A DNA stretch of 64,000 bases from an uncultured Flavobacteriaceae bacterium (lineage in GTDB: Bacteria; Bacteroidota; Bacteroidia; Flavobacteriales; Flavobacteriaceae). A program made the translations under genes and the position numbers. How positions within the stretch are numbered: position 1 is the stretch's first letter; each line of letters starts with the position of its first letter. The DNA lies in the NCBI GenBank assembly GCA_937959395.1, contig CALGLR010000023.1:1-64000 (forward strand). Direction: 5' to 3'. The notes under the pieces are model-generated. The model did not search any database and had not been told where the DNA came from. It saw only the letters and a program-made list of their open reading frames with translations. Positions 1 to 64,000 of the stretch are shown piece by piece.

Positions 1-250
1 TCATGGGGGTACTTTAATGGTTGCTGAGGTAGGTGTTGTAAAAAAAGAATTAGCGTATCACGGTGAAGTCATTAATACGGCTGCACGTGTACAAGCACAG
101 TGTAATGTGTACAAAGCACCATTATTAATAACAGAAAGTCTATTAAATAATCTGGATTTTAGCAATAATTTTACGTCTTCTGAAATAAATAAAACACTTC
201 TCAAAGGTATGAAAAAGCCTTTGCTATTATATACATTAAAATTAATCTGA
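1..250 (+). CDS. Adenylate/guanylate cyclase, C-terminal end (partial)
   Basis: Only the last 80 or so residues are inside the window; the reading frame is open from base 2 and the gene starts upstream. The residues GVVKKELAYHGEVINTAARVQ match the end of a class III nucleotidyl cyclase catalytic domain, in which the H-G-x-x-(I/V)-N-x-A-A-R segment contributes ribose and transition-state contacts (the Asn and Arg are present). The product would make cAMP or cGMP from ATP or GTP; the substrate cannot be told from this fragment. After the catalytic core there are only about 50 more residues, so the cyclase domain ends the protein. The stop at 250 lies just 30 bases before the decayed DUF1016 segment, so this gene marks the outer edge of the rearranged island. 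Confidence 0.85.
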   Translation, partial: HGGTLMVAEVGVVKKELAYHGEVINTAARVQAQCNVYKAPLLITESLLNNLDFSNNFTSSEINKTLLKGMKKPLLLYTLKLI

Positions 251-279
251 TTTTAGTTTGATTCAACCAAACTTAACTT

Positions 280-560
280 AATTAGGAAATTGCATCATTC
301 TGCGTAAGTTTTTCTCAGAAAATGACGTTCCATATTCAGTTACTAATTGTCGTGACAGTGATACGACAATTTGTTTTTCCATATGTTGCTCTTTCATTTT
401 GTAAGACCTTGGACTACCCAATAATTTTTGCACCAATTTGCCAATACATTATTTGACTCATCGTTGCATTAACGGAGCGCGCAATTTGTTGTTTGCTATT
501 CTCTATAAGTAAACTAATGTCTTTAGCAGCATCTTGCATGTTATTTAATTCATTATTCAT
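280..560 (-). pseudogene. Decayed 5' fragment of a DUF1016 (YhcG-like) nuclease gene
   Basis: The minus strand aligns with the first ~270 bases of the intact gene at 31461-32513, beginning with the equivalent start codon at 558-560. The copy is broken: an extra T in the run at about 375, an indel stretch around 410-425 and a further insertion near 450 destroy the frame. Everything downstream of codon ~90 is missing. The fragment holds only part of the N-terminal DUF1016_N region and none of the C-terminal PD-(D/E)xK nuclease residues, so it cannot encode an active enzyme. It is best read as a remnant left by duplication or a second integration event. Confidence 0.85.
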
Positions 561-1204
561 GTGAATTAGTTTTTTGTTAAAATGAGTAACTCTCTTATCT
601 ATATATCGAGCATTTTTGCAATTTAAAACAAGGTTTAACTCTTGGTTGTATTTCGTTTCTACATTATTTAGATATTGTAATGCAGTTCATTTATAATTGA
701 TTAGCTAATCATTTGTAGGCCTACCTTTTTCAACTAAATAGCCTTTATGTGATTGTAAACTTCCTTATGCAATATGAAAATTATCGTTGAAAATCAAATG
801 TAATGACTTCGCTTGAAATGATATCGAATTATGATTAAAATTTAGATGACAATTTACTTCCAGCTATGCTTCACTTGTAACTCCTGAATATGTATTAAGT
901 ATTTTTCTAGAGTTTTACCTTGTACACATGTACCTTTTGGATTTTTCATTATGAATTGAAAAAGACAATAGCTGAACCTCTTAAATTAGATATACTAAAA
1001 TATAGCTAGAACCCATAAAGTTGTGAATTCTTAGTAAAATGAACGTATTAATTATACTCCAAAAATGTACTCTGGCAATAAAAAAATGATTTATTATTTC
1101 AGTATATTAATTATTAGATATTTAGAGTACTGATTGATAGGATTTGTAACCCGAGGATCTTTATTAAAACAGAATAAATTAACAGAAAAAAATAAAGAAA
1201 ATAA

Positions 1205-1242
1205 AAAAGGCAAAAATATTAATAATAAATGTTTTAGCTTTT
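1205..1242 (-). terminator. Hairpin after tRNA-like segment A (degenerate)
   Basis: An A-rich/T-rich imperfect inverted repeat lies directly 3' (minus strand) of the tRNA-Met-like segment. It corresponds to the better preserved hairpin at 33172-33210 of the right repeat copy. It probably derives from the terminator of a tRNA gene. Confidence 0.4.
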
Positions 1243-1247
1243 TGTCT

Positions 1248-1292
1248 GTAGCGAGAAGGGGGCACGATCCCCCGACCTCCGAGTTATGAACC
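1248..1292 (-). repeat. tRNA-Met-like 3' half, att-like site A
   Basis: Read on the minus strand this is the right half of a tRNA: CAT anticodon loop (TTCATAA), the 3' anticodon strand, a variable loop, a T-stem of GGGGG/CCCCC, and an acceptor strand ending CTCGCTAC. The 5' half (acceptor, D-arm, 5' anticodon strand) is absent, and the T-loop reads ATCGTGC rather than TTCGANY, so it is not a functional tRNA. Two near-identical copies lie at 28304-28348 and 33214-33258. Identity breaks in the anticodon loop, a common crossover point for tyrosine integrases at tRNA genes, so an attachment-site remnant is the most likely reading. Confidence 0.7.
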
Positions 1293-1310
1293 TAAAAGTT
1301 AAAATCAAAT

Positions 1311-1779
1311 AGTATTGATTATGAGTGTTTTGAATTGTTGGAAATCTGCAAACCGATACATATCTATACAAATCGGTACGTAAAAACTGTACGTAAATTA
1401 ATTTTTGAAAGTTGAAGAAATAATGGGGTAGAAGTGAAGGTTATAATTTAGAATATAACATTGATATTTTATACCAATTATGATGTAAAATTTCCCATTA
1501 AAATTTGTTCTTTTTTATTTGAGTAATCCTACATCATAAATGGTATTAGAGAAATTTAAAATAATAATTAGTTGAAGAATCATTGATTAAAGCAATACAA
1601 CGGTATACATGTAAGTTCGCAATAATATAAAAAGTAGGGCTCATTGGCTACTTTGAGTTCACTCTTTAAAACCGTTAAATGGAGTTTGTTGAAAAAAATA
1701 TCTACCAAATTATCCTGATTTCATTCCTTTTATATCATTCTAAAAAACAATAAGTTGAGTTTTATGAACCTTAATCTAC
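1311..1779. other. Non-coding spacer between island edge and cobT
   Basis: I see no gene here on either strand. It contains one imperfect 18-bp inverted repeat at 1470-1487 and 1530-1547. No cobS or phosphatase remnant can be recognised downstream of cobT. Confidence 0.6.
1470..1547. repeat. Spaced inverted repeat, possible MITE or hairpin
   Basis: TATACCAATTATGATGTA (1470-1487) and the reverse complement of 1530-1547 agree at 15 of 18 positions, with a 42-base spacer. This resembles the termini of a small non-autonomous element, but no transposase or target-site duplication is evident. It could also be a transcription terminator past the cobT end, though there is no clear U-tract. Confidence 0.4.
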
Positions 1780-2814
1780 TTATATATTTGATACTCCAGC
1801 ACTTTCAAAACTAGCCATTTCATTTAAAAACAAACTAGCCGATTTTATTATTGGATAAGCAACTGCACCACCAGTACCCTCTCCTAATCGCATACCAATA
1901 TTAAGCAAAGGGTTCGCTTTTAAATAGGCTAACATTTTTTGATGTCCTTTTTCATGAGAGGTATGTGTGAATACACAATAATCAAGTACATTTTTATTTA
2001 TTTTAGAAGCAACTAATAAAGCCGAAGTCACAATAAATCCATCTACCATTATAGTGACCTGTTTTTCAGCTGCCTTTAAAAAAGCACCTACCATCATAGC
2101 AATTTCAAAACCTCCAAAAAGAGCAAGAACCGCTATTGGGTCTTTTGGAATAGAATGCGAATTTATTGCCTTTTTTAAAACTTCTTTTTTATGTAATACT
2201 CCTACATCATCTAATCCCGTTCCTGCTCCTACACAATCTTCTATTGGAATTCCTGTAAGCACAGACATTAAAACGGATGCCGAAGAAGTATTACCAATTC
2301 CCATTTCTCCAAAACCGATAACATTTGAGCCAACATCAATTATTTTTGAAATACAATGAGCACCTTTTTCAATTGCTTTTTCACAAACTTCAATTTCCAT
2401 TGCTGGTGAGTTAGCGAAATTTTTTGTTCCAAACCCCATTTTCGCCTTAATTAGGTTTTCATGATCATCAAAATTAAAATTTACACCAGCATCAACCACT
2501 TTTAAACCGATTCCGTTTTGCTTAGAAAACACATTAATTGCTGCTCCTTCTTGCAAAAAATTAAAAACCATTTGATAAGTCACTTCCTGTGGGTACGGAC
2601 TAACTTTTTCTTCTGTAATACCATGATCTCCTGTAAAAACAATAATATATGGTTTTTGTAAACTTGGAGATAATGTGTTTTGAATACGACCTAGTTGCAA
2701 AGCGATAGATTCTAACTGCCCTAAAGCACCAATTGGTTTTGTTTTTAAATCTATTTTTTGTTGTAGAGCAATCGTTAAATGATCACTTAATGGTTTTATA
2801 TTTATTGTTTTCAT
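1780..2814 (-). CDS. cobT: Nicotinate-nucleotide-dimethylbenzimidazole phosphoribosyltransferase
   Basis: This 344-residue protein transfers phosphoribose from nicotinate mononucleotide to a lower-ligand base (typically 5,6-dimethylbenzimidazole), giving alpha-ribazole phosphate for the nucleotide loop of cobalamin. Visible family signatures are FTGDHGITEEKVSPYPQEVT near residue 60, the GEMGIGNTSSAS loop near 170 and the C-terminal GEGTGGAVA segment carrying the catalytic Glu. Length is normal for CobT (about 350). It is the last gene of the minus-strand operon, 42 bases after cobN. In many related clusters cobS and a histidine-phosphatase gene follow cobT; here the next DNA is the island edge. 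Confidence 0.96.
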   Translation of the reverse strand: MKTINIKPLSDHLTIALQQKIDLKTKPIGALGQLESIALQLGRIQNTLSPSLQKPYIIVFTGDHGITEEKVSPYPQEVTYQMVFNFLQEGAAINVFSKQNGIGLKVVDAGVNFNFDDHENLIKAKMGFGTKNFANSPAMEIEVCEKAIEKGAHCISKIIDVGSNVIGFGEMGIGNTSSASVLMSVLTGIPIEDCVGAGTGLDDVGVLHKKEVLKKAINSHSIPKDPIAVLALFGGFEIAMMVGAFLKAAEKQVTIMVDGFIVTSALLVASKINKNVLDYCVFTHTSHEKGHQKMLAYLKANPLLNIGMRLGEGTGGAVAYPIIKSASLFLNEMASFESAGVSNI

Positions 2815-2856
2815 TCTATTTTTCTACGGAATTGTTTTAAACTTTTTTAACTTTTA

Positions 2857-5800
2857 TTATTCTAATACACCTTCAGAATGAAGATATAGTTCTTTTAAGC
2901 TTTCTATAATTTCATCTGAAGGATTTTGCCATAAACCACGTTGTATCGCTTCTAGCATGCGCTCAGACATGTCTTTTAACACCCATTTATTATGTTGTTT
3001 TATAAAAGATTGGTTTTCTTCATCTAATAAATAAGCTTCTGTGATGCCTTCATACATGAAATCTTCAATTAAATTTGTTGTCGCATCATAGGCAAATAAA
3101 TAATCCATGGTTGCAGCCATTTCAAATGCACCTTTATAACCATGATCTTGCATCCCAGAAATCCATTTTGGATTAACTACACGAGAACGATACACCTTAT
3201 GCAATTCTTCTTTTAATGTTTTTATCCTTGGGTTATCAGGTCGCGAATGGTCTCCAAAATAAGTTGCTGGTGTACTCCCTTTTTCTTTAGTTACAGCTGC
3301 TGTCATACCGCCTTGAAACTGATAATAATCATCAGAGTCTAATAGATCATGTTCTCTATTGTCTTGGTTTTGTATCACCACTTCTACATCGGTTAGTCTT
3401 TTTTTAAACGTTTCATGAGCCGATTTCCCTTCATTTTTATTACCATAATAGGCATAACCACTCCAATTAATATAAACCTGAGCTAAATCGGCTTGTGTTG
3501 TCCAGTTTTTCTCGTCAATTAAACCTTGTAAGCCTGCACCATAGGCTCCTGGTTTAGATCCAAAAACACGATATAAAGAACGCTCTTCAGCTTCTATTTC
3601 TTCTAGTCCTTTTTCTAACCAATCTTGTTTTTCTTTCTCATAACGTGCTTTTATTGGATTATCTGTATTCGATTCATAATCTAAATGCGCTATTTTTTCT
3701 ATTGCGGCATTAAATAATGAAATAACATCTGGAAAAGCATCTCTAAAAAATCCTGATATTCGTAAAAGTACATCTACACGAGGTCGTTTTAATTCTAAAA
3801 CAGACAACACTTCAAAATCTTTAACACGTCTATTGGCGCCTTGCCAAATTGGACGAACACCTATTAAAGCAAAAGCTTGAGCGATATCATCACCACCTGT
3901 TCTCATAGTGGCCGTTCCCCAAACTGAAAGCCCTATAGATGTAGGATAATCACCTTCATCTTGAAGGTAACGATCTACTAAATTCTTAGCGCTTTTCGTT
4001 CCCAACTCGAATGCAGATTGAGTTGGAATCGTACGTACATCTACCGAATAAAAATTACGTCCTGTAGGTAAAATATCTAACCGACCTCTTGTTGGTGCTC
4101 CAGAACCACCAGCTGGAACATATTTTCCATTTAAACCTGAAAGTAAATTATTAATCTCGTCTTTCGTGCCATTTAATTTAGATAAAGTAAGGGTCTCTAT
4201 TTCTTTTAATACTTTTGAAGTGGCTTCTCCTAATTTATCATAATTTAGTGTTTGACTTTCTGTTTGATTCAATAGAGCATCAATTAAATTCTTCGATTTA
4301 TACTCTAACACTTCTATAATTTGTCCATGAGTTCTGCAATCGATTCCATAAACAATTTGATTACATTTTGTTTCATATGTTATATTTAAGGGATCGAAAT
4401 CTAAATTTAAATCTTTAGCTAAAGCTTGTGTAATCCCAATAGAATTATTTTGCGGTAAACGATGTAAGGCTACAATTAAATCTTGTAATTTTTCACCTTC
4501 TGGTAACTTTCCAAAAATATGTAATCCACCTCTAATTTGTGCCTCTTTAAGTTCACACAAATAACCATCAATAACTTCTAAAAGCGTATCGATATCTTTA
4601 TCATTCGCATTTAAATCCGATTTTAAATGTGTCGTATTTACAAGCGCTTCAATTTTCTTCTTAATTAAACTAGCGCGTTTAGGATCCATTAAAGCCGATT
4701 CATAGAATTCATCTATTAATAGCTCTAATTTTAGTAAATCGCCATAGTTTTCTGCTCGAGTCATTGGCGGAATAAGGTGATCTATTACAACGGCTTGATT
4801 ACGTCGTTTAGCTTGCGTTCCCTCTCCTGGATCGTTAATAATGAAAGGATAAAAATGAGGTATTGGCCCCAATATTGCCGCAGGAAAGCACATGTCTTTA
4901 TTTAAAGCTACACTTTTCCCTGGAAGCCATTCTAAATTACCATGTTTACCAATATGTACAATGGCATCCACTTTAAAATACTGTTGCACCCAAACATAAT
5001 ATGCTAAATATGCATAGGTTGGCGGTAAATCTGGAGAATGATAAGTGGCTTGTAAATCAATATTATAACCTCTATTTGGCTGAATACTTAAAAAAATGTT
5101 TCCCAATTTCTTACCCGGAATTAAAAAAAATCCATCTCGATAATTAGGAGAATCTGTAGGATGTCCCCATTGCTTTTCTATCGTTTCTCTTAGTTCTGGA
5201 GATAACTCGTTGTAGTATTTATAAAATTGGGTTTCAGAAATTTTAATCTCTGCTTTGCCATAAGCTAAAGATTCTATTTCATTTGTAACATTTTCAGTTA
5301 ATAATTCCATCAAGGCCTCTGTGCTTTCTGGAATTATATTTCCTAACTCATAACCTGCCAATTTTAAGGCTTCTAAAATCATCAATGTACTTGCTGGTGT
5401 ATCTAAACCTACACCATTAGCCAATCTACTATTCTTACTAGGGTAATTGGGTAATATTAATGCGATATTCTTTTCGTTATTTTCCTTTTGATTTAATTGA
5501 ATCCAAGATTTAGCATGTTGTATTACAAAATCACATCCCGATTCATTTGGCACGTAATGCACAATTTCAGAATCGGTTAATGCTTCTTTTTCTTTTGCTT
5601 CTTTAAAAGAAATTGCTGTGGTAATAATTTTACCATCCACTTCTGGTAAAGCGATATTCATTGCAATGTCTGTAGGCGGCAAACCAAATAGACCTGCTTC
5701 CCATGTTTCCTTATTACAACTTGCCATTATCGCTTGGATAACGGGAACATTTAATTCAGAAAAGAGTCCAGTACTTTTTGTTTCATTAAAACTTTGAATA

Positions 5801-6618
5801 GAAAAACCGGTCGTATTGATAATGACTTTTACTTTTGGTAATTCATAATCTTTTAATGCCCTTAGGATTCGCTCTTTTATATTTTTATCTCGATAACTTA
5901 AAGCCATAATCGAAATTCCTAAAACGCCTTGTGCTTCTAGTTTTTCAATTAAACAATCTACTGGTGCCATATTATCGGCTAAAAAAGAACTTCTATAGGC
6001 TATGATTAAAGCCACTGATTGCTTTTTTGTTTTGATAGGAACTCTTAATCGCCCGTTAGTTGAATGATATAAAAAAAGATCTGGAATAGATACAGGATCC
6101 TTAATAGTAAATGGTGTTTCTACAATTTCATTAATAATTAATTTTAACCCTTCAGTTGTATTATTTTTTCCACCAGCAGTAAAATACTTCCAAATGCGAT
6201 CTACTTTATGTAATGGTAACGTAGATAATTGCATTAATTCTAGATCTGGTTTATTATCACCTGGTAAAAAGATTAATTGAATGTTATTGTCATCAGCATA
6301 ATCGGTTATCGCTTCACATAAATAAGAAAAATAAGCAGTCCCACCAAGCAACTTAAGGACTACTATTTTAGCTTTAGATATGACTTCATCTATATAAGTA
6401 TCTATAGTTAGTTCTTGTTTGAAATAGGTTAAATTGGCTAATCTAAGACTTGGTATTTCATTATTTTCATGATGTAAATTAGTATAAACCTTATTAAGTG
6501 TATACAACTCAGTATCAGCAGCAGATAAAAACAAAATATCTCCAGGTGATTGCTGAATATAAAATACGCCGTCATCATTTGGATTCCAACCACCTGGTAT
6601 TGTAGATATTAAATGCAT
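2857..6618 (-). CDS. cobN: Cobaltochelatase, CobN subunit
   Basis: At 1253 residues this is the large, porphyrinoid-binding subunit of the ATP-dependent cobaltochelatase, homologous to the ChlH/BchH subunit of magnesium chelatase. Typical CobN stretches are visible: DAIVHIGKHGNLEWLPGK, NDPGEGTQAKRR, the long C-terminal half with GGDDIAQAFALIGVRP, and SRVVNPKWISGMQDHGYKGA near the end. Known CobN works late, on hydrogenobyrinate a,c-diamide, together with AAA and von Willebrand subunits; the fused ChlI/ChlD protein at 10502-12169 is the obvious partner. It is separated from the upstream cobW by 350 bases full of REP-like palindromes, so its expression may be partly uncoupled from the genes upstream. 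Cobalt is inferred from context. Confidence 0.95.
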   Translation of the reverse strand: MHLISTIPGGWNPNDDGVFYIQQSPGDILFLSAADTELYTLNKVYTNLHHENNEIPSLRLANLTYFKQELTIDTYIDEVISKAKIVVLKLLGGTAYFSYLCEAITDYADDNNIQLIFLPGDNKPDLELMQLSTLPLHKVDRIWKYFTAGGKNNTTEGLKLIINEIVETPFTIKDPVSIPDLFLYHSTNGRLRVPIKTKKQSVALIIAYRSSFLADNMAPVDCLIEKLEAQGVLGISIMALSYRDKNIKERILRALKDYELPKVKVIINTTGFSIQSFNETKSTGLFSELNVPVIQAIMASCNKETWEAGLFGLPPTDIAMNIALPEVDGKIITTAISFKEAKEKEALTDSEIVHYVPNESGCDFVIQHAKSWIQLNQKENNEKNIALILPNYPSKNSRLANGVGLDTPASTLMILEALKLAGYELGNIIPESTEALMELLTENVTNEIESLAYGKAEIKISETQFYKYYNELSPELRETIEKQWGHPTDSPNYRDGFFLIPGKKLGNIFLSIQPNRGYNIDLQATYHSPDLPPTYAYLAYYVWVQQYFKVDAIVHIGKHGNLEWLPGKSVALNKDMCFPAAILGPIPHFYPFIINDPGEGTQAKRRNQAVVIDHLIPPMTRAENYGDLLKLELLIDEFYESALMDPKRASLIKKKIEALVNTTHLKSDLNANDKDIDTLLEVIDGYLCELKEAQIRGGLHIFGKLPEGEKLQDLIVALHRLPQNNSIGITQALAKDLNLDFDPLNITYETKCNQIVYGIDCRTHGQIIEVLEYKSKNLIDALLNQTESQTLNYDKLGEATSKVLKEIETLTLSKLNGTKDEINNLLSGLNGKYVPAGGSGAPTRGRLDILPTGRNFYSVDVRTIPTQSAFELGTKSAKNLVDRYLQDEGDYPTSIGLSVWGTATMRTGGDDIAQAFALIGVRPIWQGANRRVKDFEVLSVLELKRPRVDVLLRISGFFRDAFPDVISLFNAAIEKIAHLDYESNTDNPIKARYEKEKQDWLEKGLEEIEAEERSLYRVFGSKPGAYGAGLQGLIDEKNWTTQADLAQVYINWSGYAYYGNKNEGKSAHETFKKRLTDVEVVIQNQDNREHDLLDSDDYYQFQGGMTAAVTKEKGSTPATYFGDHSRPDNPRIKTLKEELHKVYRSRVVNPKWISGMQDHGYKGAFEMAATMDYLFAYDATTNLIEDFMYEGITEAYLLDEENQSFIKQHNKWVLKDMSERMLEAIQRGLWQNPSDEIIESLKELYLHSEGVLE

Positions 6619-6662
6619 TTTTTAGTTGTTTATGTCTTCCTTTTTTGAATTCTTAGTTATAT

Positions 6663-6955
6663 GTCTGGTCGAGCCCTTCGACTATCGCTCAGGACAGGCT
6701 AAAGTCGAGACCTTGTTAATATTGATATTTTAGATGTATAAACACCTCTCGACTGCGCTCGAGGAGCCATTGTTTTTTCAATATTACAAAGCACTAAATA
6801 GTGGCTTCGGCTACACTCAGCCACCGAGCATTATAATAAATTGATATTAACTAAGGAGTTTGTTGACTGAGCGTAGCCGAAGTTACCAAAACTTAAATTC
6901 ATTATCATATAATTTGCCCCTAATAATGCGCCCCTGAAACACCTTCAGGGTGACG
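6663..6955. repeat. Cluster of REP-like palindromes
   Basis: The cobW-cobN gap holds at least five short palindromic units: 6663-6712 (GGTCGAGCCCTTCGAC... and its partner), 6745-6764 (CTCGACTGCGCTCGAG), 6801-6826 and 6863-6885 (a facing pair built on GGCTTCGGCTACACTCAG), and 6931-6955 (CCCTGAAACACCTTCAGGG). The first is nearly identical to 19906-19954. Such units are typical dispersed intergenic repeats of flavobacteria and may stabilise or terminate mRNA inside the operon. Confidence 0.75.
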
Positions 6956-6968
6956 TAAAATTCATGAA

Positions 6969-7991
6969 CTAAACACCAACCCCTAATTCAGCTACTTTAA
7001 GATTGCGACCAATTACGACTAATTGTGTTTGACGAACTTCATTATCTTTCCAAGGACGATCAAAATAATAATCAAATCGTTCACCAACACCTTGAAATAC
7101 CATTCTCATGGGTTTGTTAGGAATATTTACAAATCCTTTTATTCTATAAATTTCTTCGTCCTGTACCCGTTGTTTTAACTCTTTAACCAACGCCTTTATG
7201 TCGGGTGTTTCGGCATGTGTTATAATAATAGAATTAATATCATCATTATGATGGTGGTGCTTTCCTTCTTCATGGTGTTTTTCGTGTAACGATTTACGAT
7301 CATCTAAATTATCTTCTCCAGCAGCTTCAATACCTAATAAGATTTCATTAGACAGTAAACCATTTTGCATTGGGATTATTTTAGCCGTAGGTCTTGATTT
7401 TGTTTTTACGTATGCTGTAACGTCTTCCAAACGTTCTGCATCTAACAAATCTGTTTTACTTAATAAAACCAAATCGGCACAAGATAATTGGTCTAAAAAT
7501 AATTCTTCTATTGGTGTTTCATGATCTAAAGAATCATCGGCCAATCGCTGAGCTTGCACGCGTTCTCTATCACATAACTCTCCAGTAACAACTCCAACAG
7601 CATCTACAACTGTAATTACAGAATCTACAGTAATGTGTGGTTTTAAATCTGGCCAGTTTACCGCTTTCACTAAAGGTTTTGGCATCGATAACCCAGAAGT
7701 TTCAATCACAATATGATCTATGGTATCTTTTCTTTCTATCATCGTTAACATCGTTGGTAAAAACTCTTCTTGTACGGTACAACAAATACAGCCGTTTGGT
7801 AATTCTACCAAATTACATTCATCGTCGTCACAACCGCCTTTTATTAATTCCCCATCTACATCTACTTCTCCAAATTCGTTAACCAAAACTGCAATACGTT
7901 TTCCATTTGCATTTTTAATCATATTATGTACTAACGTCGTTTTTCCAACGCCTAAAAACCCTGTTACAATTGTTATAGGTATTTTTCTCAT
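6969..7991 (-). CDS. cobW: CobW-type GTPase, metal chaperone
   Basis: A G3E-family P-loop GTPase of 340 residues. Visible: Walker A GFLGVGKTT (residues 11-19), the metal-binding CxCC motif in GCICC (67-71), the SKTDLLD guanine-specificity motif, and a histidine-rich linker (HHEEGKHHHH, about 239-250) before the C-terminal CobW_C domain. Proteins of this family are thought to deliver a metal, here presumably Co2+, to the client enzyme; being next to cobN supports CobN as client. The gene is 57 bases from the adenosyltransferase upstream and 350 bases from cobN downstream. The start at 7991 gives the usual MRKIPITIVTGFLG beginning. Confidence 0.93.
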   Translation of the reverse strand: MRKIPITIVTGFLGVGKTTLVHNMIKNANGKRIAVLVNEFGEVDVDGELIKGGCDDDECNLVELPNGCICCTVQEEFLPTMLTMIERKDTIDHIVIETSGLSMPKPLVKAVNWPDLKPHITVDSVITVVDAVGVVTGELCDRERVQAQRLADDSLDHETPIEELFLDQLSCADLVLLSKTDLLDAERLEDVTAYVKTKSRPTAKIIPMQNGLLSNEILLGIEAAGEDNLDDRKSLHEKHHEEGKHHHHNDDINSIIITHAETPDIKALVKELKQRVQDEEIYRIKGFVNIPNKPMRMVFQGVGERFDYYFDRPWKDNEVRQTQLVVIGRNLKVAELGVGV

Positions 7992-8048
7992 TTTACTATA
8001 TTTTTAATATTATACGATCTTGATTTTTATATAAAGCCATTTATAAGT

Positions 8049-8639
8049 CTATGACTTAACTATTTTCTTCTTTCGCTTGTAGAGAAATAAATTCCATTTT
8101 TCTTCTGCAACACCATGCTTATCCATCTCTGCTCTAGCCATAGTGAAAAACAAATCGGACAATCGATTAATGTAAGCTGAAATATAAGAATGCACACAGT
8201 CTGGATCTTCTCGCATTAATGAAACCAGCGAGCGTTCTCCTCTTCGCATTTGTGTACGGCAAACATGACATAATGCAGAGATTTCATTTCCTCCAGGTAA
8301 CAAAAAATAATCTGAAGGTGACGTCATTTTTCCTTCCATAAAATCGATCCACTGTTCACAAAAATCGGCACCATCTTTTGGTTCCGGATTGGTGTTCTCT
8401 TTTTTAGAATCTGAAGGGCGCGCTAAATGCGACATCATATTCATTAAATCTTTTTGAATACGGTGTAAATTGGATTGCCATTCATGATCATTTCCTAATT
8501 TAGCTCTTAGTAAACCTATGGTTGAATTGGCTTCGTCTAAATTACCTAGAGTATCCATTCTGGCAGAGTCTTTAAACTCTCGTTTTCCTCCAAAAACTCC
8601 AGTTTGCCCTTTATCTCCTTTGCGTGTGTATATGTTCAT
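8049..8639 (-). CDS. cobO/pduO-type: Cob(I)alamin adenosyltransferase, PduO type
   Basis: A 196-residue PduO-family ATP:corrinoid adenosyltransferase. The N-terminal MNIYTRKGDKGQTGVFGGKR is the family's ATP-binding segment; later segments include RMDTLGNLDEANS, the C-terminal ISAYINRLSDLFF and GERSLVSL. It attaches the 5'-deoxyadenosyl group to the Co(I) corrinoid in the cytoplasm. It lies 4 bases after cbiA, so it is translated as part of the same operon. CobA/BtuR-type adenosyltransferases look quite different, so the PduO assignment is firm; I avoid a single symbol because naming differs between species. Confidence 0.94.
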   Translation of the reverse strand: MNIYTRKGDKGQTGVFGGKREFKDSARMDTLGNLDEANSTIGLLRAKLGNDHEWQSNLHRIQKDLMNMMSHLARPSDSKKENTNPEPKDGADFCEQWIDFMEGKMTSPSDYFLLPGGNEISALCHVCRTQMRRGERSLVSLMREDPDCVHSYISAYINRLSDLFFTMARAEMDKHGVAEEKWNLFLYKRKKKIVKS

Positions 8640-8643
8640 AATC

Positions 8644-9978
8644 TTATGTATTAAGTACTTCTGTTTTTTTAATTGAATTCATTTCTAATAAAGCATCTAG
8701 CAACTCATTGGTCCCAAAATAGACATGCACGTAAGATGCTAGAACGTTTTTATAACGGTATAGTTCGGTGTTTACAACATCACCTCTTGCATTAATTATC
8801 GTCCCTAAATGATTTGTGTTTGTTTCTTTTTCTAATGTTGAATAATGAAATTCATGCCCTTTAATTATAGTATCGTTGTATCTAATTTCGCGATACCCTA
8901 AATTAAGTTTCATGGTTTCCATGGAGGTTTCAAAATCAAATACATTTGCCATTCTAAAACGAACACCTTCTTTATTAATGATGCTTTTGCCTAGATACAT
9001 CATCCCTCCACATTCTGCAATAATTGGGTTTCCGTTCTCGGCATGTTGTTTTATACTTGCAAGCATCGTTTTGTTTTCAGAGAGTTCTGCTGTATATAAT
9101 TCTGGATAACCGCCAGGTAAATACACTAAATCGGCATCTGGTAATTGCGCATCATTAATCGGACTGAAATACACAACCGTACCTTTTCGTTTTAAACTTT
9201 CTATGTTTTGAATGTAACTGAAATTAAAACCTTCGTCCTTTGCAACAGCTATTGTATAACTGTTTTGCTGAAGTTTAATTTGTCTCGTATTTACTTCAGG
9301 TTTTTCTTTATTTGTAATTTCTAATAATTCATCAATAGCTACTGTTTTTTCTAAAGCGGAAGCAATCGTTTCAATAACAGAATCGTACGTTTTTATTTTA
9401 TGGATAGACAATCCTAAATGTCTGGAAGGTATTTCACATTCCGCTAAAAAAGGAAGGTGACCTAAGGCTTTTATTCCCACATCTTCGCAAGCCTCTATTA
9501 AAAACTGATAATGACTTTTCGTATTTACACGATTAAAAATAACGCCAGCGATATTTAGCTCTTTGTCAAAATTTTTAAAACCGTATAATAATGGCGCCAC
9601 AGAGTAAGCAACCGATTTCGCATTGACCACAAAAATGATTGGCAGTTCTAATAGTTTTGCTAATTCTGCTGTACTTCCTTTTGATTTTCTTGCACCGTCA
9701 AACAAACCCATAACACCTTCCACACAAACGGCTTCTGCCGTATTAGAATACTCAGAATAGGTGGATTTAATATGTGATTTATCCATCATATATAAATCCA
9801 GGTTAACGCCTATTTTATCGCAAGCCAATTCATGAAACTTAGGATCAATATAATCAGGTCCGCATTTAAAAGATTGCGGCGATAATCCTCTGTTTTTTAA
9901 TGCACGTAATAACCCAAGAGTTACGGTTGTCTTACCAGAATTACTAGTTGGTGCTGCGATTATAAACTGTGGTTTCAT
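8644..9978 (-). CDS. cbiA/cobB: Cobyrinate/hydrogenobyrinate a,c-diamide synthase
   Basis: A 444-residue glutamine-dependent amidating enzyme that converts the a and c carboxylates of the corrin ring to amides. The N-terminal dethiobiotin-synthetase-like domain begins IIAAPTSNSGKTTVTLGLLRAL (P-loop), and FKCGPDYIDPKFHELA is highly typical of CbiA/CobB. The C-terminal class I glutamine amidotransferase domain has the nucleophile in AECGGMMYLG. Whether the true substrate already carries cobalt depends on which chelatase acts, which this cluster leaves open. It lies 8 bases from cobU and 4 from the adenosyltransferase. Confidence 0.95.
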   Translation of the reverse strand: MKPQFIIAAPTSNSGKTTVTLGLLRALKNRGLSPQSFKCGPDYIDPKFHELACDKIGVNLDLYMMDKSHIKSTYSEYSNTAEAVCVEGVMGLFDGARKSKGSTAELAKLLELPIIFVVNAKSVAYSVAPLLYGFKNFDKELNIAGVIFNRVNTKSHYQFLIEACEDVGIKALGHLPFLAECEIPSRHLGLSIHKIKTYDSVIETIASALEKTVAIDELLEITNKEKPEVNTRQIKLQQNSYTIAVAKDEGFNFSYIQNIESLKRKGTVVYFSPINDAQLPDADLVYLPGGYPELYTAELSENKTMLASIKQHAENGNPIIAECGGMMYLGKSIINKEGVRFRMANVFDFETSMETMKLNLGYREIRYNDTIIKGHEFHYSTLEKETNTNHLGTIINARGDVVNTELYRYKNVLASYVHVYFGTNELLDALLEMNSIKKTEVLNT

Positions 9979-9986
9979 ACGTAGTC

Positions 9987-10499
9987 TTACTTTACTTTTA
10001 ATGGCAATCCTGATACCATTAGCGTTACTTTTTCTGCTTTTTTTGCAATGTATTGATTCATTAGCCCTTGTAAATCCACGAATTTTCGTGTAGCAGCTTC
10101 CATGGGGATTACTCCCATTCCTATTTCATTAGACACTACAATAAGTGTGACGTCTTGAGTTAATAATTCGTCCCAAAGCGCTTTCGCTTTTTTCAAGGTT
10201 TTTTCTGTGCCGTATTTTTGTTCATCATAGATATTTGTTAACCAAAGTGTAATACAATCTAACAGCACTGTTTTACTCGAAAAATCATGCTTTGGCAAGT
10301 CTATTTCTTCTTCAATGGTTATCCAAGAATTAGAACGACTATTTATATGTTTCTCAATACGCTTTGCATGTTCATCATCCCACTTTTTAGAGGTTGCTAA
10401 ATAAATTGGAGCCTCATCGTTTTCTATACCCAACTGTTCTGCGTAAGCACTCTTCCCTGAGCGTTGTCCTCCTGTTATTAAATGTACTTTAGCTGCCAT
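9987..10499 (-). CDS. cobU: Adenosylcobinamide kinase / adenosylcobinamide-phosphate guanylyltransferase
   Basis: A 170-residue bifunctional CobU/CobP. The P-loop ITGGQRSGKSAYAEQL is at the N terminus, followed by IYLATSKKWDDEHAKRIEKH, whose conserved His forms the guanylylated intermediate, and VVSNEIGMGVIPMEAATRKFVDL near residue 125. It phosphorylates adenosylcobinamide and then activates it with GTP to AdoCbi-GDP, which CobS would join to alpha-ribazole. It follows the ChlI/ChlD gene by two bases. No cobS is found in the window although its substrate-forming step is here. Confidence 0.95.
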   Translation of the reverse strand: MAAKVHLITGGQRSGKSAYAEQLGIENDEAPIYLATSKKWDDEHAKRIEKHINSRSNSWITIEEEIDLPKHDFSSKTVLLDCITLWLTNIYDEQKYGTEKTLKKAKALWDELLTQDVTLIVVSNEIGMGVIPMEAATRKFVDLQGLMNQYIAKKAEKVTLMVSGLPLKVK

Positions 10500-10501
10500 A
10501 G

Positions 10502-12169
10502 TTAAGCTTCTAATATTTGATATTCCCCTTTTACTTTCTCGGCGAACTGTTTGGCTAAACCTAATTTCACAGTCCCAGTTTCAGCGTCAACAATCGTTAA
10601 CTGTTTAATGTTTTTACAATATGTTTGATACGCAGTAACCGCATTATCGAAATCATTAACCCCTTCAGAATTAAAACGACCATCGGTAATAATGACTAAT
10701 TCGTTTTGTAAAGCGAAGTCTAGAGTGGTTATTGTTTTTATAGTCTTAAAAGCAGCGATAGCATTTGTTTTACCTCCTGTTTTCAATTCGTTTAACTTGG
10801 TAATTAACTGGCCAGCATCTTTAGACAACTTCACAACAATCGCAACATCATTATCGTACAAACTCAATAAAGAAAAACTGAGTTTGCATTGCATATTTTT
10901 AACTACCGTTTTTTCTATTTGCCCTTTTGCAAAAGCCACAATATTATCTTTAAGCATTGAACCGCTTGAATCTAACAGAAAAATAATATGTTTACCACTC
11001 TTATTTTGTACATTTTTATGTTTCAAATCAAAAGTATTAGTTGCTAAATATTGGCCTACCGTTTTTCGAGTATCCAATTGTTTTTTAGTAGTTTCTTTTA
11101 AACTGGAATGTGATTGATTTATAGAATCTAAAACGTTCTCAATTCCTTTTTTTTCAGTTGAATTTGAATGGACTTCATTTTTTAATTCACTCTCAGGAAT
11201 TACCGATTCAAAAGTAGATTCTGGTTGCCCGTTTCTTTCTTTATTTTTTTCTGAAGTATTCTGTTTCTGTTGTTCTTGATTTTTAGACGATTGATTTTGA
11301 TTAGAATCGTCATTACTTCTATGATTTAATACAAAAGGCGCTATGGCTTCAATCTGCTTTGGAGTAATTTCTGTTTCCCCTAAATACGCCGTGTAAGCTC
11401 GTGCCGTTTTTAAAAGTAAAATATCGGCACGTAATCCTTCTACTGCATGTGCACTTGCTAACTCTGCACAGTGTTTGTACAATACTTTCGGCAATTCTAT
11501 ATTCTTTAATTGTCTTTTTGCTTCTTTTAGTTTTGAATAGAGCTTATCTTCTTCCGTTTTAAAACGTTTTGAAAACGACTTTGGAGCGTCGTCAAACGCC
11601 ATTCTATTTTGAATAATTTGAGAACGCAAATCAATATCATTTGGTGTAGAAATAATAACACTTAACCCAAAACGGTCTTTTAATTGCGGACGCAAATTCC
11701 CTTCTTCAGGATTCATAGAACCAATTAAACAAAAACGGCTTTTTAATACTGCAGATATGCCTTCTCTTTCTATATGATACGATCCTGTTGAAGACGCGTC
11801 CAATAAGATATCCATTAAATAGTCATTCAATAAATTAATTTCATCGACATATAAAAAACCTTCATCTGCTTTTGCTAATAATCCTGGTGTTACTTTTTCG
11901 GTTTTATCATTAATTAATGTTTCTAAATTAATATGACCTATAACGCGGTCTTCTGAAGCTCCAATTGGTAAATTAACAAAAGGAAACGATTCTCTGGTAT
12001 TCATTAAATGTGTTAATGAACGAATTAAAGTCGTTTTTCCTGTTCCTTTATCTCCAATAGCTAAAACACCACCCAAACTAGGATCGATTATATTTAAAAG
12101 CAAGGCTAATTTTAAATCGTCTTGCCCAATTACTGCCGAAAAAGGAAAACAATGTGCTGCTGTTTCCAT
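10502..12169 (-). CDS. Fused chelatase AAA ATPase and VWA subunit (ChlI-ChlD type)
   Basis: This 555-residue protein joins the two small subunits of class I metal chelatases. The N-terminal AAA+ module has Walker A GDKGTGKTT (residues 39-47), Walker B YVDEINLLND and the sensor segment LIGSMNPEEGNLRPQLKDRFGL. A Gln/Asn/Glu/Lys-rich linker follows, and from about residue 390 a von Willebrand A domain with MIDAS motif LLDSSGSM. In the CobN pathway the CobS/CobT ATPase subunits drive cobalt insertion; in many bacteria that lack them a ChlI/ChlD-type protein next to cobN takes this role. Position in a cobalamin operon, and no chlorophyll genes here, argues for cobalt rather than magnesium. Confidence 0.92.
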   Translation of the reverse strand: METAAHCFPFSAVIGQDDLKLALLLNIIDPSLGGVLAIGDKGTGKTTLIRSLTHLMNTRESFPFVNLPIGASEDRVIGHINLETLINDKTEKVTPGLLAKADEGFLYVDEINLLNDYLMDILLDASSTGSYHIEREGISAVLKSRFCLIGSMNPEEGNLRPQLKDRFGLSVIISTPNDIDLRSQIIQNRMAFDDAPKSFSKRFKTEEDKLYSKLKEAKRQLKNIELPKVLYKHCAELASAHAVEGLRADILLLKTARAYTAYLGETEITPKQIEAIAPFVLNHRSNDDSNQNQSSKNQEQQKQNTSEKNKERNGQPESTFESVIPESELKNEVHSNSTEKKGIENVLDSINQSHSSLKETTKKQLDTRKTVGQYLATNTFDLKHKNVQNKSGKHIIFLLDSSGSMLKDNIVAFAKGQIEKTVVKNMQCKLSFSLLSLYDNDVAIVVKLSKDAGQLITKLNELKTGGKTNAIAAFKTIKTITTLDFALQNELVIITDGRFNSEGVNDFDNAVTAYQTYCKNIKQLTIVDAETGTVKLGLAKQFAEKVKGEYQILEA

Positions 12170-12172
12170 AGT

Positions 12173-12883
12173 TTATGTTGTAGAATTATAAATTAAAACA
12201 AGTCCCAATAGAATTGAAGCAATACCTGCCATACCATTCATCCATTTAAAAACAGATAGATTTTTCTCAATAAAACGACTCATTATGGAGACTAAAGAAT
12301 AACTGTAAACTCCCATAGCGATAATAATTCCTGCCGATTCTATTACCAATATTAAAATGGCATCAAAAGTCGTCGCTGCACTTAATACCAATGCAGATGT
12401 TAATGCGCCTCCCGTTCCTGCTAAACCATGTAACATACCAATCCAAAACGACCGCTTCATAGGGTTCATCGCGATTTCCTCTCCAGATTTACCATGCAAA
12501 TGAATTGGGTTAGAAACATCATGCTCATGCGCTTCTATTTTCTTATGTTCCTGGATCATTTCATTTATTTTATGATTCCGTTTTATAGCGGTAACTCCCA
12601 ACCAAACTATAATAGGCCCCACAGCTATTTCTGCCCAAAATGAAATATCTTGTATAAAATTTACTGCTATCGATTTAAATGCTAATGCAATACCTCCAAA
12701 CAATAATAGTGTTACCGAATGCCCCATCGCCCATTGCGAAGCTTTTAATACTGTTTTAAAAGAGGTGCGTTCTTTGGTTATTGCTTTTTCTGTTGCTAAA
12801 ACCGAAACCGCTGTAATGTGATCGGGTTCGAAAGAGTGTAAAACCCCTGCCATTAATGGGCGTAGCATGTTTGTAAATGTCAT
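12173..12883 (-). CDS. NicO/NiCoT-like cobalt or nickel transporter
   Basis: A 236-residue polytopic membrane protein with about six hydrophobic segments. The first carries H-S-F-E-P-D-H (residues 16-22), which is the HX4DH metal-binding motif of NiCoT permeases, and a second motif GHSVTLLLFG resembles the HSVV signature. A His-rich cytosolic loop (HKKIEAHEHDVSNPIHLHG, about 113-131) lies in the middle as in RcnA/NicO proteins. It overlaps cbiD by four bases, so translational coupling to corrin synthesis is likely, and uptake of Co2+ for the chelatase is the natural role; an export role as in RcnA cannot be excluded by sequence. Confidence 0.8.
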   Translation of the reverse strand: MTFTNMLRPLMAGVLHSFEPDHITAVSVLATEKAITKERTSFKTVLKASQWAMGHSVTLLLFGGIALAFKSIAVNFIQDISFWAEIAVGPIIVWLGVTAIKRNHKINEMIQEHKKIEAHEHDVSNPIHLHGKSGEEIAMNPMKRSFWIGMLHGLAGTGGALTSALVLSAATTFDAILILVIESAGIIIAMGVYSYSLVSIMSRFIEKNLSVFKWMNGMAGIASILLGLVLIYNSTT

Positions 12884-13971
12884 TTATTTATATATTTAAT
12901 ATAGCTTCCATCTTTACCAATAAGGTAAATATCTAGCGCTGTTTTATTAATAATTACTTTGGTTTGCTCGTAACATTTCTCAAGGAGTCTTTGGTAGAAT
13001 AGTTCGTCTTCATTAAAAGAAAACAGTTCTATTAAGCGCCCTGCCATGTTTAAGTTTTTAATTTCATTTTGAATCTGTTCATCATAGCCACATGATGCCG
13101 CTATGTTGGAAACAAAATCTTTATTCCAACTCGAAATACAACTGTGTGTATCCGTTTTTCCGTAGGCTAATTTTACAGCCTTCCCCAGCATAATGCCTAT
13201 TGTCACTTTTTTAATAGGTGCTGTTTTTATTTTTTTTAGAGTCTCTCCAATCCAATTACCATAATGAATAAAACCTTGGGCACTTGTATCTGGAAATAAT
13301 GCCTTTAAATATTTTTCACTTCTTCCCCCAGAATTTATAACCAATTCATCAATACCGTTTGCCACAGCAACATCGATACCTTGAACAATACTTGCGATAT
13401 AAGATGCCGATGAATACGGTTTTACAATACCTGTAGTTCCTAAAATAGATAGGCCGTTCATAATACCAACACGCTCATTTAGCGTACGCTTAGCTAGTTT
13501 TTTCCCATCAGTTACAAAAACGGAAATCGTGACACCGCACTCTAAATCATAATCATGCAGTAATTTCTTTACCGCATTTTCCATCATTTGGCGTGGTACA
13601 GGATTTATTGCTGGCTCTCCAACATTAAGTTCTAAACCTGGCAGAGTTACTGTCCCCACGCCTTCTCCTCCAATAAAAACAATGTCTTTATTTGTGGTTA
13701 ATTGTACTTCGCAACCTACTTCTGCTCCATTAGTAACATCTGGATCGTCTCCCGCATCTTTTATAACACTACATTTTGCCCAATTGGATTGGTAATCGTT
13801 AGTATGTATTTTAATGGTCAATACTTTATCTATTGGCAGCTGTACATTTACTAGATCTTGCTTTTCTTGTTTAATAATAGACACCAATGCAGCCTTCGCT
13901 GCTGCAGTAGCAGAAGTTCCAGTGGTAAACCCTTCTCTTAAAGGGCCTTTTGGTATCGCTCTTAAACCCAT
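12880..13971 (-). CDS. cbiD: Cobalt-precorrin-5B C1-methyltransferase
   Basis: A 363-residue CbiD, the SAM-dependent methyltransferase that installs the C1 methyl group after CbiG has opened the delta-lactone. The N-terminal LREGFTTGTSATAAAKAAL is the signature of the family (the usual Cys after GFTTGT is Ser here), followed by CSVIKDAGDDPDVTNG and GGEGVGTVTLPGLELNVGEPAINPVPR. CbiD belongs to the anaerobic, early-cobalt route; the aerobic counterpart CobF is absent. It overlaps the start of the transporter gene by four bases and the end of cobK by one, so these three genes are tightly coupled. Confidence 0.96.
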   Translation of the reverse strand: MGLRAIPKGPLREGFTTGTSATAAAKAALVSIIKQEKQDLVNVQLPIDKVLTIKIHTNDYQSNWAKCSVIKDAGDDPDVTNGAEVGCEVQLTTNKDIVFIGGEGVGTVTLPGLELNVGEPAINPVPRQMMENAVKKLLHDYDLECGVTISVFVTDGKKLAKRTLNERVGIMNGLSILGTTGIVKPYSSASYIASIVQGIDVAVANGIDELVINSGGRSEKYLKALFPDTSAQGFIHYGNWIGETLKKIKTAPIKKVTIGIMLGKAVKLAYGKTDTHSCISSWNKDFVSNIAASCGYDEQIQNEIKNLNMAGRLIELFSFNEDELFYQRLLEKCYEQTKVIINKTALDIYLIGKDGSYIKYINK

Positions 13972-14753
13972 TATAGCTTTGTATTTAGAAGTGTTGGATG
14001 GTACATTTCGTTTAATTCCTTTGCTAACTGATCTTTATCTTTTACAATTTTAAAACCACTAGGTAGTTTAGGTCGTTCCAGAATAATAATGGGAATCCCA
14101 AGTTCTAAAGCCGCTTTAATCTTAATAGATAAAGACCCGCTTTCACCACTTTCTTTTGTTAAAACGACCTCTATTTTGTTTTGTTGAAGAATAGCTAGTT
14201 CTTCAGCTACTTCTTTATTCGGCAACCCTAAAATAAGTTGCGCCTCTGGGAAATTACTAGCCTGAGCGATTGCAATTGAAGAAGGACGATCTAAGATTCT
14301 AAAATACGTTCTTGTACGTTTCCAATAACTGGACAATTTTTCAATGGATTGCACTCCAGACAATGCTAGTAATCGTTTTCCATGAAACTCATTTAAGATA
14401 TTTAAAGCAGAACCATAGCTTGATGTATAATGCACCAAAGAATGATTAGTTCTCTCAGGAAATGTTCGTTCTAAACGTAATACTGGTGTTTGTGTTCTTT
14501 CTACTGTCGCAGCAATCGTTTCATGTAATTGTGAAGCAAAAGGATGTGACGCATTAATAATGGTCTTTATTTCCCTATCAAGAATTAATGCTTCGAGTTC
14601 TGTTTGAGTTAAAGCTCCAAAACGGTATTCAAAACCAGCATTAGGCGCTATAGTAATTTCAACTTTGGTAGAATACAAAAACGGCAAGCCAAATGTTTGT
14701 AACACATTAATGGCTTGTTTTCCTTCTGTTGTTCCTCCAAATACTAAAATCAT
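13971..14753 (-). CDS. cobK/cbiJ: Precorrin-6A reductase
   Basis: A 260-residue NAD(P)H-dependent reductase of the CobK/CbiJ family that reduces the macrocycle of (cobalt-)precorrin-6A. The protein starts MILVFGGTTEGKQAINVL (Rossmann-type dinucleotide loop) and has the family's INASHPFASQLHETIA segment near residue 65 and VVLTKESGESGS near 210. It sits 11 bases after the cbiG-cobM gene and overlaps cbiD by one base. Confidence 0.94.
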   Translation of the reverse strand: MILVFGGTTEGKQAINVLQTFGLPFLYSTKVEITIAPNAGFEYRFGALTQTELEALILDREIKTIINASHPFASQLHETIAATVERTQTPVLRLERTFPERTNHSLVHYTSSYGSALNILNEFHGKRLLALSGVQSIEKLSSYWKRTRTYFRILDRPSSIAIAQASNFPEAQLILGLPNKEVAEELAILQQNKIEVVLTKESGESGSLSIKIKAALELGIPIIILERPKLPSGFKIVKDKDQLAKELNEMYHPTLLNTKL

Positions 14754-14764
14754 AGTGCTTTATA

Positions 14765-16609
14765 TTAATTCTCGCTTATCACAAATTTTTTATTCGTTCT
14801 AAAAATGTGTTTCCATTCTGGATTGTATAATTGTGATCTGTTTTTTCGGGCTCTTATCGCTTTCCCTACAATAATTAAAACCGTTCTTGTTTTTTTACTC
14901 TTTTTTACAATTTGCGCGAGTTCATGAAGTTTCCCTTCATAAATAGCTTCATCTTTCCATGTGAGTCTGTACAAAACAGCTACAGGCGTATTCGCATCAT
15001 AATGTTCTAATAATTGGGCTTGTACTTTTTTAGCAATTCCTGCACTTAAAAAAATACACATCGTCGCGTTAGTCTTTGCAAATGCAGAAATACTTTCCTT
15101 TGATGGCATAGGTGTTTTTCCTTCACCACGGGTTAATACAATAGACTGTACGACTTCTGGAATCGTAAACTCCGATTTTAAAACAGCTGCTCCTGCACTA
15201 AATGCAGAAATCCCTGGTACAATAGAATAATCCATTTTTAACTCATCAAAAATGGTCATTTGTTCTTGAATGGCACCATATAAAGAAGGATCGCCAGATT
15301 GTAATCGTACGATAGAATGTCCTTTTTTATAATGGGCTTGCATGGTATTTATTTGCTCTTCTAAAGTCATCATTGCAGAGTTTCGAACTACAGCGCCTGG
15401 TTTACACCAATTGGTCATTTCTTCAGGAATTAAGCTTCCTGCATATAAAACGCAATCTGCATGTTCTAAGTACCGTTTTCCTTTTACGGTAATGAGTTCT
15501 TCATCTCCTGGACCTGCACCAATAATTGCAATTTGAGCACGACGCTCTACTTGCTTATTTAAAGCGACAGAAAACGTAAATTTTTCATTACTTTCTAAAT
15601 GTATTTTTTGCTTTTCAACAAGAAGTTTATCGTTATTAGATAGGAGCATAGCAGTGGATTCTGAAACACCATCAACCCCTATTTTTTCTAGCACTACTGT
15701 ACTTGGGTTAGGGACGGTAATCGTATCGATACGTTCTGCTGAAAACGTTTTAAACGGAATAGCATTTTTTTTACTAAAATCTAAGTACGCTTGCTGTTCT
15801 GCTTTAATAGTAATAGATCCTAAATTTCTAATCGCAGCAACTAAAAATCCTTTATCTATTAGCTTTTCTTTTAAAACGGTATCAAATGCTTCTGAATCTA
15901 ATTGTTTAGAACAACCTGAACCTATAGATAAAACTTTAGGTACGAATGACAGGGTTGGGATAGAAAAATGATAGTGTTTGTAAGTAACTGTTAGTATTAA
16001 TTCAAACAGAGTCGTATCAATATCAGTTTCATCATAAAAAATAGTCACAAAATGCGGGCATGTTTTTTCTAAATAATCGGTCCCTTTGTCTTTTATATCT
16101 AATAATACTGCGGTACGTTTATTATTTACAAAAAGGCTCATTATATCTTTCATCGATTCGCTAGGTTGCGTTTGCCAATCGAAACGCTTTCCTAAAGTAT
16201 CCAATGCCCAGATGTTTTGTACATCGCTAGAAGTAGAAACAATGGCTTTCCCTCCTAATAATTGCGCTACTTTTAAAGCAAAATCATTAGCACCACCCAA
16301 GTGGCCACTTAAAACCGATTGTACATGAGTTCCTAAATCGTCTAGACAAATAACGGCCGGATCCTTTTGTTTATCTTCTAAATAAGGTGCTATAGTTCGT
16401 ACACAAATCCCCATGGCACTTACAAAACAAATCCCGTCTAGTTTTCTGAAATTATCTTCTAAATAATTACCTATTGATGACACTACAGAAACCGTATCAT
16501 GTATTGTTTCTCTTGTAGTGATCACCAAAGATTTTGGAAATTGCTTTTGCAAAACTAATGCTTGCGCTATTCCTTTGTCTGTTATTGCTATTATGCTTAC
16601 TTTTTTCAT
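14765..16609 (-). CDS. cbiG-cobM: CbiG - CobM fusion (cobalt-precorrin-5A hydrolase / precorrin-4 C11-methyltransferase)
   Basis: Residues 1 to about 350 match CbiG: MKKVSIIAITDKGIAQALVLQ, the SAMGICVRTIAPYL segment, SGHLGGANDFALKVAQLLGG (the HxGGAN motif) and the C-terminal GIGSGCSKQ-like stretch. From about residue 360 the sequence is a tetrapyrrole methylase of CobM/CbiF type (AIIGAGPGDEELITVKG, LQSGDPSLYGAIQEQM, VPGISAFSAGAAVL). CbiF/CobM methylates C11 and CbiG then releases acetaldehyde from the ring. A start nine codons upstream is possible, but ATG at 16609, three bases after the preceding stop, gives the family-typical N terminus, so I use it. In the pathway order CobM acts before CbiG, so the fusion joins consecutive steps. 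Confidence 0.94.
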   Translation of the reverse strand: MKKVSIIAITDKGIAQALVLQKQFPKSLVITTRETIHDTVSVVSSIGNYLEDNFRKLDGICFVSAMGICVRTIAPYLEDKQKDPAVICLDDLGTHVQSVLSGHLGGANDFALKVAQLLGGKAIVSTSSDVQNIWALDTLGKRFDWQTQPSESMKDIMSLFVNNKRTAVLLDIKDKGTDYLEKTCPHFVTIFYDETDIDTTLFELILTVTYKHYHFSIPTLSFVPKVLSIGSGCSKQLDSEAFDTVLKEKLIDKGFLVAAIRNLGSITIKAEQQAYLDFSKKNAIPFKTFSAERIDTITVPNPSTVVLEKIGVDGVSESTAMLLSNNDKLLVEKQKIHLESNEKFTFSVALNKQVERRAQIAIIGAGPGDEELITVKGKRYLEHADCVLYAGSLIPEEMTNWCKPGAVVRNSAMMTLEEQINTMQAHYKKGHSIVRLQSGDPSLYGAIQEQMTIFDELKMDYSIVPGISAFSAGAAVLKSEFTIPEVVQSIVLTRGEGKTPMPSKESISAFAKTNATMCIFLSAGIAKKVQAQLLEHYDANTPVAVLYRLTWKDEAIYEGKLHELAQIVKKSKKTRTVLIIVGKAIRARKNRSQLYNPEWKHIFRTNKKFVISEN

Positions 16610-16611
16610 TT

Positions 16612-17817
16612 CTATAAATCTATTTGAGCGGTACAAATAGTAATTTTATTATGTTCTTCTACTTGAATAGCAGTTGTGTTTATTCTATATTTCAATTGAC
16701 TTAGAACGTCTTTAAACGTTCCTGCTGTAGTTTTTAAAACAGCATTTGTTACAAATCTCACCTTAGGATTAATAGCATGTATTTTTAGAATCATAGCTTC
16801 TAGTTTATTGCCATGACCACCAATAAAAACAACATCTGGTTTTTGTAATTCTGAAAGGTTGACCTCAAAAAAATCATTAATAATAACTTTAATACCAGGT
16901 GTTGAAAATCGTTCTTTATTCTGCTGAATAATTTCGCCACATTCTTTACGTTTTTCAAAAGCAATAGTATGTAAATACGGATAATGCCTTTTCGCTTCTA
17001 TAGCTACAGAACCTGTGCAAGATCCCACATCCCAGAAACACGCCGCGCTCTTCAGTTTTAAGGCATGAATCGTACTTAAACGCACAGGCATTTTAGTAAT
17101 CATATTCGATCTATTTAGTAGTGGCGTGAATAAATGATCTGGAATTCCGAAATGATCAATTTTAGGGGTTTCTCTAGATAAAAAAATGCAGTTTAATACA
17201 TTGTGTGTTTCAGAAGCACACGCTTCTAACTTATTGTAATTAGTAATGATTTCATCTTCTCCATCTAAGGCTTCTCCAACGGTTATTTTATAATTATTAA
17301 ATCCGTATTGTAATAACCGTTTTGCAATTACTGCTGGTGTTTTAATTCCATCGGTTAATACGCCTATTAATGAATGATCTTCAATAAGTGCGGTATCTAA
17401 AGCAGACCAATCGCGACCATGAACCGATACTACTTTTAATTCATTATAATTGGTTTGTGTTTTGTGGCATAGTCGTTGAATACTATTAAAATAGGGGAGT
17501 GCTTTTATGTTTGCTTTTGGCAAAAATTGTTTCAAAGTATTGCCAAAACCATAAAAGAAAGGATCACCTGAAGTAAAAATAACAACGGGTGCTTTTGCGG
17601 AATGGTAGTGTTTGATAACGGCTTCCATTTTCCCCGAAATAGTAATCCAAAAATGATGTTCTGGTAATACTGGTTTTATTAAATCGTAATGTCTTTTTCC
17701 TCCAGAAAATATAAAATTATTAGCTATAATTGCTTTTACGTCATTAGTAAGCTCAGGAATGGGTTGGTTCCCAATACCAATAAGATAAAATGCTATATTT
17801 TCTTTTTCTTTACTCAT
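16612..17817 (-). CDS. cobL: Precorrin-6Y C5,15-methyltransferase (decarboxylating), CbiE-CbiT fusion
   Basis: A 401-residue CobL. The N-terminal half (about 1-200) is the CbiE tetrapyrrole methylase (YLIGIGNQPIPELTNDVKA, VIFTSGDPFFYGFG, VSVHGRDW), which methylates C5. The C-terminal half is the CbiT class I SAM methyltransferase with WDVGSCTGSVAIEAKRHYP, responsible for C15 methylation and decarboxylation of the acetate on C12. Two bases separate it from cobJ-cobH upstream. Confidence 0.95.
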   Translation of the reverse strand: MSKEKENIAFYLIGIGNQPIPELTNDVKAIIANNFIFSGGKRHYDLIKPVLPEHHFWITISGKMEAVIKHYHSAKAPVVIFTSGDPFFYGFGNTLKQFLPKANIKALPYFNSIQRLCHKTQTNYNELKVVSVHGRDWSALDTALIEDHSLIGVLTDGIKTPAVIAKRLLQYGFNNYKITVGEALDGEDEIITNYNKLEACASETHNVLNCIFLSRETPKIDHFGIPDHLFTPLLNRSNMITKMPVRLSTIHALKLKSAACFWDVGSCTGSVAIEAKRHYPYLHTIAFEKRKECGEIIQQNKERFSTPGIKVIINDFFEVNLSELQKPDVVFIGGHGNKLEAMILKIHAINPKVRFVTNAVLKTTAGTFKDVLSQLKYRINTTAIQVEEHNKITICTAQIDL

Positions 17818-17819
17818 TT

Positions 17820-19196
17820 TTATGCTTCGAAATAAGCAGCTGATTCTTCTAAAGTAAAAGCAGCGTTTACAATTGCAGCAGCCACATTACTACCGCCTCT
17901 ATTTCCTTCAATAACCACCCAATCTGTATTTTTAACTTGAGATAATTGTTCTTTAGACTCTATAACATTTACAAAACCTACAGGCGTACCAATAACACCA
18001 GCAGGTTTAAAGGTTTCATTATTTCGTAATTGCTCTGTAATTTCCATTAATGCTGTTGGCGCATTTCCAACAACATAAAGGGCCTCTGGATATAAATTGA
18101 TTGCTTTACGAATACCGGCTTGAGAACGCGTTATGTTTTTAGTTACTGCCATAGCTCTTGCGTCTTCATCATTTAAACAACAATGTATTTTTGTGCCATA
18201 TTTTTCACTAAAAGCACGTGTAATCCCAGATTGCACCATGGTAACATCTGTAATAATGTCTCCGCCGTTTTTTAAATGTGCACTCATTTTTGTAATGGCT
18301 TGACGACTGGCTTTATAGTGTTGGTGATCTTCTAAAACACCTGTAGTATGAATCACTCGCGTTATTGCCCATTTATCTTCTGTTGTATGTTCTAACTCTT
18401 TAATATGATTCGTAACAATTCTAAAACTCTCTTGTTGAATTTCTTTTCCAGTATGTGGTTTTCTATTTAAATAGCCTCTTGGTGTTACTAAATAATTTTT
18501 AAACTGAAAGGTTTGTGAGTTGCCAATCATTACTAAACTAAACATATCCACATCTTCAGGGTTAAAAGCGTCTAATGTTGTAATAATGATATGTTCTTCT
18601 GGTCTTGTAATTTGTTTTAAAATAGCAACTGGTGTTGTTCCAGATCGTTCTTCTAAAAACAGCTTTTTTAATCGGCCTAATTGCCAATGCCTTTTTTTAC
18701 TTTTTGGGTTGTACAAACTGGTTACAAAATCGCCAAAAGCAGCTGCTTTAATTCGTTTTTCTATAACATTCCAAGGCGTCATTAAATCGGATAAGGAAAT
18801 ACAACAAAAATCGTGTCCTAAAGGAGCTCCTAGTTTACTTCCAGCAGCTAAAAACGCAGAAATACCTGGTAAAGTTTCTAATTCTAAATCTGTTTCCCCT
18901 TGTTTTGCAACCATTTCATAAACGATTGCTGCCATGGAATAAATACTTGCATCTCCAGAACCAATAACAACAACGTATTTATTCTCTTTAGCCTTAGTAA
19001 TTGCTATTTCTGCTCGTGCTTCTTCTTTTCCTAACGGCATTGCAATTAACTCTGCATTCGCTTTTAAAAAGTCTTTTGCAAACTGAAAATAATAATCATA
19101 CCCAATAACAACATCAGCTTTTGCTAATGCATTTTGTACTAATGGCAGAATATAATTTTTATCTCCAGGACCTAAACCTGCTACTGTTATTTTCAT
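17820..19196 (-). CDS. cobJ-cobH: CobJ - CobH fusion (precorrin-3B C17-methyltransferase / precorrin-8X methylmutase)
   Basis: Residues 1-245 are CobJ/CbiH: VAGLGPGDKNYILPLV, GSGDASIYSMAA and TLPGISAFLAAGSKLGAPLGHDFCCISLSD are characteristic of the ring-contraction methyltransferase. Residues 270-458 are CobH/CbiC: AITRVIHTTGVLED contains the catalytic His (H283 by my count), and DVTMVQSGI, VVGNAPTALMEI and GTPVGFVNVIESKE complete the family pattern. CobH moves the C11 methyl to C12. CobJ and CobH act several steps apart, so this fusion does not join consecutive reactions. It overlaps cobI by four bases. Confidence 0.95.
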   Translation of the reverse strand: MKITVAGLGPGDKNYILPLVQNALAKADVVIGYDYYFQFAKDFLKANAELIAMPLGKEEARAEIAITKAKENKYVVVIGSGDASIYSMAAIVYEMVAKQGETDLELETLPGISAFLAAGSKLGAPLGHDFCCISLSDLMTPWNVIEKRIKAAAFGDFVTSLYNPKSKKRHWQLGRLKKLFLEERSGTTPVAILKQITRPEEHIIITTLDAFNPEDVDMFSLVMIGNSQTFQFKNYLVTPRGYLNRKPHTGKEIQQESFRIVTNHIKELEHTTEDKWAITRVIHTTGVLEDHQHYKASRQAITKMSAHLKNGGDIITDVTMVQSGITRAFSEKYGTKIHCCLNDEDARAMAVTKNITRSQAGIRKAINLYPEALYVVGNAPTALMEITEQLRNNETFKPAGVIGTPVGFVNVIESKEQLSQVKNTDWVVIEGNRGGSNVAAAIVNAAFTLEESAAYFEA

Positions 19197-19897
19197 TTTC
19201 TAATGGTTATTAAAGAGAAATAAGGAATAGCTCTTCCTATTACTTTCTCCCACTTGGACGTTGTAAATTGATTTTCGGTTCCTAAACGTTCACTATAATT
19301 TATCATATAATTACCATTGCTCAATACGGTATTTATAACTGGTATTACCGATTTTATTTTCATTAAAACCACCGTATCAAAATGTGTTAGAGCTTCTTGT
19401 AATTCTTTTACTGTTTGTACACGTGGTAAAATGATTAACTTTTCATTTTGTAAACATAACGGTGCTGCATTTTCTGATGCTGCTAAACCAAATGACGTAA
19501 TTCCCGGAACTAGATTGACGGTTAATTGGTTTGCTTTTATCTTTTCTAGCAAATACGAAAAGGAACTAAACGTATTAATATCACCTTCACTAACAACAGC
19601 TATAGTTAACCCCGCTTCGTAATCCTTTTTTATCTTTTGAAATGTTATTTCATACAACTGCTTAGCTTGCTCACGGTCTAAGTTCATTTCTAAGAAAAAC
19701 CCTTCTAGCTTACTCTCTTCTAATTTATAGTGTTCTAATATTGATAATGAATAGCTTGATTTTTTACCATCACTAAACAAAGAGCCTGGATAATAAATTT
19801 TATCAGCAAATTTAAGCACGCTCAACCCTTTTACTGTAATTAGGTCTGGGTCTCCAGGTCCTAACGATACGCCATATATGATTGGTTTTTTACTCAT
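19193..19897 (-). CDS. cobI/cbiL: Precorrin-2 C20-methyltransferase
   Basis: A 234-residue tetrapyrrole methylase. The N terminus IIYGVSLGPGDPDLITVKGLSVLKFADKIYYPGS is highly typical of CobI/CbiL, and VVSEGDINTFSSFSYLLEKI and LVPGITSFGLAASENAAPLC follow in the expected order. It transfers the C20 methyl from SAM to (cobalt-)precorrin-2. Its 5' end lies 165 bases after cbiX, across a second REP cluster, and its 3' end overlaps the start of cobJ-cobH. Confidence 0.94.
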   Translation of the reverse strand: MSKKPIIYGVSLGPGDPDLITVKGLSVLKFADKIYYPGSLFSDGKKSSYSLSILEHYKLEESKLEGFFLEMNLDREQAKQLYEITFQKIKKDYEAGLTIAVVSEGDINTFSSFSYLLEKIKANQLTVNLVPGITSFGLAASENAAPLCLQNEKLIILPRVQTVKELQEALTHFDTVVLMKIKSVIPVINTVLSNGNYMINYSERLGTENQFTTSKWEKVIGRAIPYFSLITIRK

Positions 19898-19905
19898 TTT
19901 GTTTT

Positions 19906-20018
19906 GTCTGGTCGAGCCCTTCGACTGTCGCTCAGGACAGGCTAAATTCGGGACCTATATCGTTTTTCATGTTTATAACCTTTCGACAGAGCCTGTGCTG
20001 AGCGGAGTCGAAGTACTC
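19906..20018. repeat. REP-like palindromes between cbiX and cobI
   Basis: 19906-19954 repeats almost exactly the unit at 6663-6712 (GTCGAGCCCTTCGAC, TCGCTCAGGACAGGCT). 19980-20018 is an inverted relative (TTTCGACAGAGCCTG, TGAGCGGAGTCGAA). They interrupt an otherwise tightly packed operon. Confidence 0.8.
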
Positions 20019-20062
20019 AAGGAGACATTAATAATGATTCAATATTTAAATAATTGATCTAA

Positions 20063-20995
20063 TTATATCCCTAATAGTTTTTTAATTTTCCGACTTACTG
20101 AAGGTGTTTCTCCCACTTTTTCATCTTCTTCAAAAAGCACGCCTTTAACATTTAAATGATGTCCTACCTGTTCTTTTCCTTGCTCTTGTTCGAAACCTAC
20201 AATTTGCTTTCTGTATTTACACAATTGGCAATTCATATTTCCAGTACCACTAATGGTTTCCTCTAAGCGCTCATCAAACGCTTTTAGAATCCATTCATCC
20301 TTACCAAAAGCTTTAGTGTATACATAATCATTTTCAACAGTATCATTAAAATCATTTACCTGGCCATAAATGCGCTGTAAAAGCACACCTGTAAAAAAGA
20401 AAAAGGGCACAGCAATAGTACGTTTAAACCCCATTTTATTTACCAATTCTAAACTCTCCTTAACTGTTGGATAAGCTGTTCCGCTATAAGCTACAGTTGT
20501 GAATCCAAAACCTAAACCTTCCCCTAACATACAAGCTAGTTTGTGTACATCTGAATTCGCATCGGGATCTGTCGTCCCACGACCAACAACTACTAGGCAA
20601 GTGTCTTTTCTATCTATAGGCATTAAGCTTTCTTCCCGCTCTAAAATGCGTTTCTTAGCCAGTTCTAATAAATTAGTATTCACACCTAAATGCTTTCCCA
20701 TTTTTATAGTTAAATCTGGATAGTTTTGCTGAATGGTATTCATCTCATACGGAATGTCATTCTTGGCATGAGAACCCGCAAATAAAATAACTGGAAGTGC
20801 ATATATTTCTCGTATCCCTTTTTCGTATAAACGCTCTACAGAGGCTTCATAAACTGGGTGATTAAACTCTAAAAAACCGTAATCAACTTCGTAATCGGTG
20901 TATCGTTTTTTCAATAAAGCAACCAACTCCTTAAAAGCATCTGTTCCTGTTTTGGTGCGGCTGCCATGGCCACATAATAATATTCCTTTTTTCAT
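20063..20995 (-). CDS. cbiX: Sirohydrochlorin cobaltochelatase, CbiX long form
   Basis: A two-domain type II chelatase of about 310 residues. Domain one starts KKGILLCGHGSR with the metal-binding His (H10) and has VILFAGSHAKNDIP with the second His; domain two (LVVVGRGTTDP, FFFFTGVLLQRI) is the degenerate repeat. Near the C terminus M-N-C-Q-L-C (about 254-259) fits the MxCxxC motif described for long CbiX proteins that bind an iron-sulphur centre. It inserts cobalt early, into sirohydrochlorin, or possibly iron for siroheme. I use ATG 20995 (8 bases past the upstream stop) rather than 21013. Its presence together with cobN is discussed in the findings. Confidence 0.9.
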   Translation of the reverse strand: MKKGILLCGHGSRTKTGTDAFKELVALLKKRYTDYEVDYGFLEFNHPVYEASVERLYEKGIREIYALPVILFAGSHAKNDIPYEMNTIQQNYPDLTIKMGKHLGVNTNLLELAKKRILEREESLMPIDRKDTCLVVVGRGTTDPDANSDVHKLACMLGEGLGFGFTTVAYSGTAYPTVKESLELVNKMGFKRTIAVPFFFFTGVLLQRIYGQVNDFNDTVENDYVYTKAFGKDEWILKAFDERLEETISGTGNMNCQLCKYRKQIVGFEQEQGKEQVGHHLNVKGVLFEEDEKVGETPSVSRKIKKLLGI

Positions 20996-21002
20996 CTTGC
21001 TT

Positions 21003-22553
21003 TTAGTCTTCAATAGCTTTTACTCCAATAATAAATACCACAGGCATTTCTAATGGTTTGTTCTTTATATCTTCTTCTATATTCCCTAATGTTGAAGTCA
21101 ATAACACCTCGTTTTCTCTAGAGACATTAGAAATCGCATTAACTGGGATTTCAGGTTTCTTGCAAACAGCCATTAACTTTGGAATGATCTTATGCAAACT
21201 TTTATAGCCCATGTATAACGCCAAAGTGTTGCCTTCTTTTAATAACTCTGCGATTCCTTTTAATTGTTCTAGTGAATAATCTGCAGTATGTGCAGTGCAA
21301 ATCAATACTGCATTGGATTTTCCGCGTTCTGTAATGGGAATATTACAACTATTTGCTGCTGCCAAAGCTGCAGAAATACCCGGTATCACTTTAAATGGTA
21401 TTTGCTTATTTTTTAAAAACCGTGCTTCTTCTGCTGCGCGACCATAAACATAGGGATCTCCAGATTTTAAACGCACAACGCGTTTTCCCAACTTATAATG
21501 CGTAGCCAATAATTCATTAATGATATTCTGACGTTCTATTTGATTAGATTGGTCTCCATATTTTCGTCCTACATAGATTTTTTCAGCTTCATTGTTAGCA
21601 TTTAAGATCGTATCACTTACCAAATTGTCATGCAAAATAACTTCAGCTAGCTGTAATTTCTCGTAAGCTAATCGCGTTAATAGTTTTTCATCTCCCGGCC
21701 CTGCACCAACAATTGAGATTTCACCTGTATTATTTTTAGTGAAAATATGTTCTGGATTATCATAAACATACTTATAATCTAATACCAATTTAGATTTTGA
21801 ATTGTCTATAATTTTTATTGCTGAAACTACTTCCGAGGTTTCAAAACTAGGAGGCTCTAAATTGAGTATTTGTGCTGCTTTTTCATAATACGATTGGCGC
21901 ATGGGATGCATAGAAGCACAACCATTAATAATTTCTCCGAAGCAACTTTTTTTCATGATCGCTTCTATCAAGCCAATACAGTCTTCCCTATGAATTAAAT
22001 TTACTGGTACTAAAGGGTTTTTAAGTGTTCTTTTTCCTGCTAAAAACTTACCAGGATGACGATCTGGACCTATTAATCCTGCTAATCTTAAAATGGTTAA
22101 TCGCGTTCCAAAATGATCTCTTAATAACCATTCTGCACTTAAAACAGCTTTTCCAGATGCTTTTATAGGCTTGGTATTTATACTTTCTTTAAACGGTATC
22201 TCACTTGTGCCATAAACCGAAGTAGAACTTACAAAAATCACTTTTACAGTGTTTGCAGTACGCGCTATTATTTGTTTAATTTGGTTTGGATAAACTGTTT
22301 CTATATCTGGGATTCGTTTAGGAGGAAAATTAATAATAAGTGTAGAAACGTTTTCTATAAACGTATCCCAATCCCCAATAATCGCATTGGCTTCTAGTTT
22401 AATTTTACCAACATAAAAAGGATACTTAGAAAGGCGTTCTAATTTTTCAGTTGATGTCGTAGATCCTTTTATAGTAAGTCCTTGGCTCGTCATTTTTTTA
22501 GCCAAAGGATCTCCAAGCCACCCCAATCCTAATATAGCAACACTATTAGACAT
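21003..22553 (-). CDS. cobA: SDR (YeeZ-like) - uroporphyrinogen-III C-methyltransferase fusion
   Basis: Residues 1-270 form an atypical short-chain dehydrogenase: VAILGLGWLGDPLAKKM (dinucleotide loop), VIFVSSTSVYGTSEIPF, LRLAGLIGPDRHPGKFLAG and VNLIHREDCIGLIEAI resemble YeeZ-type NAD(P)-dependent epimerases. Residues 277-516 form a complete SUMT (ISIVGAGPGDEKLLT, RLKSGDPYVYGRAAEEARFL, VIPGISAALAAANSCNIPITERG), which dimethylates uroporphyrinogen III to precorrin-2. The SDR half may supply the dehydrogenase step to sirohydrochlorin, as Met8/SirC does elsewhere, but its fold looks different and this is only an inference. It overlaps its upstream and downstream neighbours by about ten bases or less. 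Confidence 0.9.
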   Translation of the reverse strand: MSNSVAILGLGWLGDPLAKKMTSQGLTIKGSTTSTEKLERLSKYPFYVGKIKLEANAIIGDWDTFIENVSTLIINFPPKRIPDIETVYPNQIKQIIARTANTVKVIFVSSTSVYGTSEIPFKESINTKPIKASGKAVLSAEWLLRDHFGTRLTILRLAGLIGPDRHPGKFLAGKRTLKNPLVPVNLIHREDCIGLIEAIMKKSCFGEIINGCASMHPMRQSYYEKAAQILNLEPPSFETSEVVSAIKIIDNSKSKLVLDYKYVYDNPEHIFTKNNTGEISIVGAGPGDEKLLTRLAYEKLQLAEVILHDNLVSDTILNANNEAEKIYVGRKYGDQSNQIERQNIINELLATHYKLGKRVVRLKSGDPYVYGRAAEEARFLKNKQIPFKVIPGISAALAAANSCNIPITERGKSNAVLICTAHTADYSLEQLKGIAELLKEGNTLALYMGYKSLHKIIPKLMAVCKKPEIPVNAISNVSRENEVLLTSTLGNIEEDIKNKPLEMPVVFIIGVKAIED

Positions 22554-23367
22554 TTGAATGTGTTTTTTCGTTAATAACAGTATCTTTTAGCTGTATTTTC
22601 AAACAATATTCCCATGTTTTATATGCAGTTTTAGGAATATGAACTATGGCTACCAAGCGTGTAAGTTTATCTTTAAATCGTACGCCTCTTGCATTTTTTT
22701 CTTCTAAAATAAAATACTCTGTACTTGTTATTTTTTTTTGAATGACCTCTAATGGCTCTTCTTTAGAAACCCCACCAATAACTAAAGAAATAGTCTTGTT
22801 TTCTTTAAAATGGAGTTTTAATGTATATGCAGATGAATAGTCTATGCGTTCTAATTGTGAAAAAGGATAACTTTTACCATTTTCTAATTCTAAAAAAACG
22901 TCTTCATTAACAGATTTTAAAAATAAGAACAACGGATATAAATATTGATCTGAACTAAACCCTTTGGTAATGATACAGTCACCTAGTTTATCGTCTATTT
23001 TATACTGAAATGGTTTCGGTTTAACTTCTGGCCTTTCATCATTAGAAATTAACGCTTCCCAACCGTCTTGATAAATTAAATGTTCTTCTATTGGTTGGTT
23101 ATTATTAAGATGCGACTCTAGTACAGAAATAATTGCATTTGGAGTTAATTTTTTATACCAAAAATTTCCTTTTTGTATAATACAAGTTGGCGCATCCTCA
23201 CAACGTCCATTACATCTCGTTTTTATAGTATGTGTCGTATCCCAAAGGCCATTATTTCTAAGATAAGCTCGTGCTTCTCTTACCATAAGTTCACTGCCTG
23301 CTTTACGACAAGAACCACCATCGCAAAAAAGAATATCAAGTTTAGTTTTTGCTATATTTTTACCCAT
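22546..23367 (-). CDS. (2Fe-2S) thioredoxin-like ferredoxin domain protein
   Basis: The first ~95 residues form a thioredoxin-like [2Fe-2S] ferredoxin domain: FCDGGSCRKAG at about 14-24, then TRCNGRCEDAPTCIIQ at about 48-63, giving the cysteines for one cluster. The remaining ~170 residues (a domain ending in RGVRFKDKLTRLVAIVHIPKTAYKTWEYCLKI) I do not recognise; it looks like a mixed alpha/beta module. The gene is the first one downstream of the cobalamin riboswitch and terminator and overlaps the SDR-SUMT gene by eight bases. An electron-transfer role for a corrin-pathway step, or a tie to CbiX, is plausible but unproven. Confidence 0.75.
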   Translation of the reverse strand: MGKNIAKTKLDILFCDGGSCRKAGSELMVREARAYLRNNGLWDTTHTIKTRCNGRCEDAPTCIIQKGNFWYKKLTPNAIISVLESHLNNNQPIEEHLIYQDGWEALISNDERPEVKPKPFQYKIDDKLGDCIITKGFSSDQYLYPLFLFLKSVNEDVFLELENGKSYPFSQLERIDYSSAYTLKLHFKENKTISLVIGGVSKEEPLEVIQKKITSTEYFILEEKNARGVRFKDKLTRLVAIVHIPKTAYKTWEYCLKIQLKDTVINEKTHSNV

Positions 23368-23479
23368 TATCTCTAACCTTTAAATAAATTATAGACCACA
23401 TAAAAGCAATGAGTAGATCTCTAATAGATCTTATGAATTTTGTAAAAAATAGATATTGCATAGTCTCTTTTTTAGGAAT

Positions 23480-23528
23480 AAAAAAGAGCACAGGGCCATA
23501 TTTGCATAAATAGGCCTGTTTATACTCT
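23480..23528 (-). terminator. Intrinsic terminator downstream of the cobalamin riboswitch
   Basis: On the minus strand AGAG-(5)-ACAGGCC pairs with GGCCCTGT-CTCT, with an inner TATTT/AAATA stem closing on ATGC, followed by a run of six T. It stands between the riboswitch and the 2Fe-2S gene, the right place for riboswitch-controlled termination. I did not identify the antiterminator strand. Confidence 0.8.
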
Positions 23529-23539
23529 AACTTTTATCC

Positions 23540-23745
23540 CGAAAGTTTCGTTTAATATATTCATATGGCAGGTCTTCTGACTTACTCCAACTTTTAACGC
23601 CTTCCCACTAGTTTTTTAGAAACTTAGCAGTGACTTCGTGTTAAAAGCTTTTAGAGCTTACAGCTGCGGGAACAGTTCTCGATTTACACGAGATTCCCTT
23701 TTAATTCTATTTCAAAAAAAATTAAAATAGAAACCAAAAGCACCG
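23540..23745 (-). ncRNA. Cobalamin riboswitch
   Basis: The minus strand shows the B12-element in order: GGTGCTTTTGG, AAAAGGGAATC, GTTCCCGCAGCTGT, GTCACTG (variant of GCCACTG), GGGAAGGCG, and AGTCAGAAGACCTGCC. The outer stem can form from GGTTTC (near 23731) and GAAAC (near 23546). Known riboswitches of this class switch genes off when adenosylcobalamin or a related corrinoid is abundant. It controls the operon that begins with the 2Fe-2S gene and runs to cobT; the four genes upstream (cobQ to the AAA ATPase) lie outside its reach. Confidence 0.95.
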
Positions 23746-23753
23746 CAAAGTTA
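23746..23753 (-). promoter_or_regulatory. Candidate Bacteroidota -7 box before the riboswitch
   Basis: TAACTTTG on the minus strand fits the TAnnTTTG -7 element of Bacteroidota promoters and places transcription start at the first base of the riboswitch. A clear -33 TTG was not found. Confidence 0.6.
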
Positions 23754-23782
23754 TTGAATAATTATTAGAATTAGAGAAGAAG

Positions 23783-24328
23783 TTATGAACTAGTAACTAT
23801 TTTTTTATTTGTATGCTTTAAAATGAATTCTGTTCTTTCTTTAACTGAAACAAGAGGTATATAAATTAAAGTAAAACCCATGTCTAAATATGTTTTTTCT
23901 ATTTGTTTTGACAATTTAGTTTGGGCTTCAAAACCTTCTGGTCGTTGGTTATCTGTAGTATAAATTTCTTCCCATTGTGGTGCAAAAAAAACAATATTAT
24001 GATAATGTGTGTTATAATTGAATCGCTTTAAATAATTGGGAGTGTCTTTATTGTAATATTTTAAATACGCTAAGTTATCAACCAAACTACGATCACAAAA
24101 TTGACTTTGAGAATTATCTAATAATGCCTTTTTTGTGTTGGTAAAGACTAAACTGGTAAAACGTTCAATATTTTTCCAAGGCATGCCATTGTTTCCATTG
24201 TCTTGCTCACTTTTTATCACTTTTCTAGAAACTTCTTTTATACAGGGAAACCCTTTATTTTCTAATGCTTCTATTAAAGTAGATTTACCAGTTCCTGGTG
24301 CTCCTGTAATGATGTATTTTCTATGCAT
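23783..24328 (-). CDS. AAA (AAA_28-like) P-loop ATPase of the cobalamin cluster
   Basis: A 181-residue P-loop protein: Walker A YIITGAPGTGKSTLIEAL at the N terminus, KEVSRKVIKSEQD, CDRSLVDNLAYLKYY and a C-terminal LIYIPLVSVKERTEFIL. It resembles the AAA_28 / NadR-like kinase-fold family, whose members include nucleoside kinases and proteins of unknown role. It starts one base from the end of cbiB and ends the upstream sub-operon, just before the riboswitch. A kinase for a cobalamin side-chain precursor (for example threonine or aminopropanol) is a guess from context only; no PduX-like gene is visible. Confidence 0.65.
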   Translation of the reverse strand: MHRKYIITGAPGTGKSTLIEALENKGFPCIKEVSRKVIKSEQDNGNNGMPWKNIERFTSLVFTNTKKALLDNSQSQFCDRSLVDNLAYLKYYNKDTPNYLKRFNYNTHYHNIVFFAPQWEEIYTTDNQRPEGFEAQTKLSKQIEKTYLDMGFTLIYIPLVSVKERTEFILKHTNKKIVTSS

Positions 24329-25260
24329 CAGACAAAATAATAAATCAATAAAATAAATAGAACTGCTAAAACACTAGTTCTATAATTAATAACACCTACT
24401 CTCTTAATTTCTTCATGCGTTATTAATCTATCATTACTACCAATAAATGGTTTGTTATGACGTTTTCCGTTGTAATAATTTGGTCCACCAAATCGACAAG
24501 ATATAATATAAGCTAAGGCCGCTTCAGGATAACCTGCATTGGGGCTAGAATGTTTTTTTCCTTCTCGAAAAACAAACGAAAGTCCTTTCAATTTAAATGT
24601 AACAATTAGCATTAACAAAGCAGTTATACGAGATGGCAAAAAATTTGCAACATCATCCAATTTTGCTGCAAATTTACCAAAGCGTTCATGTTTTTCATTT
24701 CGATAGCCAATCATGGAATCTAAAGTATTTATCATTTTATAAGCCATAGCACCCGGAATTCCGAAACAAGCAAAATAAAATAAAGGCGCAATAACACCAT
24801 CACTTAAATTTTCGGATAACGTTTCTAAAGTTGCTATTCTTATTTGTTGGGCATTTAAATTAGAAGTATCTCTACCTACGATCCAAGACAATCGCTTTCT
24901 ACCTTCTTCTAGTCCTTTATTTTGTAATGTGTTAAATACTATTTTTCCTTCTTTTACTAATGTTCTATTCGCTAAACAATAAAATAGCAATAGGCTTGAA
25001 ACGATTAGATTTACGACAAACCAATCTTGGTTTTTAAAATAATTTAGAAGTAAATAAGGCGTAATAAAAATGAATACAACTAAGCTAATTGTAAGCAGCA
25101 TTCCTTTTCTAAATTGTCCTTTAGGTTTATTTAATATCTTTTCTCCAAAAGCAATTAAATGTCCGTAGCCTACTATTAAATGGGGTAAACTTCTAGGATC
25201 ACCAAAAATTAAATCGGCTACGAAAGCAATAATTAATATATAAATAGGACTTAATTCCAT
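24328..25260 (-). CDS. cbiB: Adenosylcobinamide-phosphate synthase
   Basis: A 310-residue inner-membrane protein with several hydrophobic segments that attaches aminopropanol (or its phosphate) to the f-side chain of cobyric acid. Signature stretches: LIFGDPRSLPHLIVGYGHLIAFGEKIL near the N terminus, VGRDTSNLNAQQIRIATLETLSENLSDGVIAPLFYF in the middle, and MINTLDSMIGYRNEKHERFGKFAAKLDDVANFLP. It overlaps the aminotransferase gene by ten bases. Another common name is cobD, which I avoid because the neighbouring decarboxylase also bears that name. Confidence 0.95.
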   Translation of the reverse strand: MELSPIYILIIAFVADLIFGDPRSLPHLIVGYGHLIAFGEKILNKPKGQFRKGMLLTISLVVFIFITPYLLLNYFKNQDWFVVNLIVSSLLLFYCLANRTLVKEGKIVFNTLQNKGLEEGRKRLSWIVGRDTSNLNAQQIRIATLETLSENLSDGVIAPLFYFACFGIPGAMAYKMINTLDSMIGYRNEKHERFGKFAAKLDDVANFLPSRITALLMLIVTFKLKGLSFVFREGKKHSSPNAGYPEAALAYIISCRFGGPNYYNGKRHNKPFIGSNDRLITHEEIKRVGVINYRTSVLAVLFILLIYYFV

Positions 25261-26264
25261 TTACTAAGCGCATTAATTAAAGAATTATTAGCCTCTTGAG
25301 ATTGAACGGACAGACGTATGTATTCTCCTTTTAATTCTTTAAAATTAGTAGCATCACGTATTAATATTTGATGGTTATTAATTAGATATTCTTTTAATTT
25401 AGCTGCTTTTCCTTCTTTTAATTCAACTAAAAAGTAAGAAGTGGTTCCCTCTACAATTTTCAACCAAGTAACCGTGCTTAATTGTTTCTTAAAAGCTTCT
25501 GTCTCTTCTATAAGTGAATTCGCATTAAAAGACAAATTTTCATAATTTTCAAAGATGTATTTCCCAGCTTCAATAGCAATACTATTAACACTCCAAGGCA
25601 TTTTAAACGCTAATAACTCCTTAATAAAATTTGCATTAGAAACAACATATCCTAAACGCAGACCTGGTATTACAAATGTTTTTGTAAGCGAACGCACAAT
25701 AGTAATATTATTATACTTCTGCGTTAATGGCAGTAGCGTTTTAGCTTTATTAGTGAATTCAATATAGGCTTCGTCTATTATAAAATGAGTTTGCGAATGG
25801 CGTTGTATTACCTTCTCAATCGTTCCAGCAGAAATTACTTTACCATCCGGATTGTTAGGATTACATATAAACACTAAATCACTATTGATGCTATCTTTAT
25901 CTAATTGTTCACGATTTATAAAATGATACTCTAATTTATTTATTTTACAAGCATCTTCATACTCCGAAAATGTTGGTGCCACTATTATTGCTTTTTTCTT
26001 AATGTAACGTTGCGCTATTAAATAAAAAGCCTCAGTTGCTCCATTAGTAAATAAAAATTGGTTTTCATTTATATTAAATTTATGAGCTGCTAAATTATTT
26101 AATTCTAACGCTATAGGTGAAGGATAATTCTCTACTATATTTATAGTTTCACTCAATACTTTTAATAATGATTTATTACAACCTTTATAATAGATATTAG
26201 AACTAAAATTATATTTTATTGGAGTATCATATAGATGAAGATCGTCTCCATGGCCATTTAACAT
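25251..26264 (-). CDS. cobD: PLP-dependent CobD/CobC-type L-threonine-O-3-phosphate decarboxylase
   Basis: A 337-residue class I/II aminotransferase-fold enzyme. LFTNGATEAFYLIAQRY, FICNPNNPDGKVI, FIIDEAYIEF and VRSLTKTFVIPGLRLGYVVS (PLP Lys in SLTK, then the GLRLGY Arg region) are visible. The family also contains histidinol-phosphate aminotransferases; the position between cbiB and cobQ makes the aminopropanol-phosphate-forming decarboxylase the better call. It overlaps cobQ by seven bases. Confidence 0.85.
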   Translation of the reverse strand: MLNGHGDDLHLYDTPIKYNFSSNIYYKGCNKSLLKVLSETINIVENYPSPIALELNNLAAHKFNINENQFLFTNGATEAFYLIAQRYIKKKAIIVAPTFSEYEDACKINKLEYHFINREQLDKDSINSDLVFICNPNNPDGKVISAGTIEKVIQRHSQTHFIIDEAYIEFTNKAKTLLPLTQKYNNITIVRSLTKTFVIPGLRLGYVVSNANFIKELLAFKMPWSVNSIAIEAGKYIFENYENLSFNANSLIEETEAFKKQLSTVTWLKIVEGTTSYFLVELKEGKAAKLKEYLINNHQILIRDATNFKELKGEYIRLSVQSQEANNSLINALSKWN

Positions 26265-27718
26265 AGGCTAATATCATTAAGAATTTTATCCATATCTAAA
26301 TGCTCACCAATTAATTTAGCTAATTTTTCATAGTTCTGCTCTTTAAATTCTTGGTAGTTTATTGTTTCTTTTTCTTTGTATTTTATTGCTAATAACTCTT
26401 CAACTACAAAACTATTATCGAAAATACCATGAATATAAGTGCCCCAACTTAGCTTACCATCAAAATAGCCTTCAGGAATCTCATTTATTGTATTTAAATG
26501 CTTTCCTTCAGGTACCTTTGTCTCTCCCATGTGTATTTCGTAACCTTTACATTTTTGTAGATGATCTTTAAATTGAAATTCTTGCTGTATGGTTGTTTTT
26601 GTTTCCGTTAAAACCGTATCTATATTAAATAAACCTAGTCCTTTTATGTTTTTCAAATTGCTTTCAACTTCAAAAGGATCACTTATTGTTTTTCCCATCA
26701 TTTGATAACCTCCACAAATTCCAATAATTGGAACAGATCCGTAACGTTGTTTAATAATAGCCGTTATACCATCTTCTTCTAAAGCTTTGAAATCGGCTAG
26801 AGTGTTTTTTGTTCCAGGAAGAATAATAACATCGGCGTTATTGATTTCAGAATGTACTCTTGTATAATACAAATGAATGTTTTCATTTTGCTCAAGAGGT
26901 TGAAAATCGGTATAATTTGAAATATAATTTAATTTAATAACCGCTACGTTTAATTTTTCTGAGCTTGATGTTGTTTTTCTTTGTTCTAATGCAACAGAAT
27001 CTTCTTCTTCAATAAATATATCTTTTGCATAAGGCAAAACGCCTAGTACAGGATAACCAGTAATTTCTTCTAGCTTTTTAACACCAGAATCGAAAAGCGC
27101 AGCATCGCCTCTAAATTTATTAATTATTATTCCTTTAAGTAATTGTTTTTCCCAATCTTCTAACAAAGCTATTGTACCATAAACACTTCCAAAAACACCT
27201 CCTTTATCAATATCTGCAATTAAATACACACAAGCATTAGCTGCTTTTGCCATTCGCATGTTTACAATATCTCTATGTTTTAGATTGAGCTCGCTAATAC
27301 TACCAGCACCCTCCATTACTATTGGGCTGAATTCTTTATTTAGGGTATTGAATGCTTTCTTTGCGGCTTCAAATAGTTGTTTTTTATCATTTCCTAAAAA
27401 ATAATCTTTAGCAGTTTGGTTTCCAATTGACACTCCATTTAATACAACTTGAGATTTCGTTTCTCCTGAAGGTTTTAGCAATATGGGATTCATTTCTACC
27501 TGACAAGGTAATTTACAAGCTTCTGCTTGAACAGCTTGTGCTCTACCAATCTCTTTTCCGTATATCGTTACAAAACTATTTAAAGACATATTTTGAGACT
27601 TAAAAGGAGCTGGCTGGTAATTCTTATTCTTTAACCAACGACAAATACCTGCTACAATCCAGCTTTTTCCTACATCGGAAGCTGTTCCTACTATCATTAT
27701 AGGTCGTTTTTTAGTCAT
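26258..27718 (-). CDS. cobQ/cbiP: Cobyric acid synthase
   Basis: A 486-residue glutamine-dependent amidotransferase that amidates the b, d, e and g side chains of adenosylcobyrinate a,c-diamide. N-terminal P-loop-like GTASDVGKSWIVAGICRWL, then PFKSQNMSLNSFVT and EAGRAQAVQAEA-like GRAQAVQAEACKL, VMEGAGSISELNLKHRDIVNM, and a C-terminal class I glutaminase with GICGGYQMMG (nucleophile Cys) and YIHGIFDN. It is the first gene of the upstream sub-operon. The start at 27718 gives the common MTKKRPIMIVGTASDVGKS beginning. Confidence 0.95.
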   Translation of the reverse strand: MTKKRPIMIVGTASDVGKSWIVAGICRWLKNKNYQPAPFKSQNMSLNSFVTIYGKEIGRAQAVQAEACKLPCQVEMNPILLKPSGETKSQVVLNGVSIGNQTAKDYFLGNDKKQLFEAAKKAFNTLNKEFSPIVMEGAGSISELNLKHRDIVNMRMAKAANACVYLIADIDKGGVFGSVYGTIALLEDWEKQLLKGIIINKFRGDAALFDSGVKKLEEITGYPVLGVLPYAKDIFIEEEDSVALEQRKTTSSSEKLNVAVIKLNYISNYTDFQPLEQNENIHLYYTRVHSEINNADVIILPGTKNTLADFKALEEDGITAIIKQRYGSVPIIGICGGYQMMGKTISDPFEVESNLKNIKGLGLFNIDTVLTETKTTIQQEFQFKDHLQKCKGYEIHMGETKVPEGKHLNTINEIPEGYFDGKLSWGTYIHGIFDNSFVVEELLAIKYKEKETINYQEFKEQNYEKLAKLIGEHLDMDKILNDISLC

Positions 27719-28269
27719 TTTATTCCCTAAAGCATTATAATTTTACTGTTTTATAAAGCTCAAAAATAATACTAAAATTAAGAATAATTATACTTCTCTC
27801 TACATTAATAAAACTGATAAAATGATACGTATTAATATAAATAATAACTAAAAGTAAATCCTGATTTCATAATTAATGACCAAACATCTACCTTAATAAA
27901 AACAAAGATGAGCTCCATTTTTATTAAAGTTTACTTATTATAAAATATTTTTTGTGTGACTTTTATTTTACTTAGTAAACGGATGAAATCTAAATTCAAT
28001 AAATAGAAATGATTCACAACTGAGAAAGCTTATATCAATCTAATTTTGACCATATATTTAATATTTCAAGAAATTATGTTCCTGATCTATGTATGCTTAT
28101 GAATGTTGATCAAAATGTTAAGTTTAGAGGACTTAGAAAACTTCTTTCAGAAAAAATAAAAAACAATATTTCATTTATTATGAGTGCTTTTTAATAGCAA
28201 AACCAAGTTTGAAACAGTACTTTTATTAAAATATGAAAAATTAAATTAATTTTTGAAGTGGTAAAATAA
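27719..28269. other. Spacer upstream of cobQ
   Basis: No riboswitch-like elements are present. The minus strand has TATTTTTG at 27761-27768, which fits TAnnTTTG and may be the cobQ promoter (weak). An unexplained open stretch of 56 codons on the plus strand (28024-28194) has no recognisable product. Confidence 0.5.
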
Positions 28270-28300
28270 AAGCAAAGCACTGAATTATAGTGCTTTGCTT
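28270..28300 (-). terminator. Perfect hairpin after tRNA-like segment B
   Basis: AAGCAAAGCACT and AGTGCTTTGCTT pair perfectly over 12 bp with a 7-base loop; on the minus strand it is followed by TTTATTTTA. It sits immediately 3' of the tRNA-Met-like segment and looks like a tRNA-gene terminator carried along with it. Confidence 0.75.
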
Positions 28301-28303
28301 ATT

Positions 28304-28348
28304 GTAGCGAGAGGGGGGCACGATCCTCCGACCTCCGGGTTATGAACC
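28304..28348 (-). repeat. tRNA-Met-like 3' half, att-like site B
   Basis: Second copy of the segment at 1248-1292, differing at about three positions. The minus strand again reads TTCATAACCCGGAGGTC, then GGAGG-ATCGTGC-CCCCC and CTCTCGCTAC. The 5' half of a tRNA is missing. It separates the cobalamin cluster (left) from the primase-helicase/nuclease pair (right). Confidence 0.7.
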
Positions 28349-28501
28349 TTTTGGGCGCAGATAAAACAAATTGACTATCAGTTTATTACGAATATGCTTG
28401 TTCGCATATACCTACATATTGCGTCCTATTGGTACTCCAAAAGTGTACTCCAATAAATATTAGATCTACTACTTACAAAAACAATGTTTTTCGAGTATTT
28501 T

Positions 28502-31486
28502 TTATATTAGTCTTTCTTGTAATAAATCTTTCCAAATTATGAAACCTTTCATCTCGTCAGAATAGTCATGAATTAATCGGCTAAAGTTTTCAGGTCGACT
28601 TAGAAGAAAAACCTGTCTTCCGTTGTTCCTAATACTATTTAGGTCAAGTTCAATTGTTTGTAAATTTTGTTGAAATAAATTTTTGTTTTTGTCAATATGC
28701 CAGATGTATGTAGCTTCTTCCGTATCTAAAGTTTCAAGAACAATATGATATTGCTCTATTCCTGTTAATAGGAATACAAAGGAAAATGGATTTAAGACAA
28801 AGCGAAGTTTTAGTATATTACTATCGTGACTCATTGCTAAATATCTTAATTGTCGAAAATGCCTGACATTCTCGTTTTGTAAAAGAGAATTCAACAATTC
28901 GTTCTCCGATTTATATAATCCTACTCCATTTTTTTCTTGCAGCTGATCTAAGTCAAGCAGATTTTTACCTATTTCTATTGAATGTTTTTTGGCGAGAATT
29001 TCCTTTTGAGTAAAACGAAATTTAACACTTTCAATGATCTCTCTATTTATCATTTCCATATCTGTAGAAGTGGCTATTTGAGAAACTAATTTCCCGTCTA
29101 CAATTTCTGCAAATATATTTGCTTCAACATTTTTTAATTTTAAAAATTTAGCAAAATAAGGTTTAAGGACATCAAACTCTGGCCTTATTTCGTCATTTTC
29201 TATTTCGAATTCAATTTCTATTGGTATCTTTAATTTCTTGTATTTGAATGTAATAGCTCCATACCGGAAATCAAGTTGATCAATTGGTACTTTTATTTTT
29301 TTATCAATAGTAATAACATTTTCAGATACTTTCTCTATGTTATCTAGTTCGTCAAATAAAGATGCTTGTCGATCAAGGTGTCGGTAATAAGTGTTTCTTT
29401 TTAGAAAAAGTTTGTTTAAGTAATCAATTTTTTGATCGTGATAATCATAGATAATAGGAGTTATTTCTGATCGTTGGACGCGACCGATATATTGAATGAG
29501 TTTTCCTTTGAAAGAGAAAGGGTAGACTAAAAAGAGACATGAAGCATTTTGCAAATCGGTTCCTTCTCCAAAAAATTGTCCTGTAGTTATTAGCGCTTGA
29601 TAATTTCCTTCATTTAAATTCTTCCATTTGGCTTTTCGATTACTTTCTGAATCCTCTCCACTTAAGGTGATAGTTTCAAAAGATTGTTTCAGAAATTGAT
29701 ATAATGTATCAATATGTTCTTTTCGTTCAGTAATTAGGATAACCTTTTTTCCAGAGTTTAACTCTTTGTGTACATCATGAAGAATAAGCTTATTCCTAGT
29801 AGAATCATGAACAAGCATCTTTGATAATGTCTCAAACGTGTCAGTTTTAGAATTAAAAGGAATATCTAATGTTGTTTCTCGTATGTTAATTCTTGCTCTC
29901 TTATAATTTTTAATTTCTTCGGGCTTAATGTCTACAATAATTTCACCTAGATGAATAAAGATTTGCTTTCCATCACTTCCTTTACGGAAAGGTGTTGCGG
30001 TTAAACCATATTGATAATAAGGAGATAGTTTAGAAATTGTTTTTCTGAATGTTTCTGCTGGAATATGATGACATTCATCAATGATTACTGTTCCGAATAA
30101 TTTGTTTAGATTTTTAATTTCTTGCTTTTCAAGTTGTTTCCCCAAACTCTGAATCATCGCTACTGTTATATGCTTACCAACTTTAGTTTTGCCTTGTCCT
30201 ATTTTTCCAATTTCATTTTTAGGAATTCCAAGAAAAGCCTGAATTCGCTCAATCCATTGTTCTAGTAATTGTTTACGATGTACTACGATTAAAGCTGGTT
30301 GTTGCTTTTCTGCGATAATTTTTAGTCCTATCACGGTTTTCCCCGAACCAGGAGGTGCTGTAATTACACCAAGATCTTTTTTAGTTACAATCTCAATTGT
30401 CTTATTTTGATATGGTCTAAGGGTTAAATTGGGAGAGAAAAGTACTGTTTGAAGTTTCTTTCTCTCATCTAGAAATTCAAAATCAATCTTTTGCTGTTTG
30501 CAATACCGAATTAGTTTTCCTATAAAACCTCTTGGAATGATGATTTCATTTTCAGTTTCTTCGATGAATTTGAAATACCTTTCTGTATTCCATGTGCTTT
30601 TATTCGTTTTCTTTTTAATGAAGTATTCTGGATTTGAAAAGTTGAGTTCATCTTTCAGAAAATTGATTAATTCTGATGTTATTCCTGATCTGTTAAGCCG
30701 AATAGAATTAATAAGAGTTATATGTAATTTGGTTGAATGAATTCTTCTGGTATCAGAAGAAGGTAGGTCGTTTACTATTAGAGATTCGAATATTTCATCT
30801 AGATGAGTAGTTTTTACTCTATGAATAGAAGATAGAAAATCCCATTGATTTTCTATTGGATTTAAATTCTCATCTACAAAACAACTGTTTCCTTGTTTCC
30901 ATGCCGTTTTATAAAATGGTAATGCAATTAGGTTCCCTAATCCTTTTCCAGAGAGAAAGTTTTGATTTGGAAACAATCGATCAAAACTTGAACTTTTGTC
31001 GAAAGCTGAAAAAACACCGATTTCTTCGAGTATAGAAATCAAAATCTTTCTACTTCTTATTGCTGGGTACGGTTGATCAAAAAATATCCAAGTATGACCA
31101 CCATTACCTGACCTTGATCTTTCGAGATATGCTGGAATACCTTTATCTAAACAGGCATCAATGAATGATTGACTTTCTTTCCTCCAATTTCGTTTGTCGA
31201 AATCGGCAGTAATAAACCAAGAAGTATTGTCCTTGAGTAAAGGGTATATGCCAACTAATTGTTCACCATTAAGGTGTTTAGTGATTTGTTGGTCTGTAAG
31301 CAGAAGATATGTTTTATCATTATAGTTTTTAAAAGTACCACCTTTCATTTTATAAAGCCGATATCTATATGGATCATAATGATAGGCAGGCATGTACCCG
31401 CTTTTGTTTCCTTTTTGCCAGTGTATTGCAAAAACGTCTTCTCTACCTTTGAATAAAGTTTTAATCAGGTTTATTTCCTTGTTCAT
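28502..31486 (-). CDS. TOTE-like archaeo-eukaryotic primase - superfamily 2 helicase
   Basis: About 994 residues. The N-terminal ~300 residues look like the AEP primase domain of TOTE conflict systems: WFITADFDKRNW with the DxD metal pair (D95, D97 from the chosen start) and SGNGGHTWIFFD with the later His. A superfamily 2 helicase follows: APPGSGKT (377-384), IIDECHH (about 468-474), YGLTATPFRKG, and the C-terminal YIGRVQRS arginine-finger motif. The last ~300 residues I do not recognise, and I see no nuclease motif there. The start at 31486 overlaps the end of the nuclease gene by 26 bases, so the two are coupled. Such systems are thought to act in genome conflict (anti-phage or element defence). 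Confidence 0.8.
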   Translation of the reverse strand: MNKEINLIKTLFKGREDVFAIHWQKGNKSGYMPAYHYDPYRYRLYKMKGGTFKNYNDKTYLLLTDQQITKHLNGEQLVGIYPLLKDNTSWFITADFDKRNWRKESQSFIDACLDKGIPAYLERSRSGNGGHTWIFFDQPYPAIRSRKILISILEEIGVFSAFDKSSSFDRLFPNQNFLSGKGLGNLIALPFYKTAWKQGNSCFVDENLNPIENQWDFLSSIHRVKTTHLDEIFESLIVNDLPSSDTRRIHSTKLHITLINSIRLNRSGITSELINFLKDELNFSNPEYFIKKKTNKSTWNTERYFKFIEETENEIIIPRGFIGKLIRYCKQQKIDFEFLDERKKLQTVLFSPNLTLRPYQNKTIEIVTKKDLGVITAPPGSGKTVIGLKIIAEKQQPALIVVHRKQLLEQWIERIQAFLGIPKNEIGKIGQGKTKVGKHITVAMIQSLGKQLEKQEIKNLNKLFGTVIIDECHHIPAETFRKTISKLSPYYQYGLTATPFRKGSDGKQIFIHLGEIIVDIKPEEIKNYKRARINIRETTLDIPFNSKTDTFETLSKMLVHDSTRNKLILHDVHKELNSGKKVILITERKEHIDTLYQFLKQSFETITLSGEDSESNRKAKWKNLNEGNYQALITTGQFFGEGTDLQNASCLFLVYPFSFKGKLIQYIGRVQRSEITPIIYDYHDQKIDYLNKLFLKRNTYYRHLDRQASLFDELDNIEKVSENVITIDKKIKVPIDQLDFRYGAITFKYKKLKIPIEIEFEIENDEIRPEFDVLKPYFAKFLKLKNVEANIFAEIVDGKLVSQIATSTDMEMINREIIESVKFRFTQKEILAKKHSIEIGKNLLDLDQLQEKNGVGLYKSENELLNSLLQNENVRHFRQLRYLAMSHDSNILKLRFVLNPFSFVFLLTGIEQYHIVLETLDTEEATYIWHIDKNKNLFQQNLQTIELDLNSIRNNGRQVFLLSRPENFSRLIHDYSDEMKGFIIWKDLLQERLI

Positions 31487-32513
31487 GAGTTCCTGATTTA
31501 TTCTTAGCGATCTCAATGGCTTGATGTAGCTTATTTTGTAATACTTCTTTAGAAGGAAGAAGTGTTAAGTACTCGGCTACTCTTATATTACTTTTATCCA
31601 ATTGTAATAATTCTATATGTTCTTCATTTTTTCCAGTACATAAAATCAAACCAATTGGACTGCCTTCTCCTTCAATAGATTCATTTTTTTCAAGGTAACG
31701 TAGATACAATTCCATTTGCCCTTTATATCCAGCTTCAAATTCTCCAATTTTAAGATCTATTGCTACCAATGATTTCAACCTTCGGTGGTAAAATGGCAAA
31801 TCAATGTAGTAATCTCTATCATCTATTGTTATTCGCTTTTGACGTGCCATAAAGGCAAAATCAGTACCCAATTCTGTAATAAATTTTTGAAGTTCTACAA
31901 GAATGGAGCTTTCTAGATCCTTTTCAGAATAGGAATCTGATAGTCCTAAGAAATCAAGAAAGTAGGGATCTCTAAAAACTAAATCTGGTGTAATTTTTTG
32001 CTCTTTATTCAGCTGCGAAAGATCATTTTTTACTGTTTGTTCTGGTTTTTTACTTATAGCTGTACGTTCATAAAGCATTGAATTTATTCGTTCTCTAAAA
32101 GTACGGACACTCCATTTTTCATGAATACACAACTGGATATAAAATTCACGTTTTAATGGGTCTTCCATTGGTATAATAGTCAATAGATGTGTCCAGCTCA
32201 ATTGTCGTATCAGCGATGCGACAATCTTCTCATCTGGAAAACAATTAGCAAATTGCATCATTCTGCGTAAGTTTTTCTCAGAAAATGACGTTCCATATTC
32301 AGTTACCAATTGTCGTGACAGTGATACGACAATTTGTTTTCCATATGTTGCTCTTTCATTTTGTAAGACCTCTTTGTTAATTTTTGCACCAATTTGCCAA
32401 TACATTTGACTCATCGTTGCATTAACGGAGAGCGCAATTTGTTGTTTGCTATTCTCTATAAGTAACCTAATGTCTTTAGCAACATCTTGTATGTTATTTA
32501 ATTCATTATTCAT
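31461..32513 (-). CDS. DUF1016 / YhcG-like PD-(D/E)xK nuclease
   Basis: A ~350-residue protein. The N-terminal DUF1016_N helical region contains YWQIGAKINKEVLQNERATYGKQIV, SRQLVTEYGTSFSEKNLRRMMQFA and IRQLSWTHLLTIIPMEDPLKREFYI. The C-terminal restriction-like nuclease has YYIDLPFYHRRLKSLVAIDLKIGEF (catalytic D...DxK) and GYKGQMELYLRYLEK. An ATG 26 codons further up is possible, but 32513 matches the usual family start and length. Members have been linked to RNA/DNA processing and to phage defence; no function is proven for this branch. Its end overlaps the primase-helicase gene. A broken copy of its 5' part lies at 280-560. Confidence 0.88.
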   Translation of the reverse strand: MNNELNNIQDVAKDIRLLIENSKQQIALSVNATMSQMYWQIGAKINKEVLQNERATYGKQIVVSLSRQLVTEYGTSFSEKNLRRMMQFANCFPDEKIVASLIRQLSWTHLLTIIPMEDPLKREFYIQLCIHEKWSVRTFRERINSMLYERTAISKKPEQTVKNDLSQLNKEQKITPDLVFRDPYFLDFLGLSDSYSEKDLESSILVELQKFITELGTDFAFMARQKRITIDDRDYYIDLPFYHRRLKSLVAIDLKIGEFEAGYKGQMELYLRYLEKNESIEGEGSPIGLILCTGKNEEHIELLQLDKSNIRVAEYLTLLPSKEVLQNKLHQAIEIAKNKSGTHEQGNKPD

Positions 32514-33171
32514 GTGAATTAGTTTTTTGTTAAAATGAGGAACTCTCTTATCTATAAATCGAGCACTTTTGCAATTTAAAAGAGGGTTCAACTCTTGGTC
32601 GCATTTCGTTTCTACATCATTTAGATATTGTAATGCAGTTCATTTATAATTGATTAGCTAATCATTTGTAGGCCCACCTTTTTCAACTAAATAGCCTTTA
32701 TGTGATTGTAAACTTATTTATGCAATATGAAACATTATCGTTGAAAATCAAATGTAATAACTTCGCTTGAAATGATATCGAATTAAAATTAAAATTTGTT
32801 AATATTTAGATAACAATTTAACCTCCAACTATAGCTTCACTTGTTACTCCTGTAATATGTGTCAGGTTTTTTTCTAGAGTTTCACCTCGTACAGATGAAC
32901 CTTTTTAATTTTTCATTATGAATTGAAAAAGACAATAGCTGAACCTCTTAAATGAGATGTACTAAAATATAGCTAGAACCCATAAAGTTGTTAATTCTTA
33001 GTAAAATTAACGTACAAAGTGTACTCCAAAAGTGTACTCTGGCAATAAAAAAAATGATTTATTATTTCAGTATTTTGATTATTAGATATTTAGAGTACTG
33101 ATTGATAGGGTTTGTAACCCGAGAGACTTTAATTGAAATAGAGCAAAAACGACTATAATAACTGTAGATAA

Positions 33172-33210
33172 AAAAGGCTAAAACGTTTATTATTAATGTT
33201 TTAGTCTTTT
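33172..33210 (-). terminator. Hairpin after tRNA-like segment C
   Basis: AAAAGGCTAAAAC pairs with GTTTTAGTCTTTT (one G-T pair) over 13 bp with a 13-base loop. It immediately follows the acceptor end of the tRNA-like segment on the minus strand. Confidence 0.6.
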
Positions 33211-33213
33211 AAT

Positions 33214-33258
33214 TGTAGCGAGAAGGGGGCACGATCCCCTGACCTCCGAGTTATGAAC
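33214..33258 (-). repeat. tRNA-Met-like 3' half, att-like site C
   Basis: Third copy of the segment at 1248-1292, nearly identical to copy A. The integrase start codon lies 170 bases away, the usual arrangement of a tyrosine recombinase and its attachment site. Confidence 0.75.
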
Positions 33259-33429
33259 TTAGAGCATTATATATCAATACGCTATATATACCTTTATAAT
33301 CAATGAATCCAAGTTTTCTAATAGTAATTAATAGCAAATAGTTGCATTTGATATCATAGAATGTTTTAGCTATGTTTTAGCAAATGTTTCATTATCGAAA
33401 TCGTATATTAACCTAATATTAAGAATGTT

Positions 33430-34632
33430 ATGTCATCAGTAACTCCTTTTTTAGATAAGCGAGCAAACGCTAAAAATTTACATCCTATAACTATTAGAAT
33501 TATAAAGGATAGAAAACCTTCATACATATATTTAGGGCAGGCAATAAAATTGAATCAATGGGATTCTAAAAATAGACGTGTAAAAAATATACATCCCGAT
33601 TACCTAGAGATCAATCAACTCATCATTACAAAGTTATCCAAGGCTAATAAGAGCATGTTAAACGCAGAAATTAAAGAGCAAAATTTATCCTCTAGAGTAA
33701 TAAAACGAAAAATAGTATCTAAAGAAGAATGTGATTTCTTCAATGTAGCTAAAAATTATTTAGCTCTAATTAAAGAAAGAAAGCAATTTCATCAGTTTGA
33801 TATTGAATTAAAGCGTATTGAAGTTTTTTATCAATTTGTAAAAAAGGACAAACTCTATTTTAATGAATTGAATATTGATCTATTAAGATCTTTTGAAGCT
33901 TATTTAAAAAACACGAGAGACTTAGCACCGAGAACAATTGCTAATTACATGATAATGATAAGAACCGTTTTTAATCTAGGTATATCTAAATCGATTACTA
34001 CCATAGAAGTTTATCCTTTTGGTAAAGGAAAATATCAAATCAGGTTTCCAGAAACTAAAAAAATAGGTCTTAGTATAGAAGAAGTCAAGGCTCTCGAAAC
34101 ATTAGAAGGTCTTACAAAAGCTCAACAGTATGCTTTAAATGCTTGGCTAATTAGTTTTTATTTTGCGGGTATACGAATAAGTGACGTTCTTCAATTAAAA
34201 TGGAGCGATTTCAAAGATGATCGATTATTATATAGAATGGACAAAAACAGTAAGTTGGTCTCTCTCAAAATTTCAGATAAAGTAAGAGATATTTTGCAAT
34301 CACTTGATAGAAATATAAACTCTGTATATTTATTTAAGGAGTTAGAAGGAATAAATGAAGATGATAGAAAATTGTTAAGAACTCGCATAAAAACTACAAC
34401 AAGAAACTTTAACAGGAGATTAGAAATAGTTGCTGAAAAAGCGGGAATTGATAAAAGTTTGAGCATGCACATCGCACGACATAGTTTTGGGAATATTTCT
34501 GGTGATAGAATTCCAATTCAGATGCTTCAAAAGCTATATCGTCATTCATCAATTACTACTACTATAATGTATCAGTCTAGTTTTATGCAAAAGGATACTG
34601 ATGAAGCTTTGGACAAGGTTATTAATTTTTGA
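33430..34632 (+). CDS. Tyrosine recombinase / integrase
   Basis: A 400-residue Bacteroidota-type site-specific recombinase: an N-terminal arm-binding domain (about 1-95), a SAM-like core-binding domain (about 100-200), and a catalytic domain. The catalytic residues can be counted as R249 (AGIRISD), H347 and R350 (HIARHSFG), H372 (YRHSS) and Y381 (IMYQS), so the protein is expected to be active. It lies right beside att-like site C and reads away from it. No excisionase, relaxase or replication gene is found close by, so it is either a lone integrase of a small genomic island or the survivor of a larger element. Confidence 0.92.
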   Translation: MSSVTPFLDKRANAKNLHPITIRIIKDRKPSYIYLGQAIKLNQWDSKNRRVKNIHPDYLEINQLIITKLSKANKSMLNAEIKEQNLSSRVIKRKIVSKEECDFFNVAKNYLALIKERKQFHQFDIELKRIEVFYQFVKKDKLYFNELNIDLLRSFEAYLKNTRDLAPRTIANYMIMIRTVFNLGISKSITTIEVYPFGKGKYQIRFPETKKIGLSIEEVKALETLEGLTKAQQYALNAWLISFYFAGIRISDVLQLKWSDFKDDRLLYRMDKNSKLVSLKISDKVRDILQSLDRNINSVYLFKELEGINEDDRKLLRTRIKTTTRNFNRRLEIVAEKAGIDKSLSMHIARHSFGNISGDRIPIQMLQKLYRHSSITTTIMYQSSFMQKDTDEALDKVINF

Positions 34633-34990
34633 ATCTCATTAAATAACATTGAAGGATTTTAAAAGGAAAAGAAACTATCCAAAAATAATTTTTCTACGTA
34701 TACAGGGGATCAAACTGTCTTAGTTTTTGGAGATCTCGAATAATCCTCTTTTCAGCAGTTTTAGGCCAAATTTATATTCAGTTAACCTGAAAACTTAATT
34801 AGGAGTATAATTGCTTAATAAGTTTATTAATATTAATAGATCCACCTAGATCTTTCTAAAGTATCCTACCATAATTACTTTTTTACCATAGTCTTGAACC
34901 AAATTGATAATTAGTCAAGATAGCAATACAACTAATTTTATAGTGAATTATTATAAAATCGATTAATTAATTCTCAATAAACAATAGAAT
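34633..34990. other. Intergenic region upstream of the asparagine/fumarate operon
   Basis: There is no gene here. TTGATAATTAGTCAA at 34904-34918 is a dyad (TTGA-N7-TCAA) resembling FNR/CRP-type sites but one base longer in the spacer. No TAnnTTTG box is evident. The region must hold the promoter of the long operon that follows. Confidence 0.4.
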
Positions 34991-35419
34991 ATGTATTGCA
35001 AGTATTTATTCACACTAGTATTCACTCTAATTTATATTTTGAATGCTCAGGGGCAAAAATTAACAGATGAACAAAAGGAACGCCTAGATTATAAGGTAGA
35101 TATTTTTTCTTATCAAGAAAAAGAACTTCAACAATTATGGTACGAAGATCGTATGGATTTGATGAAACTTAAAGGGGAACTTCGTGAAGATTACAGAAAC
35201 ATTGTAGAATATCATGCTTATAAAATGAGTCGCCTTGATGATATGGATAAAAAATCTGAAGATATAAAGATTCCTAAGCTATTTCAAAAACAACTTACTA
35301 TGCTTCACGATGATGTAAGAGGTATACTTAATAATGAACAATTTGAGATTCATAAAAAAAGCTGGGAAGCCATAGTGAATGCTGTTTATCGAAGAAAAAA
35401 TTGGAATAAGGATGATTGA
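34991..35419 (+). CDS. Small secreted helical protein, function unknown
   Basis: 142 residues with a signal peptide (MYCKYLFTLVFTLIYILNAQGQ). The mature part is almost all predicted amphipathic helix, rich in Glu, Lys and Tyr. LTDEQKERL near the start and LNNEQFEIHKKSW near the end resemble the paired LTxxQ motifs of Spy/CpxP-type periplasmic proteins, but the match is loose. It is the first gene of the aspartate/fumarate operon, 44 bases before the Dcu transporter. A similar-sized protein is at 48327-48746. I do not know its function. Confidence 0.6.
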   Translation: MYCKYLFTLVFTLIYILNAQGQKLTDEQKERLDYKVDIFSYQEKELQQLWYEDRMDLMKLKGELREDYRNIVEYHAYKMSRLDDMDKKSEDIKIPKLFQKQLTMLHDDVRGILNNEQFEIHKKSWEAIVNAVYRRKNWNKDD

Positions 35420-35463
35420 TGTTTGCGATGTTTTAAAATTATTAGCAATAAAATAAAAATATT

Positions 35464-36765
35464 ATGATTTGGATAGAATTACTTGTTGTTCTTTTTTTCA
35501 TATTTCTCGGCTCTAAATTAGGAGGGATAGGAATTGGTTATGCTGGTGGTGCAGGTGTCGTTGTACTAACGTTAATCTTTGGTTTAAAATCAGGATCTGT
35601 TCCAGTAGATGTTATTTTAATTATTATGGCAGTTATAGCAGCTATTGCTGCGATGCAAAAAGCTGGAGGTTTGGATTATCTGGTACATCTCTCAGAGCGA
35701 ATTCTTAGAAAAAATCCAAAGAGAGTTACTTTTATTGCACCTACAGTGACCTATTGGATGACATTATTAGCTGGAACTGGACACACGGCCTATGCAGCAC
35801 TTCCTGTTATCGTAGAAGTTTCTAAGGAAGGTAATGTACGTCCCTCAAAACCGTTAAGTATAGCGGTGGTAGCATCACAAATAGCGATAACAGCATCGCC
35901 AATATCTGCAGCTGTAGTTATTTTAGCCAGTTTCTTGGAACCTCTTGGTGTATCCTACATGCAATTATTAGCGGTTGCTATTCCTTCTACTATTCTGGCT
36001 TGCGCAGTAGGCGCATTTGTGGCCAATAAATTAGGAAAACCACTTTCAGAAGATCCTGTATATCAAAAGCGACTAGCTGAAGGGTTGGTAAAACAAAAGA
36101 GTACAAAGGAGTATAAAGATTCGCCTTCTGCGAAGCGTTCAGTTCTTATTTTTTTAGCGGCTATTATAATAATAGTTACGTATGCAACCCTAATATCTAA
36201 AAAAGTTGGACTTATAGAAAATCCAACGTTGCCAAGAAATCAAGCGATTATGGCAGTAATGCTTTTAGCGGCTATGGTAATTGCGTTAGTTTGTAAAATC
36301 AAGCTAAATGAAATCCCGAATATGTCAACTTTCAAATCAGGAATGAGCGCCTGTATTTGCGTACTAGGTGTTGCTTGGCTGGGAGACACATTTGTAAGTA
36401 ATCACATTACTGAAATAAAAGAATTTGCAGGAGATGTTTTAAATGAATATGCATGGTTGTTAGCAGTCGTGTTATTCTTAGCCAGTATGTTGCTCTATTC
36501 TCAGGCAGCAACGACTATGGCGCTAATGCCAGCGGCTTTAGCTCTAGGTGTAAGCCCGTTAGCTGCCATCGCTTCTTTTGCTGCTGTAAGTGCTTTATTC
36601 GTGCTACCAACTTATCCAACGCTATTGGCAGCGGTAGAGATGGATGATACGGGGTCTACAAAAATTGGAAAATATGTATTTAATCACTCATTTATTATTC
36701 CTGGTACAGTGACCATTGCAGCAAGTGTTGCGTTCGGGTTTCTATTTGGAAGTATTATACTATAA
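35464..36765 (+). CDS. dcuA-like: Anaerobic C4-dicarboxylate/aspartate transporter, Dcu family
   Basis: A 433-residue polytopic inner-membrane protein of the DcuA/DcuB family with about 10-12 hydrophobic segments. LLVVLFFIFLGSKLGGIGIGYAGGAGVVVL at the N terminus and YWMTLLAGTGHTAYAALPVIVEVSKEGNVRPSKPLS with ASQIAITASPISAAVV are typical. Dcu carriers exchange aspartate or fumarate for succinate during fumarate respiration. The aspartase gene 22 bases downstream suggests aspartate/succinate antiport. DcuA and DcuB cannot be told apart safely from sequence alone. Confidence 0.92.
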   Translation: MIWIELLVVLFFIFLGSKLGGIGIGYAGGAGVVVLTLIFGLKSGSVPVDVILIIMAVIAAIAAMQKAGGLDYLVHLSERILRKNPKRVTFIAPTVTYWMTLLAGTGHTAYAALPVIVEVSKEGNVRPSKPLSIAVVASQIAITASPISAAVVILASFLEPLGVSYMQLLAVAIPSTILACAVGAFVANKLGKPLSEDPVYQKRLAEGLVKQKSTKEYKDSPSAKRSVLIFLAAIIIIVTYATLISKKVGLIENPTLPRNQAIMAVMLLAAMVIALVCKIKLNEIPNMSTFKSGMSACICVLGVAWLGDTFVSNHITEIKEFAGDVLNEYAWLLAVVLFLASMLLYSQAATTMALMPAALALGVSPLAAIASFAAVSALFVLPTYPTLLAAVEMDDTGSTKIGKYVFNHSFIIPGTVTIAASVAFGFLFGSIIL

Positions 36766-36786
36766 ACATTGTAAAATTAAAACATT

Positions 36787-38205
36787 ATGGAAACAAGAAT
36801 TGAAGAAGATTTACTTGGAGAATTAAAAATAAATGATGATCACTATTATGGTGTTCACACCCAAAGGGCTATTGATAACTTTCAAATTTCTCACTCTACT
36901 ATTGGCGATTATCCATTTTTTATAAAGGGGATGATTATCACGAAAAAAGCTTGTGCTATGGCAAATGGAGAGATCGGAACGATTCCTTCAGATAAGGCGA
37001 ATATGATTATACAAGCTTGTGATAAAATATTAGAAAACGTAAAAGCATATGCGCCCTATTTTCCATCTGATGTATTTCAAGGAGGTGCTGGTACTTCTGT
37101 TAATATGAATGCCAATGAGGTGATTGCAAATGTTGCTTTGGAAATGAATGGTCATTCAAAAGGACAATATGATATCCTTCATCCTAATGACCATGTAAAT
37201 AAGTCGCAATCTACTAATGATGCCTATCCTACTGGTTTTCGTGTGGCGTTATACTACTATATGAATCATCTACTAGAAAAAGTAAATGTTTTAACTACCG
37301 AGTTAGATAAAAAAGCCGCTGAATTTAAGAAGGTAATCAAAATGGGGAGAACACAATTGCAAGACGCTGTTCCTATGTCGTTAGGTGATGAATTTGGTGC
37401 TTGGTCTGCAAACTTAAAGGAAGAAACTAAGAGTTTAAAAAATTGTCGCGACCTTATTTTAGAAGTTAATTTAGGAGCTACAGCTATTGGAACGCGGGTA
37501 AATGCGCCTAATGGATTCACAGAACTATCCATAGGTTATTTGCAACAACTAACAAAAGCCAGCTTTGTGCCTGCAACTAACTTGATTGAAGCGACATCAG
37601 ATTGTGGGGCATACGTTATGATTTCTGGAGGCTTAAAACGATCAGCGGTTAAACTGTCTAAAATATGTAATGATTTAAGATTATTATCATCAGGACCTCG
37701 TTGTGGTTTCAATGAAATAAACTTGCCTGAAATGCAAGCAGGCTCATCTATAATGCCTGCTAAAGTGAATCCTGTTATTCCAGAAGTGGCAAATCAAGTT
37801 TGTTTTAAAATTATAGGTAACGATGTTACCATTTCTTTTGCTGCTGAAGCCGGTCAATTGCAACTCAATGTTATGGAGCCCGTAATTGCGCAATGCATGT
37901 TCGAATCTATAGAACTGCTATCTAATGCTTGTGTTACGCTTGCACGGAAATGTATTACTGGAATAACGGCAAACGAAGAGCATACTAGACAAATGGTATT
38001 TAATTCTGTAGGAATCATCACTTTTCTAAATCCTTTTATAGGCCATCATATGGGAGATGTGATAGGAAAAGAAGCAGTGGCAACTGGTAAGAATATTAGA
38101 GAACTTGTTTTAGAAAAGGAATTGCTTTCGGAAGGTGAGTTAGATAAAATCTTGAACGAAGAAAACCTGATGCATCCAGAATATAAAGCGGCATTGCATA
38201 AATAA
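36787..38205 (+). CDS. aspA: Aspartate ammonia-lyase
   Basis: A 472-residue member of the fumarase/aspartase superfamily that converts L-aspartate to fumarate and ammonia. [28 protein letters not shown] is the common N terminus of aspartases, [18 protein letters not shown] and [21 protein letters not shown] follow, and [16 protein letters not shown] is the superfamily signature loop carrying the catalytic Ser. Its start resembles AspA more than FumC. It sits between the Dcu carrier and the asparaginase, which fixes its physiological role. Confidence 0.95.
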
Positions 38206-38225
38206 AAAATTAAAGTCTTAAAACT

Positions 38226-39296
38226 ATGAGAAAAAATAAAATAATACTCCTGCTTTTCTTTATTGTATTTGGGAGTATACAACTCGCTTTTTCACAAAAC
38301 AAAAAACTACCTAATGTAAAAATTCTAGCTACAGGGGGAACTATTGCTGGTTCTGCATCTTCCGCTACATCTTCAAGCTATTCAGCAGGCCAAGTAGGTA
38401 TTCAAACAATGATTAATGCTGTGCAAGGTATTAAAGAATTGGCCAATGTATCTGGTGAACAAGTATCTAATGTAGGATCGCAGGATATGTCTATTGAAAT
38501 TTGGCTAAACCTAGCTAATCGTATTAACGAGCTTCTGGCAAGTGATGATGTGGATGGCATTGTGGTGACACACGGTACAGATACACAAGAAGAAACTGCC
38601 TATTTTTTGAGTTTGGTTGTAAAGAGTGATAAACCAGTAGTAACTACTGGTTCTATGCGTTCATCAACATCTATTAGTGCTGAAGGACCATTAAATCTTT
38701 ACAACGCAGTTGCTATTGCTGCAAGTAAAGAAGCAATTGGTAAAGGTGTTTTAGTAACGTTGAATGATGAAATCCATAGCCCGAGAGATGTTAGTAAAAT
38801 GAATACCACTAATGTAGGAAGCTTTTCAGCGCCTATTAAAGGTATAATGGGAGGTGTGTTTTATGGGCGCCTTGGTTTTTTTAGGGAACCAACAACCAAA
38901 TTTGGTAATACCAGTGAATTTTCCACTAAAGGTCTTACTACGCTACCAAGAGTGGACATTATTTATGCCTATGCCGATATGGCTTCAGACCTTATAGACA
39001 TTCATGTGAAAGCAGGAGCTAAAGGGATTGTAATTGCTGGGGTTGGAAATGGAAACATGACTGAAGATACACTTAAAGCAATAAAAAAATCATACGAAGA
39101 AAGAGGGGTGATTGTAGTAAGAAGTAGACGTGTAGCAACTGGATGGGTATTGCGTGATAATGAGTTTAAAGACGACGATTATCACACCATAGCGTCACAC
39201 GATTTAAATCCAGCAAAATCTAGAATTTTATTAATGCTAGCACTTTCTAAAGGAAAAAAACTGTCTGAAATTCAAGAATTGTTTTACACATACTAA
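38226..39296 (+). CDS. ansB: L-asparaginase, periplasmic type II
   Basis: A 356-residue enzyme with a signal peptide (MRKNKIILLLFFIVFGSIQLAFSQ). KILATGGTIAG carries the nucleophile Thr and VVTHGTDTQEETAYFL the second catalytic Thr-Asp pair; VVTTGSMRSSTSISAEGPLNLYNAV and the C-terminal GIVIAGVGNGNM are typical. It hydrolyses asparagine to aspartate and ammonia outside the inner membrane, feeding the Dcu carrier. It lies 20 bases after aspA and 7 before the cytochrome b gene. Confidence 0.95.
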   Translation: MRKNKIILLLFFIVFGSIQLAFSQNKKLPNVKILATGGTIAGSASSATSSSYSAGQVGIQTMINAVQGIKELANVSGEQVSNVGSQDMSIEIWLNLANRINELLASDDVDGIVVTHGTDTQEETAYFLSLVVKSDKPVVTTGSMRSSTSISAEGPLNLYNAVAIAASKEAIGKGVLVTLNDEIHSPRDVSKMNTTNVGSFSAPIKGIMGGVFYGRLGFFREPTTKFGNTSEFSTKGLTTLPRVDIIYAYADMASDLIDIHVKAGAKGIVIAGVGNGNMTEDTLKAIKKSYEERGVIVVRSRRVATGWVLRDNEFKDDDYHTIASHDLNPAKSRILLMLALSKGKKLSEIQELFYTY

Positions 39297-39303
39297 CATT
39301 AAA

Positions 39304-39972
39304 ATGGCTGTTAATCCACTCTTTTTTAGAAAAACATTAATTGCAGGAACTGGACTTTTTCTGTGTATTTTTTTGATTGTACACCTTTCTGCCAACTGTA
39401 TTCTTCTGCTTCCAGAAGCGGTGGCTAGAGGGATGTATAATTCCTATTCAACGACATTACGGGAGAGTCCATTAATTAAAATCGTGGCTTACCTGTTATA
39501 TCTTTCTATAATTCTACATGTAGTCTATGCATTGCTTATCACTATTAGAAATCGAAAAGCAAAGCCTAAAAAATATGTGATTAATAATTCTAAGGAAAAC
39601 AGTTCATGGACTTCTCAAAATATGGGACTCATTGGTACAATGATTCTTCTTTTTATAGTGGTTCATTTGGCTAACTTTTGGGCGCGAATAAAATTAGGAA
39701 TTGGAGAGCGTCCAGAAATCGACATCGCTGGAAATGTTGATGTTTATGAAGTAACATACAGTCTTTTTCAAAACATATATTATGTGATTTTCTATACGGC
39801 TTTAATGATTCCTCTTGGATTACATTTAAATCACGGACTTAAAAGTAGTTTTAAAACACTTGGATTTTATCACAAAAAAGGCTTAAAAATAGTAGCCAAA
39901 ATATCCCTCATTTACGCAGCAATTATGGCTATTGGCTTTGGAATTATTCCATTTATTGTTTACCTAAAATAG
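39304..39972 (+). CDS. sdhC/frdC: Succinate dehydrogenase / fumarate reductase cytochrome b subunit
   Basis: A 222-residue membrane anchor with five hydrophobic segments, as in the single-subunit, diheme type-B anchors of Bacteroidota. Candidate heme ligands, one per helix, are H27, H72, H121 and H174 (or H177). It carries electrons between the menaquinone pool and the A and B subunits. Position in an aspartate-to-fumarate operon suggests the enzyme runs as quinol:fumarate reductase. Confidence 0.92.
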   Translation: MAVNPLFFRKTLIAGTGLFLCIFLIVHLSANCILLLPEAVARGMYNSYSTTLRESPLIKIVAYLLYLSIILHVVYALLITIRNRKAKPKKYVINNSKENSSWTSQNMGLIGTMILLFIVVHLANFWARIKLGIGERPEIDIAGNVDVYEVTYSLFQNIYYVIFYTALMIPLGLHLNHGLKSSFKTLGFYHKKGLKIVAKISLIYAAIMAIGFGIIPFIVYLK

Positions 39973-39981
39973 CTTAAATCT

Positions 39982-41892
39982 ATGAAGTTAGATTCAAAAA
40001 TACCAGAAGGGAAATTAGAAGATAAGTGGAGAAATTATCAAGTAAAATCCCAACTTATAAACCCAGCAAATAAAAAGAAACTCAATGTAATTGTAGTAGG
40101 CTCGGGGCTCTCGGGAGCAGGAGCTGCCGCTACACTTGCCGAGTTGGGTTATGATGTGCAATGTTTCTGTTATCAAGATTCTGCACGTAGAGCACATTCG
40201 GTGGCAGCTCAAGGCGGTATAAATGCAGCCAAAAATTATCAGCACGATGGCGATAGTGTATGGCGAATGTTCTACGACACATTAAAAGGAGGCGATTTTA
40301 GATCTAGAGAAGCCAATGTGTATCGATTAGCCGAATTATCTGCACCTCTTATTGATCATTACGTGCAGCAAGGCGTTCCTTTTGCAAGAGAATACGGCGG
40401 TGTATTGGTAAACAGAAGTTTTGGTGGTGTGCAAGTACAACGAACTTTTTATGCCAGAGGTCAAACTGGTCAGCAATTATTAATGGCTGCTTATTCACAA
40501 CTTTATAAAATGATTCGTGCTAAAAAGGTAAAAATGTTTCCTCGTAGTGAGATGATGGATTTGGTAGTGATTGATGGAAAAGCGAAGGGTATTATTGTAC
40601 GCGATTTAGTTACTGGAGCACTTAAAAGATATGCCGCCGACGCCGTAGTCCTAGCTACAGGCGGTTATTCTAGAGTATTCCGATTATCCACATTAGCGAT
40701 TGGATGTAACGGAAGTGCACTTTGGAAAGCCCATAAACGTGGGGCATATTTTGCAGCTCCTAGCTTTACACAAATTCACCCTACAGCATTGCCACAATCT
40801 AGTGAAGCACAATCTAAATTAACTTTGATGTCTGAATCACTTCGAAATGATGGAAGAATTTGGGTACCCAAACAGAAAGAAGACTCACGAAAAGCTAATG
40901 ATATTCCCGAAGAAGAAAGAGATTATTATTTAGAGCGTAGGTATCCTAGTTTTGGAAACTTAGCGCCAAGAGATATTGCTTCGAGAGCGGCAAAAGAGCG
41001 TATTGACGCAGGTTACGGAGTAGGAAGGCTTAAAAATGCCGTATATCTTGATTTTAAACACGCCATTGAAAGTTTTGGATTAAAAACCATTAAAGATCGC
41101 TACGGTAACCTTTTTACAATGTATAAAAAAATAACGGGGATTGATGCCTATAAAGAACCGATGCAAATCTCGCCAGCGGCACATTTTTCTATGGGTGGTT
41201 TATGGGTAGATTATGAGTTGATGACTACTATTCCTGGACTTTATGCTATTGGGGAATGTAATTTTTCAGACCATGGTGCTAATAGGTTAGGCGCAAACTC
41301 ATTGCTTCAAGCTAGTATTGATGGGTATTTCGTATTACCTAATACTATAAATAATTACTTAGCTAGTGTTTTAAAAGAGGAACACCCTAATACCAATCAT
41401 CCCGAATTTGCTAAAGTTGAAAACGAAGTGAGAAAGCACATTGAGAATATTATGAATGTGAATGGTACAAAAACGGTAGATCATTTCCATAGGGAATTGG
41501 GAAAAATAATGTGGAATGAGTGTGCAATGAGTCGCAATAAAGTGGGGTTAGAAGATGCAATTAATAAAATTGAAAAGTTGAAAGATGAATTCTGGAGTGA
41601 AGTAAAAATTACAGGCACAAGCAATGGTATGAACACAGAACTTGAAAAAGCGTATCGTTTAGCAGATTTTATAGAATTGGGAATTTTAATGTGTACCGAT
41701 GCTTTACAGCGAGAAGAATCTTGCGGTGCCCATTTTAGGGAAGAATACCAAACCGAAGATGGAGAAGCAGTAAGAATTGACGATAAGTACATGTATGTCT
41801 CTGCTTGGGGTTATAATGAAGGTAATTTCAAAATGCATAAAGAAACTTTAGAATTTGAAAATGTAAAACCTACAGTTCGCAGTTATAAATAA
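39982..41892 (+). CDS. sdhA/frdA: Succinate dehydrogenase / fumarate reductase flavoprotein
   Basis: A 636-residue flavoprotein. [21 protein letters not shown] is the FAD-binding loop, [17 protein letters not shown] carries the His (H72) for covalent [17 protein letters not shown] and [23 protein letters not shown] follow, and [20 protein letters not shown] has the catalytic Arg region. It catalyses fumarate/succinate interconversion at the cytoplasmic face. All expected catalytic segments are present. Confidence 0.95.
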
Positions 41893-41899
41893 AGAGATT

Positions 41900-42643
41900 A
41901 TGAAAGTAACATTTAAAATATGGAAGCAGGATAAGCCTGAAACGAAAGGGGCTTTAAAAACGTATGAAGTAAGCGGTTTAACTGAAGACATGTCTTTTTT
42001 GGAAGCCTTAGACCATCTTAATGAAGAACTTGTATTAAAAGACGAAGCTGTAATTGCTTATGAATACGATTGTAGAGAAGGCATATGCGGCCAATGTGGC
42101 GTATTTATAAATGGACGAGCACACGGGCCACATGATAACATGACCACATGCCAGTTACACATGCGTAGTTTTAAAGATGGGGATACAATTGTAGTAGAAC
42201 CCTGGAGAGCTGCATCTTTTCCAATTATTAAAGATTTAATTGTAGACCGCTCTTCTTTTGATCGTATTATAGAACAAGGTGCTTACATCACCGCTAAAAC
42301 AGGTACAGCACCAGAGGCGAATGCTATTTTAATTCCCAAAGAAATTTCAGATCAAGCAATGGATGCTGCTGCTTGTATAGGTTGTGGAGCATGCGTGGCA
42401 ACGTGTAAGAATTCATCGGCTGCTTTATTTACATCGGCAAAAATAAATCACCTAAATAAATTACCACAAGGAAAAGCTGAAGAACACCAACGGGTAAAAG
42501 AGATGACCTATCAAATGAAAGAAGAAGGTTTTGGTAGCTGTACATTCACAGGAGCTTGTGAGGTAGAATGTCCAGAAGGGATATCTATTACTAATATTGC
42601 TGAAATGAATGCAAGGAATTTTAAGGCAAAATTATTTGGATAA
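41900..42643 (+). CDS. sdhB/frdB: Succinate dehydrogenase / fumarate reductase iron-sulphur subunit
   Basis: A 247-residue subunit with three clusters visible: [2Fe-2S] from C58, C63, C66 and C84 (YDCREGICGQCGVF...TTCQ), [4Fe-4S] from CIGCGACVATCK, and [3Fe-4S] from GSCTFTGACEVECPEG. It relays electrons between cytochrome b and the flavoprotein. The stop is 16 bases before the porin start. Confidence 0.95.
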   Translation: MKVTFKIWKQDKPETKGALKTYEVSGLTEDMSFLEALDHLNEELVLKDEAVIAYEYDCREGICGQCGVFINGRAHGPHDNMTTCQLHMRSFKDGDTIVVEPWRAASFPIIKDLIVDRSSFDRIIEQGAYITAKTGTAPEANAILIPKEISDQAMDAAACIGCGACVATCKNSSAALFTSAKINHLNKLPQGKAEEHQRVKEMTYQMKEEGFGSCTFTGACEVECPEGISITNIAEMNARNFKAKLFG

Positions 42644-42659
42644 CATTAATCTTTTAAAA

Positions 42660-43784
42660 ATGAAAAATAGCAAATTTATACTTTTAGTATTTTTTTTAAT
42701 TTTAGTAGTTAACGCGCAAGCGCAAACCCCTGAGCAAAAAGAGAGTAATAATAAAACGAGTTGGATTGAAGGCATAACTTCTGTTTTAACGCCATATGGA
42801 AGCTTACGTATTGGAGCTGGTTTTGCAGAAGAAGGTGAAATAGGAATTGCTAACAATGCGCCGCGAGCAGGTTTAAAATTAAAGCATGCTTTGAGTAATA
42901 AAGAAGACGAAAACTTTAATATTATTGGTCGCGTAGAGTTGGGGTTTAATCTAACTTCAAGAGATGACACAGTAGAGTTTTCAGTAGATCCAGGAGCGGG
43001 TATTGCGCAAGTTGGAGATGCTGTTTTTACGCGATTAGGATTTGTAGGAGTTACCTATAAAGACTTAGAGTTTACTTTCGGAAAGCAAAATTCAGTATAC
43101 TATACTTTGGGAGCGAGTCAAGTGGATAAATTTCTAGCCTTTGGAGGTGCAGGAATTGGCGTTTGGAACATTGCAGATGGTGGGGTTTCAGGCACAGGTC
43201 GTGCAAATGAAGTTTTTATCTTAAAATATAGTAATAGCGGATTTACGATTGGAGCACAAGGGCAAGCAAGAAACATTTCAGAAAATAGCGAAAGCATTGA
43301 CACCTATGGTTTTGCCGCTAATTATAAAATTGAAGGCTTTACCATTGGTGTTGGTTACAATAAGGTGAACGATGGCGTTGAAGATCCAGAACCTAATCAG
43401 GCAAAAGAGAACGATGAAGCTTTTGTGACTTCTGCTTCTTTTGAAAAAGAACGATTTACCATAGCCGCTTCTTATGCACTACTAAAACAACATCAACGAT
43501 TAGGAGGTGTTTTTTATGATGCTTCGGGTATTGAATTTTATACCCGATATAAATTCTCCAATAATGAAAGATGGCACGCAGCTTTAGGCTTTAATTATTT
43601 AAAACCTGATGATGACGAAGATTTAGGTGATTTTGATAACAAGTTTGGTATTGTAGAAGTGGGCTATAACTTCAAGAAGTCCAGCCATATTTTTACATCG
43701 GCAAAAATAGACCAAAGTGAAAATACTACTGGAGATAAGAGGAATCAAAGTGTATTTGGAATAGGTGTAAAATTTGGATTTTAA
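42660..43784 (+). CDS. Outer-membrane porin-like beta-barrel protein
   Basis: A 374-residue protein with signal peptide (MKNSKFILLVFFLILVVNAQAQ) and an antiparallel, aromatic-ended barrel pattern finishing in FGIGVKFGF, with terminal Phe as in outer-membrane proteins. It resembles general porins of the Gram-negative porin superfamily. I start at ATG 42660 because an in-frame upstream ATG would overlap sdhB and lengthen the signal peptide unnaturally. In this operon it may let asparagine, aspartate or succinate cross the outer membrane; this is inference. Confidence 0.8.
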   Translation: MKNSKFILLVFFLILVVNAQAQTPEQKESNNKTSWIEGITSVLTPYGSLRIGAGFAEEGEIGIANNAPRAGLKLKHALSNKEDENFNIIGRVELGFNLTSRDDTVEFSVDPGAGIAQVGDAVFTRLGFVGVTYKDLEFTFGKQNSVYYTLGASQVDKFLAFGGAGIGVWNIADGGVSGTGRANEVFILKYSNSGFTIGAQGQARNISENSESIDTYGFAANYKIEGFTIGVGYNKVNDGVEDPEPNQAKENDEAFVTSASFEKERFTIAASYALLKQHQRLGGVFYDASGIEFYTRYKFSNNERWHAALGFNYLKPDDDEDLGDFDNKFGIVEVGYNFKKSSHIFTSAKIDQSENTTGDKRNQSVFGIGVKFGF

Positions 43785-43796
43785 CATATAAAACTT

Positions 43797-45068
43797 ATGA
43801 AATTAACCTCTTTAGAACAAGCGGTGTCTATTGTATCTTCTGGAGATCGAATATTTCTCCAAGGCGCTGCAATGACTCCAAATTTACTTATAGATACATT
43901 ATGTAATCGTTATAAAGAATTAGAAAAGGTTGAGTTCATTTCTATCCACACAGATGGCGAGGCTAAATATTTAGAAGAACCATATAGTCGTTCTTTTTCC
44001 CTCTCCAGTTGTTTTGTAGGCAGTAATGTACGTAAAGGAGTAAATTCAAGTAGTGGTGATTATATTCCTATTTTTTTAAGTGAAATACATTGGTTATTTA
44101 GAAAGAAAACTTTTCCCTTGGATGTCGCTTTTATTCAAGTTTCTCCTCCAGACAAACATGGTTATTGTTCTCTAGGAGTCTCTGTAGATATTACTTTACC
44201 TGCAATAGAAACAGCATCAAAAGTAATAGCGTTAGTAAATCCGCAAGTGCCTAGAACGCATGGTGATGGAATTATTCATGAAAGTAATATTGATGTTGCA
44301 GTAGAAATAGATACCCCCATTCATGTAGCATATACTTCTGAACCTTCAGAGACTGAAGCTCAAATAGGTAAGCACGTTGCTGGTCTTATTGAGGATGGCG
44401 CTACTTTACAAATGGGCATAGGTAATATTCCTAATGCTGTATTACATAATTTAGCAAGTCATAAAGGATTAGGGATACATACCGAAATGTTTTCTGATGG
44501 AGTGCTACCACTTATTGAAAAAGGAGTGATTACTGGTGAAAATAAAAAAGTAAAACCAGGAAAAGTGTTAACTACATTTGCTGTAGGATCTCAAAAATTA
44601 TATGATTTTATTGATGACAATCCGTTAGTGCATTTTAAGGAAGCTGCCTATACTAATGAGACTTCTATTATAAAACTCAATCCTAAAATGACAGCAATTA
44701 ATAGTGCTATTGAGATTGATTTAACTGGGCAAATATGTGCAGATACTATAGGGGCATATCAATACTCTGGTGTGGGAGGACAAATGGACTTTATAAGAGG
44801 GGCATCACTTTCTAAGGGTGGAAAACCAATTATCGCTTTACCCTCGAGAACAAAAAAAGGAATTTCTAAAATTGTGCCCCAATTAAAAAATGGTGCTGGT
44901 GTTACAACGACTCGTGCTCATGCGCATTATATCGCTACAGAATTTGGTGTAGTAGACTTATTTGGTAAGACATTAAAACAACGAGCAAAAGCACTTATTA
45001 ATATTGCACATCCTGATGATAAAGAATCACTAGATAAGGAATTATACAATCGATTTAAAAATTTTTAA
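43797..45068 (+). CDS. Acetyl-CoA hydrolase/transferase family CoA-transferase
   Basis: A 423-residue family I CoA-transferase related to 4-hydroxybutyrate and succinyl-CoA:acetate CoA-transferases. FIQVSPPDKHGYCSLGVSVD, LQMGIGNIPNAVLHNL, GIHTEMFSDGVLPLIEKG (the segment that probably carries the catalytic Glu) and YSGVGGQMDFIRGA are typical. Substrates cannot be read off the sequence. Behind a fumarate-reducing operon, CoA transfer between acetyl-CoA or another acyl-CoA and succinate is reasonable, letting the cell make ATP or succinyl-CoA from the succinate formed. Confidence 0.87.
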   Translation: MKLTSLEQAVSIVSSGDRIFLQGAAMTPNLLIDTLCNRYKELEKVEFISIHTDGEAKYLEEPYSRSFSLSSCFVGSNVRKGVNSSSGDYIPIFLSEIHWLFRKKTFPLDVAFIQVSPPDKHGYCSLGVSVDITLPAIETASKVIALVNPQVPRTHGDGIIHESNIDVAVEIDTPIHVAYTSEPSETEAQIGKHVAGLIEDGATLQMGIGNIPNAVLHNLASHKGLGIHTEMFSDGVLPLIEKGVITGENKKVKPGKVLTTFAVGSQKLYDFIDDNPLVHFKEAAYTNETSIIKLNPKMTAINSAIEIDLTGQICADTIGAYQYSGVGGQMDFIRGASLSKGGKPIIALPSRTKKGISKIVPQLKNGAGVTTTRAHAHYIATEFGVVDLFGKTLKQRAKALINIAHPDDKESLDKELYNRFKNF

Positions 45069-45071
45069 AAA

Positions 45072-46220
45072 ATGAAGTATATTTTAGTTACACTACTATT
45101 TTTTTTGTTCCATTTTGAAGTAATGTCTCAAGAGGATAAAGAAAATACTTTAAAAAATCGGTTTAAGTTTTTTGAAGTAAAATCTCATGGAGGTGCTTTT
45201 CTAAAGTCTGATAATGCATTAGGGAATAGTGGGATATTAGATAATGGGTATGGAGGTGTGACTATAAAATTAGGATGGCAACCTATAAGTCCCGAAAGTT
45301 GGTCTAGCCGCTTCAGTTATCCTTCTTATGGTATTGGTTTATATTCTGGATTTTTGAGCGATGCCGAAGTCTTTGGAAACCCAAATGCAGTATATGGTTT
45401 TATTAACTTTCCTATTTCTCTTCCAGAAAAAAAGAACGTATTTAGTATTGAAGCATCTTTAGGACTTACTTATAATTTAAATCCTTATGATTCAGAAACT
45501 AATCCTGTTAATAAAGCAATTGGAGCACGAGCCGCCGTATATTTTAATGTCGATTTTGGTTTTGCCTATAAGTTTACCAGAGAGCTGGACATATTGTATG
45601 GTTTTGATTTTACTCATTTTAGTAATGGTTCAACGTATCAACCTAATAATGGTCTTAATCTCTATGGTCTTAATTTAGGATTACGTTATCATTATAATGC
45701 TGCGCAGTTTGAAGTTGATAAAGATATTTATACAAATAACTTATTACCTGCTAGGTTTAGAAGACCTCTCAGAGCCGAGCGTAATAAAAAACCAGAAAGT
45801 GCCATAAGTATTTTTGCTGCAGGAGGGTTTTCTCAAAGAAAAAAAGATGCAGGTACAGAAATATTATACGGTACTTTTTCGAGCGTATTAGATTACGAAT
45901 ATCAGTTTAACGAAATGCATTTGGTAAATGCTGGGGTTGATTTGTTTTTTGATAACCGACTCAGGAGCTTAGATGTTTCTGAAAGGTTTATAGCAGGAAT
46001 CCATGCCGGATATGATTTTAACTTTTGGCGTTTTGCTATAAAATTCCAATTGGGGACTTATTTAACAGATGATAGAGGTAAAGGCACATTTTTTATACGA
46101 CCTGCTCTAAGGTATCATATTTCAAAAACCGTCTTTGCTCAAGTTGGACTTAAAACATTAGCAGGAGGCGCTGCAGATTACATTGAATATGGTATTGGAA
46201 TTAAAGCTTTTAAATGGTAG
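45072..46220 (+). CDS. PagL-like lipid A deacylase (acyloxyacyl hydrolase family)
   Basis: A 382-residue outer-membrane barrel protein with a signal peptide (MKYILVTLLFFLFHFEVMSQ). The segment FDFTHFSNGSTYQPNNGLNLYGLNLG matches the PagL active-site region with catalytic His and Ser (HFSNG, PNNGLN). It starts three bases after the CoA-transferase stop and so belongs to the same transcript. PagL removes an acyl chain from lipid A; in this respiratory operon it has no obvious job except envelope adaptation. Confidence 0.82.
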   Translation: MKYILVTLLFFLFHFEVMSQEDKENTLKNRFKFFEVKSHGGAFLKSDNALGNSGILDNGYGGVTIKLGWQPISPESWSSRFSYPSYGIGLYSGFLSDAEVFGNPNAVYGFINFPISLPEKKNVFSIEASLGLTYNLNPYDSETNPVNKAIGARAAVYFNVDFGFAYKFTRELDILYGFDFTHFSNGSTYQPNNGLNLYGLNLGLRYHYNAAQFEVDKDIYTNNLLPARFRRPLRAERNKKPESAISIFAAGGFSQRKKDAGTEILYGTFSSVLDYEYQFNEMHLVNAGVDLFFDNRLRSLDVSERFIAGIHAGYDFNFWRFAIKFQLGTYLTDDRGKGTFFIRPALRYHISKTVFAQVGLKTLAGGAADYIEYGIGIKAFKW

Positions 46221-46324
46221 CAACTAATTTACCCATTTATAAATATATACTGTTTGCCTATACCGAGTTTTATTTGGACCATTAAATAGGCCTATAAAAT
46301 GAAGATGTAAACTAAAAAAATACG

Positions 46325-46939
46325 ATGGATTTTTTCGATATTCTTGATATACTAGGCACGATTGCTTTTGCTATCTCTGGCGCATTAGCGGCAATAAAAA
46401 GAGAAATGGATCTCTTTGGCATCTTTATCGTGGCATTTGTTACGGCTTTAGGTGGCGGTATTTTAAGAGATGTCTTTATAGGAAACACACCAGTTTGGTG
46501 GATGGAACATTTCTATGTGATACATTTTATAAGCATCTCTGTTGTTTTGGCCATACTATTTCGAAACAGTATTTTTTTTTTAACGAAATCTCTTTTTATA
46601 TTCGATACCATTGGTCTTGCCATATTTACAATTAGCGGTGTGCAAATTGGAGTTTCTGCAAATTTAGATCCAGCGGTAAGTGTGGTACTTGGAATTATGA
46701 CCGGATGTTTTGGAGGTGTAATTCGTGATATTTTGTGTAACGAAATTCCAATAATTTTTAGAAAAGAAATTTATGCGCTAGCATCGCTCGCTGGAGCTAT
46801 ATGTTTTATCATTCTATACTCCTTTAATTTCGATAAAAACATATCTTATATAAGTACAATTGTTATAGTAGCATTAATACGAATTTTGGCAATAAGATTT
46901 AGTATTTCCTTACCAACTTATACGATCAAAAAGAAATAA
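46325..46939 (+). CDS. TRIC-family (YadS/UPF0126) cation channel
   Basis: A 204-residue membrane protein with two copies of the UPF0126 module of three helices each: FAISGALAAIKREMDLFGIF...GGGILRDVFIGNTPVWW and FTISGVQIGVS...GVIRDILCNEIPIIF. Prokaryotic TRIC proteins are trimeric K+/Na+ channels. It stands alone, 100 bases after the PagL gene, and is convergent with the MBL-fold gene. Confidence 0.9.
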   Translation: MDFFDILDILGTIAFAISGALAAIKREMDLFGIFIVAFVTALGGGILRDVFIGNTPVWWMEHFYVIHFISISVVLAILFRNSIFFLTKSLFIFDTIGLAIFTISGVQIGVSANLDPAVSVVLGIMTGCFGGVIRDILCNEIPIIFRKEIYALASLAGAICFIILYSFNFDKNISYISTIVIVALIRILAIRFSISLPTYTIKKK

Positions 46940-46946
46940 AAACAGT

Positions 46947-47777
46947 CTAGATGGTTACTTCTTGACCCTCTCGGGCTAAAAAGCAATTTGGAAATCTTTT
47001 TTGACAGTCTTTTTCCATTTTACGCAAAAAATCATCATTATGGTCTGGATCATGATGTGAAAGGTACAACCTTTTCACTCCAGCTAATTCTGCTACTTCA
47101 ATAGCTTGTTCCCAACTGCTATGTCCCCAACCTTTGTGGGTGAGTAATTCATCTGGAGTATATTGCGAATCGTGTAAGAGGACATCTGCATCTTTGCAAA
47201 AAGCAATCACCTTTTCATCTAAGGTATCTCCATGTTCTATATCGGTGCAGTAAACAAATACCTTTCCATTTTTTTCAAAGCGATAGGCATAAGCACCTCC
47301 AGGGTGTTGATGACTATTTACTGAGATTTTACCATCTTTAAAATCAACATGATCATCTTTAACAACTGTGAATGTAAAATTGGCTCCCATATTCTCTAGG
47401 GCTATAGGAAAGTAAGTGCTCTCGGTTTGTTTTGCCAATATCTCTTTTAGCTTATCTTTGGAAGGCGCTTCTTTTCCAATCAAGAAAAACTCAATTTCTT
47501 TAGAAGGATCATAAGCAGGATCAAAAAAAGGAAAACCTTGTATATGGTCCCAATGAAAATGTGAAAACGTAATATAAATTTTCTTTCCTTCTGGAAAGTT
47601 CATTTTATTCAGCTTTTTTCCTAAATTTCTAATGCCTGTACCAGCATCAAAAACGAGTATGCTTTCAGATGCATCATCACCGCTAATAGCTACACAAGTC
47701 GTATTGCCTCCAAATTCTTGAAAAGTAGGATCGCAAACGGGTATTGAGCCTCTAGTTCCGTAAAATGTAATCGTCAT
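46947..47777 (-). CDS. MBL-fold metallo-hydrolase
   Basis: A 276-residue metallo-beta-lactamase-fold protein. MTITFYGTRGSIPVCDPTF...GGNTTC is the N-terminal signature of the RNase Z/PhnP/cyclic-nucleotide phosphodiesterase branch; FSHFHWDHIQGFPFF gives the HxHxDH metal site, and CTDIEHG, LLHDSQYT and LSHHDPDH supply the further ligands. The substrate is unknown. It shares its direction with the TerB-like gene 42 bases upstream, and the two could be co-transcribed. Confidence 0.88.
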   Translation of the reverse strand: MTITFYGTRGSIPVCDPTFQEFGGNTTCVAISGDDASESILVFDAGTGIRNLGKKLNKMNFPEGKKIYITFSHFHWDHIQGFPFFDPAYDPSKEIEFFLIGKEAPSKDKLKEILAKQTESTYFPIALENMGANFTFTVVKDDHVDFKDGKISVNSHQHPGGAYAYRFEKNGKVFVYCTDIEHGDTLDEKVIAFCKDADVLLHDSQYTPDELLTHKGWGHSSWEQAIEVAELAGVKRLYLSHHDPDHNDDFLRKMEKDCQKRFPNCFLAREGQEVTI

Positions 47778-47819
47778 AAGCAGATTATTTTTTTCTAAAT
47801 AAAAGCTGAAAAGTGATGC

Positions 47820-48230
47820 TTACTGGTTAATATTTTTTATTTCATTTTTATAAGTTTCTAAATCGATGCTTCCTTCTATTACATCCAATGATTTTGCAAC
47901 AATGTATTTTACATTACTTGGAGTAAACCCAACTGCCTTTGCCATACGTTCAAGCCATAGTGTTTGCTTATTCCCAGTTATAGTAGCATCATCGGAAATT
48001 AATTGCGTTAGTGTGTACATACTCTCCAGTCTTTCATTGTGAGTATTTGTAGGTTCAAGAGGAAAACTGAGGTAGTTTTCCATTATATAATCATATTCAT
48101 CACTAGGGATTTCTAGTTTTTTTGCTAAATGATTGAGAAATGTTTTTTCTTCTTGTGAAACGTCTCCGTCTCTAAGTGTTATTTTAACCACTGCACCAAA
48201 TTGATAATGATACTTACTCTTTGATTCCAT
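47820..48230 (-). CDS. TerB-like protein
   Basis: 136 residues, soluble, all-helical. GAVVKITLRDGDVSQEEKTFLNHLAKKLEI and SDDATITGNKQTLWLERMAKAVGF follow the two-lobed TerB pattern in which acidic residues in each lobe bind metal. Known TerB proteins belong to tellurite-resistance and stress complexes, but stand-alone versions like this are of unknown role. A fragment of its 5' end is duplicated at 52325-52406. Confidence 0.7.
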   Translation of the reverse strand: MESKSKYHYQFGAVVKITLRDGDVSQEEKTFLNHLAKKLEIPSDEYDYIMENYLSFPLEPTNTHNERLESMYTLTQLISDDATITGNKQTLWLERMAKAVGFTPSNVKYIVAKSLDVIEGSIDLETYKNEIKNINQ

Positions 48231-48315
48231 AATATCGTATTAGTATTTGAATAACTTAAAATTACCTATAAGAAAGAACTTGGTAATTATCTTTTAGGTT
48301 CAACTAATAAAATTA
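48145..48315. repeat. Duplicated segment, copy 1
   Basis: Start region of the TerB-like gene plus ~85 bases upstream; repeated in the same orientation at 52321-52495, with scattered differences. Confidence 0.8.
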
Positions 48316-48326
48316 TAAGTATAACT

Positions 48327-48746
48327 ATGAAAATTATTAAAGCATTATTTGTTATCGCCTGCATTTTTTCAATGTCAAGTGTAAATTCTCAAAATCAAGA
48401 TCAGACAGAAAAGAAGGACGATAAAGTGCGTCTTTTTACAATGGAAGAGTATTCTAATTTGCACCTATGGGTTGATAAAACAATTCAAGAAATAGGGATG
48501 AGTAATGAATTAAAAGAAAAATACGAGACCTTATTTGGCTTTCATTTAGACAAAATAGGACGTCTTGAGGAAAATGAGACAGAATTAACTGCTTATGAGT
48601 ATCTTAAAGGAATGAAATTGCAAATTTCTAAATTAAATTCGAGTGTTGCACCTTTATTATCTTCAGATCAAAATAAAAAACATTTAGATCTCATGATGGA
48701 CTTTGAGAGAATTCTTACTAATAAATTAGCTTTAAAGAAATCATAA
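48327..48746 (+). CDS. Small secreted helical protein, function unknown
   Basis: 139 residues with a signal peptide (MKIIKALFVIACIFSMSSVNSQ) and a mature part that is mostly charged helix. LSSDQNKKHLDLMMDFERIL near the end recalls the LNNEQ segment of the protein at 34991-35419, so the two may be distant relatives. It is divergent from the TerB-like gene. No function can be assigned. Confidence 0.6.
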   Translation: MKIIKALFVIACIFSMSSVNSQNQDQTEKKDDKVRLFTMEEYSNLHLWVDKTIQEIGMSNELKEKYETLFGFHLDKIGRLEENETELTAYEYLKGMKLQISKLNSSVAPLLSSDQNKKHLDLMMDFERILTNKLALKKS

Positions 48747-48983
48747 CTTAAGAACAAGGAATTATTCAATTTTTGCACTATTTAAAGTTTAGTCATTATA
48801 TAAAGGCTAGTTCTGAAAAATGACTGAATTTAAAAATTGATTTTATACAGATAATTGAGGGATCAAATTTGATATTTAATATCCTTAATTATAGAAGTAT
48901 ATAACTCTAATATTTTAGTATAATCAATATTATTTTGATATTCTTTTAACATGAAGTGCTTTCATTTAGTTTAAAGTTAATAT

Positions 48984-50177
48984 ATGATTGTAGATGAAAG
49001 GGAAACATTAATTCTCGCTGTTCTTGTTTTATTTTTAGGAAAATACGTAAATAAGCGAATTAAATTTTTAAGGACTTACAATATTCCAGAACCAGTTACA
49101 GGCGGTATTATAGCTTCCATTTTAATTTGTATAACTTTTATTGTGTTTAAAATTAAGGTTAATTTTTCTTTAGATCAAAGAGATGCGTTGCTTGTTGTTT
49201 TCTTTACTTGCGTAGGTTTGTCTTCTCGATTTGAAACCTTACTCAAAGGAGGGAAGCCTCTATTAATGATGCTTTTAATAGCAATAGGGTATTTATTTAT
49301 TCAAAATTTTACTGGTATTGGTGTCGCATTTCTAACACGTATAGATACAGCAAACGGTCTTATAGGAGGATCTGTTGCGTTAAGTGGAGGCCACGGAACG
49401 GCAATAGCTTGGGCGCCTACATTTATGAAAGATTATGGAATTACAAATGCTATGGAAATTGGCATTGCTTGTGCCACATTTGGTCTCGTTTTAGGGGGTG
49501 TAGCTGGTGGGCCAATAGCCAATTTTCTTATAAAAAAGCACGATTTAAAGTCTTCCAGCGATAAAGCACTTAGTGTAGGAATACGTAATTCCCAAGAAGA
49601 AAAAATTAATGTTGATACTATTTATTCCTTTGTTTTAATTCTTTGTATTGCAATAGGAATTGGAATCTATCTACATAAATTTTTATTGAGTGTGAATGTG
49701 CAATTGCCTTTATTTGTGCCTTGTCTTTTTGGAGGTATTTTATTAACAAATACAGTCCCTCTTATTTGGAAAAATGTTTATTGGCCTACAGATAAGCCTG
49801 TGATTGGTCTCGTATCAAATTATAGTCTGGGTCTCTTTTTAGCTATGTCGTTAATGAGTCTTCAATTATGGACACTTGTAGATTTGGCCATTCCAATTAT
49901 TTCATTACTTATAGCTCAAGTCTTTACAGCGTCATTGTTTACTGTATTTGTAGTCTTTAGAGTATTAGGTAAGACATATGATGCAGCCATTATGGCATCT
50001 GGTTACGTTGGCTTGGCACTTGGAGCGACACCTACTGCAATTGCAAATATGACAGCCGTAACAAAGAAATATGGTGCATCACCTCAGGCATTCATTATCA
50101 TTCCGCTTATTGGAGCATTTTTTATAGATATAGCTAATGCTGTGATCATAAAGATTATGTTTACTTTAATTGGGTGA
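48984..50177 (+). CDS. gltS: Sodium/glutamate symporter
   Basis: A 397-residue inner-membrane protein of the GltS family (usual length about 400). Two inverted halves each show hairpin motifs: IGGSVALSGGHGTAIAWAP (the GGHGTA re-entrant loop) and GYVGLALGATPTAIANM (the second loop). NIPEPVTGGIIAS and GLVLGGVAGGPIANFL are also typical. It imports glutamate with Na+. It has its own upstream region of about 240 bases without other genes. Confidence 0.95.
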   Translation: MIVDERETLILAVLVLFLGKYVNKRIKFLRTYNIPEPVTGGIIASILICITFIVFKIKVNFSLDQRDALLVVFFTCVGLSSRFETLLKGGKPLLMMLLIAIGYLFIQNFTGIGVAFLTRIDTANGLIGGSVALSGGHGTAIAWAPTFMKDYGITNAMEIGIACATFGLVLGGVAGGPIANFLIKKHDLKSSSDKALSVGIRNSQEEKINVDTIYSFVLILCIAIGIGIYLHKFLLSVNVQLPLFVPCLFGGILLTNTVPLIWKNVYWPTDKPVIGLVSNYSLGLFLAMSLMSLQLWTLVDLAIPIISLLIAQVFTASLFTVFVVFRVLGKTYDAAIMASGYVGLALGATPTAIANMTAVTKKYGASPQAFIIIPLIGAFFIDIANAVIIKIMFTLIG

Positions 50178-50230
50178 TCTTATAAATTATCTAAGTGGTA
50201 GAAGTTAATTTTAAATAGTTAGTAATAATG

Positions 50231-50536
50231 TTATTTATTGAGTTCCTTAATACAAGACAATTCTACCATTTTACCAGCCATACAAATCCCTGCCATATTA
50301 TCAAGTAAGGTGTAAGTAATTGAAACTTTTACATCATCTTCTTTTTCAATATCAAAACTATCAAGATTAATAGGTATAATTTTTTTATTATTATCAAGTT
50401 CAATAACCCAAGAACAGCCATCTAGGTTTAAGTTAACTAAAGTTCCGTTTATACCATTTGGACAGCCTTTATCCATTTTACAAGATGTTAAAAGGACAGT
50501 TGTTGCGATAAATAATAATGTTTTAGCTGATGTCAT
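50231..50536 (-). CDS. Small lipoprotein, unknown function
   Basis: 101 residues with a lipoprotein signal peptide (TVLLTSC) and five further cysteines in the mature part (GCPNG, DGCSW, GICMAG, LSCIK), an unusual number for a lipoprotein and suggesting disulphides. No family is recognised. It lies 9 bases after the end of the next minus-strand gene and is probably in the same transcript. Confidence 0.65.
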   Translation of the reverse strand: MTSAKTLLFIATTVLLTSCKMDKGCPNGINGTLVNLNLDGCSWVIELDNNKKIIPINLDSFDIEKEDDVKVSITYTLLDNMAGICMAGKMVELSCIKELNK

Positions 50537-50544
50537 TTTAAAAA

Positions 50545-51708
50545 TTAGTTAAGGTTATCTTTTGTCTTAAATCGCGCTTTTGCCAAATAGAATCCAGCCA
50601 GAAAAGGGATGCTAAAAAGTAATACAATAATAATTATTGCGACTAGTATAACAATCCAAGCAACATCTTTTATAAGTGTAGCAATGCTTTTTGTACTTGT
50701 GTCAATCATTTGCTCTCCTGTTGCATTGACATCGCTTACAAGTAATTTTCGCTGCGCATCGAGATAGAGTTGCATTCTTAAGCGTTCGTCTGCTAATTTA
50801 TAGAGAGAAGCATCGAGACCACCATTCAGCTCATTTATTAAGGGCATTAATTCGGTTCGCATATTAGCACTCATATTACCCAATAGTTCAGGAGAGTTTT
50901 CTGCAACATAAGCAAATCGGTCTAACATTAAGTTTATAGAATCTGCTCTGGCAAGAAAATCGTCTGACGGGTTAGCACGGTCCCATTCTAAAGAAAATCG
51001 TTCTTTTTCCCAACCTAATTGTTTTCCCAGAAGCTCACTTGTAATTCCTATTCGATCACCTATGTCACTTAATGCCTCTGCTCCAGAGCCTATGGTACTT
51101 ACATAAACGGTATCTGCTACTCCAAGGTGTTTAGATAAAGGAGAGAGAATGTTTGCTCTTGGAAAATCAAAAGAAGTTACTGGGTTTTCAGATGCGTATT
51201 TATTTACAAAAGATTCTAGCTCTTTATAACGATCTGCTTTTAAAAGTGTTCGAGCTATTTCAGTAATTCTATTTTCGAGTTGAACCCCTTTTTCTTTTAC
51301 TAATATATGGTCGCTACCTATAAACTCCTTGCCCAGATTAGATTCCATAACATCTTTAAGCTGCTTGCAAAGTACCCAGGTGTCTACCAAAGCCAGTTCT
51401 GGTACCGCCTGAAAAGCGGTTTTGCCAGAAGCTGCCACAATCCCTTTTTTAAATGCAATTGCATTTAATTTTATGTCAATATCGCTAGTATTAGCAATAA
51501 TAGTATCAGAGACGGCAATAATATCACTTGAGAATTCCCTCTGAAATGCTCTAACAGCAATACGTGTATTCAATAAATTTTTAGGAAGTGGCTCTTCCTT
51601 AGATTCAATAGTGAATTTTAGTAAAGAGCAACTTGATAATAAAATAAGTAATCCAAAAGTGAGCCCCCTAGATAGGTGTTTTTCTGCATAATTTATAGAT
51701 ATATTCAT
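50545..51708 (-). CDS. Lipoprotein-like protein with a C-terminal membrane helix
   Basis: 387 residues. The N terminus has a lipobox (LLILLSSC), the middle is long and helical with many charged residues, and the C terminus has a strong hydrophobic segment (DVAWIVILVAIIIIVLLFSI) followed by positive residues (KARFKTK). A lipid anchor at one end and a membrane helix at the other would hold a periplasmic helical body at two points. I do not recognise a family. Confidence 0.65.
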   Translation of the reverse strand: MNISINYAEKHLSRGLTFGLLILLSSCSLLKFTIESKEEPLPKNLLNTRIAVRAFQREFSSDIIAVSDTIIANTSDIDIKLNAIAFKKGIVAASGKTAFQAVPELALVDTWVLCKQLKDVMESNLGKEFIGSDHILVKEKGVQLENRITEIARTLLKADRYKELESFVNKYASENPVTSFDFPRANILSPLSKHLGVADTVYVSTIGSGAEALSDIGDRIGITSELLGKQLGWEKERFSLEWDRANPSDDFLARADSINLMLDRFAYVAENSPELLGNMSANMRTELMPLINELNGGLDASLYKLADERLRMQLYLDAQRKLLVSDVNATGEQMIDTSTKSIATLIKDVAWIVILVAIIIIVLLFSIPFLAGFYLAKARFKTKDNLN

Positions 51709-51806
51709 TGAATTGAGTTTAATAATTAGAAAATAAGATTCACATCATTCATCGATAGAAAAATTAATTATAATGAACCATTTTAAGCATTAAGCTATTC
51801 ATAAAA

Positions 51807-52277
51807 CTAATCCCCTTTTTTATAAACGAGTAAAACATTTTTATTAGCATCGAGTAACGATAATTCGAGATTCATGATTTGATAATAATGTGTTTTTTTC
51901 AACAATTCTAAATACGTATTTACCGCTCCCATATTTGGGCAGCGCATTTTAGTTCCTCCCATAATACTGAACTCTAATTCAGAGTTTGTTAAGTTTTCTA
52001 TTTTTCCAAAAAATTGATTACAACCATCATTTCCTAAGATTTTTTTTTGGGTAACCTGGAATTGAAGTTGGGGTCTTTTTTGTGTCGTTTCCGAATAAGA
52101 AATATCTTCGATTTTATGTAATATCCAGATGTCATGTAAAAGAATAGAGGTTTCAGTGCCTCCCTTTTCTTTTGAGTCTATAGTATTTGATTTTGAACCT
52201 TTTTGACAGGATATACATAATAATATTATGAGTGCATACTTGTATAAATGAAGGTTTATTCTAAAAAAAATCATCAT
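51807..52277 (-). CDS. META domain lipoprotein (HslJ-like)
   Basis: 156 residues with a lipobox (IILLCISC). The mature domain has WILHKIED near the start and KKILGNDGCNQFFGKIENL followed by MGGTKMRCPN, the pattern of the META/HslJ domain. Such proteins are small beta-rich envelope proteins sometimes linked to stress or metal homeostasis. It ends 98 bases before the start of the previous lipoprotein gene and may share its transcript. Confidence 0.85.
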   Translation of the reverse strand: MMIFFRINLHLYKYALIILLCISCQKGSKSNTIDSKEKGGTETSILLHDIWILHKIEDISYSETTQKRPQLQFQVTQKKILGNDGCNQFFGKIENLTNSELEFSIMGGTKMRCPNMGAVNTYLELLKKTHYYQIMNLELSLLDANKNVLLVYKKGD

Positions 52278-52320
52278 AAATTCAGCATTTTTTGTTTTTT
52301 TCTAATTCCATGAGGGAGTT

Positions 52321-52495
52321 TTGTCTTTTTTGAAAACGTCCCCATTTCTTAGTTTTATTTTAATTACTGCACCAAATTGATAACGATTCTTACGCTCTGA
52401 ATCCATAATATCGCAGTAGTATTTTGAATAACATAAAATTACAGGTATGGAAGATCTTAGTAATTATCTATTAGGTTCAACTAACAAAATTTAAA
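52321..52495. repeat. Duplicated segment, copy 2
   Basis: Same orientation and order as 48145-48315, including the first ~28 codons of the TerB-like gene and its upstream region with the shared GGTTCAACTAA stretch. Confidence 0.8.
52325..52406 (-). pseudogene. 5' fragment of a TerB-like gene
   Basis: The minus strand starts with an ATG (52404-52406) equivalent to the start of the intact TerB-like gene (48230) and matches its first ~25 codons with substitutions. The rest of the gene is missing, so this is a truncated duplicate. The remaining 290 bases up to the efflux operon contain no gene. Confidence 0.75.
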
Positions 52496-52701
52496 ACACC
52501 TTTATAATGAACTTTTTCAGACTAAATGCGATTTTGAGGAAAACATGATTTTAAATCTAGTTTTATTTCATTTATAGATAAAGCATTGAAGTTAAATATG
52601 CTACGAAAAACAATTACGATTTGGAAATACAAAAGCGAATGACCTATTTTGGTAAGTCGCATTATATAAACTTTTAACACTAATAAATATTTTAATAAAG
52701 T

Positions 52702-55035
52702 ATGAAAATCCCTCTTACATTCATATCTATCTTTTTTCTACTTCACTTTAGTTTTGCACAAGACATCACAATAGGAATAGTAACCGATAAAGATTCTCCC
52801 GAAGTTCAGCCTTTATTTGAACAATTGAAAACAGAGATTAGAGCTGTTGTGGGGCAAGGTAAAGTCGTTGAATTTTTAAAGCCTCTTGAAAATAATTATA
52901 ATTTAGAAACGGCAAAAGCGAATTACCAATCTTTAATGAATGGTAAAGTAGATATTGTTATATCGTTTGGAGTTATAGATAACATTGCATTGTCTCAACA
53001 AAAGACATATACAAAGCCAACAATTGTTTTTGGGGCGATAAATTCAGATTTTATAAATCTTTTGCCAGAGCAAAAAACAAGTCAAATAAATAATATCACA
53101 TACATTATAACGCCTTTATCTTACAAGAAAGATTTAGAAGCTTTTAAGTCGCTATATGATTATAAGAATATTGGAATAATAGTAGATGATTATATGTCGA
53201 AAGCGCTGCCATTAAAAACGTTTTTTGATTCGCATTTTACAAATGAAGGGAAGCAATACAAACTCATTACAGTTTCAGAGGCAGGACTGCAATCTGATAC
53301 ATTTGATGGATTAGATGCTATTTATTTAGCAGGCGGTTTTCAATTAAGCGATACAAAATTTGATAGTTTAGTTGACGTTATAAATGAAAAAAAACTGCCT
53401 TCGTTTTCGGCTAGTAGAATAGAAGATGTAGCGCGTGGTATTTTAGCCACCAACCAACCTAAGACCAACTTAGAGCAATTTTTTAGACGTATTGCCTTGA
53501 ATGTTGAAGCGATTTCTAGCGGGACAAATGCATCAGAATTACCACTGTTTTTGGAGTATAAAAACAAGATGACCATAAACGTTAATACAGCAAAACAAAT
53601 TGGCTTCCCTTTACGCTATGCCATGTTGGGTTCTGCCGATTTTATTGGAGGAAACGCAAAGCCAAGTACTCAAAACGCACTGTCTATTTTAGATATTATG
53701 AATGGCGTTTTAGATAAAAATCTAGGCTTATCATCTGCTAGAAAAGGTGTGGATTTAACCCAACAGGATGTTAAAATTGCAAAAAGTGGCTACTTGCCCA
53801 ACGTAACCGCTAATGTTTACGGTATTTATTTAGACCCTAGAGTTGCTGAAATTTCTAATGGTACAAATCCTGAATTTTCAACATCAGGAGCTATTGTTGC
53901 AGAACAACTCATTTACTCTGAAAGTGCATCAGCCAACATCGACATTCAGAAAGAACTACAAAAAGCACAACAAGCAACCTATAATGCCAGTGAGTTAGAT
54001 GCTTTATTAAATGCCTCAGTAGCCTATTTTAACACTTTAATTTTAAAGACAAACGCTACGATTCAAAACCAAAACCTTCAGCTTACCAAGCGTAATTTAG
54101 AATTGGCAGAACAAAATTTTGAAGGAGGTGCTTCTGGTAAGTCAGATGTGTTGCGTTTTAGAAGCCAATTGGCTCAAAATACACAAAATCTTATAGATGC
54201 AGGAAATCAATTAAAGCAAGGTTTTTTCACCATTAATCAGTTAATGAATATTTCCATTAATAAGGAGATAGATATTGAGGATGCGGTATTATCTGAAGGG
54301 GTATTTAAAAATTATAAGTATGAAGACTTCTATGTTATTTTAGATAATCCAAGATTACAACCAGCGCTTATTGATTTTTTAGTAGAAGAAGCTAAAAAAA
54401 ATGCACCAGAATTAAAAAATATAGATTATAATTTAAATGTCACTGAGCGTAATTTTAGATTAAATGATTTTGGACGTTTCATTCCAACAGTCGCTTTACA
54501 AGGTCAATATAATTTAGCGCTTTCACAGTCTGGAAAAGGATCTACTCTTCCTGCAGGTTTCCCAAATGCTCCAGACGGTACTTACAATGTAGGTTTAAAT
54601 GCGTCATTACCTATTTTTAGTCAGAATCAAAGAAATATAAACCGCCAGACAGCCAAAATTCAAAAAGAACAACTGGGATTTGAGAAAGAAAATATTGAAT
54701 TAAATATTGAAAAGAATGTCAACGATATCATTCTAGACTTAATTAGCGAGATTGCTAATATTGAAATTTCTAAAATCGCAGAAGATACGGCGAAAGAAAG
54801 TTTAGACTTAACGCAAAACGCCTATAAACAAGGAGCTGTGCCTGTAATACAGCTTATAGATGCACAAACCAATTACTTACAAGCACAATTAGGAAGAGCA
54901 ACTGCTAACTATAATTATTTACTAACATCAATGCAGTTAGAGCGTGCTATTGGGTATTTCTTTTTAGTACATACCGAAGCTGAAAATCAACAATTTATCC
55001 AAAATGTTAACGCTTATATTTTAAGCAGAAACTAA
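52702..55035 (+). CDS. TolC-family outer-membrane protein with an N-terminal substrate-binding-like domain
   Basis: 777 residues, far longer than normal TolC (about 450-490). After a signal peptide (MKIPLTFISIFFLLHFSFAQ) residues 20-295 resemble the ABC-type substrate-binding (ABC_sub_bind/TrpX-like) fold: ITIGIVTDKDSPEVQPLFEQL, VDIVISFGVIDNIALSQ, TKPTIVFGAI, NIGIIVDDYMSKALPL and FDGLDAIYLAGGFQL. From about residue 310 two outer-membrane efflux repeats follow (NLGLSSARKGVDLTQQDVKIAKSGYLP...; NAYKQGAVPVIQLIDAQTNYL). It is the first gene of the RND efflux operon. The fused domain may sense or capture a substrate or adjust the channel; this is inference. Confidence 0.85.
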   Translation: MKIPLTFISIFFLLHFSFAQDITIGIVTDKDSPEVQPLFEQLKTEIRAVVGQGKVVEFLKPLENNYNLETAKANYQSLMNGKVDIVISFGVIDNIALSQQKTYTKPTIVFGAINSDFINLLPEQKTSQINNITYIITPLSYKKDLEAFKSLYDYKNIGIIVDDYMSKALPLKTFFDSHFTNEGKQYKLITVSEAGLQSDTFDGLDAIYLAGGFQLSDTKFDSLVDVINEKKLPSFSASRIEDVARGILATNQPKTNLEQFFRRIALNVEAISSGTNASELPLFLEYKNKMTINVNTAKQIGFPLRYAMLGSADFIGGNAKPSTQNALSILDIMNGVLDKNLGLSSARKGVDLTQQDVKIAKSGYLPNVTANVYGIYLDPRVAEISNGTNPEFSTSGAIVAEQLIYSESASANIDIQKELQKAQQATYNASELDALLNASVAYFNTLILKTNATIQNQNLQLTKRNLELAEQNFEGGASGKSDVLRFRSQLAQNTQNLIDAGNQLKQGFFTINQLMNISINKEIDIEDAVLSEGVFKNYKYEDFYVILDNPRLQPALIDFLVEEAKKNAPELKNIDYNLNVTERNFRLNDFGRFIPTVALQGQYNLALSQSGKGSTLPAGFPNAPDGTYNVGLNASLPIFSQNQRNINRQTAKIQKEQLGFEKENIELNIEKNVNDIILDLISEIANIEISKIAEDTAKESLDLTQNAYKQGAVPVIQLIDAQTNYLQAQLGRATANYNYLLTSMQLERAIGYFFLVHTEAENQQFIQNVNAYILSRN

Positions 55036-55047
55036 TTCATCATTATT

Positions 55048-56139
55048 ATGAAAGTTAAAAATTATACATTAATTACACTATTAAGTTTAATCGCTTTTGT
55101 GTCTTGTAAAGAAGAAGTAAAAGAGAAAGAAACGGTATTAAGACCAGTTAAGTTTGCTGTTGTTGGAGATGTAAATACTCAAAAAATAAGAACCTTTAGT
55201 GGTGTTGCTAAAGCAGGTGATGAAATCGAATTGAGTTTTAGAGGTAGTGGGGTGATCACTAAAGTAAACGTGGGTAAAGGTCAAAAAGTAAAAAAGGGAG
55301 ACCTTATTGCAAAACTAGATAATGTAGAAGCGAGTTTGGCATATGAGCAAAGCGTATCGGCTTTAAAAAGTGCGCAATCTTCAATGAACACTTCTAAGTC
55401 TAACTTAAACCGCGTGAAGTCTTTATATGAAAAAGGAAGCAACTCGCTAAGTGATTATGAAAGTGCTAAAAATTCGTATCAAACGGCTTTAGATCAATAC
55501 GAATCAGCAAAGCGTAACAAAAGTATTCAAGCAACACAGCTTAGTTATGGTGTAATTAGAGCACCAAAAGCGGGGTTAATTGCAGATACCGATGGTGGTG
55601 TTGGGGAGCGTGTTGCTGCTGGTCATAAATTTGCGATTCTAAATGCAGGGAAAGAAATAAAAATTGAAGTAGGCTTACCTGAAACAGTGGTTAATAAAGT
55701 CGTTGTAGGCATGAAAACGAAACTACAATTTTCTGCTTTAGAGGGAAAAGAATTAACAGGTACGGTTACCGAGGTCGCACCAATTATAGATGCAGATGCT
55801 GCAACTTATAAAACTTCTATAAGTGTGGATACGCCTTTAAATGCTATTAAACCAGGAATGGCCTCTAGTGTTACCTTTGATTTTACAGATGCAAACGCAA
55901 CTGCAGATAAGTCATTAATCATACCCCTAAAAGCAGTTGGTGAAGATGGAAAGGGGCGTTTTGTATTTATCATCACCACTAAAAATGAAACTACTGGAAC
56001 TGTCAATAAACGTTACGTTGAATTAGGAGAACTTACGACTGATGGTTTTAAAGTAAAAAAGGGATTAGCAAATGGTGATAAAATTGCAACTGCTGGGCTA
56101 CAAACTTTACTTAACGGTCAAGACGTAAGATTAAAATAA
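55048..56139 (+). CDS. RND efflux periplasmic adaptor (membrane fusion protein)
   Basis: 363 residues with lipoprotein signal (LIAFVSC). Membrane-proximal beta domain, lipoyl half motifs (GEIELSFRGSGVITKVNVGKGQKVKKGDLIAKLD and GVIRAPKAGLIADTDGGVGERV), and a helical hairpin (ALKSAQSSMNTSKSNLNRVKSLYEKGS) in the order typical of HlyD/AcrA adaptors. It joins the RND pump to the TolC-type channel. It lies 12 bases after the TolC gene and 24 before the pump. Confidence 0.94.
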   Translation: MKVKNYTLITLLSLIAFVSCKEEVKEKETVLRPVKFAVVGDVNTQKIRTFSGVAKAGDEIELSFRGSGVITKVNVGKGQKVKKGDLIAKLDNVEASLAYEQSVSALKSAQSSMNTSKSNLNRVKSLYEKGSNSLSDYESAKNSYQTALDQYESAKRNKSIQATQLSYGVIRAPKAGLIADTDGGVGERVAAGHKFAILNAGKEIKIEVGLPETVVNKVVVGMKTKLQFSALEGKELTGTVTEVAPIIDADAATYKTSISVDTPLNAIKPGMASSVTFDFTDANATADKSLIIPLKAVGEDGKGRFVFIITTKNETTGTVNKRYVELGELTTDGFKVKKGLANGDKIATAGLQTLLNGQDVRLK

Positions 56140-56163
56140 TAACGATCAACCAAAATAGTAACT

Positions 56164-59100
56164 ATGAATCTTACCGAATTTTCAATAAATCGTAATCGTG
56201 TTGTTTTAAGTATTCTAACTGTAGTTATGGTTATGGGTGCTCTGTTTTATACCTCACTATCTAGAGATAGTATGCCGCCTTATACGATTAGGGTAGCTTC
56301 AATTGTATCTTCATTTCCTGGAGCCAGTCCAGAACGTGTTGAAGAATTAGTTAGTGATAAAATTGAAAAAGTAGCGCAAGAATTACCAGAATTAAAAGTG
56401 GTAAAAAGCACCTCTCGTACAGGACTTTCTGTAGTTCAAGTTGAACTTAAAATGGAAGTTTCACCAGAAGAATTACAACCGGTTTGGGATCGTTTACGTC
56501 GTAAATTAAGTTCAGTAGAAGGCTTGCCTAATAATGTACACCCTCAGTTAAAAGATGATGGTATTGGTGAAGTTTTTGGTATTGCAGTTGGTCTAATTTC
56601 TGATGGGTTCGCTTATACCGAAATGAAAGATTACGCAGATGATTTAAGAGATGATTTAATTAAATTAGAAGATGCTGCAAAAGTAGAGTTAAATGGTGAA
56701 CAGAGTGAACGTGTTTTCGTAGAGTTTGAAAATACCAGACTAAAAACATATGGATTAACAGCTAATAGATTACAAAACCTCATAGCCAGTACTAATATTC
56801 TAAGTTCTGGAGGAACAATTAATGTAGAGACAGAACGTATTATTTTAGAACCAACTGGAAACTTTAACGATGTAGAATCTATTCGCGAAATGTTGATTCC
56901 CGTTGGTCAAAGCGGGCAAGTGGTAGCACTTAAAGATATTACGAGTATAAAAAAAGGATACATTAATCCTCCAACACAAAAAGTGCGTATTAATGGTAAG
57001 GATGCCATTTCGTTACACGTATCTCTTAAAGATGGCGCTAATATTATCAAACTAGGTGAGGAAATTGATGTGGTGTTAGAAGCTTGGAAAGAAAAATTAC
57101 CTGTAGGTTTAGAATTGTCTAGGTTAGCATCAATAGATCAATACATCGATTTAAAAATTAGCGATTTTATTGGTAATTTATTGCAGGCAATAGCCATTGT
57201 ATTGGCAGTGATGTTATTCTTTTTAGGATTAAGAACGGGGTTAGTCATCGCCAGTTTAATTCCAATTGTAACCATTACTACTATAATGATTATGGGATTA
57301 ATTGATGTTGGATTGAATCAAATTTCTCTAGCCGCATTAATTATGGCATTGGGTATGATGGTAGATAACGCCATTGTGGTTGCCGAATCGGTTATGGTAA
57401 AAATGGAAGCGGGTATTCCTGTTAAGAAAGCTGCGATAGATTCTTGTTCAGAATTATTTACCCCTTTATTAATTTCAACATTAACAACATCGGCAGCGTT
57501 TTTAGCATTCTTTATGGCAGAGTCTGTTATGGGTGATATTATGGGACCAATTTTCGTGGTAATTACCATTGCTTTGTTATCTTCTTGGGTTATTGCTCTA
57601 AGTATCGTTACGCTATTTTGTGTGTTTTTCTTAAAAGTGAAACCTAAAGAAGAAGGAAAAGTTAATTTTTTAGATAAACTTATAAACGGGCTAAAAAACA
57701 AGTATAAAGACCTTATTTTAATAGCTTTATCTTGGAAGAAATCGGTTTTAGTCTTAATTGTTTTCATGTTCTTTTTATCCATTTTTGGTTTTGGGCTGTT
57801 AAGCTTTGTGTTCTTTCCAGATAGTGATCGTAATATGATTACTGTAGATGTTAATTTGCCAGAAGGTACCAATATTGAAAGTACTACGGCCGTTGTAAAG
57901 TCCCTTGAAAAATTTATGCTTACTGAGTTAAAAGTAACAAGCGATAAACCAGACGGTATCGTAGATTGGTCGGCATATATCGGTGAAGGTCCTTCGGCTT
58001 ATGATTTAGGATATAATGCAGACGAAGCAAATTCAAATTATGCGCACATCTTAATAAATACCTCTTCTTTCTTAGTGAATAACCAGATGATTGAGAAATT
58101 AGATGCCTTTGGTTTTGAAAATTTTCCAAATGCAGATATTAAAGTAGGATTACTTGGTTCTGGCGGCGGCGGGACACCTGTAGAGATTGAAATTTCTGGA
58201 GATGATCCAGATCAATTAGCAAGTATCGCTGCGGCCATTAAAGCCCAATTATTTACCATTTCTGGTACAAAAAACATTAAAGACGATTGGGGCCCAAAGG
58301 GCAAGAAATTTGTTATTGATATAGACCCAAACAAAGCGCAAACTGCGGGCGTTACTAATCAAGATATTGCGACGTCTCTGCAAACTGTTTTAGATGGTTT
58401 TCAAGCAGGGGAGTATAGAGAAGGTGATAAATCTATTCCTATTGTAATGAAGAGCGACCAAAGTAAACAGCAATCGTTATCTTCATTAGAAACTTTAAAT
58501 ATTTATGCACAAAATTCTGGGAAAAGTGTGCCGTTATTACAAGTGGCTTCAATTATTCCAGAATGGCAATATTCTAAAATTAAGCGTGTTGATTTAACGC
58601 GAACGATTAAAGTGTCAAGTGAATTAACAACTAACGGAAATGCTTCAGAAGTCACACAAGCCATTACGCCTTGGTTAGAAACACAAAAAGAAACTTGGGG
58701 AAAAGAATATAGTTACGAATTAGGAGGCGATGCTAAAACTTCAGCAGAAAACATGGGAGCAGTGGGTAAATATCTACCACTTTCGGCTTTTATCATTGTG
58801 ATGTTGCTAATCATTCAATTTAATTCGTTTAGAAAAATGGTCATGATCGTTTGTACAATTCCGTTAGGCGTTATTGGTATGGTAATAGGCTTATTATTAT
58901 TTGGTGTCCCATTCGGGTTTATGGCGTTCTTAGGTGTGATTTCATTAGCAGGAATTGTAATAAATAATGCAATTGTACTTATTGATAGGGTTGAAGTAGA
59001 AGAAAATGAGTTGAAACGTTCACCTCAAGATGCTGTTATTCTTGCTTGCTTACAGCGTTTTAGACCTATTTTGCTAGCTACTTTTACTACGGTTTTAGGG

Positions 59101-59274
59101 CTTGTTCCTCTATACTTAGGAGGAGGAGCCATTTGGGAGCCTATGGCTGTAACCATAATGGTCGGTTTACTTTTTGGTACTGTAATTACACTATTGTTTA
59201 TCCCTTGTTTTTATAGTGTGTTGTACAAAGTAGACTACAAGAATTACAAATTTAACAACGAACTTTTAGATTAA
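56164..59274 (+). CDS. RND efflux permease (AcrB/MexB superfamily)
   Basis: A 1036-residue inner-membrane pump with twelve expected membrane helices. MNLTEFSINRNRVVLSILTVVMVMGALFY is the N-terminal helix, ALIMALGMMVDNAIVVAESVMV carries the conserved proton-relay acidic residue in TM4, and VISLAGIVINNAIVLIDRVE in the second half is the matching segment. The proteins with the periplasmic docking motifs suggest the hydrophobe/amphiphile branch rather than the heavy-metal branch, but the substrate is unknown. Confidence 0.95.
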   Translation: MNLTEFSINRNRVVLSILTVVMVMGALFYTSLSRDSMPPYTIRVASIVSSFPGASPERVEELVSDKIEKVAQELPELKVVKSTSRTGLSVVQVELKMEVSPEELQPVWDRLRRKLSSVEGLPNNVHPQLKDDGIGEVFGIAVGLISDGFAYTEMKDYADDLRDDLIKLEDAAKVELNGEQSERVFVEFENTRLKTYGLTANRLQNLIASTNILSSGGTINVETERIILEPTGNFNDVESIREMLIPVGQSGQVVALKDITSIKKGYINPPTQKVRINGKDAISLHVSLKDGANIIKLGEEIDVVLEAWKEKLPVGLELSRLASIDQYIDLKISDFIGNLLQAIAIVLAVMLFFLGLRTGLVIASLIPIVTITTIMIMGLIDVGLNQISLAALIMALGMMVDNAIVVAESVMVKMEAGIPVKKAAIDSCSELFTPLLISTLTTSAAFLAFFMAESVMGDIMGPIFVVITIALLSSWVIALSIVTLFCVFFLKVKPKEEGKVNFLDKLINGLKNKYKDLILIALSWKKSVLVLIVFMFFLSIFGFGLLSFVFFPDSDRNMITVDVNLPEGTNIESTTAVVKSLEKFMLTELKVTSDKPDGIVDWSAYIGEGPSAYDLGYNADEANSNYAHILINTSSFLVNNQMIEKLDAFGFENFPNADIKVGLLGSGGGGTPVEIEISGDDPDQLASIAAAIKAQLFTISGTKNIKDDWGPKGKKFVIDIDPNKAQTAGVTNQDIATSLQTVLDGFQAGEYREGDKSIPIVMKSDQSKQQSLSSLETLNIYAQNSGKSVPLLQVASIIPEWQYSKIKRVDLTRTIKVSSELTTNGNASEVTQAITPWLETQKETWGKEYSYELGGDAKTSAENMGAVGKYLPLSAFIIVMLLIIQFNSFRKMVMIVCTIPLGVIGMVIGLLLFGVPFGFMAFLGVISLAGIVINNAIVLIDRVEVEENELKRSPQDAVILACLQRFRPILLATFTTVLGLVPLYLGGGAIWEPMAVTIMVGLLFGTVITLLFIPCFYSVLYKVDYKNYKFNNELLD

Positions 59275-59295
59275 TTAAAACCATTACTTATTATT

Positions 59296-59955
59296 TTGAA
59301 TTATACAAAAAACATAACATTTTTTATTTTATTAGTATCTGTTTTTGGATGCAAAACCATTAAAGTAGAAAAAGATTGGCAATCTGATGACTTTCAACAA
59401 ATAAAAACGAAGACGATTTTGGTAGCCGCTAAAAGCCAAAATATTAAGACAAGAAAGGCTTACGAATCTGCTATTGCAAAAAATCTCGAAGACAATGGGA
59501 TTAAAGCTGTTCTGGCTAATGAGAAATTTCCTAATTTACAAGATAAGGCGTATACTGAAGCAGAAACTAAAGCACTTATAGCTTCTTTTGAGAAGGAAGG
59601 AATTCAAGGGATATTGGTGACATCTTTAAAAAACACTATGGTTCGCACCAATAGAAATGAACAGTCAAAAATTGAAGATATTCCTTTTGATTATAGCCGT
59701 AGAGGCGTTTTTACTTTTATTGGGTATAACGAGCTTAAAAACTTACCTCCAGTAGATCCTCAAGATTATGAAAAAAAACCTTTTACAGAATTAGAATCTA
59801 CGGTTTATGTTTTAGAAGCCATGTTATATGATATTAGCTTAGAGAAAGACAAACAATTAATTAGTATACAAACTGTAGAAGTAACAGATCCTACTTCCGG
59901 AAATCAGGTCTTACAGAAATTTTCCAAATTGATTACAAAGCAATTCAAAAAATAA
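59296..59955 (+). CDS. Lipoprotein of the efflux operon, unknown function
   Basis: 219 residues starting at a TTG codon; no ATG is available before residue ~115. The N terminus has a lipoprotein signal (ILLVSVFGC). The mature part has the pattern of a DUF4136-like or related Bacteroidota lipoprotein (TKTILVAAKSQNIKTRKAYESAIAKNLEDNGIKAV, a repeated alpha/beta segment), but I cannot fix the family. It follows the RND pump by 21 bases and precedes the potassium channel by 4. Confidence 0.7.
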   Translation: MNYTKNITFFILLVSVFGCKTIKVEKDWQSDDFQQIKTKTILVAAKSQNIKTRKAYESAIAKNLEDNGIKAVLANEKFPNLQDKAYTEAETKALIASFEKEGIQGILVTSLKNTMVRTNRNEQSKIEDIPFDYSRRGVFTFIGYNELKNLPPVDPQDYEKKPFTELESTVYVLEAMLYDISLEKDKQLISIQTVEVTDPTSGNQVLQKFSKLITKQFKK

Positions 59956-59959
59956 AAAC

Positions 59960-60631
59960 ATGCTTAAAAAAGCATACCCATACCGTTTCGAACTTTTTTT
60001 ATTTAGTCAGGTTGCTATTCTTTTTGGGTCTTTAATTATTCCTCCAGTAATTTTTGAAACCATTATTTCTCCAATTTTATTTTTGGTGAATCAGTTGGCA
60101 GGTATTGTCCTTATTTCTAAAAAGAAAAAGTTAATGTGGTTTTTTGTATTGCTTCTAGTCGTCTCTGGAATTGTCTTTGGAGCTGAGTTATTGGATGATT
60201 CTAAACACAGGTCGCTAGCGTTACTTAATATGGGAATTTCATTCTTGTTCTATTCTATAGTAACATTTGAGATCGTACAGCAAGTATGGCAAAGTAAGAT
60301 TGTAAATAAGAACGTTATTTTTGGATTAATAAGTGGGTATATTTCCTTAGGACTCATTAGTTTTTTCATTTGCCTTAGCATCGAGATGGTTTTTCCTGGT
60401 TCTTTTAAAGGGTTGGGAGTTACTATAGAAACCCCTAAGCTATTTACAGAGCGCTTAATGTATTACAGTTACATTACGTTAATGACCATTGGTTATGGAG
60501 AAATTGTACCTATTACGTCCTTGTCACAGAAAGCGGCCATACTTATTGGTTTGATGGGCCAATTTTATTTAGTAGTTTTAACTGCTATCGTTGTAGGTAA
60601 ATACGTAAGTAATGCTAAATTAAGAGCGTAA
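59960..60631 (+). CDS. Two-pore-domain-type potassium channel (Ion_trans_2)
   Basis: 223 residues with about six hydrophobic segments. The final pair surrounds the pore: YYSYITLMTIGYGEIVPITSLSQKAAILIGLMGQFYLVVLTAIVVGKYV, with selectivity filter TIGYGE. There is no RCK regulator domain. It could move K+ to balance charge during efflux or stress; its place at the end of an RND operon is unusual. Confidence 0.88.
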   Translation: MLKKAYPYRFELFLFSQVAILFGSLIIPPVIFETIISPILFLVNQLAGIVLISKKKKLMWFFVLLLVVSGIVFGAELLDDSKHRSLALLNMGISFLFYSIVTFEIVQQVWQSKIVNKNVIFGLISGYISLGLISFFICLSIEMVFPGSFKGLGVTIETPKLFTERLMYYSYITLMTIGYGEIVPITSLSQKAAILIGLMGQFYLVVLTAIVVGKYVSNAKLRA

Positions 60632-60655
60632 TTTAATTAATAGAACTAAACAAGA

Positions 60656-61681
60656 TTGGAGCATTTAAAAATTAAAAATGGGATACTTTTATTGGTGTCC
60701 TCAGGTATTTCTTTTCTAATTAATACAAATAGATTTCTATCTATAGTTTATCCTAAGTTAGCCTATTTTGATGATGTAGAAGGCGATTCTATTACCGTTT
60801 TTATATTTCGATTAGTGGTGTTTACAATCTATTGTTGGTCGATTTTACATCTAATCGTGGGAAGTCCATATCGTTTTCTTTCTCAATTTAATAGAGCGAT
60901 TAGATTTTTTATTTTCATTTTCATTATTACAATAGCTGCTAAGTTGTTTTACCACTTATTTTTGTGGGCACACGGTTTACTGTTATTTGAAATTATTGAA
61001 CCAGAACTATCGGGGATAACTTATGTATGGGTGGTTATGGGAATTATCTCTGTGCTTATAGGTTGGTTGTTGCAATTTCAACAAAAACAGAAAATAAGTG
61101 CCATAGAAAAAGAGCGATTGATTCGAGCAAATATTCAAAGTGAATTATTGGCACTCAATAACCAAATCAATCCACATTTTTTATTCAATTCTTTGAATAC
61201 TCTTAAATATATTATTCAGGAAAATGTAAACGATTCCATAAATTTTGTAGATGAATTAGCTTCTTTATATCGCTATATTCTTCAAAGCAGTGATAAAGGG
61301 CTGGTTACTTTACAAGAAGAATTAGAGTTTTTAAATACTTATGTTTATTTGATAAAAGCACGATTTGAGAACAATTTTATTATAAATATTGACCTAAAAT
61401 GCCCTGCAGAAACGACGATGATTCCAATATTATCATTGCAATTACTTATAGAGAACGTGATTAAGCACAATGAAATTTCAGAAGAAAACCCATTAATTGT
61501 AAGCATCTATGATACTAAGGATGCCATTATTGTAGAAAATAAGATACAACTTAAGGTAGGATTTACGCAAAGTACTAATAAAGGACTTAACAATCTTTCT
61601 AGGCGTTATCAATTATTGAAAAAGAAAGACATCATGATTGAAAAAAACAATAATTTTAAAGTAAGCCTTCCATTAAATTGA
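60656..61681 (+). CDS. LytS-family sensor histidine kinase
   Basis: 341 residues, started at TTG 60656; the next possible ATG would cut off the membrane part. Four hydrophobic segments (about 8-30, 45-70, 83-105, 120-140) are followed by the short transmitter: INPHFLFNSLNTLKYIIQENV with phospho-acceptor H174, and the N-box LQLLIENVIKHNEIS. The G boxes are short. It lies 24 bases after the channel and 100 before the LytTR regulator, its natural partner. Confidence 0.9.
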   Translation: MEHLKIKNGILLLVSSGISFLINTNRFLSIVYPKLAYFDDVEGDSITVFIFRLVVFTIYCWSILHLIVGSPYRFLSQFNRAIRFFIFIFIITIAAKLFYHLFLWAHGLLLFEIIEPELSGITYVWVVMGIISVLIGWLLQFQQKQKISAIEKERLIRANIQSELLALNNQINPHFLFNSLNTLKYIIQENVNDSINFVDELASLYRYILQSSDKGLVTLQEELEFLNTYVYLIKARFENNFIINIDLKCPAETTMIPILSLQLLIENVIKHNEISEENPLIVSIYDTKDAIIVENKIQLKVGFTQSTNKGLNNLSRRYQLLKKKDIMIEKNNNFKVSLPLN

Positions 61682-61781
61682 TATAAGCTTTATTCATAAT
61701 TACACATAAATATAATATTGGTTTTAAGTATCATATCTGTATATTTTCATTATTTTTAACTATCCTTTAAATAAAATCATT

Positions 61782-62549
61782 TTGCGTGTTATAATTATAG
61801 AAGACGAAATTGTGGCTACTAAGTACCTATCTAAGATTTTAAATAAGATGGATCAGGAGGTAGAGGTGGTAAAAACTCTTGATAGTGTAAAGTCTTCTAT
61901 TAAATATCTTAAAAAATACAAGGGCTTTGAGCTTATTTTTGCAGATGTACAATTGGGAGATGGTATTTGCTTTGAAATATTTAAAGAAGTTGCTATATCT
62001 GTTCCTGTTGTTTTTACAACTGCTTATGACGAATATGCTATAAAAGCATTTAAGTTGAATAGTATTGATTATATTCTTAAGCCCTTAAAGCAAGAGGATA
62101 TTGAGTTTGCTATTGAGAAATATAAACAGGGTAAAATGAATTCTCAGAGTGCCTTAGACCAAATTACTTCTCTTATAAAGGTTCCTGAATCTAAACCTCT
62201 AAGGTGTATTAACACACTTTTGATACAAAGTAGAAGTGGCCTTGTCCCTGTTAAAGTGAATAAATTTTCGTTTTTCTATTTAGAATCAAATATTGTTAGA
62301 GGTGTTACCGCTTCAAATAAAAGCTATGTTATTGATAAAACAATTAGCGAATTAGAAGAAGGATTAAGCCCTGAGCTGTTTTATAGAGCTAATCGACAAT
62401 TATTAGTGCACCATGATGCTGTAGACAGAGTCTATCATTATTATCATGGAAAACTTCGTATTTCGGTAGAACCTAATTTCGATGATACTATTATTATTAG
62501 TAAAGCCAAATCAAAAGACTTCAAAAACTGGCTAACTTCGTCATATTAG
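61782..62549 (+). CDS. LytTR-family response regulator
   Basis: 255 residues beginning at TTG 61782, with the receiver starting VIIIEDE right at the N terminus, so no ATG upstream is needed. Receiver: phospho-acceptor D55 (LIFADVQLGDG) and K100 (YILKPLKQED). The LytTR DNA-binding domain (about 145-255) has RSGLVPVKVNKFSFFYLESNIVRG and FYRANRQLLVHHDAVDRV. It probably acts with the kinase upstream; whether it controls the efflux operon is inferred from position. Confidence 0.92.
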   Translation: MRVIIIEDEIVATKYLSKILNKMDQEVEVVKTLDSVKSSIKYLKKYKGFELIFADVQLGDGICFEIFKEVAISVPVVFTTAYDEYAIKAFKLNSIDYILKPLKQEDIEFAIEKYKQGKMNSQSALDQITSLIKVPESKPLRCINTLLIQSRSGLVPVKVNKFSFFYLESNIVRGVTASNKSYVIDKTISELEEGLSPELFYRANRQLLVHHDAVDRVYHYYHGKLRISVEPNFDDTIIISKAKSKDFKNWLTSSY

Positions 62550-62785
62550 TTAAAAAACCGTTTCAAACTAGCATAAAGGCACTTCACTTTATGATATCGT
62601 CACTTCAATAAGGTTTTTTTTTAATCCAAACGAACGTACTATAATTTTAAAGAGGAAATTAAATTTTCTATCCCTTTTAATTAATCAATTAATGCGTTAT
62701 AAAATTAGCTAAGAGTAGGTTTAGGTTTTTAATTAATCAATTATTAGCGAATTCCATCTGACCATTAATAAAATCGTTATGACAA
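62550..62785. promoter_or_regulatory. Upstream region of the araC-type gene with two AT-rich repeats
   Basis: TTTTAATTAATCAATTA occurs at 62675-62691 and, with the same core, at 62727-62743, 52 bases apart (about five helical turns). Each copy is nearly palindromic around TTAATTAATCAATTAA. They are candidate binding sites for a dimeric regulator. Confidence 0.4.
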
Positions 62786-63814
62786 ATGAAACAGGATTTT
62801 TTTGTTTATCGGGTGTCCTTTTTACGTCCATTACTTAATTCATTAAAAAATAACAAAGTCAATCTTACTGCATTAATTCGAAGATGCGAAATTCGTTACT
62901 TTGACCTTACATTTGATAATAATTGTATCCCTTCTTTTGTGGTATATGAGTTTCTGCACGAGTTAAAAAAAAATATAGATCTTAAACTTTTATTTGAATC
63001 GACTTGTTATAACAAAGGATTTTATTATCAAAGCGACTTTGGCAATTATATACGAAATTGTCCAAATTTAAAAAAAGCATTGATGGACTTCACAGTTCTT
63101 AGTAAAATACGACAAACTAATTTGAGAAGTACTTTGAAAGTTGGGGGTGCGAATTCAACATTTACTTTTGAATTTATAGATAGAGCTTATATTGGGAAAA
63201 AAATAGCTGAGTTAACTACCTTAACTCAACTTTTGAATGTTTTTGAACGTTACTGTGAAATAGTTTTGAGTAGTCTCATTCTTTATGTTCCAGAAGAAAA
63301 TATAGGTATTGTATCTGGAGTAGTAAGTAGAACGATTACTGTAATTGGGCATAGCGATTCTGTGTATCGTTTAGTTTTCTCTAATTCGTTACTTGTCGCG
63401 AGTAGCAAAATAGATTCGACTTTTACAGAGAACAAAAAGCTTAATTTTAAGTTAACGGACACAGTCACCATTGTAACAAAAGTAGTAGAAAGTTATGAAT
63501 CTGGATATTTGCCCTCATTACAGGAGTTATCAAAGCATTTTAATATTTCAAGAAGTACGATGCGAAGAGTATTATTGACAGAGAAAACCCAATTTTCAAA
63601 AATCTTAGAAGACGTTCTTTTTATGAAGGCAGTCAGGCTACTTTCGGCATCCAATATGAATATCATTTTGATAAGCGAATATTTAGGATACAGTGAAAGT
63701 GCAAACTTTATTCGTTCATTCAAGAAATGGACAGGAATAACACCTGGAGAATATCGTGAAAGTAAGGTTTCAATACTTGAAACAAGTTATGAGAATTCGC
63801 TAATTACAGGCTAA
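62786..63814 (+). CDS. AraC-family transcriptional regulator
   Basis: 342 residues. The N-terminal ~230 residues resemble the arabinose-binding-like (Arabinose_bd/ToxT-type) sensor module (FLRPLLNSLKNNKVNLTALIRRCEIRYFDLTFDNN..., a helix-rich pattern). The C-terminal AraC HTH has PSLQELSKHFNISRSTMRRVL for the first helix-turn-helix and IILISEYLGYSESANFIRSFKKWTGITPGEYRES for the second with the usual P-x-x-Y/R end. Its ligand and targets are unknown; the efflux operon and the barrel gene downstream are the nearest candidates. Confidence 0.9.
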   Translation: MKQDFFVYRVSFLRPLLNSLKNNKVNLTALIRRCEIRYFDLTFDNNCIPSFVVYEFLHELKKNIDLKLLFESTCYNKGFYYQSDFGNYIRNCPNLKKALMDFTVLSKIRQTNLRSTLKVGGANSTFTFEFIDRAYIGKKIAELTTLTQLLNVFERYCEIVLSSLILYVPEENIGIVSGVVSRTITVIGHSDSVYRLVFSNSLLVASSKIDSTFTENKKLNFKLTDTVTIVTKVVESYESGYLPSLQELSKHFNISRSTMRRVLLTEKTQFSKILEDVLFMKAVRLLSASNMNIILISEYLGYSESANFIRSFKKWTGITPGEYRESKVSILETSYENSLITG

Positions 63815-63826
63815 AAAGTGCTAACA

Positions 63827-64000
63827 TCAAAACGCTTCGTTAATTCCAAAATAAAAGCCATTATTGCCATCAATTCCAGAACCAATATCTAAACGTAACC
63901 AAGTGTCTTTATCTTTAAATATTTTGTAGCGCACTCCTGCACCTAAACTTGGCTTGATGTTGTTGATGCTAAAGAAATCTGCAGGTTCTTCAGCGACTTC
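63827..64000 (-). CDS. Outer-membrane beta-barrel protein, C-terminal end (partial)
   Basis: The last 57 codons of a gene that runs off the window. The translation SINNIKPSLGAGVRYKIFKD...DTWLRLDIGSGIDGNNGFYFGINEAF ends in Phe and has the strand pattern of a BamA/TamA-family (surface antigen) barrel end. It is convergent with the araC-type gene; their stops are only 12 bases apart. Confidence 0.75.
   Translation of the reverse strand, partial: EVAEEPADFFSINNIKPSLGAGVRYKIFKDKDTWLRLDIGSGIDGNNGFYFGINEAF

Follow-up and report, generated by a model that had tools for sequence, protein, structure and literature searches.

TOTE conflict systems are described, in the excerpted text of PMC12458937, as consisting of TPR, OB, TBP and Effector components; they gave the Pfam model AEP-TOTE its name. 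Primase-polymerases of prokaryotes are generally associated with mobile elements, and usually taken for replication genes of these elements, according to extracts of PMC7693054, which also report a primase-polymerase (Ppol) with a helicase gene (Hel) on the integrase-borne element ICETh2 of Thermus, where loss of Ppol leads to more uptake of foreign DNA. Ppol and Hel are separate genes in Thermus, Hel resembling the helicase domain of DnaG, and in Meiothermus they form a fusion that also has a DUF927 domain; DUF1016 does not appear in the description of ICETh2 given in these extracts (PMC7693054). YhcG/DUF1016 proteins are known as a phage defence candidate of PADLOC (PDC-S02) and from type I/III restriction-modification operons. 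Finally, the archaeal SF2 helicase XPB partners with Bax1 in a helicase–nuclease pair.

We analysed a window of 64,000 nucleotides from an uncultured Flavobacteriaceae bacterium (contig CALGLR010000023.1), in which a DUF1016 gene and a gene for an AEP primase–SF2 helicase fusion lie between two att-like repeats (table 1). As the earlier note had claimed, the two genes overlap by 26 bases and stand alone between these sites. Indeed, the sole further open reading frame of at least 80 aa in 27718–33430 is an antisense frame of 80 aa within the AEP–helicase gene.

Table 1. Features of the window and of the related Flavivirga amylovorans locus (L040).
Feature	Position	Strand	Remarks
Second, decayed copy of the right end of the element	280..1291	-	90% identical to 32243-33258
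Left att-like repeat	28301..28347	+	47 nt
Inner 19-nt repeat GTACTCCAAAAGTGTACTC, copy 1	28432..28450	+	
AEP primase–SF2 (XPB/ResIII type) helicase fusion	28502..31486	-	994 aa; ATG 31486, stop 28502
Two-gene overlap	31461..31486	-	26 nt; kept in 5/5 paired loci (window, L036, L037, L038, L040)
DUF1016/YhcG protein, predicted PD-(D/E)xK nuclease	31461..32513	-	350 aa; ATG 32513, stop 31461; D238, D253-x-K255
Decayed small Xre/HTH_3 regulator gene	32522..32740 (approximate)	-	tblastn pieces 32563-32661, 32522-32587
Inner 19-nt repeat GTACTCCAAAAGTGTACTC, copy 2	33021..33039	+	
Right att-like repeat	33212..33258	+	47 nt
Tyrosine recombinase	33430..34632	+	Arm-DNA-bind_5, Phage_int_SAM_5, Phage_integrase
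HTH regulator of L040, intact	6759-6968		69 aa; HTH_3 2.1e-10

The AEP, SF2 and PD-(D/E)xK assignments made from the sequence by eye were upheld by Pfam, PADLOC and structural relatives, and the primase similarity, for which a profile search had been proposed, is present: the fusion matches AEP-TOTE (8.3e-82; 274.7 bits, cut-off 27) and ResIII (1.2e-32), and its neighbour DUF1016_N (3e-48) and YhcG_C (8.3e-47). The primase residues D95-x-D97 and H131 and the Walker A and DECHH motifs of the helicase are all present in the window protein; in the alignment, D95, D97 and H131 are conserved in the 33 homologues covering those positions (33/33), Walker A K383 in 34/34 rows, and D470 and E471 in 35/36. 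Among nine aligned DUF1016 proteins, D238 and K255 are invariant (9/9), position 253 being D or E. Both genes are under purifying selection, with dN/dS values of 0.05–0.14 for DUF1016 and 0.10–0.19 for the AEP–helicase (six comparisons each). No Pfam family matched the approximately 255 C-terminal residues of the fusion; AlphaFold models were poor for the full-length protein (pLDDT 40) and for the C-terminal region alone (pLDDT 50), and Foldseek returned no match at E ≤ 0.001 with the latter model.

These domains recall several of the systems described above, each with a marked difference. The AEP domain belongs to the same Pfam family as that of TOTE systems but here forms a fusion with an SF2 helicase, next to DUF1016, and TPR, OB and TBP had no match (E ≤ 0.001) on the two genes between the repeats. 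Thus, the designation 'TOTE-like' holds for the AEP domain but not for the system, and membership of the element in TOTE was rejected. Among solved structures, the AEP part is best matched by 7nqd and 7p9j, which we take to be the Marinitoga CAPP, and the CRISPR-associated primase-polymerase model NF040561 also matches, at 108.9 bits, which is below its equivalog cut-off of 200. Two neighbouring PADLOC models labelled CRISPR-Cas-associated match as well, PDLC01464 (PD_DExK) the DUF1016 protein at 3.4e-41 and PDLC01465 (PrimPol) the AEP–helicase at 6.6e-64. The CRISPR-associated enzymes differ, however, from the window protein, which has the SF2 fusion and the neighbouring DUF1016. The helicase part resembles XPB-type SF2 structures (6p4f, 5tnu), so that the pair shares with archaeal XPB–Bax1 an XPB-type helicase and a separately encoded nuclease; the archaeal pair is, by contrast, a repair system without a primase, and Bax1 is not a DUF1016 protein. 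Like PDC-S02, which it matches at 5.9e-130, the window DUF1016 protein combines DUF1016_N and YhcG_C with the PD-(D/E)xK residues, and its relatives in restriction operons also directly precede SF2 Res genes; unlike in these known cases, the SF2 motor of the window carries a primase domain and has no linked methyltransferase.

Four further genomes carry the DUF1016 and AEP–helicase pair with the identical 26-nt overlap, which persists up to approximately 20% protein divergence, and a Cupriavidus plasmid has a separate DUF1016 in the vicinity of an AEP-helicase. The pairing is accordingly not private to the source genome, and it moves between related bacteria as a unit. Across the family, co-occurrence is modest: among 397 genomes, AEP exceeded its cut-off in 11 and YhcG_C in 29, both being found in two genomes for approximately 0.8 expected by chance. 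Moreover, DUF1016 was adjacent to the AEP gene in just two of 35 AEP-bearing genomes, YhcG_C being present somewhere in 21 of them, which led us to reject a fixed partnership between AEP-helicases and DUF1016. A dedicated two-gene system is thus a partly correct reading: the exact pairing recurs in five loci but is not a general rule. Among open-licence papers judged by title and the beginning of the abstract, none was about this pairing.

Mobility, which the earlier note had suggested in calling the pair island cargo, is supported by the comparison with a genome of the same genus, by a decayed second copy and by the Flavivirga locus. The two att-like repeats are 91% alike, a pattern found in 0/100 shuffles. 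A genome of the same genus (G001) is 97.4% identical from 33215, in the right repeat, rightwards, integrase included; the integrase gene itself falls outside the right repeat. The decayed copy comprises the 5′ part of DUF1016 with stops and frameshifts, a decayed HTH gene and an att-like repeat. The contig has four copies of the att-like sequence, all pointing the same way (1251, 28307, 33218 and 77287), which is thus not unique to the pair. The inner 19-nt repeat could be a recombinase arm site. By eye, the att-like sequence looks like the 3′ part of tRNA-Met; an intact tRNA at these sites was rejected, neither ARAGORN nor Rfam (E ≤ 1, 27700–33500) having detected one.

A different mobile setting was found in Flavivirga amylovorans (L040), where DUF1016, the AEP–helicase and an Xre-type regulator form one 5.0-kb integron cassette. 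It belongs to a chain of eight cassettes, in which each junction is paired with a reverse-complementary attC end (R″), versus a longest chain of one in 100 resamples. The adjacent recombinase (L040:1465-2355) scores 205.6 bits against TIGR02249 and 214.7 against NF040815, below their cut-offs of 265 and 220, and less against XerC (175.7) and XerD (174.2). The window copy lacks this cassette signature, no junction–attC pair being found in 26001–36000; in the whole window, 10 such pairs are scattered, the longest chain being two. The window HTH remnant has stops in all three frames and no HTH was found at L036–L038; since DUF1016 is nevertheless intact at these loci, the regulator is unlikely to be its obligate antitoxin.

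In a tree of 36 rows, the AEP-helicases paired with DUF1016 form one clade (SH-aLRT 100), and neighbouring clades carry other modules. Directly upstream of the sister AEP-helicases we found AbiEi–AbiEii, Schlafen AlbA_2, Fic or a PstI-type nuclease fragment. One and the same position thus holds a variety of toxin-like partners, so that DUF1016 seems to be one exchangeable module among others. In 11 of 35 genomes, which are not phylogenetically independent, AbiEii, AlbA_2 or YhcG lay within 1.5 kb of AEP on its strand, and always upstream; relative to one another, the same families lay within 1.5 kb in 2/88 (AbiEii), 1/150 (AlbA_2) and 1/67 (YhcG) cases, i.e. approximately 1–2%. This control omits G033 and G687, which score below cut-off, G266 (over cut-off, a partial match inside an 1873-aa frame) and an additional fragment in G626; its samples are the 88 of 88 AbiEii, 150 listed of 157 AlbA_2 counted and 67 listed of 80 YhcG_C, the latter omissions being seven matches below cut-off, one short fragment and, for five split genes, the second half. 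The upstream slot is not always occupied: in the window's clade, six of 21 rows have no same-strand gene directly upstream (gap ≤150 nt), and in two more the gene there encodes just an HTH regulator or CHAP protein. In addition, a stop or frameshift interrupts three AbiE-linked AEP-helicases (L027, L031 and L085), so that the helicase may be dispensable at these loci; one open piece of each was used in the tree, unaltered. The tree leaves aside loci at contig ends or known from fragments only (among them L032, L033, L075, L077, L080 and L081) and L025, which is the same locus as L036, whereas L138–L154 (including L141 and L143–L147) were fetched after it; among later matches, five full-length loci were opened and fragments in G809, G849, G862, G880 and G1064 (second) left unopened.

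We consider, with moderate confidence, that the locus is a mobile module limiting invading DNA, in which a constant AEP–SF2 helicase is combined with an exchangeable upstream effector, here the DUF1016 nuclease; the pair probably represents one version of such a mix-and-match arrangement. The module, of two genes (three in L040), would act through its helicase subunit, which, judging from its domains, may engage DNA with exposed ends or single-stranded stretches (for example, replication intermediates of phages or plasmids), unwind it, and prime or extend on it. In the window's clade, DUF1016 would then cut the DNA exposed by the helicase, and could plausibly supply in trans a nuclease that the fusion may lack; in sister clades, AbiEi–AbiEii, AlbA_2 or a Fic module would be the effector. 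The substrate, the physical interaction, the nuclease activity and the anti-invader (anti-phage) outcome of the pair are what we infer from these comparisons. More tentatively, AEP–SF2 helicases could form the constant core of a modular anti-invader family that has so far gone unrecognised, with a single slot immediately upstream for swappable effectors (DUF1016 nuclease, AbiEi–AbiEii nucleotidyltransferases, Schlafen AlbA_2, Fic, HigBA, NYN). Its modules would be dispersed as integrase elements and, in one genome or more, as one large integron cassette; the helicase would sense foreign replication intermediates and trigger whichever effector is present.

The AEP–helicase might instead serve mobile elements in replication or restart, with AbiE, DUF1016 and the other upstream modules acting as addiction or stabilisation genes that retain the element. 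This explanation, which we judge unlikely, draws on the general association of primase-polymerases with mobile elements noted in the extracts of PMC7693054, on the match of the helicase part to phage helicase families (phrog_16, 2.5e-64), on the tandem tyrosine recombinases or Tni genes adjoining the gene on Proteobacterial plasmids, and on toxin–antitoxin genes being common partners. However, the Flavivirga pair is an integron cassette, which would not evidently need a replication primase of its own; the window element has no other recognisable replication gene; and, among the 30 matches listed of 1606 records in a phage collection, alignment starts at residue 241, leaving the primase part unmatched. 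Viral contigs scanned with the AEP–helicase gave no relatives in one scan and one helicase-only match in another, and none with its C-terminal part.

Rather improbable as well is a system descended from type I/III restriction-modification, in which DUF1016 would cut and the ResIII-type motor translocate, self being told from non-self by an unlinked methyltransferase or by DNA state. DUF1016 relatives do lie inside such operons, between Mod and Res or between HsdM and HsdS (the latter at L120), and in two type III-like operons (L106 and L118) the next gene is a ResIII-type Res; relatives of the L040 regulator (47% identity) stand upstream of operons L106 and L120; and in the window itself a Res-type motor overlaps the nuclease gene. 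Yet neither the window element nor the open reading frames of the L040 cassette include a methyltransferase or specificity gene, and type I/III enzymes are not known to include an AEP domain. That DUF1016 and the AEP–helicase function independently and are simply housed in one mobile defence island or cassette appears very unlikely: DUF1016 without AEP does occur near phage integrases and resolvases, no AEP gene accompanied the 10 viral-contig DUF1016 relatives within the stretch fetched, and co-occurrence in the family amounts to two genomes for approximately 0.8 expected, but the overlap is kept at all five loci and the pair stays together across different mobile settings.

The conserved, jointly mobile pairing and the varied toxin-like partners assign to both the AEP–helicase and DUF1016 a role that can be tested, and point to a sensor/effector design whose effector could be swapped experimentally. 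Likewise, the 5-kb cassette, with its regulator, nuclease and primase–helicase, would show integrons moving a whole multi-gene system. In database records, the relatives of the AEP–helicase are mostly annotated as DEAD/DEAH box helicases.

The gene pair of the window (28502-32513, minus strand) consists of a DUF1016/YhcG gene followed by a gene for a fused AEP primase-SF2 helicase (AEP-helicase). The earlier note had claimed a 26-nt gene overlap together with AEP primase, SF2 helicase and PD-(D/E)xK nuclease domains, and these readings were borne out: the second gene starts at 31486, ahead of the end of the first at 31461, and Pfam recognises AEP-TOTE (E = 8.3e-82, with 274.7 bits where the cut-off is 27), ResIII and YhcG_C. 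Among solved structures, those closest in sequence to the AEP part are 7nqd and 7p9j (Marinitoga CRISPR-associated PrimPol), and those closest to the helicase part are the XPBII entries 6p4f and 5tnu. The approximately 255 C-terminal residues of the AEP-helicase matched no Pfam family and yielded no confident model in structure prediction.

What the earlier note described as a compact two-gene conflict system does co-occur outside this genome. Scanning a single genome for each species, which is sensitive to close relatives only, retrieved eight AEP-helicase loci (68-92% identity), four of which, from Flavivirga aquatica (L036), an uncultured Flavobacteriaceae (L037), Aquimarina agarilytica (L038) and Flavivirga amylovorans (L040; NZ_JAUOEM010000002.1), have DUF1016 preceding the AEP-helicase; the overlap is 26 nt in 5/5 paired loci, window counted. 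The dN/dS of DUF1016 was 0.05-0.14 and that of the AEP-helicase 0.10-0.19 (six comparisons each). Among 397 genomes of the family, 29 had YhcG_C and 11 had AEP over the cut-off; two had both, against approximately 0.8 expected by chance, and in these two the genes were adjacent.

The settings of the pair vary among these loci. In L038 it lies approximately 300 bp beyond an intact tRNA-Arg gene, the 3' end of which was found by eye at the corresponding place in L036. In L037 it sits among direct repeats of a different set (68-187 nt), which divide the ORFs around it and lack a CGTT-anchored integron signature. In the window, the pair is alone between two 47-nt direct repeats (91% identical), and further in, one at either end, are two perfectly matching 19-nt repeats. 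The earlier note was thus right that the pair stands alone between att-like sites; the tyrosine recombinase lies outside the right repeat. A genome of the same genus (G001) matches the window at 97.4% identity from 33215 rightwards, recombinase included, and the match ends at the repeat. Leftwards of this point, G001 has the repeat itself and then approximately 135 bp unmatched in the window, up to the contig end. As far as that contig shows, the element is therefore absent there and the recombinase is common to both.

The att-like repeat occurs four times on the contig, which points to repeated use of one site family. All four copies are tRNA-Met-like and share one orientation, and one borders a decayed DUF1016 element. 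The latter, at the window start, is 90% identical to the element's right end, has stops and frameshifts in the start of DUF1016 and carries the same repeat at its edge. Elements of this kind have therefore probably arrived at the site more than once.

Features of the window and of related loci
Locus	Position	Feature	Remarks
Window	32513-31461	DUF1016/YhcG, minus	350 aa; DUF1016_N + YhcG_C PD-(D/E)xK domain (Pfam)
Window	31486-28502	AEP-helicase, minus	994 aa; AEP-TOTE primase, then ResIII/XPB-type SF2 helicase (Pfam)
Window	28301-28347; 33212-33258	47-nt repeats	
Window	28432-28450; 33021-33039	19-nt repeats	
Window	33430-34632	Tyrosine recombinase	
Window	280-1291	Decayed copy of the element's right end	
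Contig	1251; 28307; 33218; 77287	att-like repeat copies	
L038	6593-6667	tRNA-Arg	
L037	4000-14000	Direct-repeat region	
L040	2763-13813	Cassette array	
L040	2763, 3422, 4199, 4959, 6268, 11281, 11876, 12442	Cassette junctions	
L040	6268-11281	Cassette	HTH_3 gene, DUF1016, AEP-helicase, attC
L040	6759-6968	HTH_3 (Xre-type)	Intact, 69 aa
L040	6974-8026	DUF1016	
L040	8001-10979	AEP-helicase	
L040	1465-2355	Tyrosine recombinase, integron/XerA type	Ahead of array
L084	9332-10702	AAA_14-DUF4143 ATPase	
L141; L097; L138	2798-3361; 4316-4861; 2810-3361	181-187-aa protein	

In L040, the pair is carried by an integron cassette. In eight consecutive cassettes, the attC that closes the cassette begins with the reverse complement of its junction (GTTNNNNNN); in 100 first-order Markov resamples, the longest such chain was one. 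No such junction/attC pair was found in L036-L039 or within window positions 26001-36000; the whole window holds 10 scattered pairs (longest chain, two). The recombinase ahead of the array scores 205.6 bits with TIGR02249 (cut-off 265) and 214.7 with NF040815 (cut-off 220). DUF1016 can be kept without the HTH gene of this cassette, of which the window has only a decayed copy and L036-L038 showed none. Six other cassette ORFs of this Flavobacteriaceae array were scanned: five had no Pfam match at E<=0.01 and one a weak leucine-rich-repeat match.

Related AEP-helicases carry other toxin-like modules in the same slot. In a maximum-likelihood tree of 36 AEP-helicases, for which the program warned of long branches and composition bias, the five DUF1016-paired rows form one clade (SH-aLRT 100) nested in a 21-row clade, whose intact members are mostly of approximately 1000 aa (two at 717-726 aa). 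Directly upstream (same strand, gap <=150 nt) stand DUF1016 in 5/21 rows; AbiEii in four, preceded by a DUF6088, DUF6577 (in L030 named from likeness to L027) or AbiEi_3 gene; a nucleotidyltransferase-like protein under the AbiEii cut-off in two (L043 from likeness to L041); and AlbA_2, a BsuBI/PstI-type nuclease fragment, an HTH regulator with a sub-threshold WYL match and a CHAP protein in one each. By this rule six rows have nothing: L088 and L089 show nothing recognised nearby, and the others a divergent zeta toxin (L028), a downstream AbiEi-AbiEii (L085), a relaxase-like gene approximately 200 nt away (L042) or an AlbA_2 fragment approximately 400 nt away (L087). A class-level survey (AEP over cut-off in 11/395 genomes) added five full-length loci, with AbiEii (L143), Fic (L144) or, approximately 1.4 kb away, HipBA (L145) upstream, no upstream module (L146) and a contig edge (L147). 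One more upstream partner, an AAA_14-DUF4143 ATPase gene, overlaps the AEP-helicase by 4 nt in L084 (genome G752). The AbiE-linked AEP-helicase genes of L027, L031 and L085 (three genomes) are broken by a stop or frameshift.

Fifteen plasmid regions, one of them unannotated, were also examined. Directly upstream of the AEP-helicase are HigBA (Acinetobacter), an NYN-domain protein (Aeromonas) and, on three Proteobacterial plasmids (L141, L097, L138), a conserved 181-187-aa protein; elsewhere the upstream gene is a recombinase, TniQ, DUF932, inovirus-type or uncharacterised, or none lies on the same strand. The 181-187-aa protein, whose gene overlaps the AEP-helicase by 8 nt in 3/3 cases and whose 187-aa copy in L141 has a sub-threshold DUF6155 match, is possibly a constant partner there. 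In L141 (Cupriavidus oxalaticus), it stands between the AEP-helicase and an upstream, Pfam-confirmed DUF1016 gene (protein 34% identical to that of the window); this second DUF1016 association is the sole record common to the best 60 plasmid matches of each of its two proteins (another 408 and 286 records lay beyond these).

A general tendency of such genes to cluster in islands does not readily explain these neighbours. Among 35 AEP-bearing genomes, phylogenetically non-independent and with some neighbours hidden by contig breaks, 11 have AbiEii (6), AlbA_2 (3) or YhcG_C (2) within 1.5 kb of AEP on the same strand, always upstream, against random expectations of 0.044, 0.077 and 0.035, whereas these families lie equally close to one another in only 2/88, 1/150 and 1/67 cases, respectively. 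YhcG_C is present in 21/35 of these genomes; in just two does it adjoin the AEP gene. From anatomy and analogy, the AEP-helicase would most likely engage foreign replication intermediates, with the upstream module as effector; in the window, the predicted nuclease would destroy the DNA. The main rival, in which the AEP-helicase is a replication enzyme and the upstream modules are addiction genes, is weakened by the pair's integron cassette in L040.

AEP-helicases, DUF1016 and AbiE modules are each already known; no description of the pairing or of partner exchange was found in the open-licence literature searched. The 350-aa protein matches the PADLOC candidate family PDC-S02 (5.9e-130). Moreover, the consecutively numbered PADLOC models PDLC01464 (PD_DExK) and PDLC01465 (PrimPol), both labelled CRISPR-Cas-associated, match DUF1016 (3.4e-41) and the AEP part (6.6e-64), so that the occurrence of both families near CRISPR loci may already have been noted.

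Where relatives of DUF1016 occur without AEP, L106 and L118 have DUF1016 flanked by genes for a DNA methylase and a ResIII-type protein, and L120 has it between HsdM and HsdS; further ones adjoin resolvases or integrase-like genes. The layout of the window thus resembles a restriction DUF1016-Res pair with a primase on its SF2 motor and without the methylase. Relatives of the L040 HTH (47% identity) lie upstream of the L106 and L120 operons. Finally, a shorter AEP protein (approximately 340 aa) occurs in similar multi-gene clusters of genomes G484 (L148) and G754 (L149), which are another AEP-based system; they also encode an approximately 820-aa protein, the L148 copy of which matches HerA/TrwB-like ATPases.
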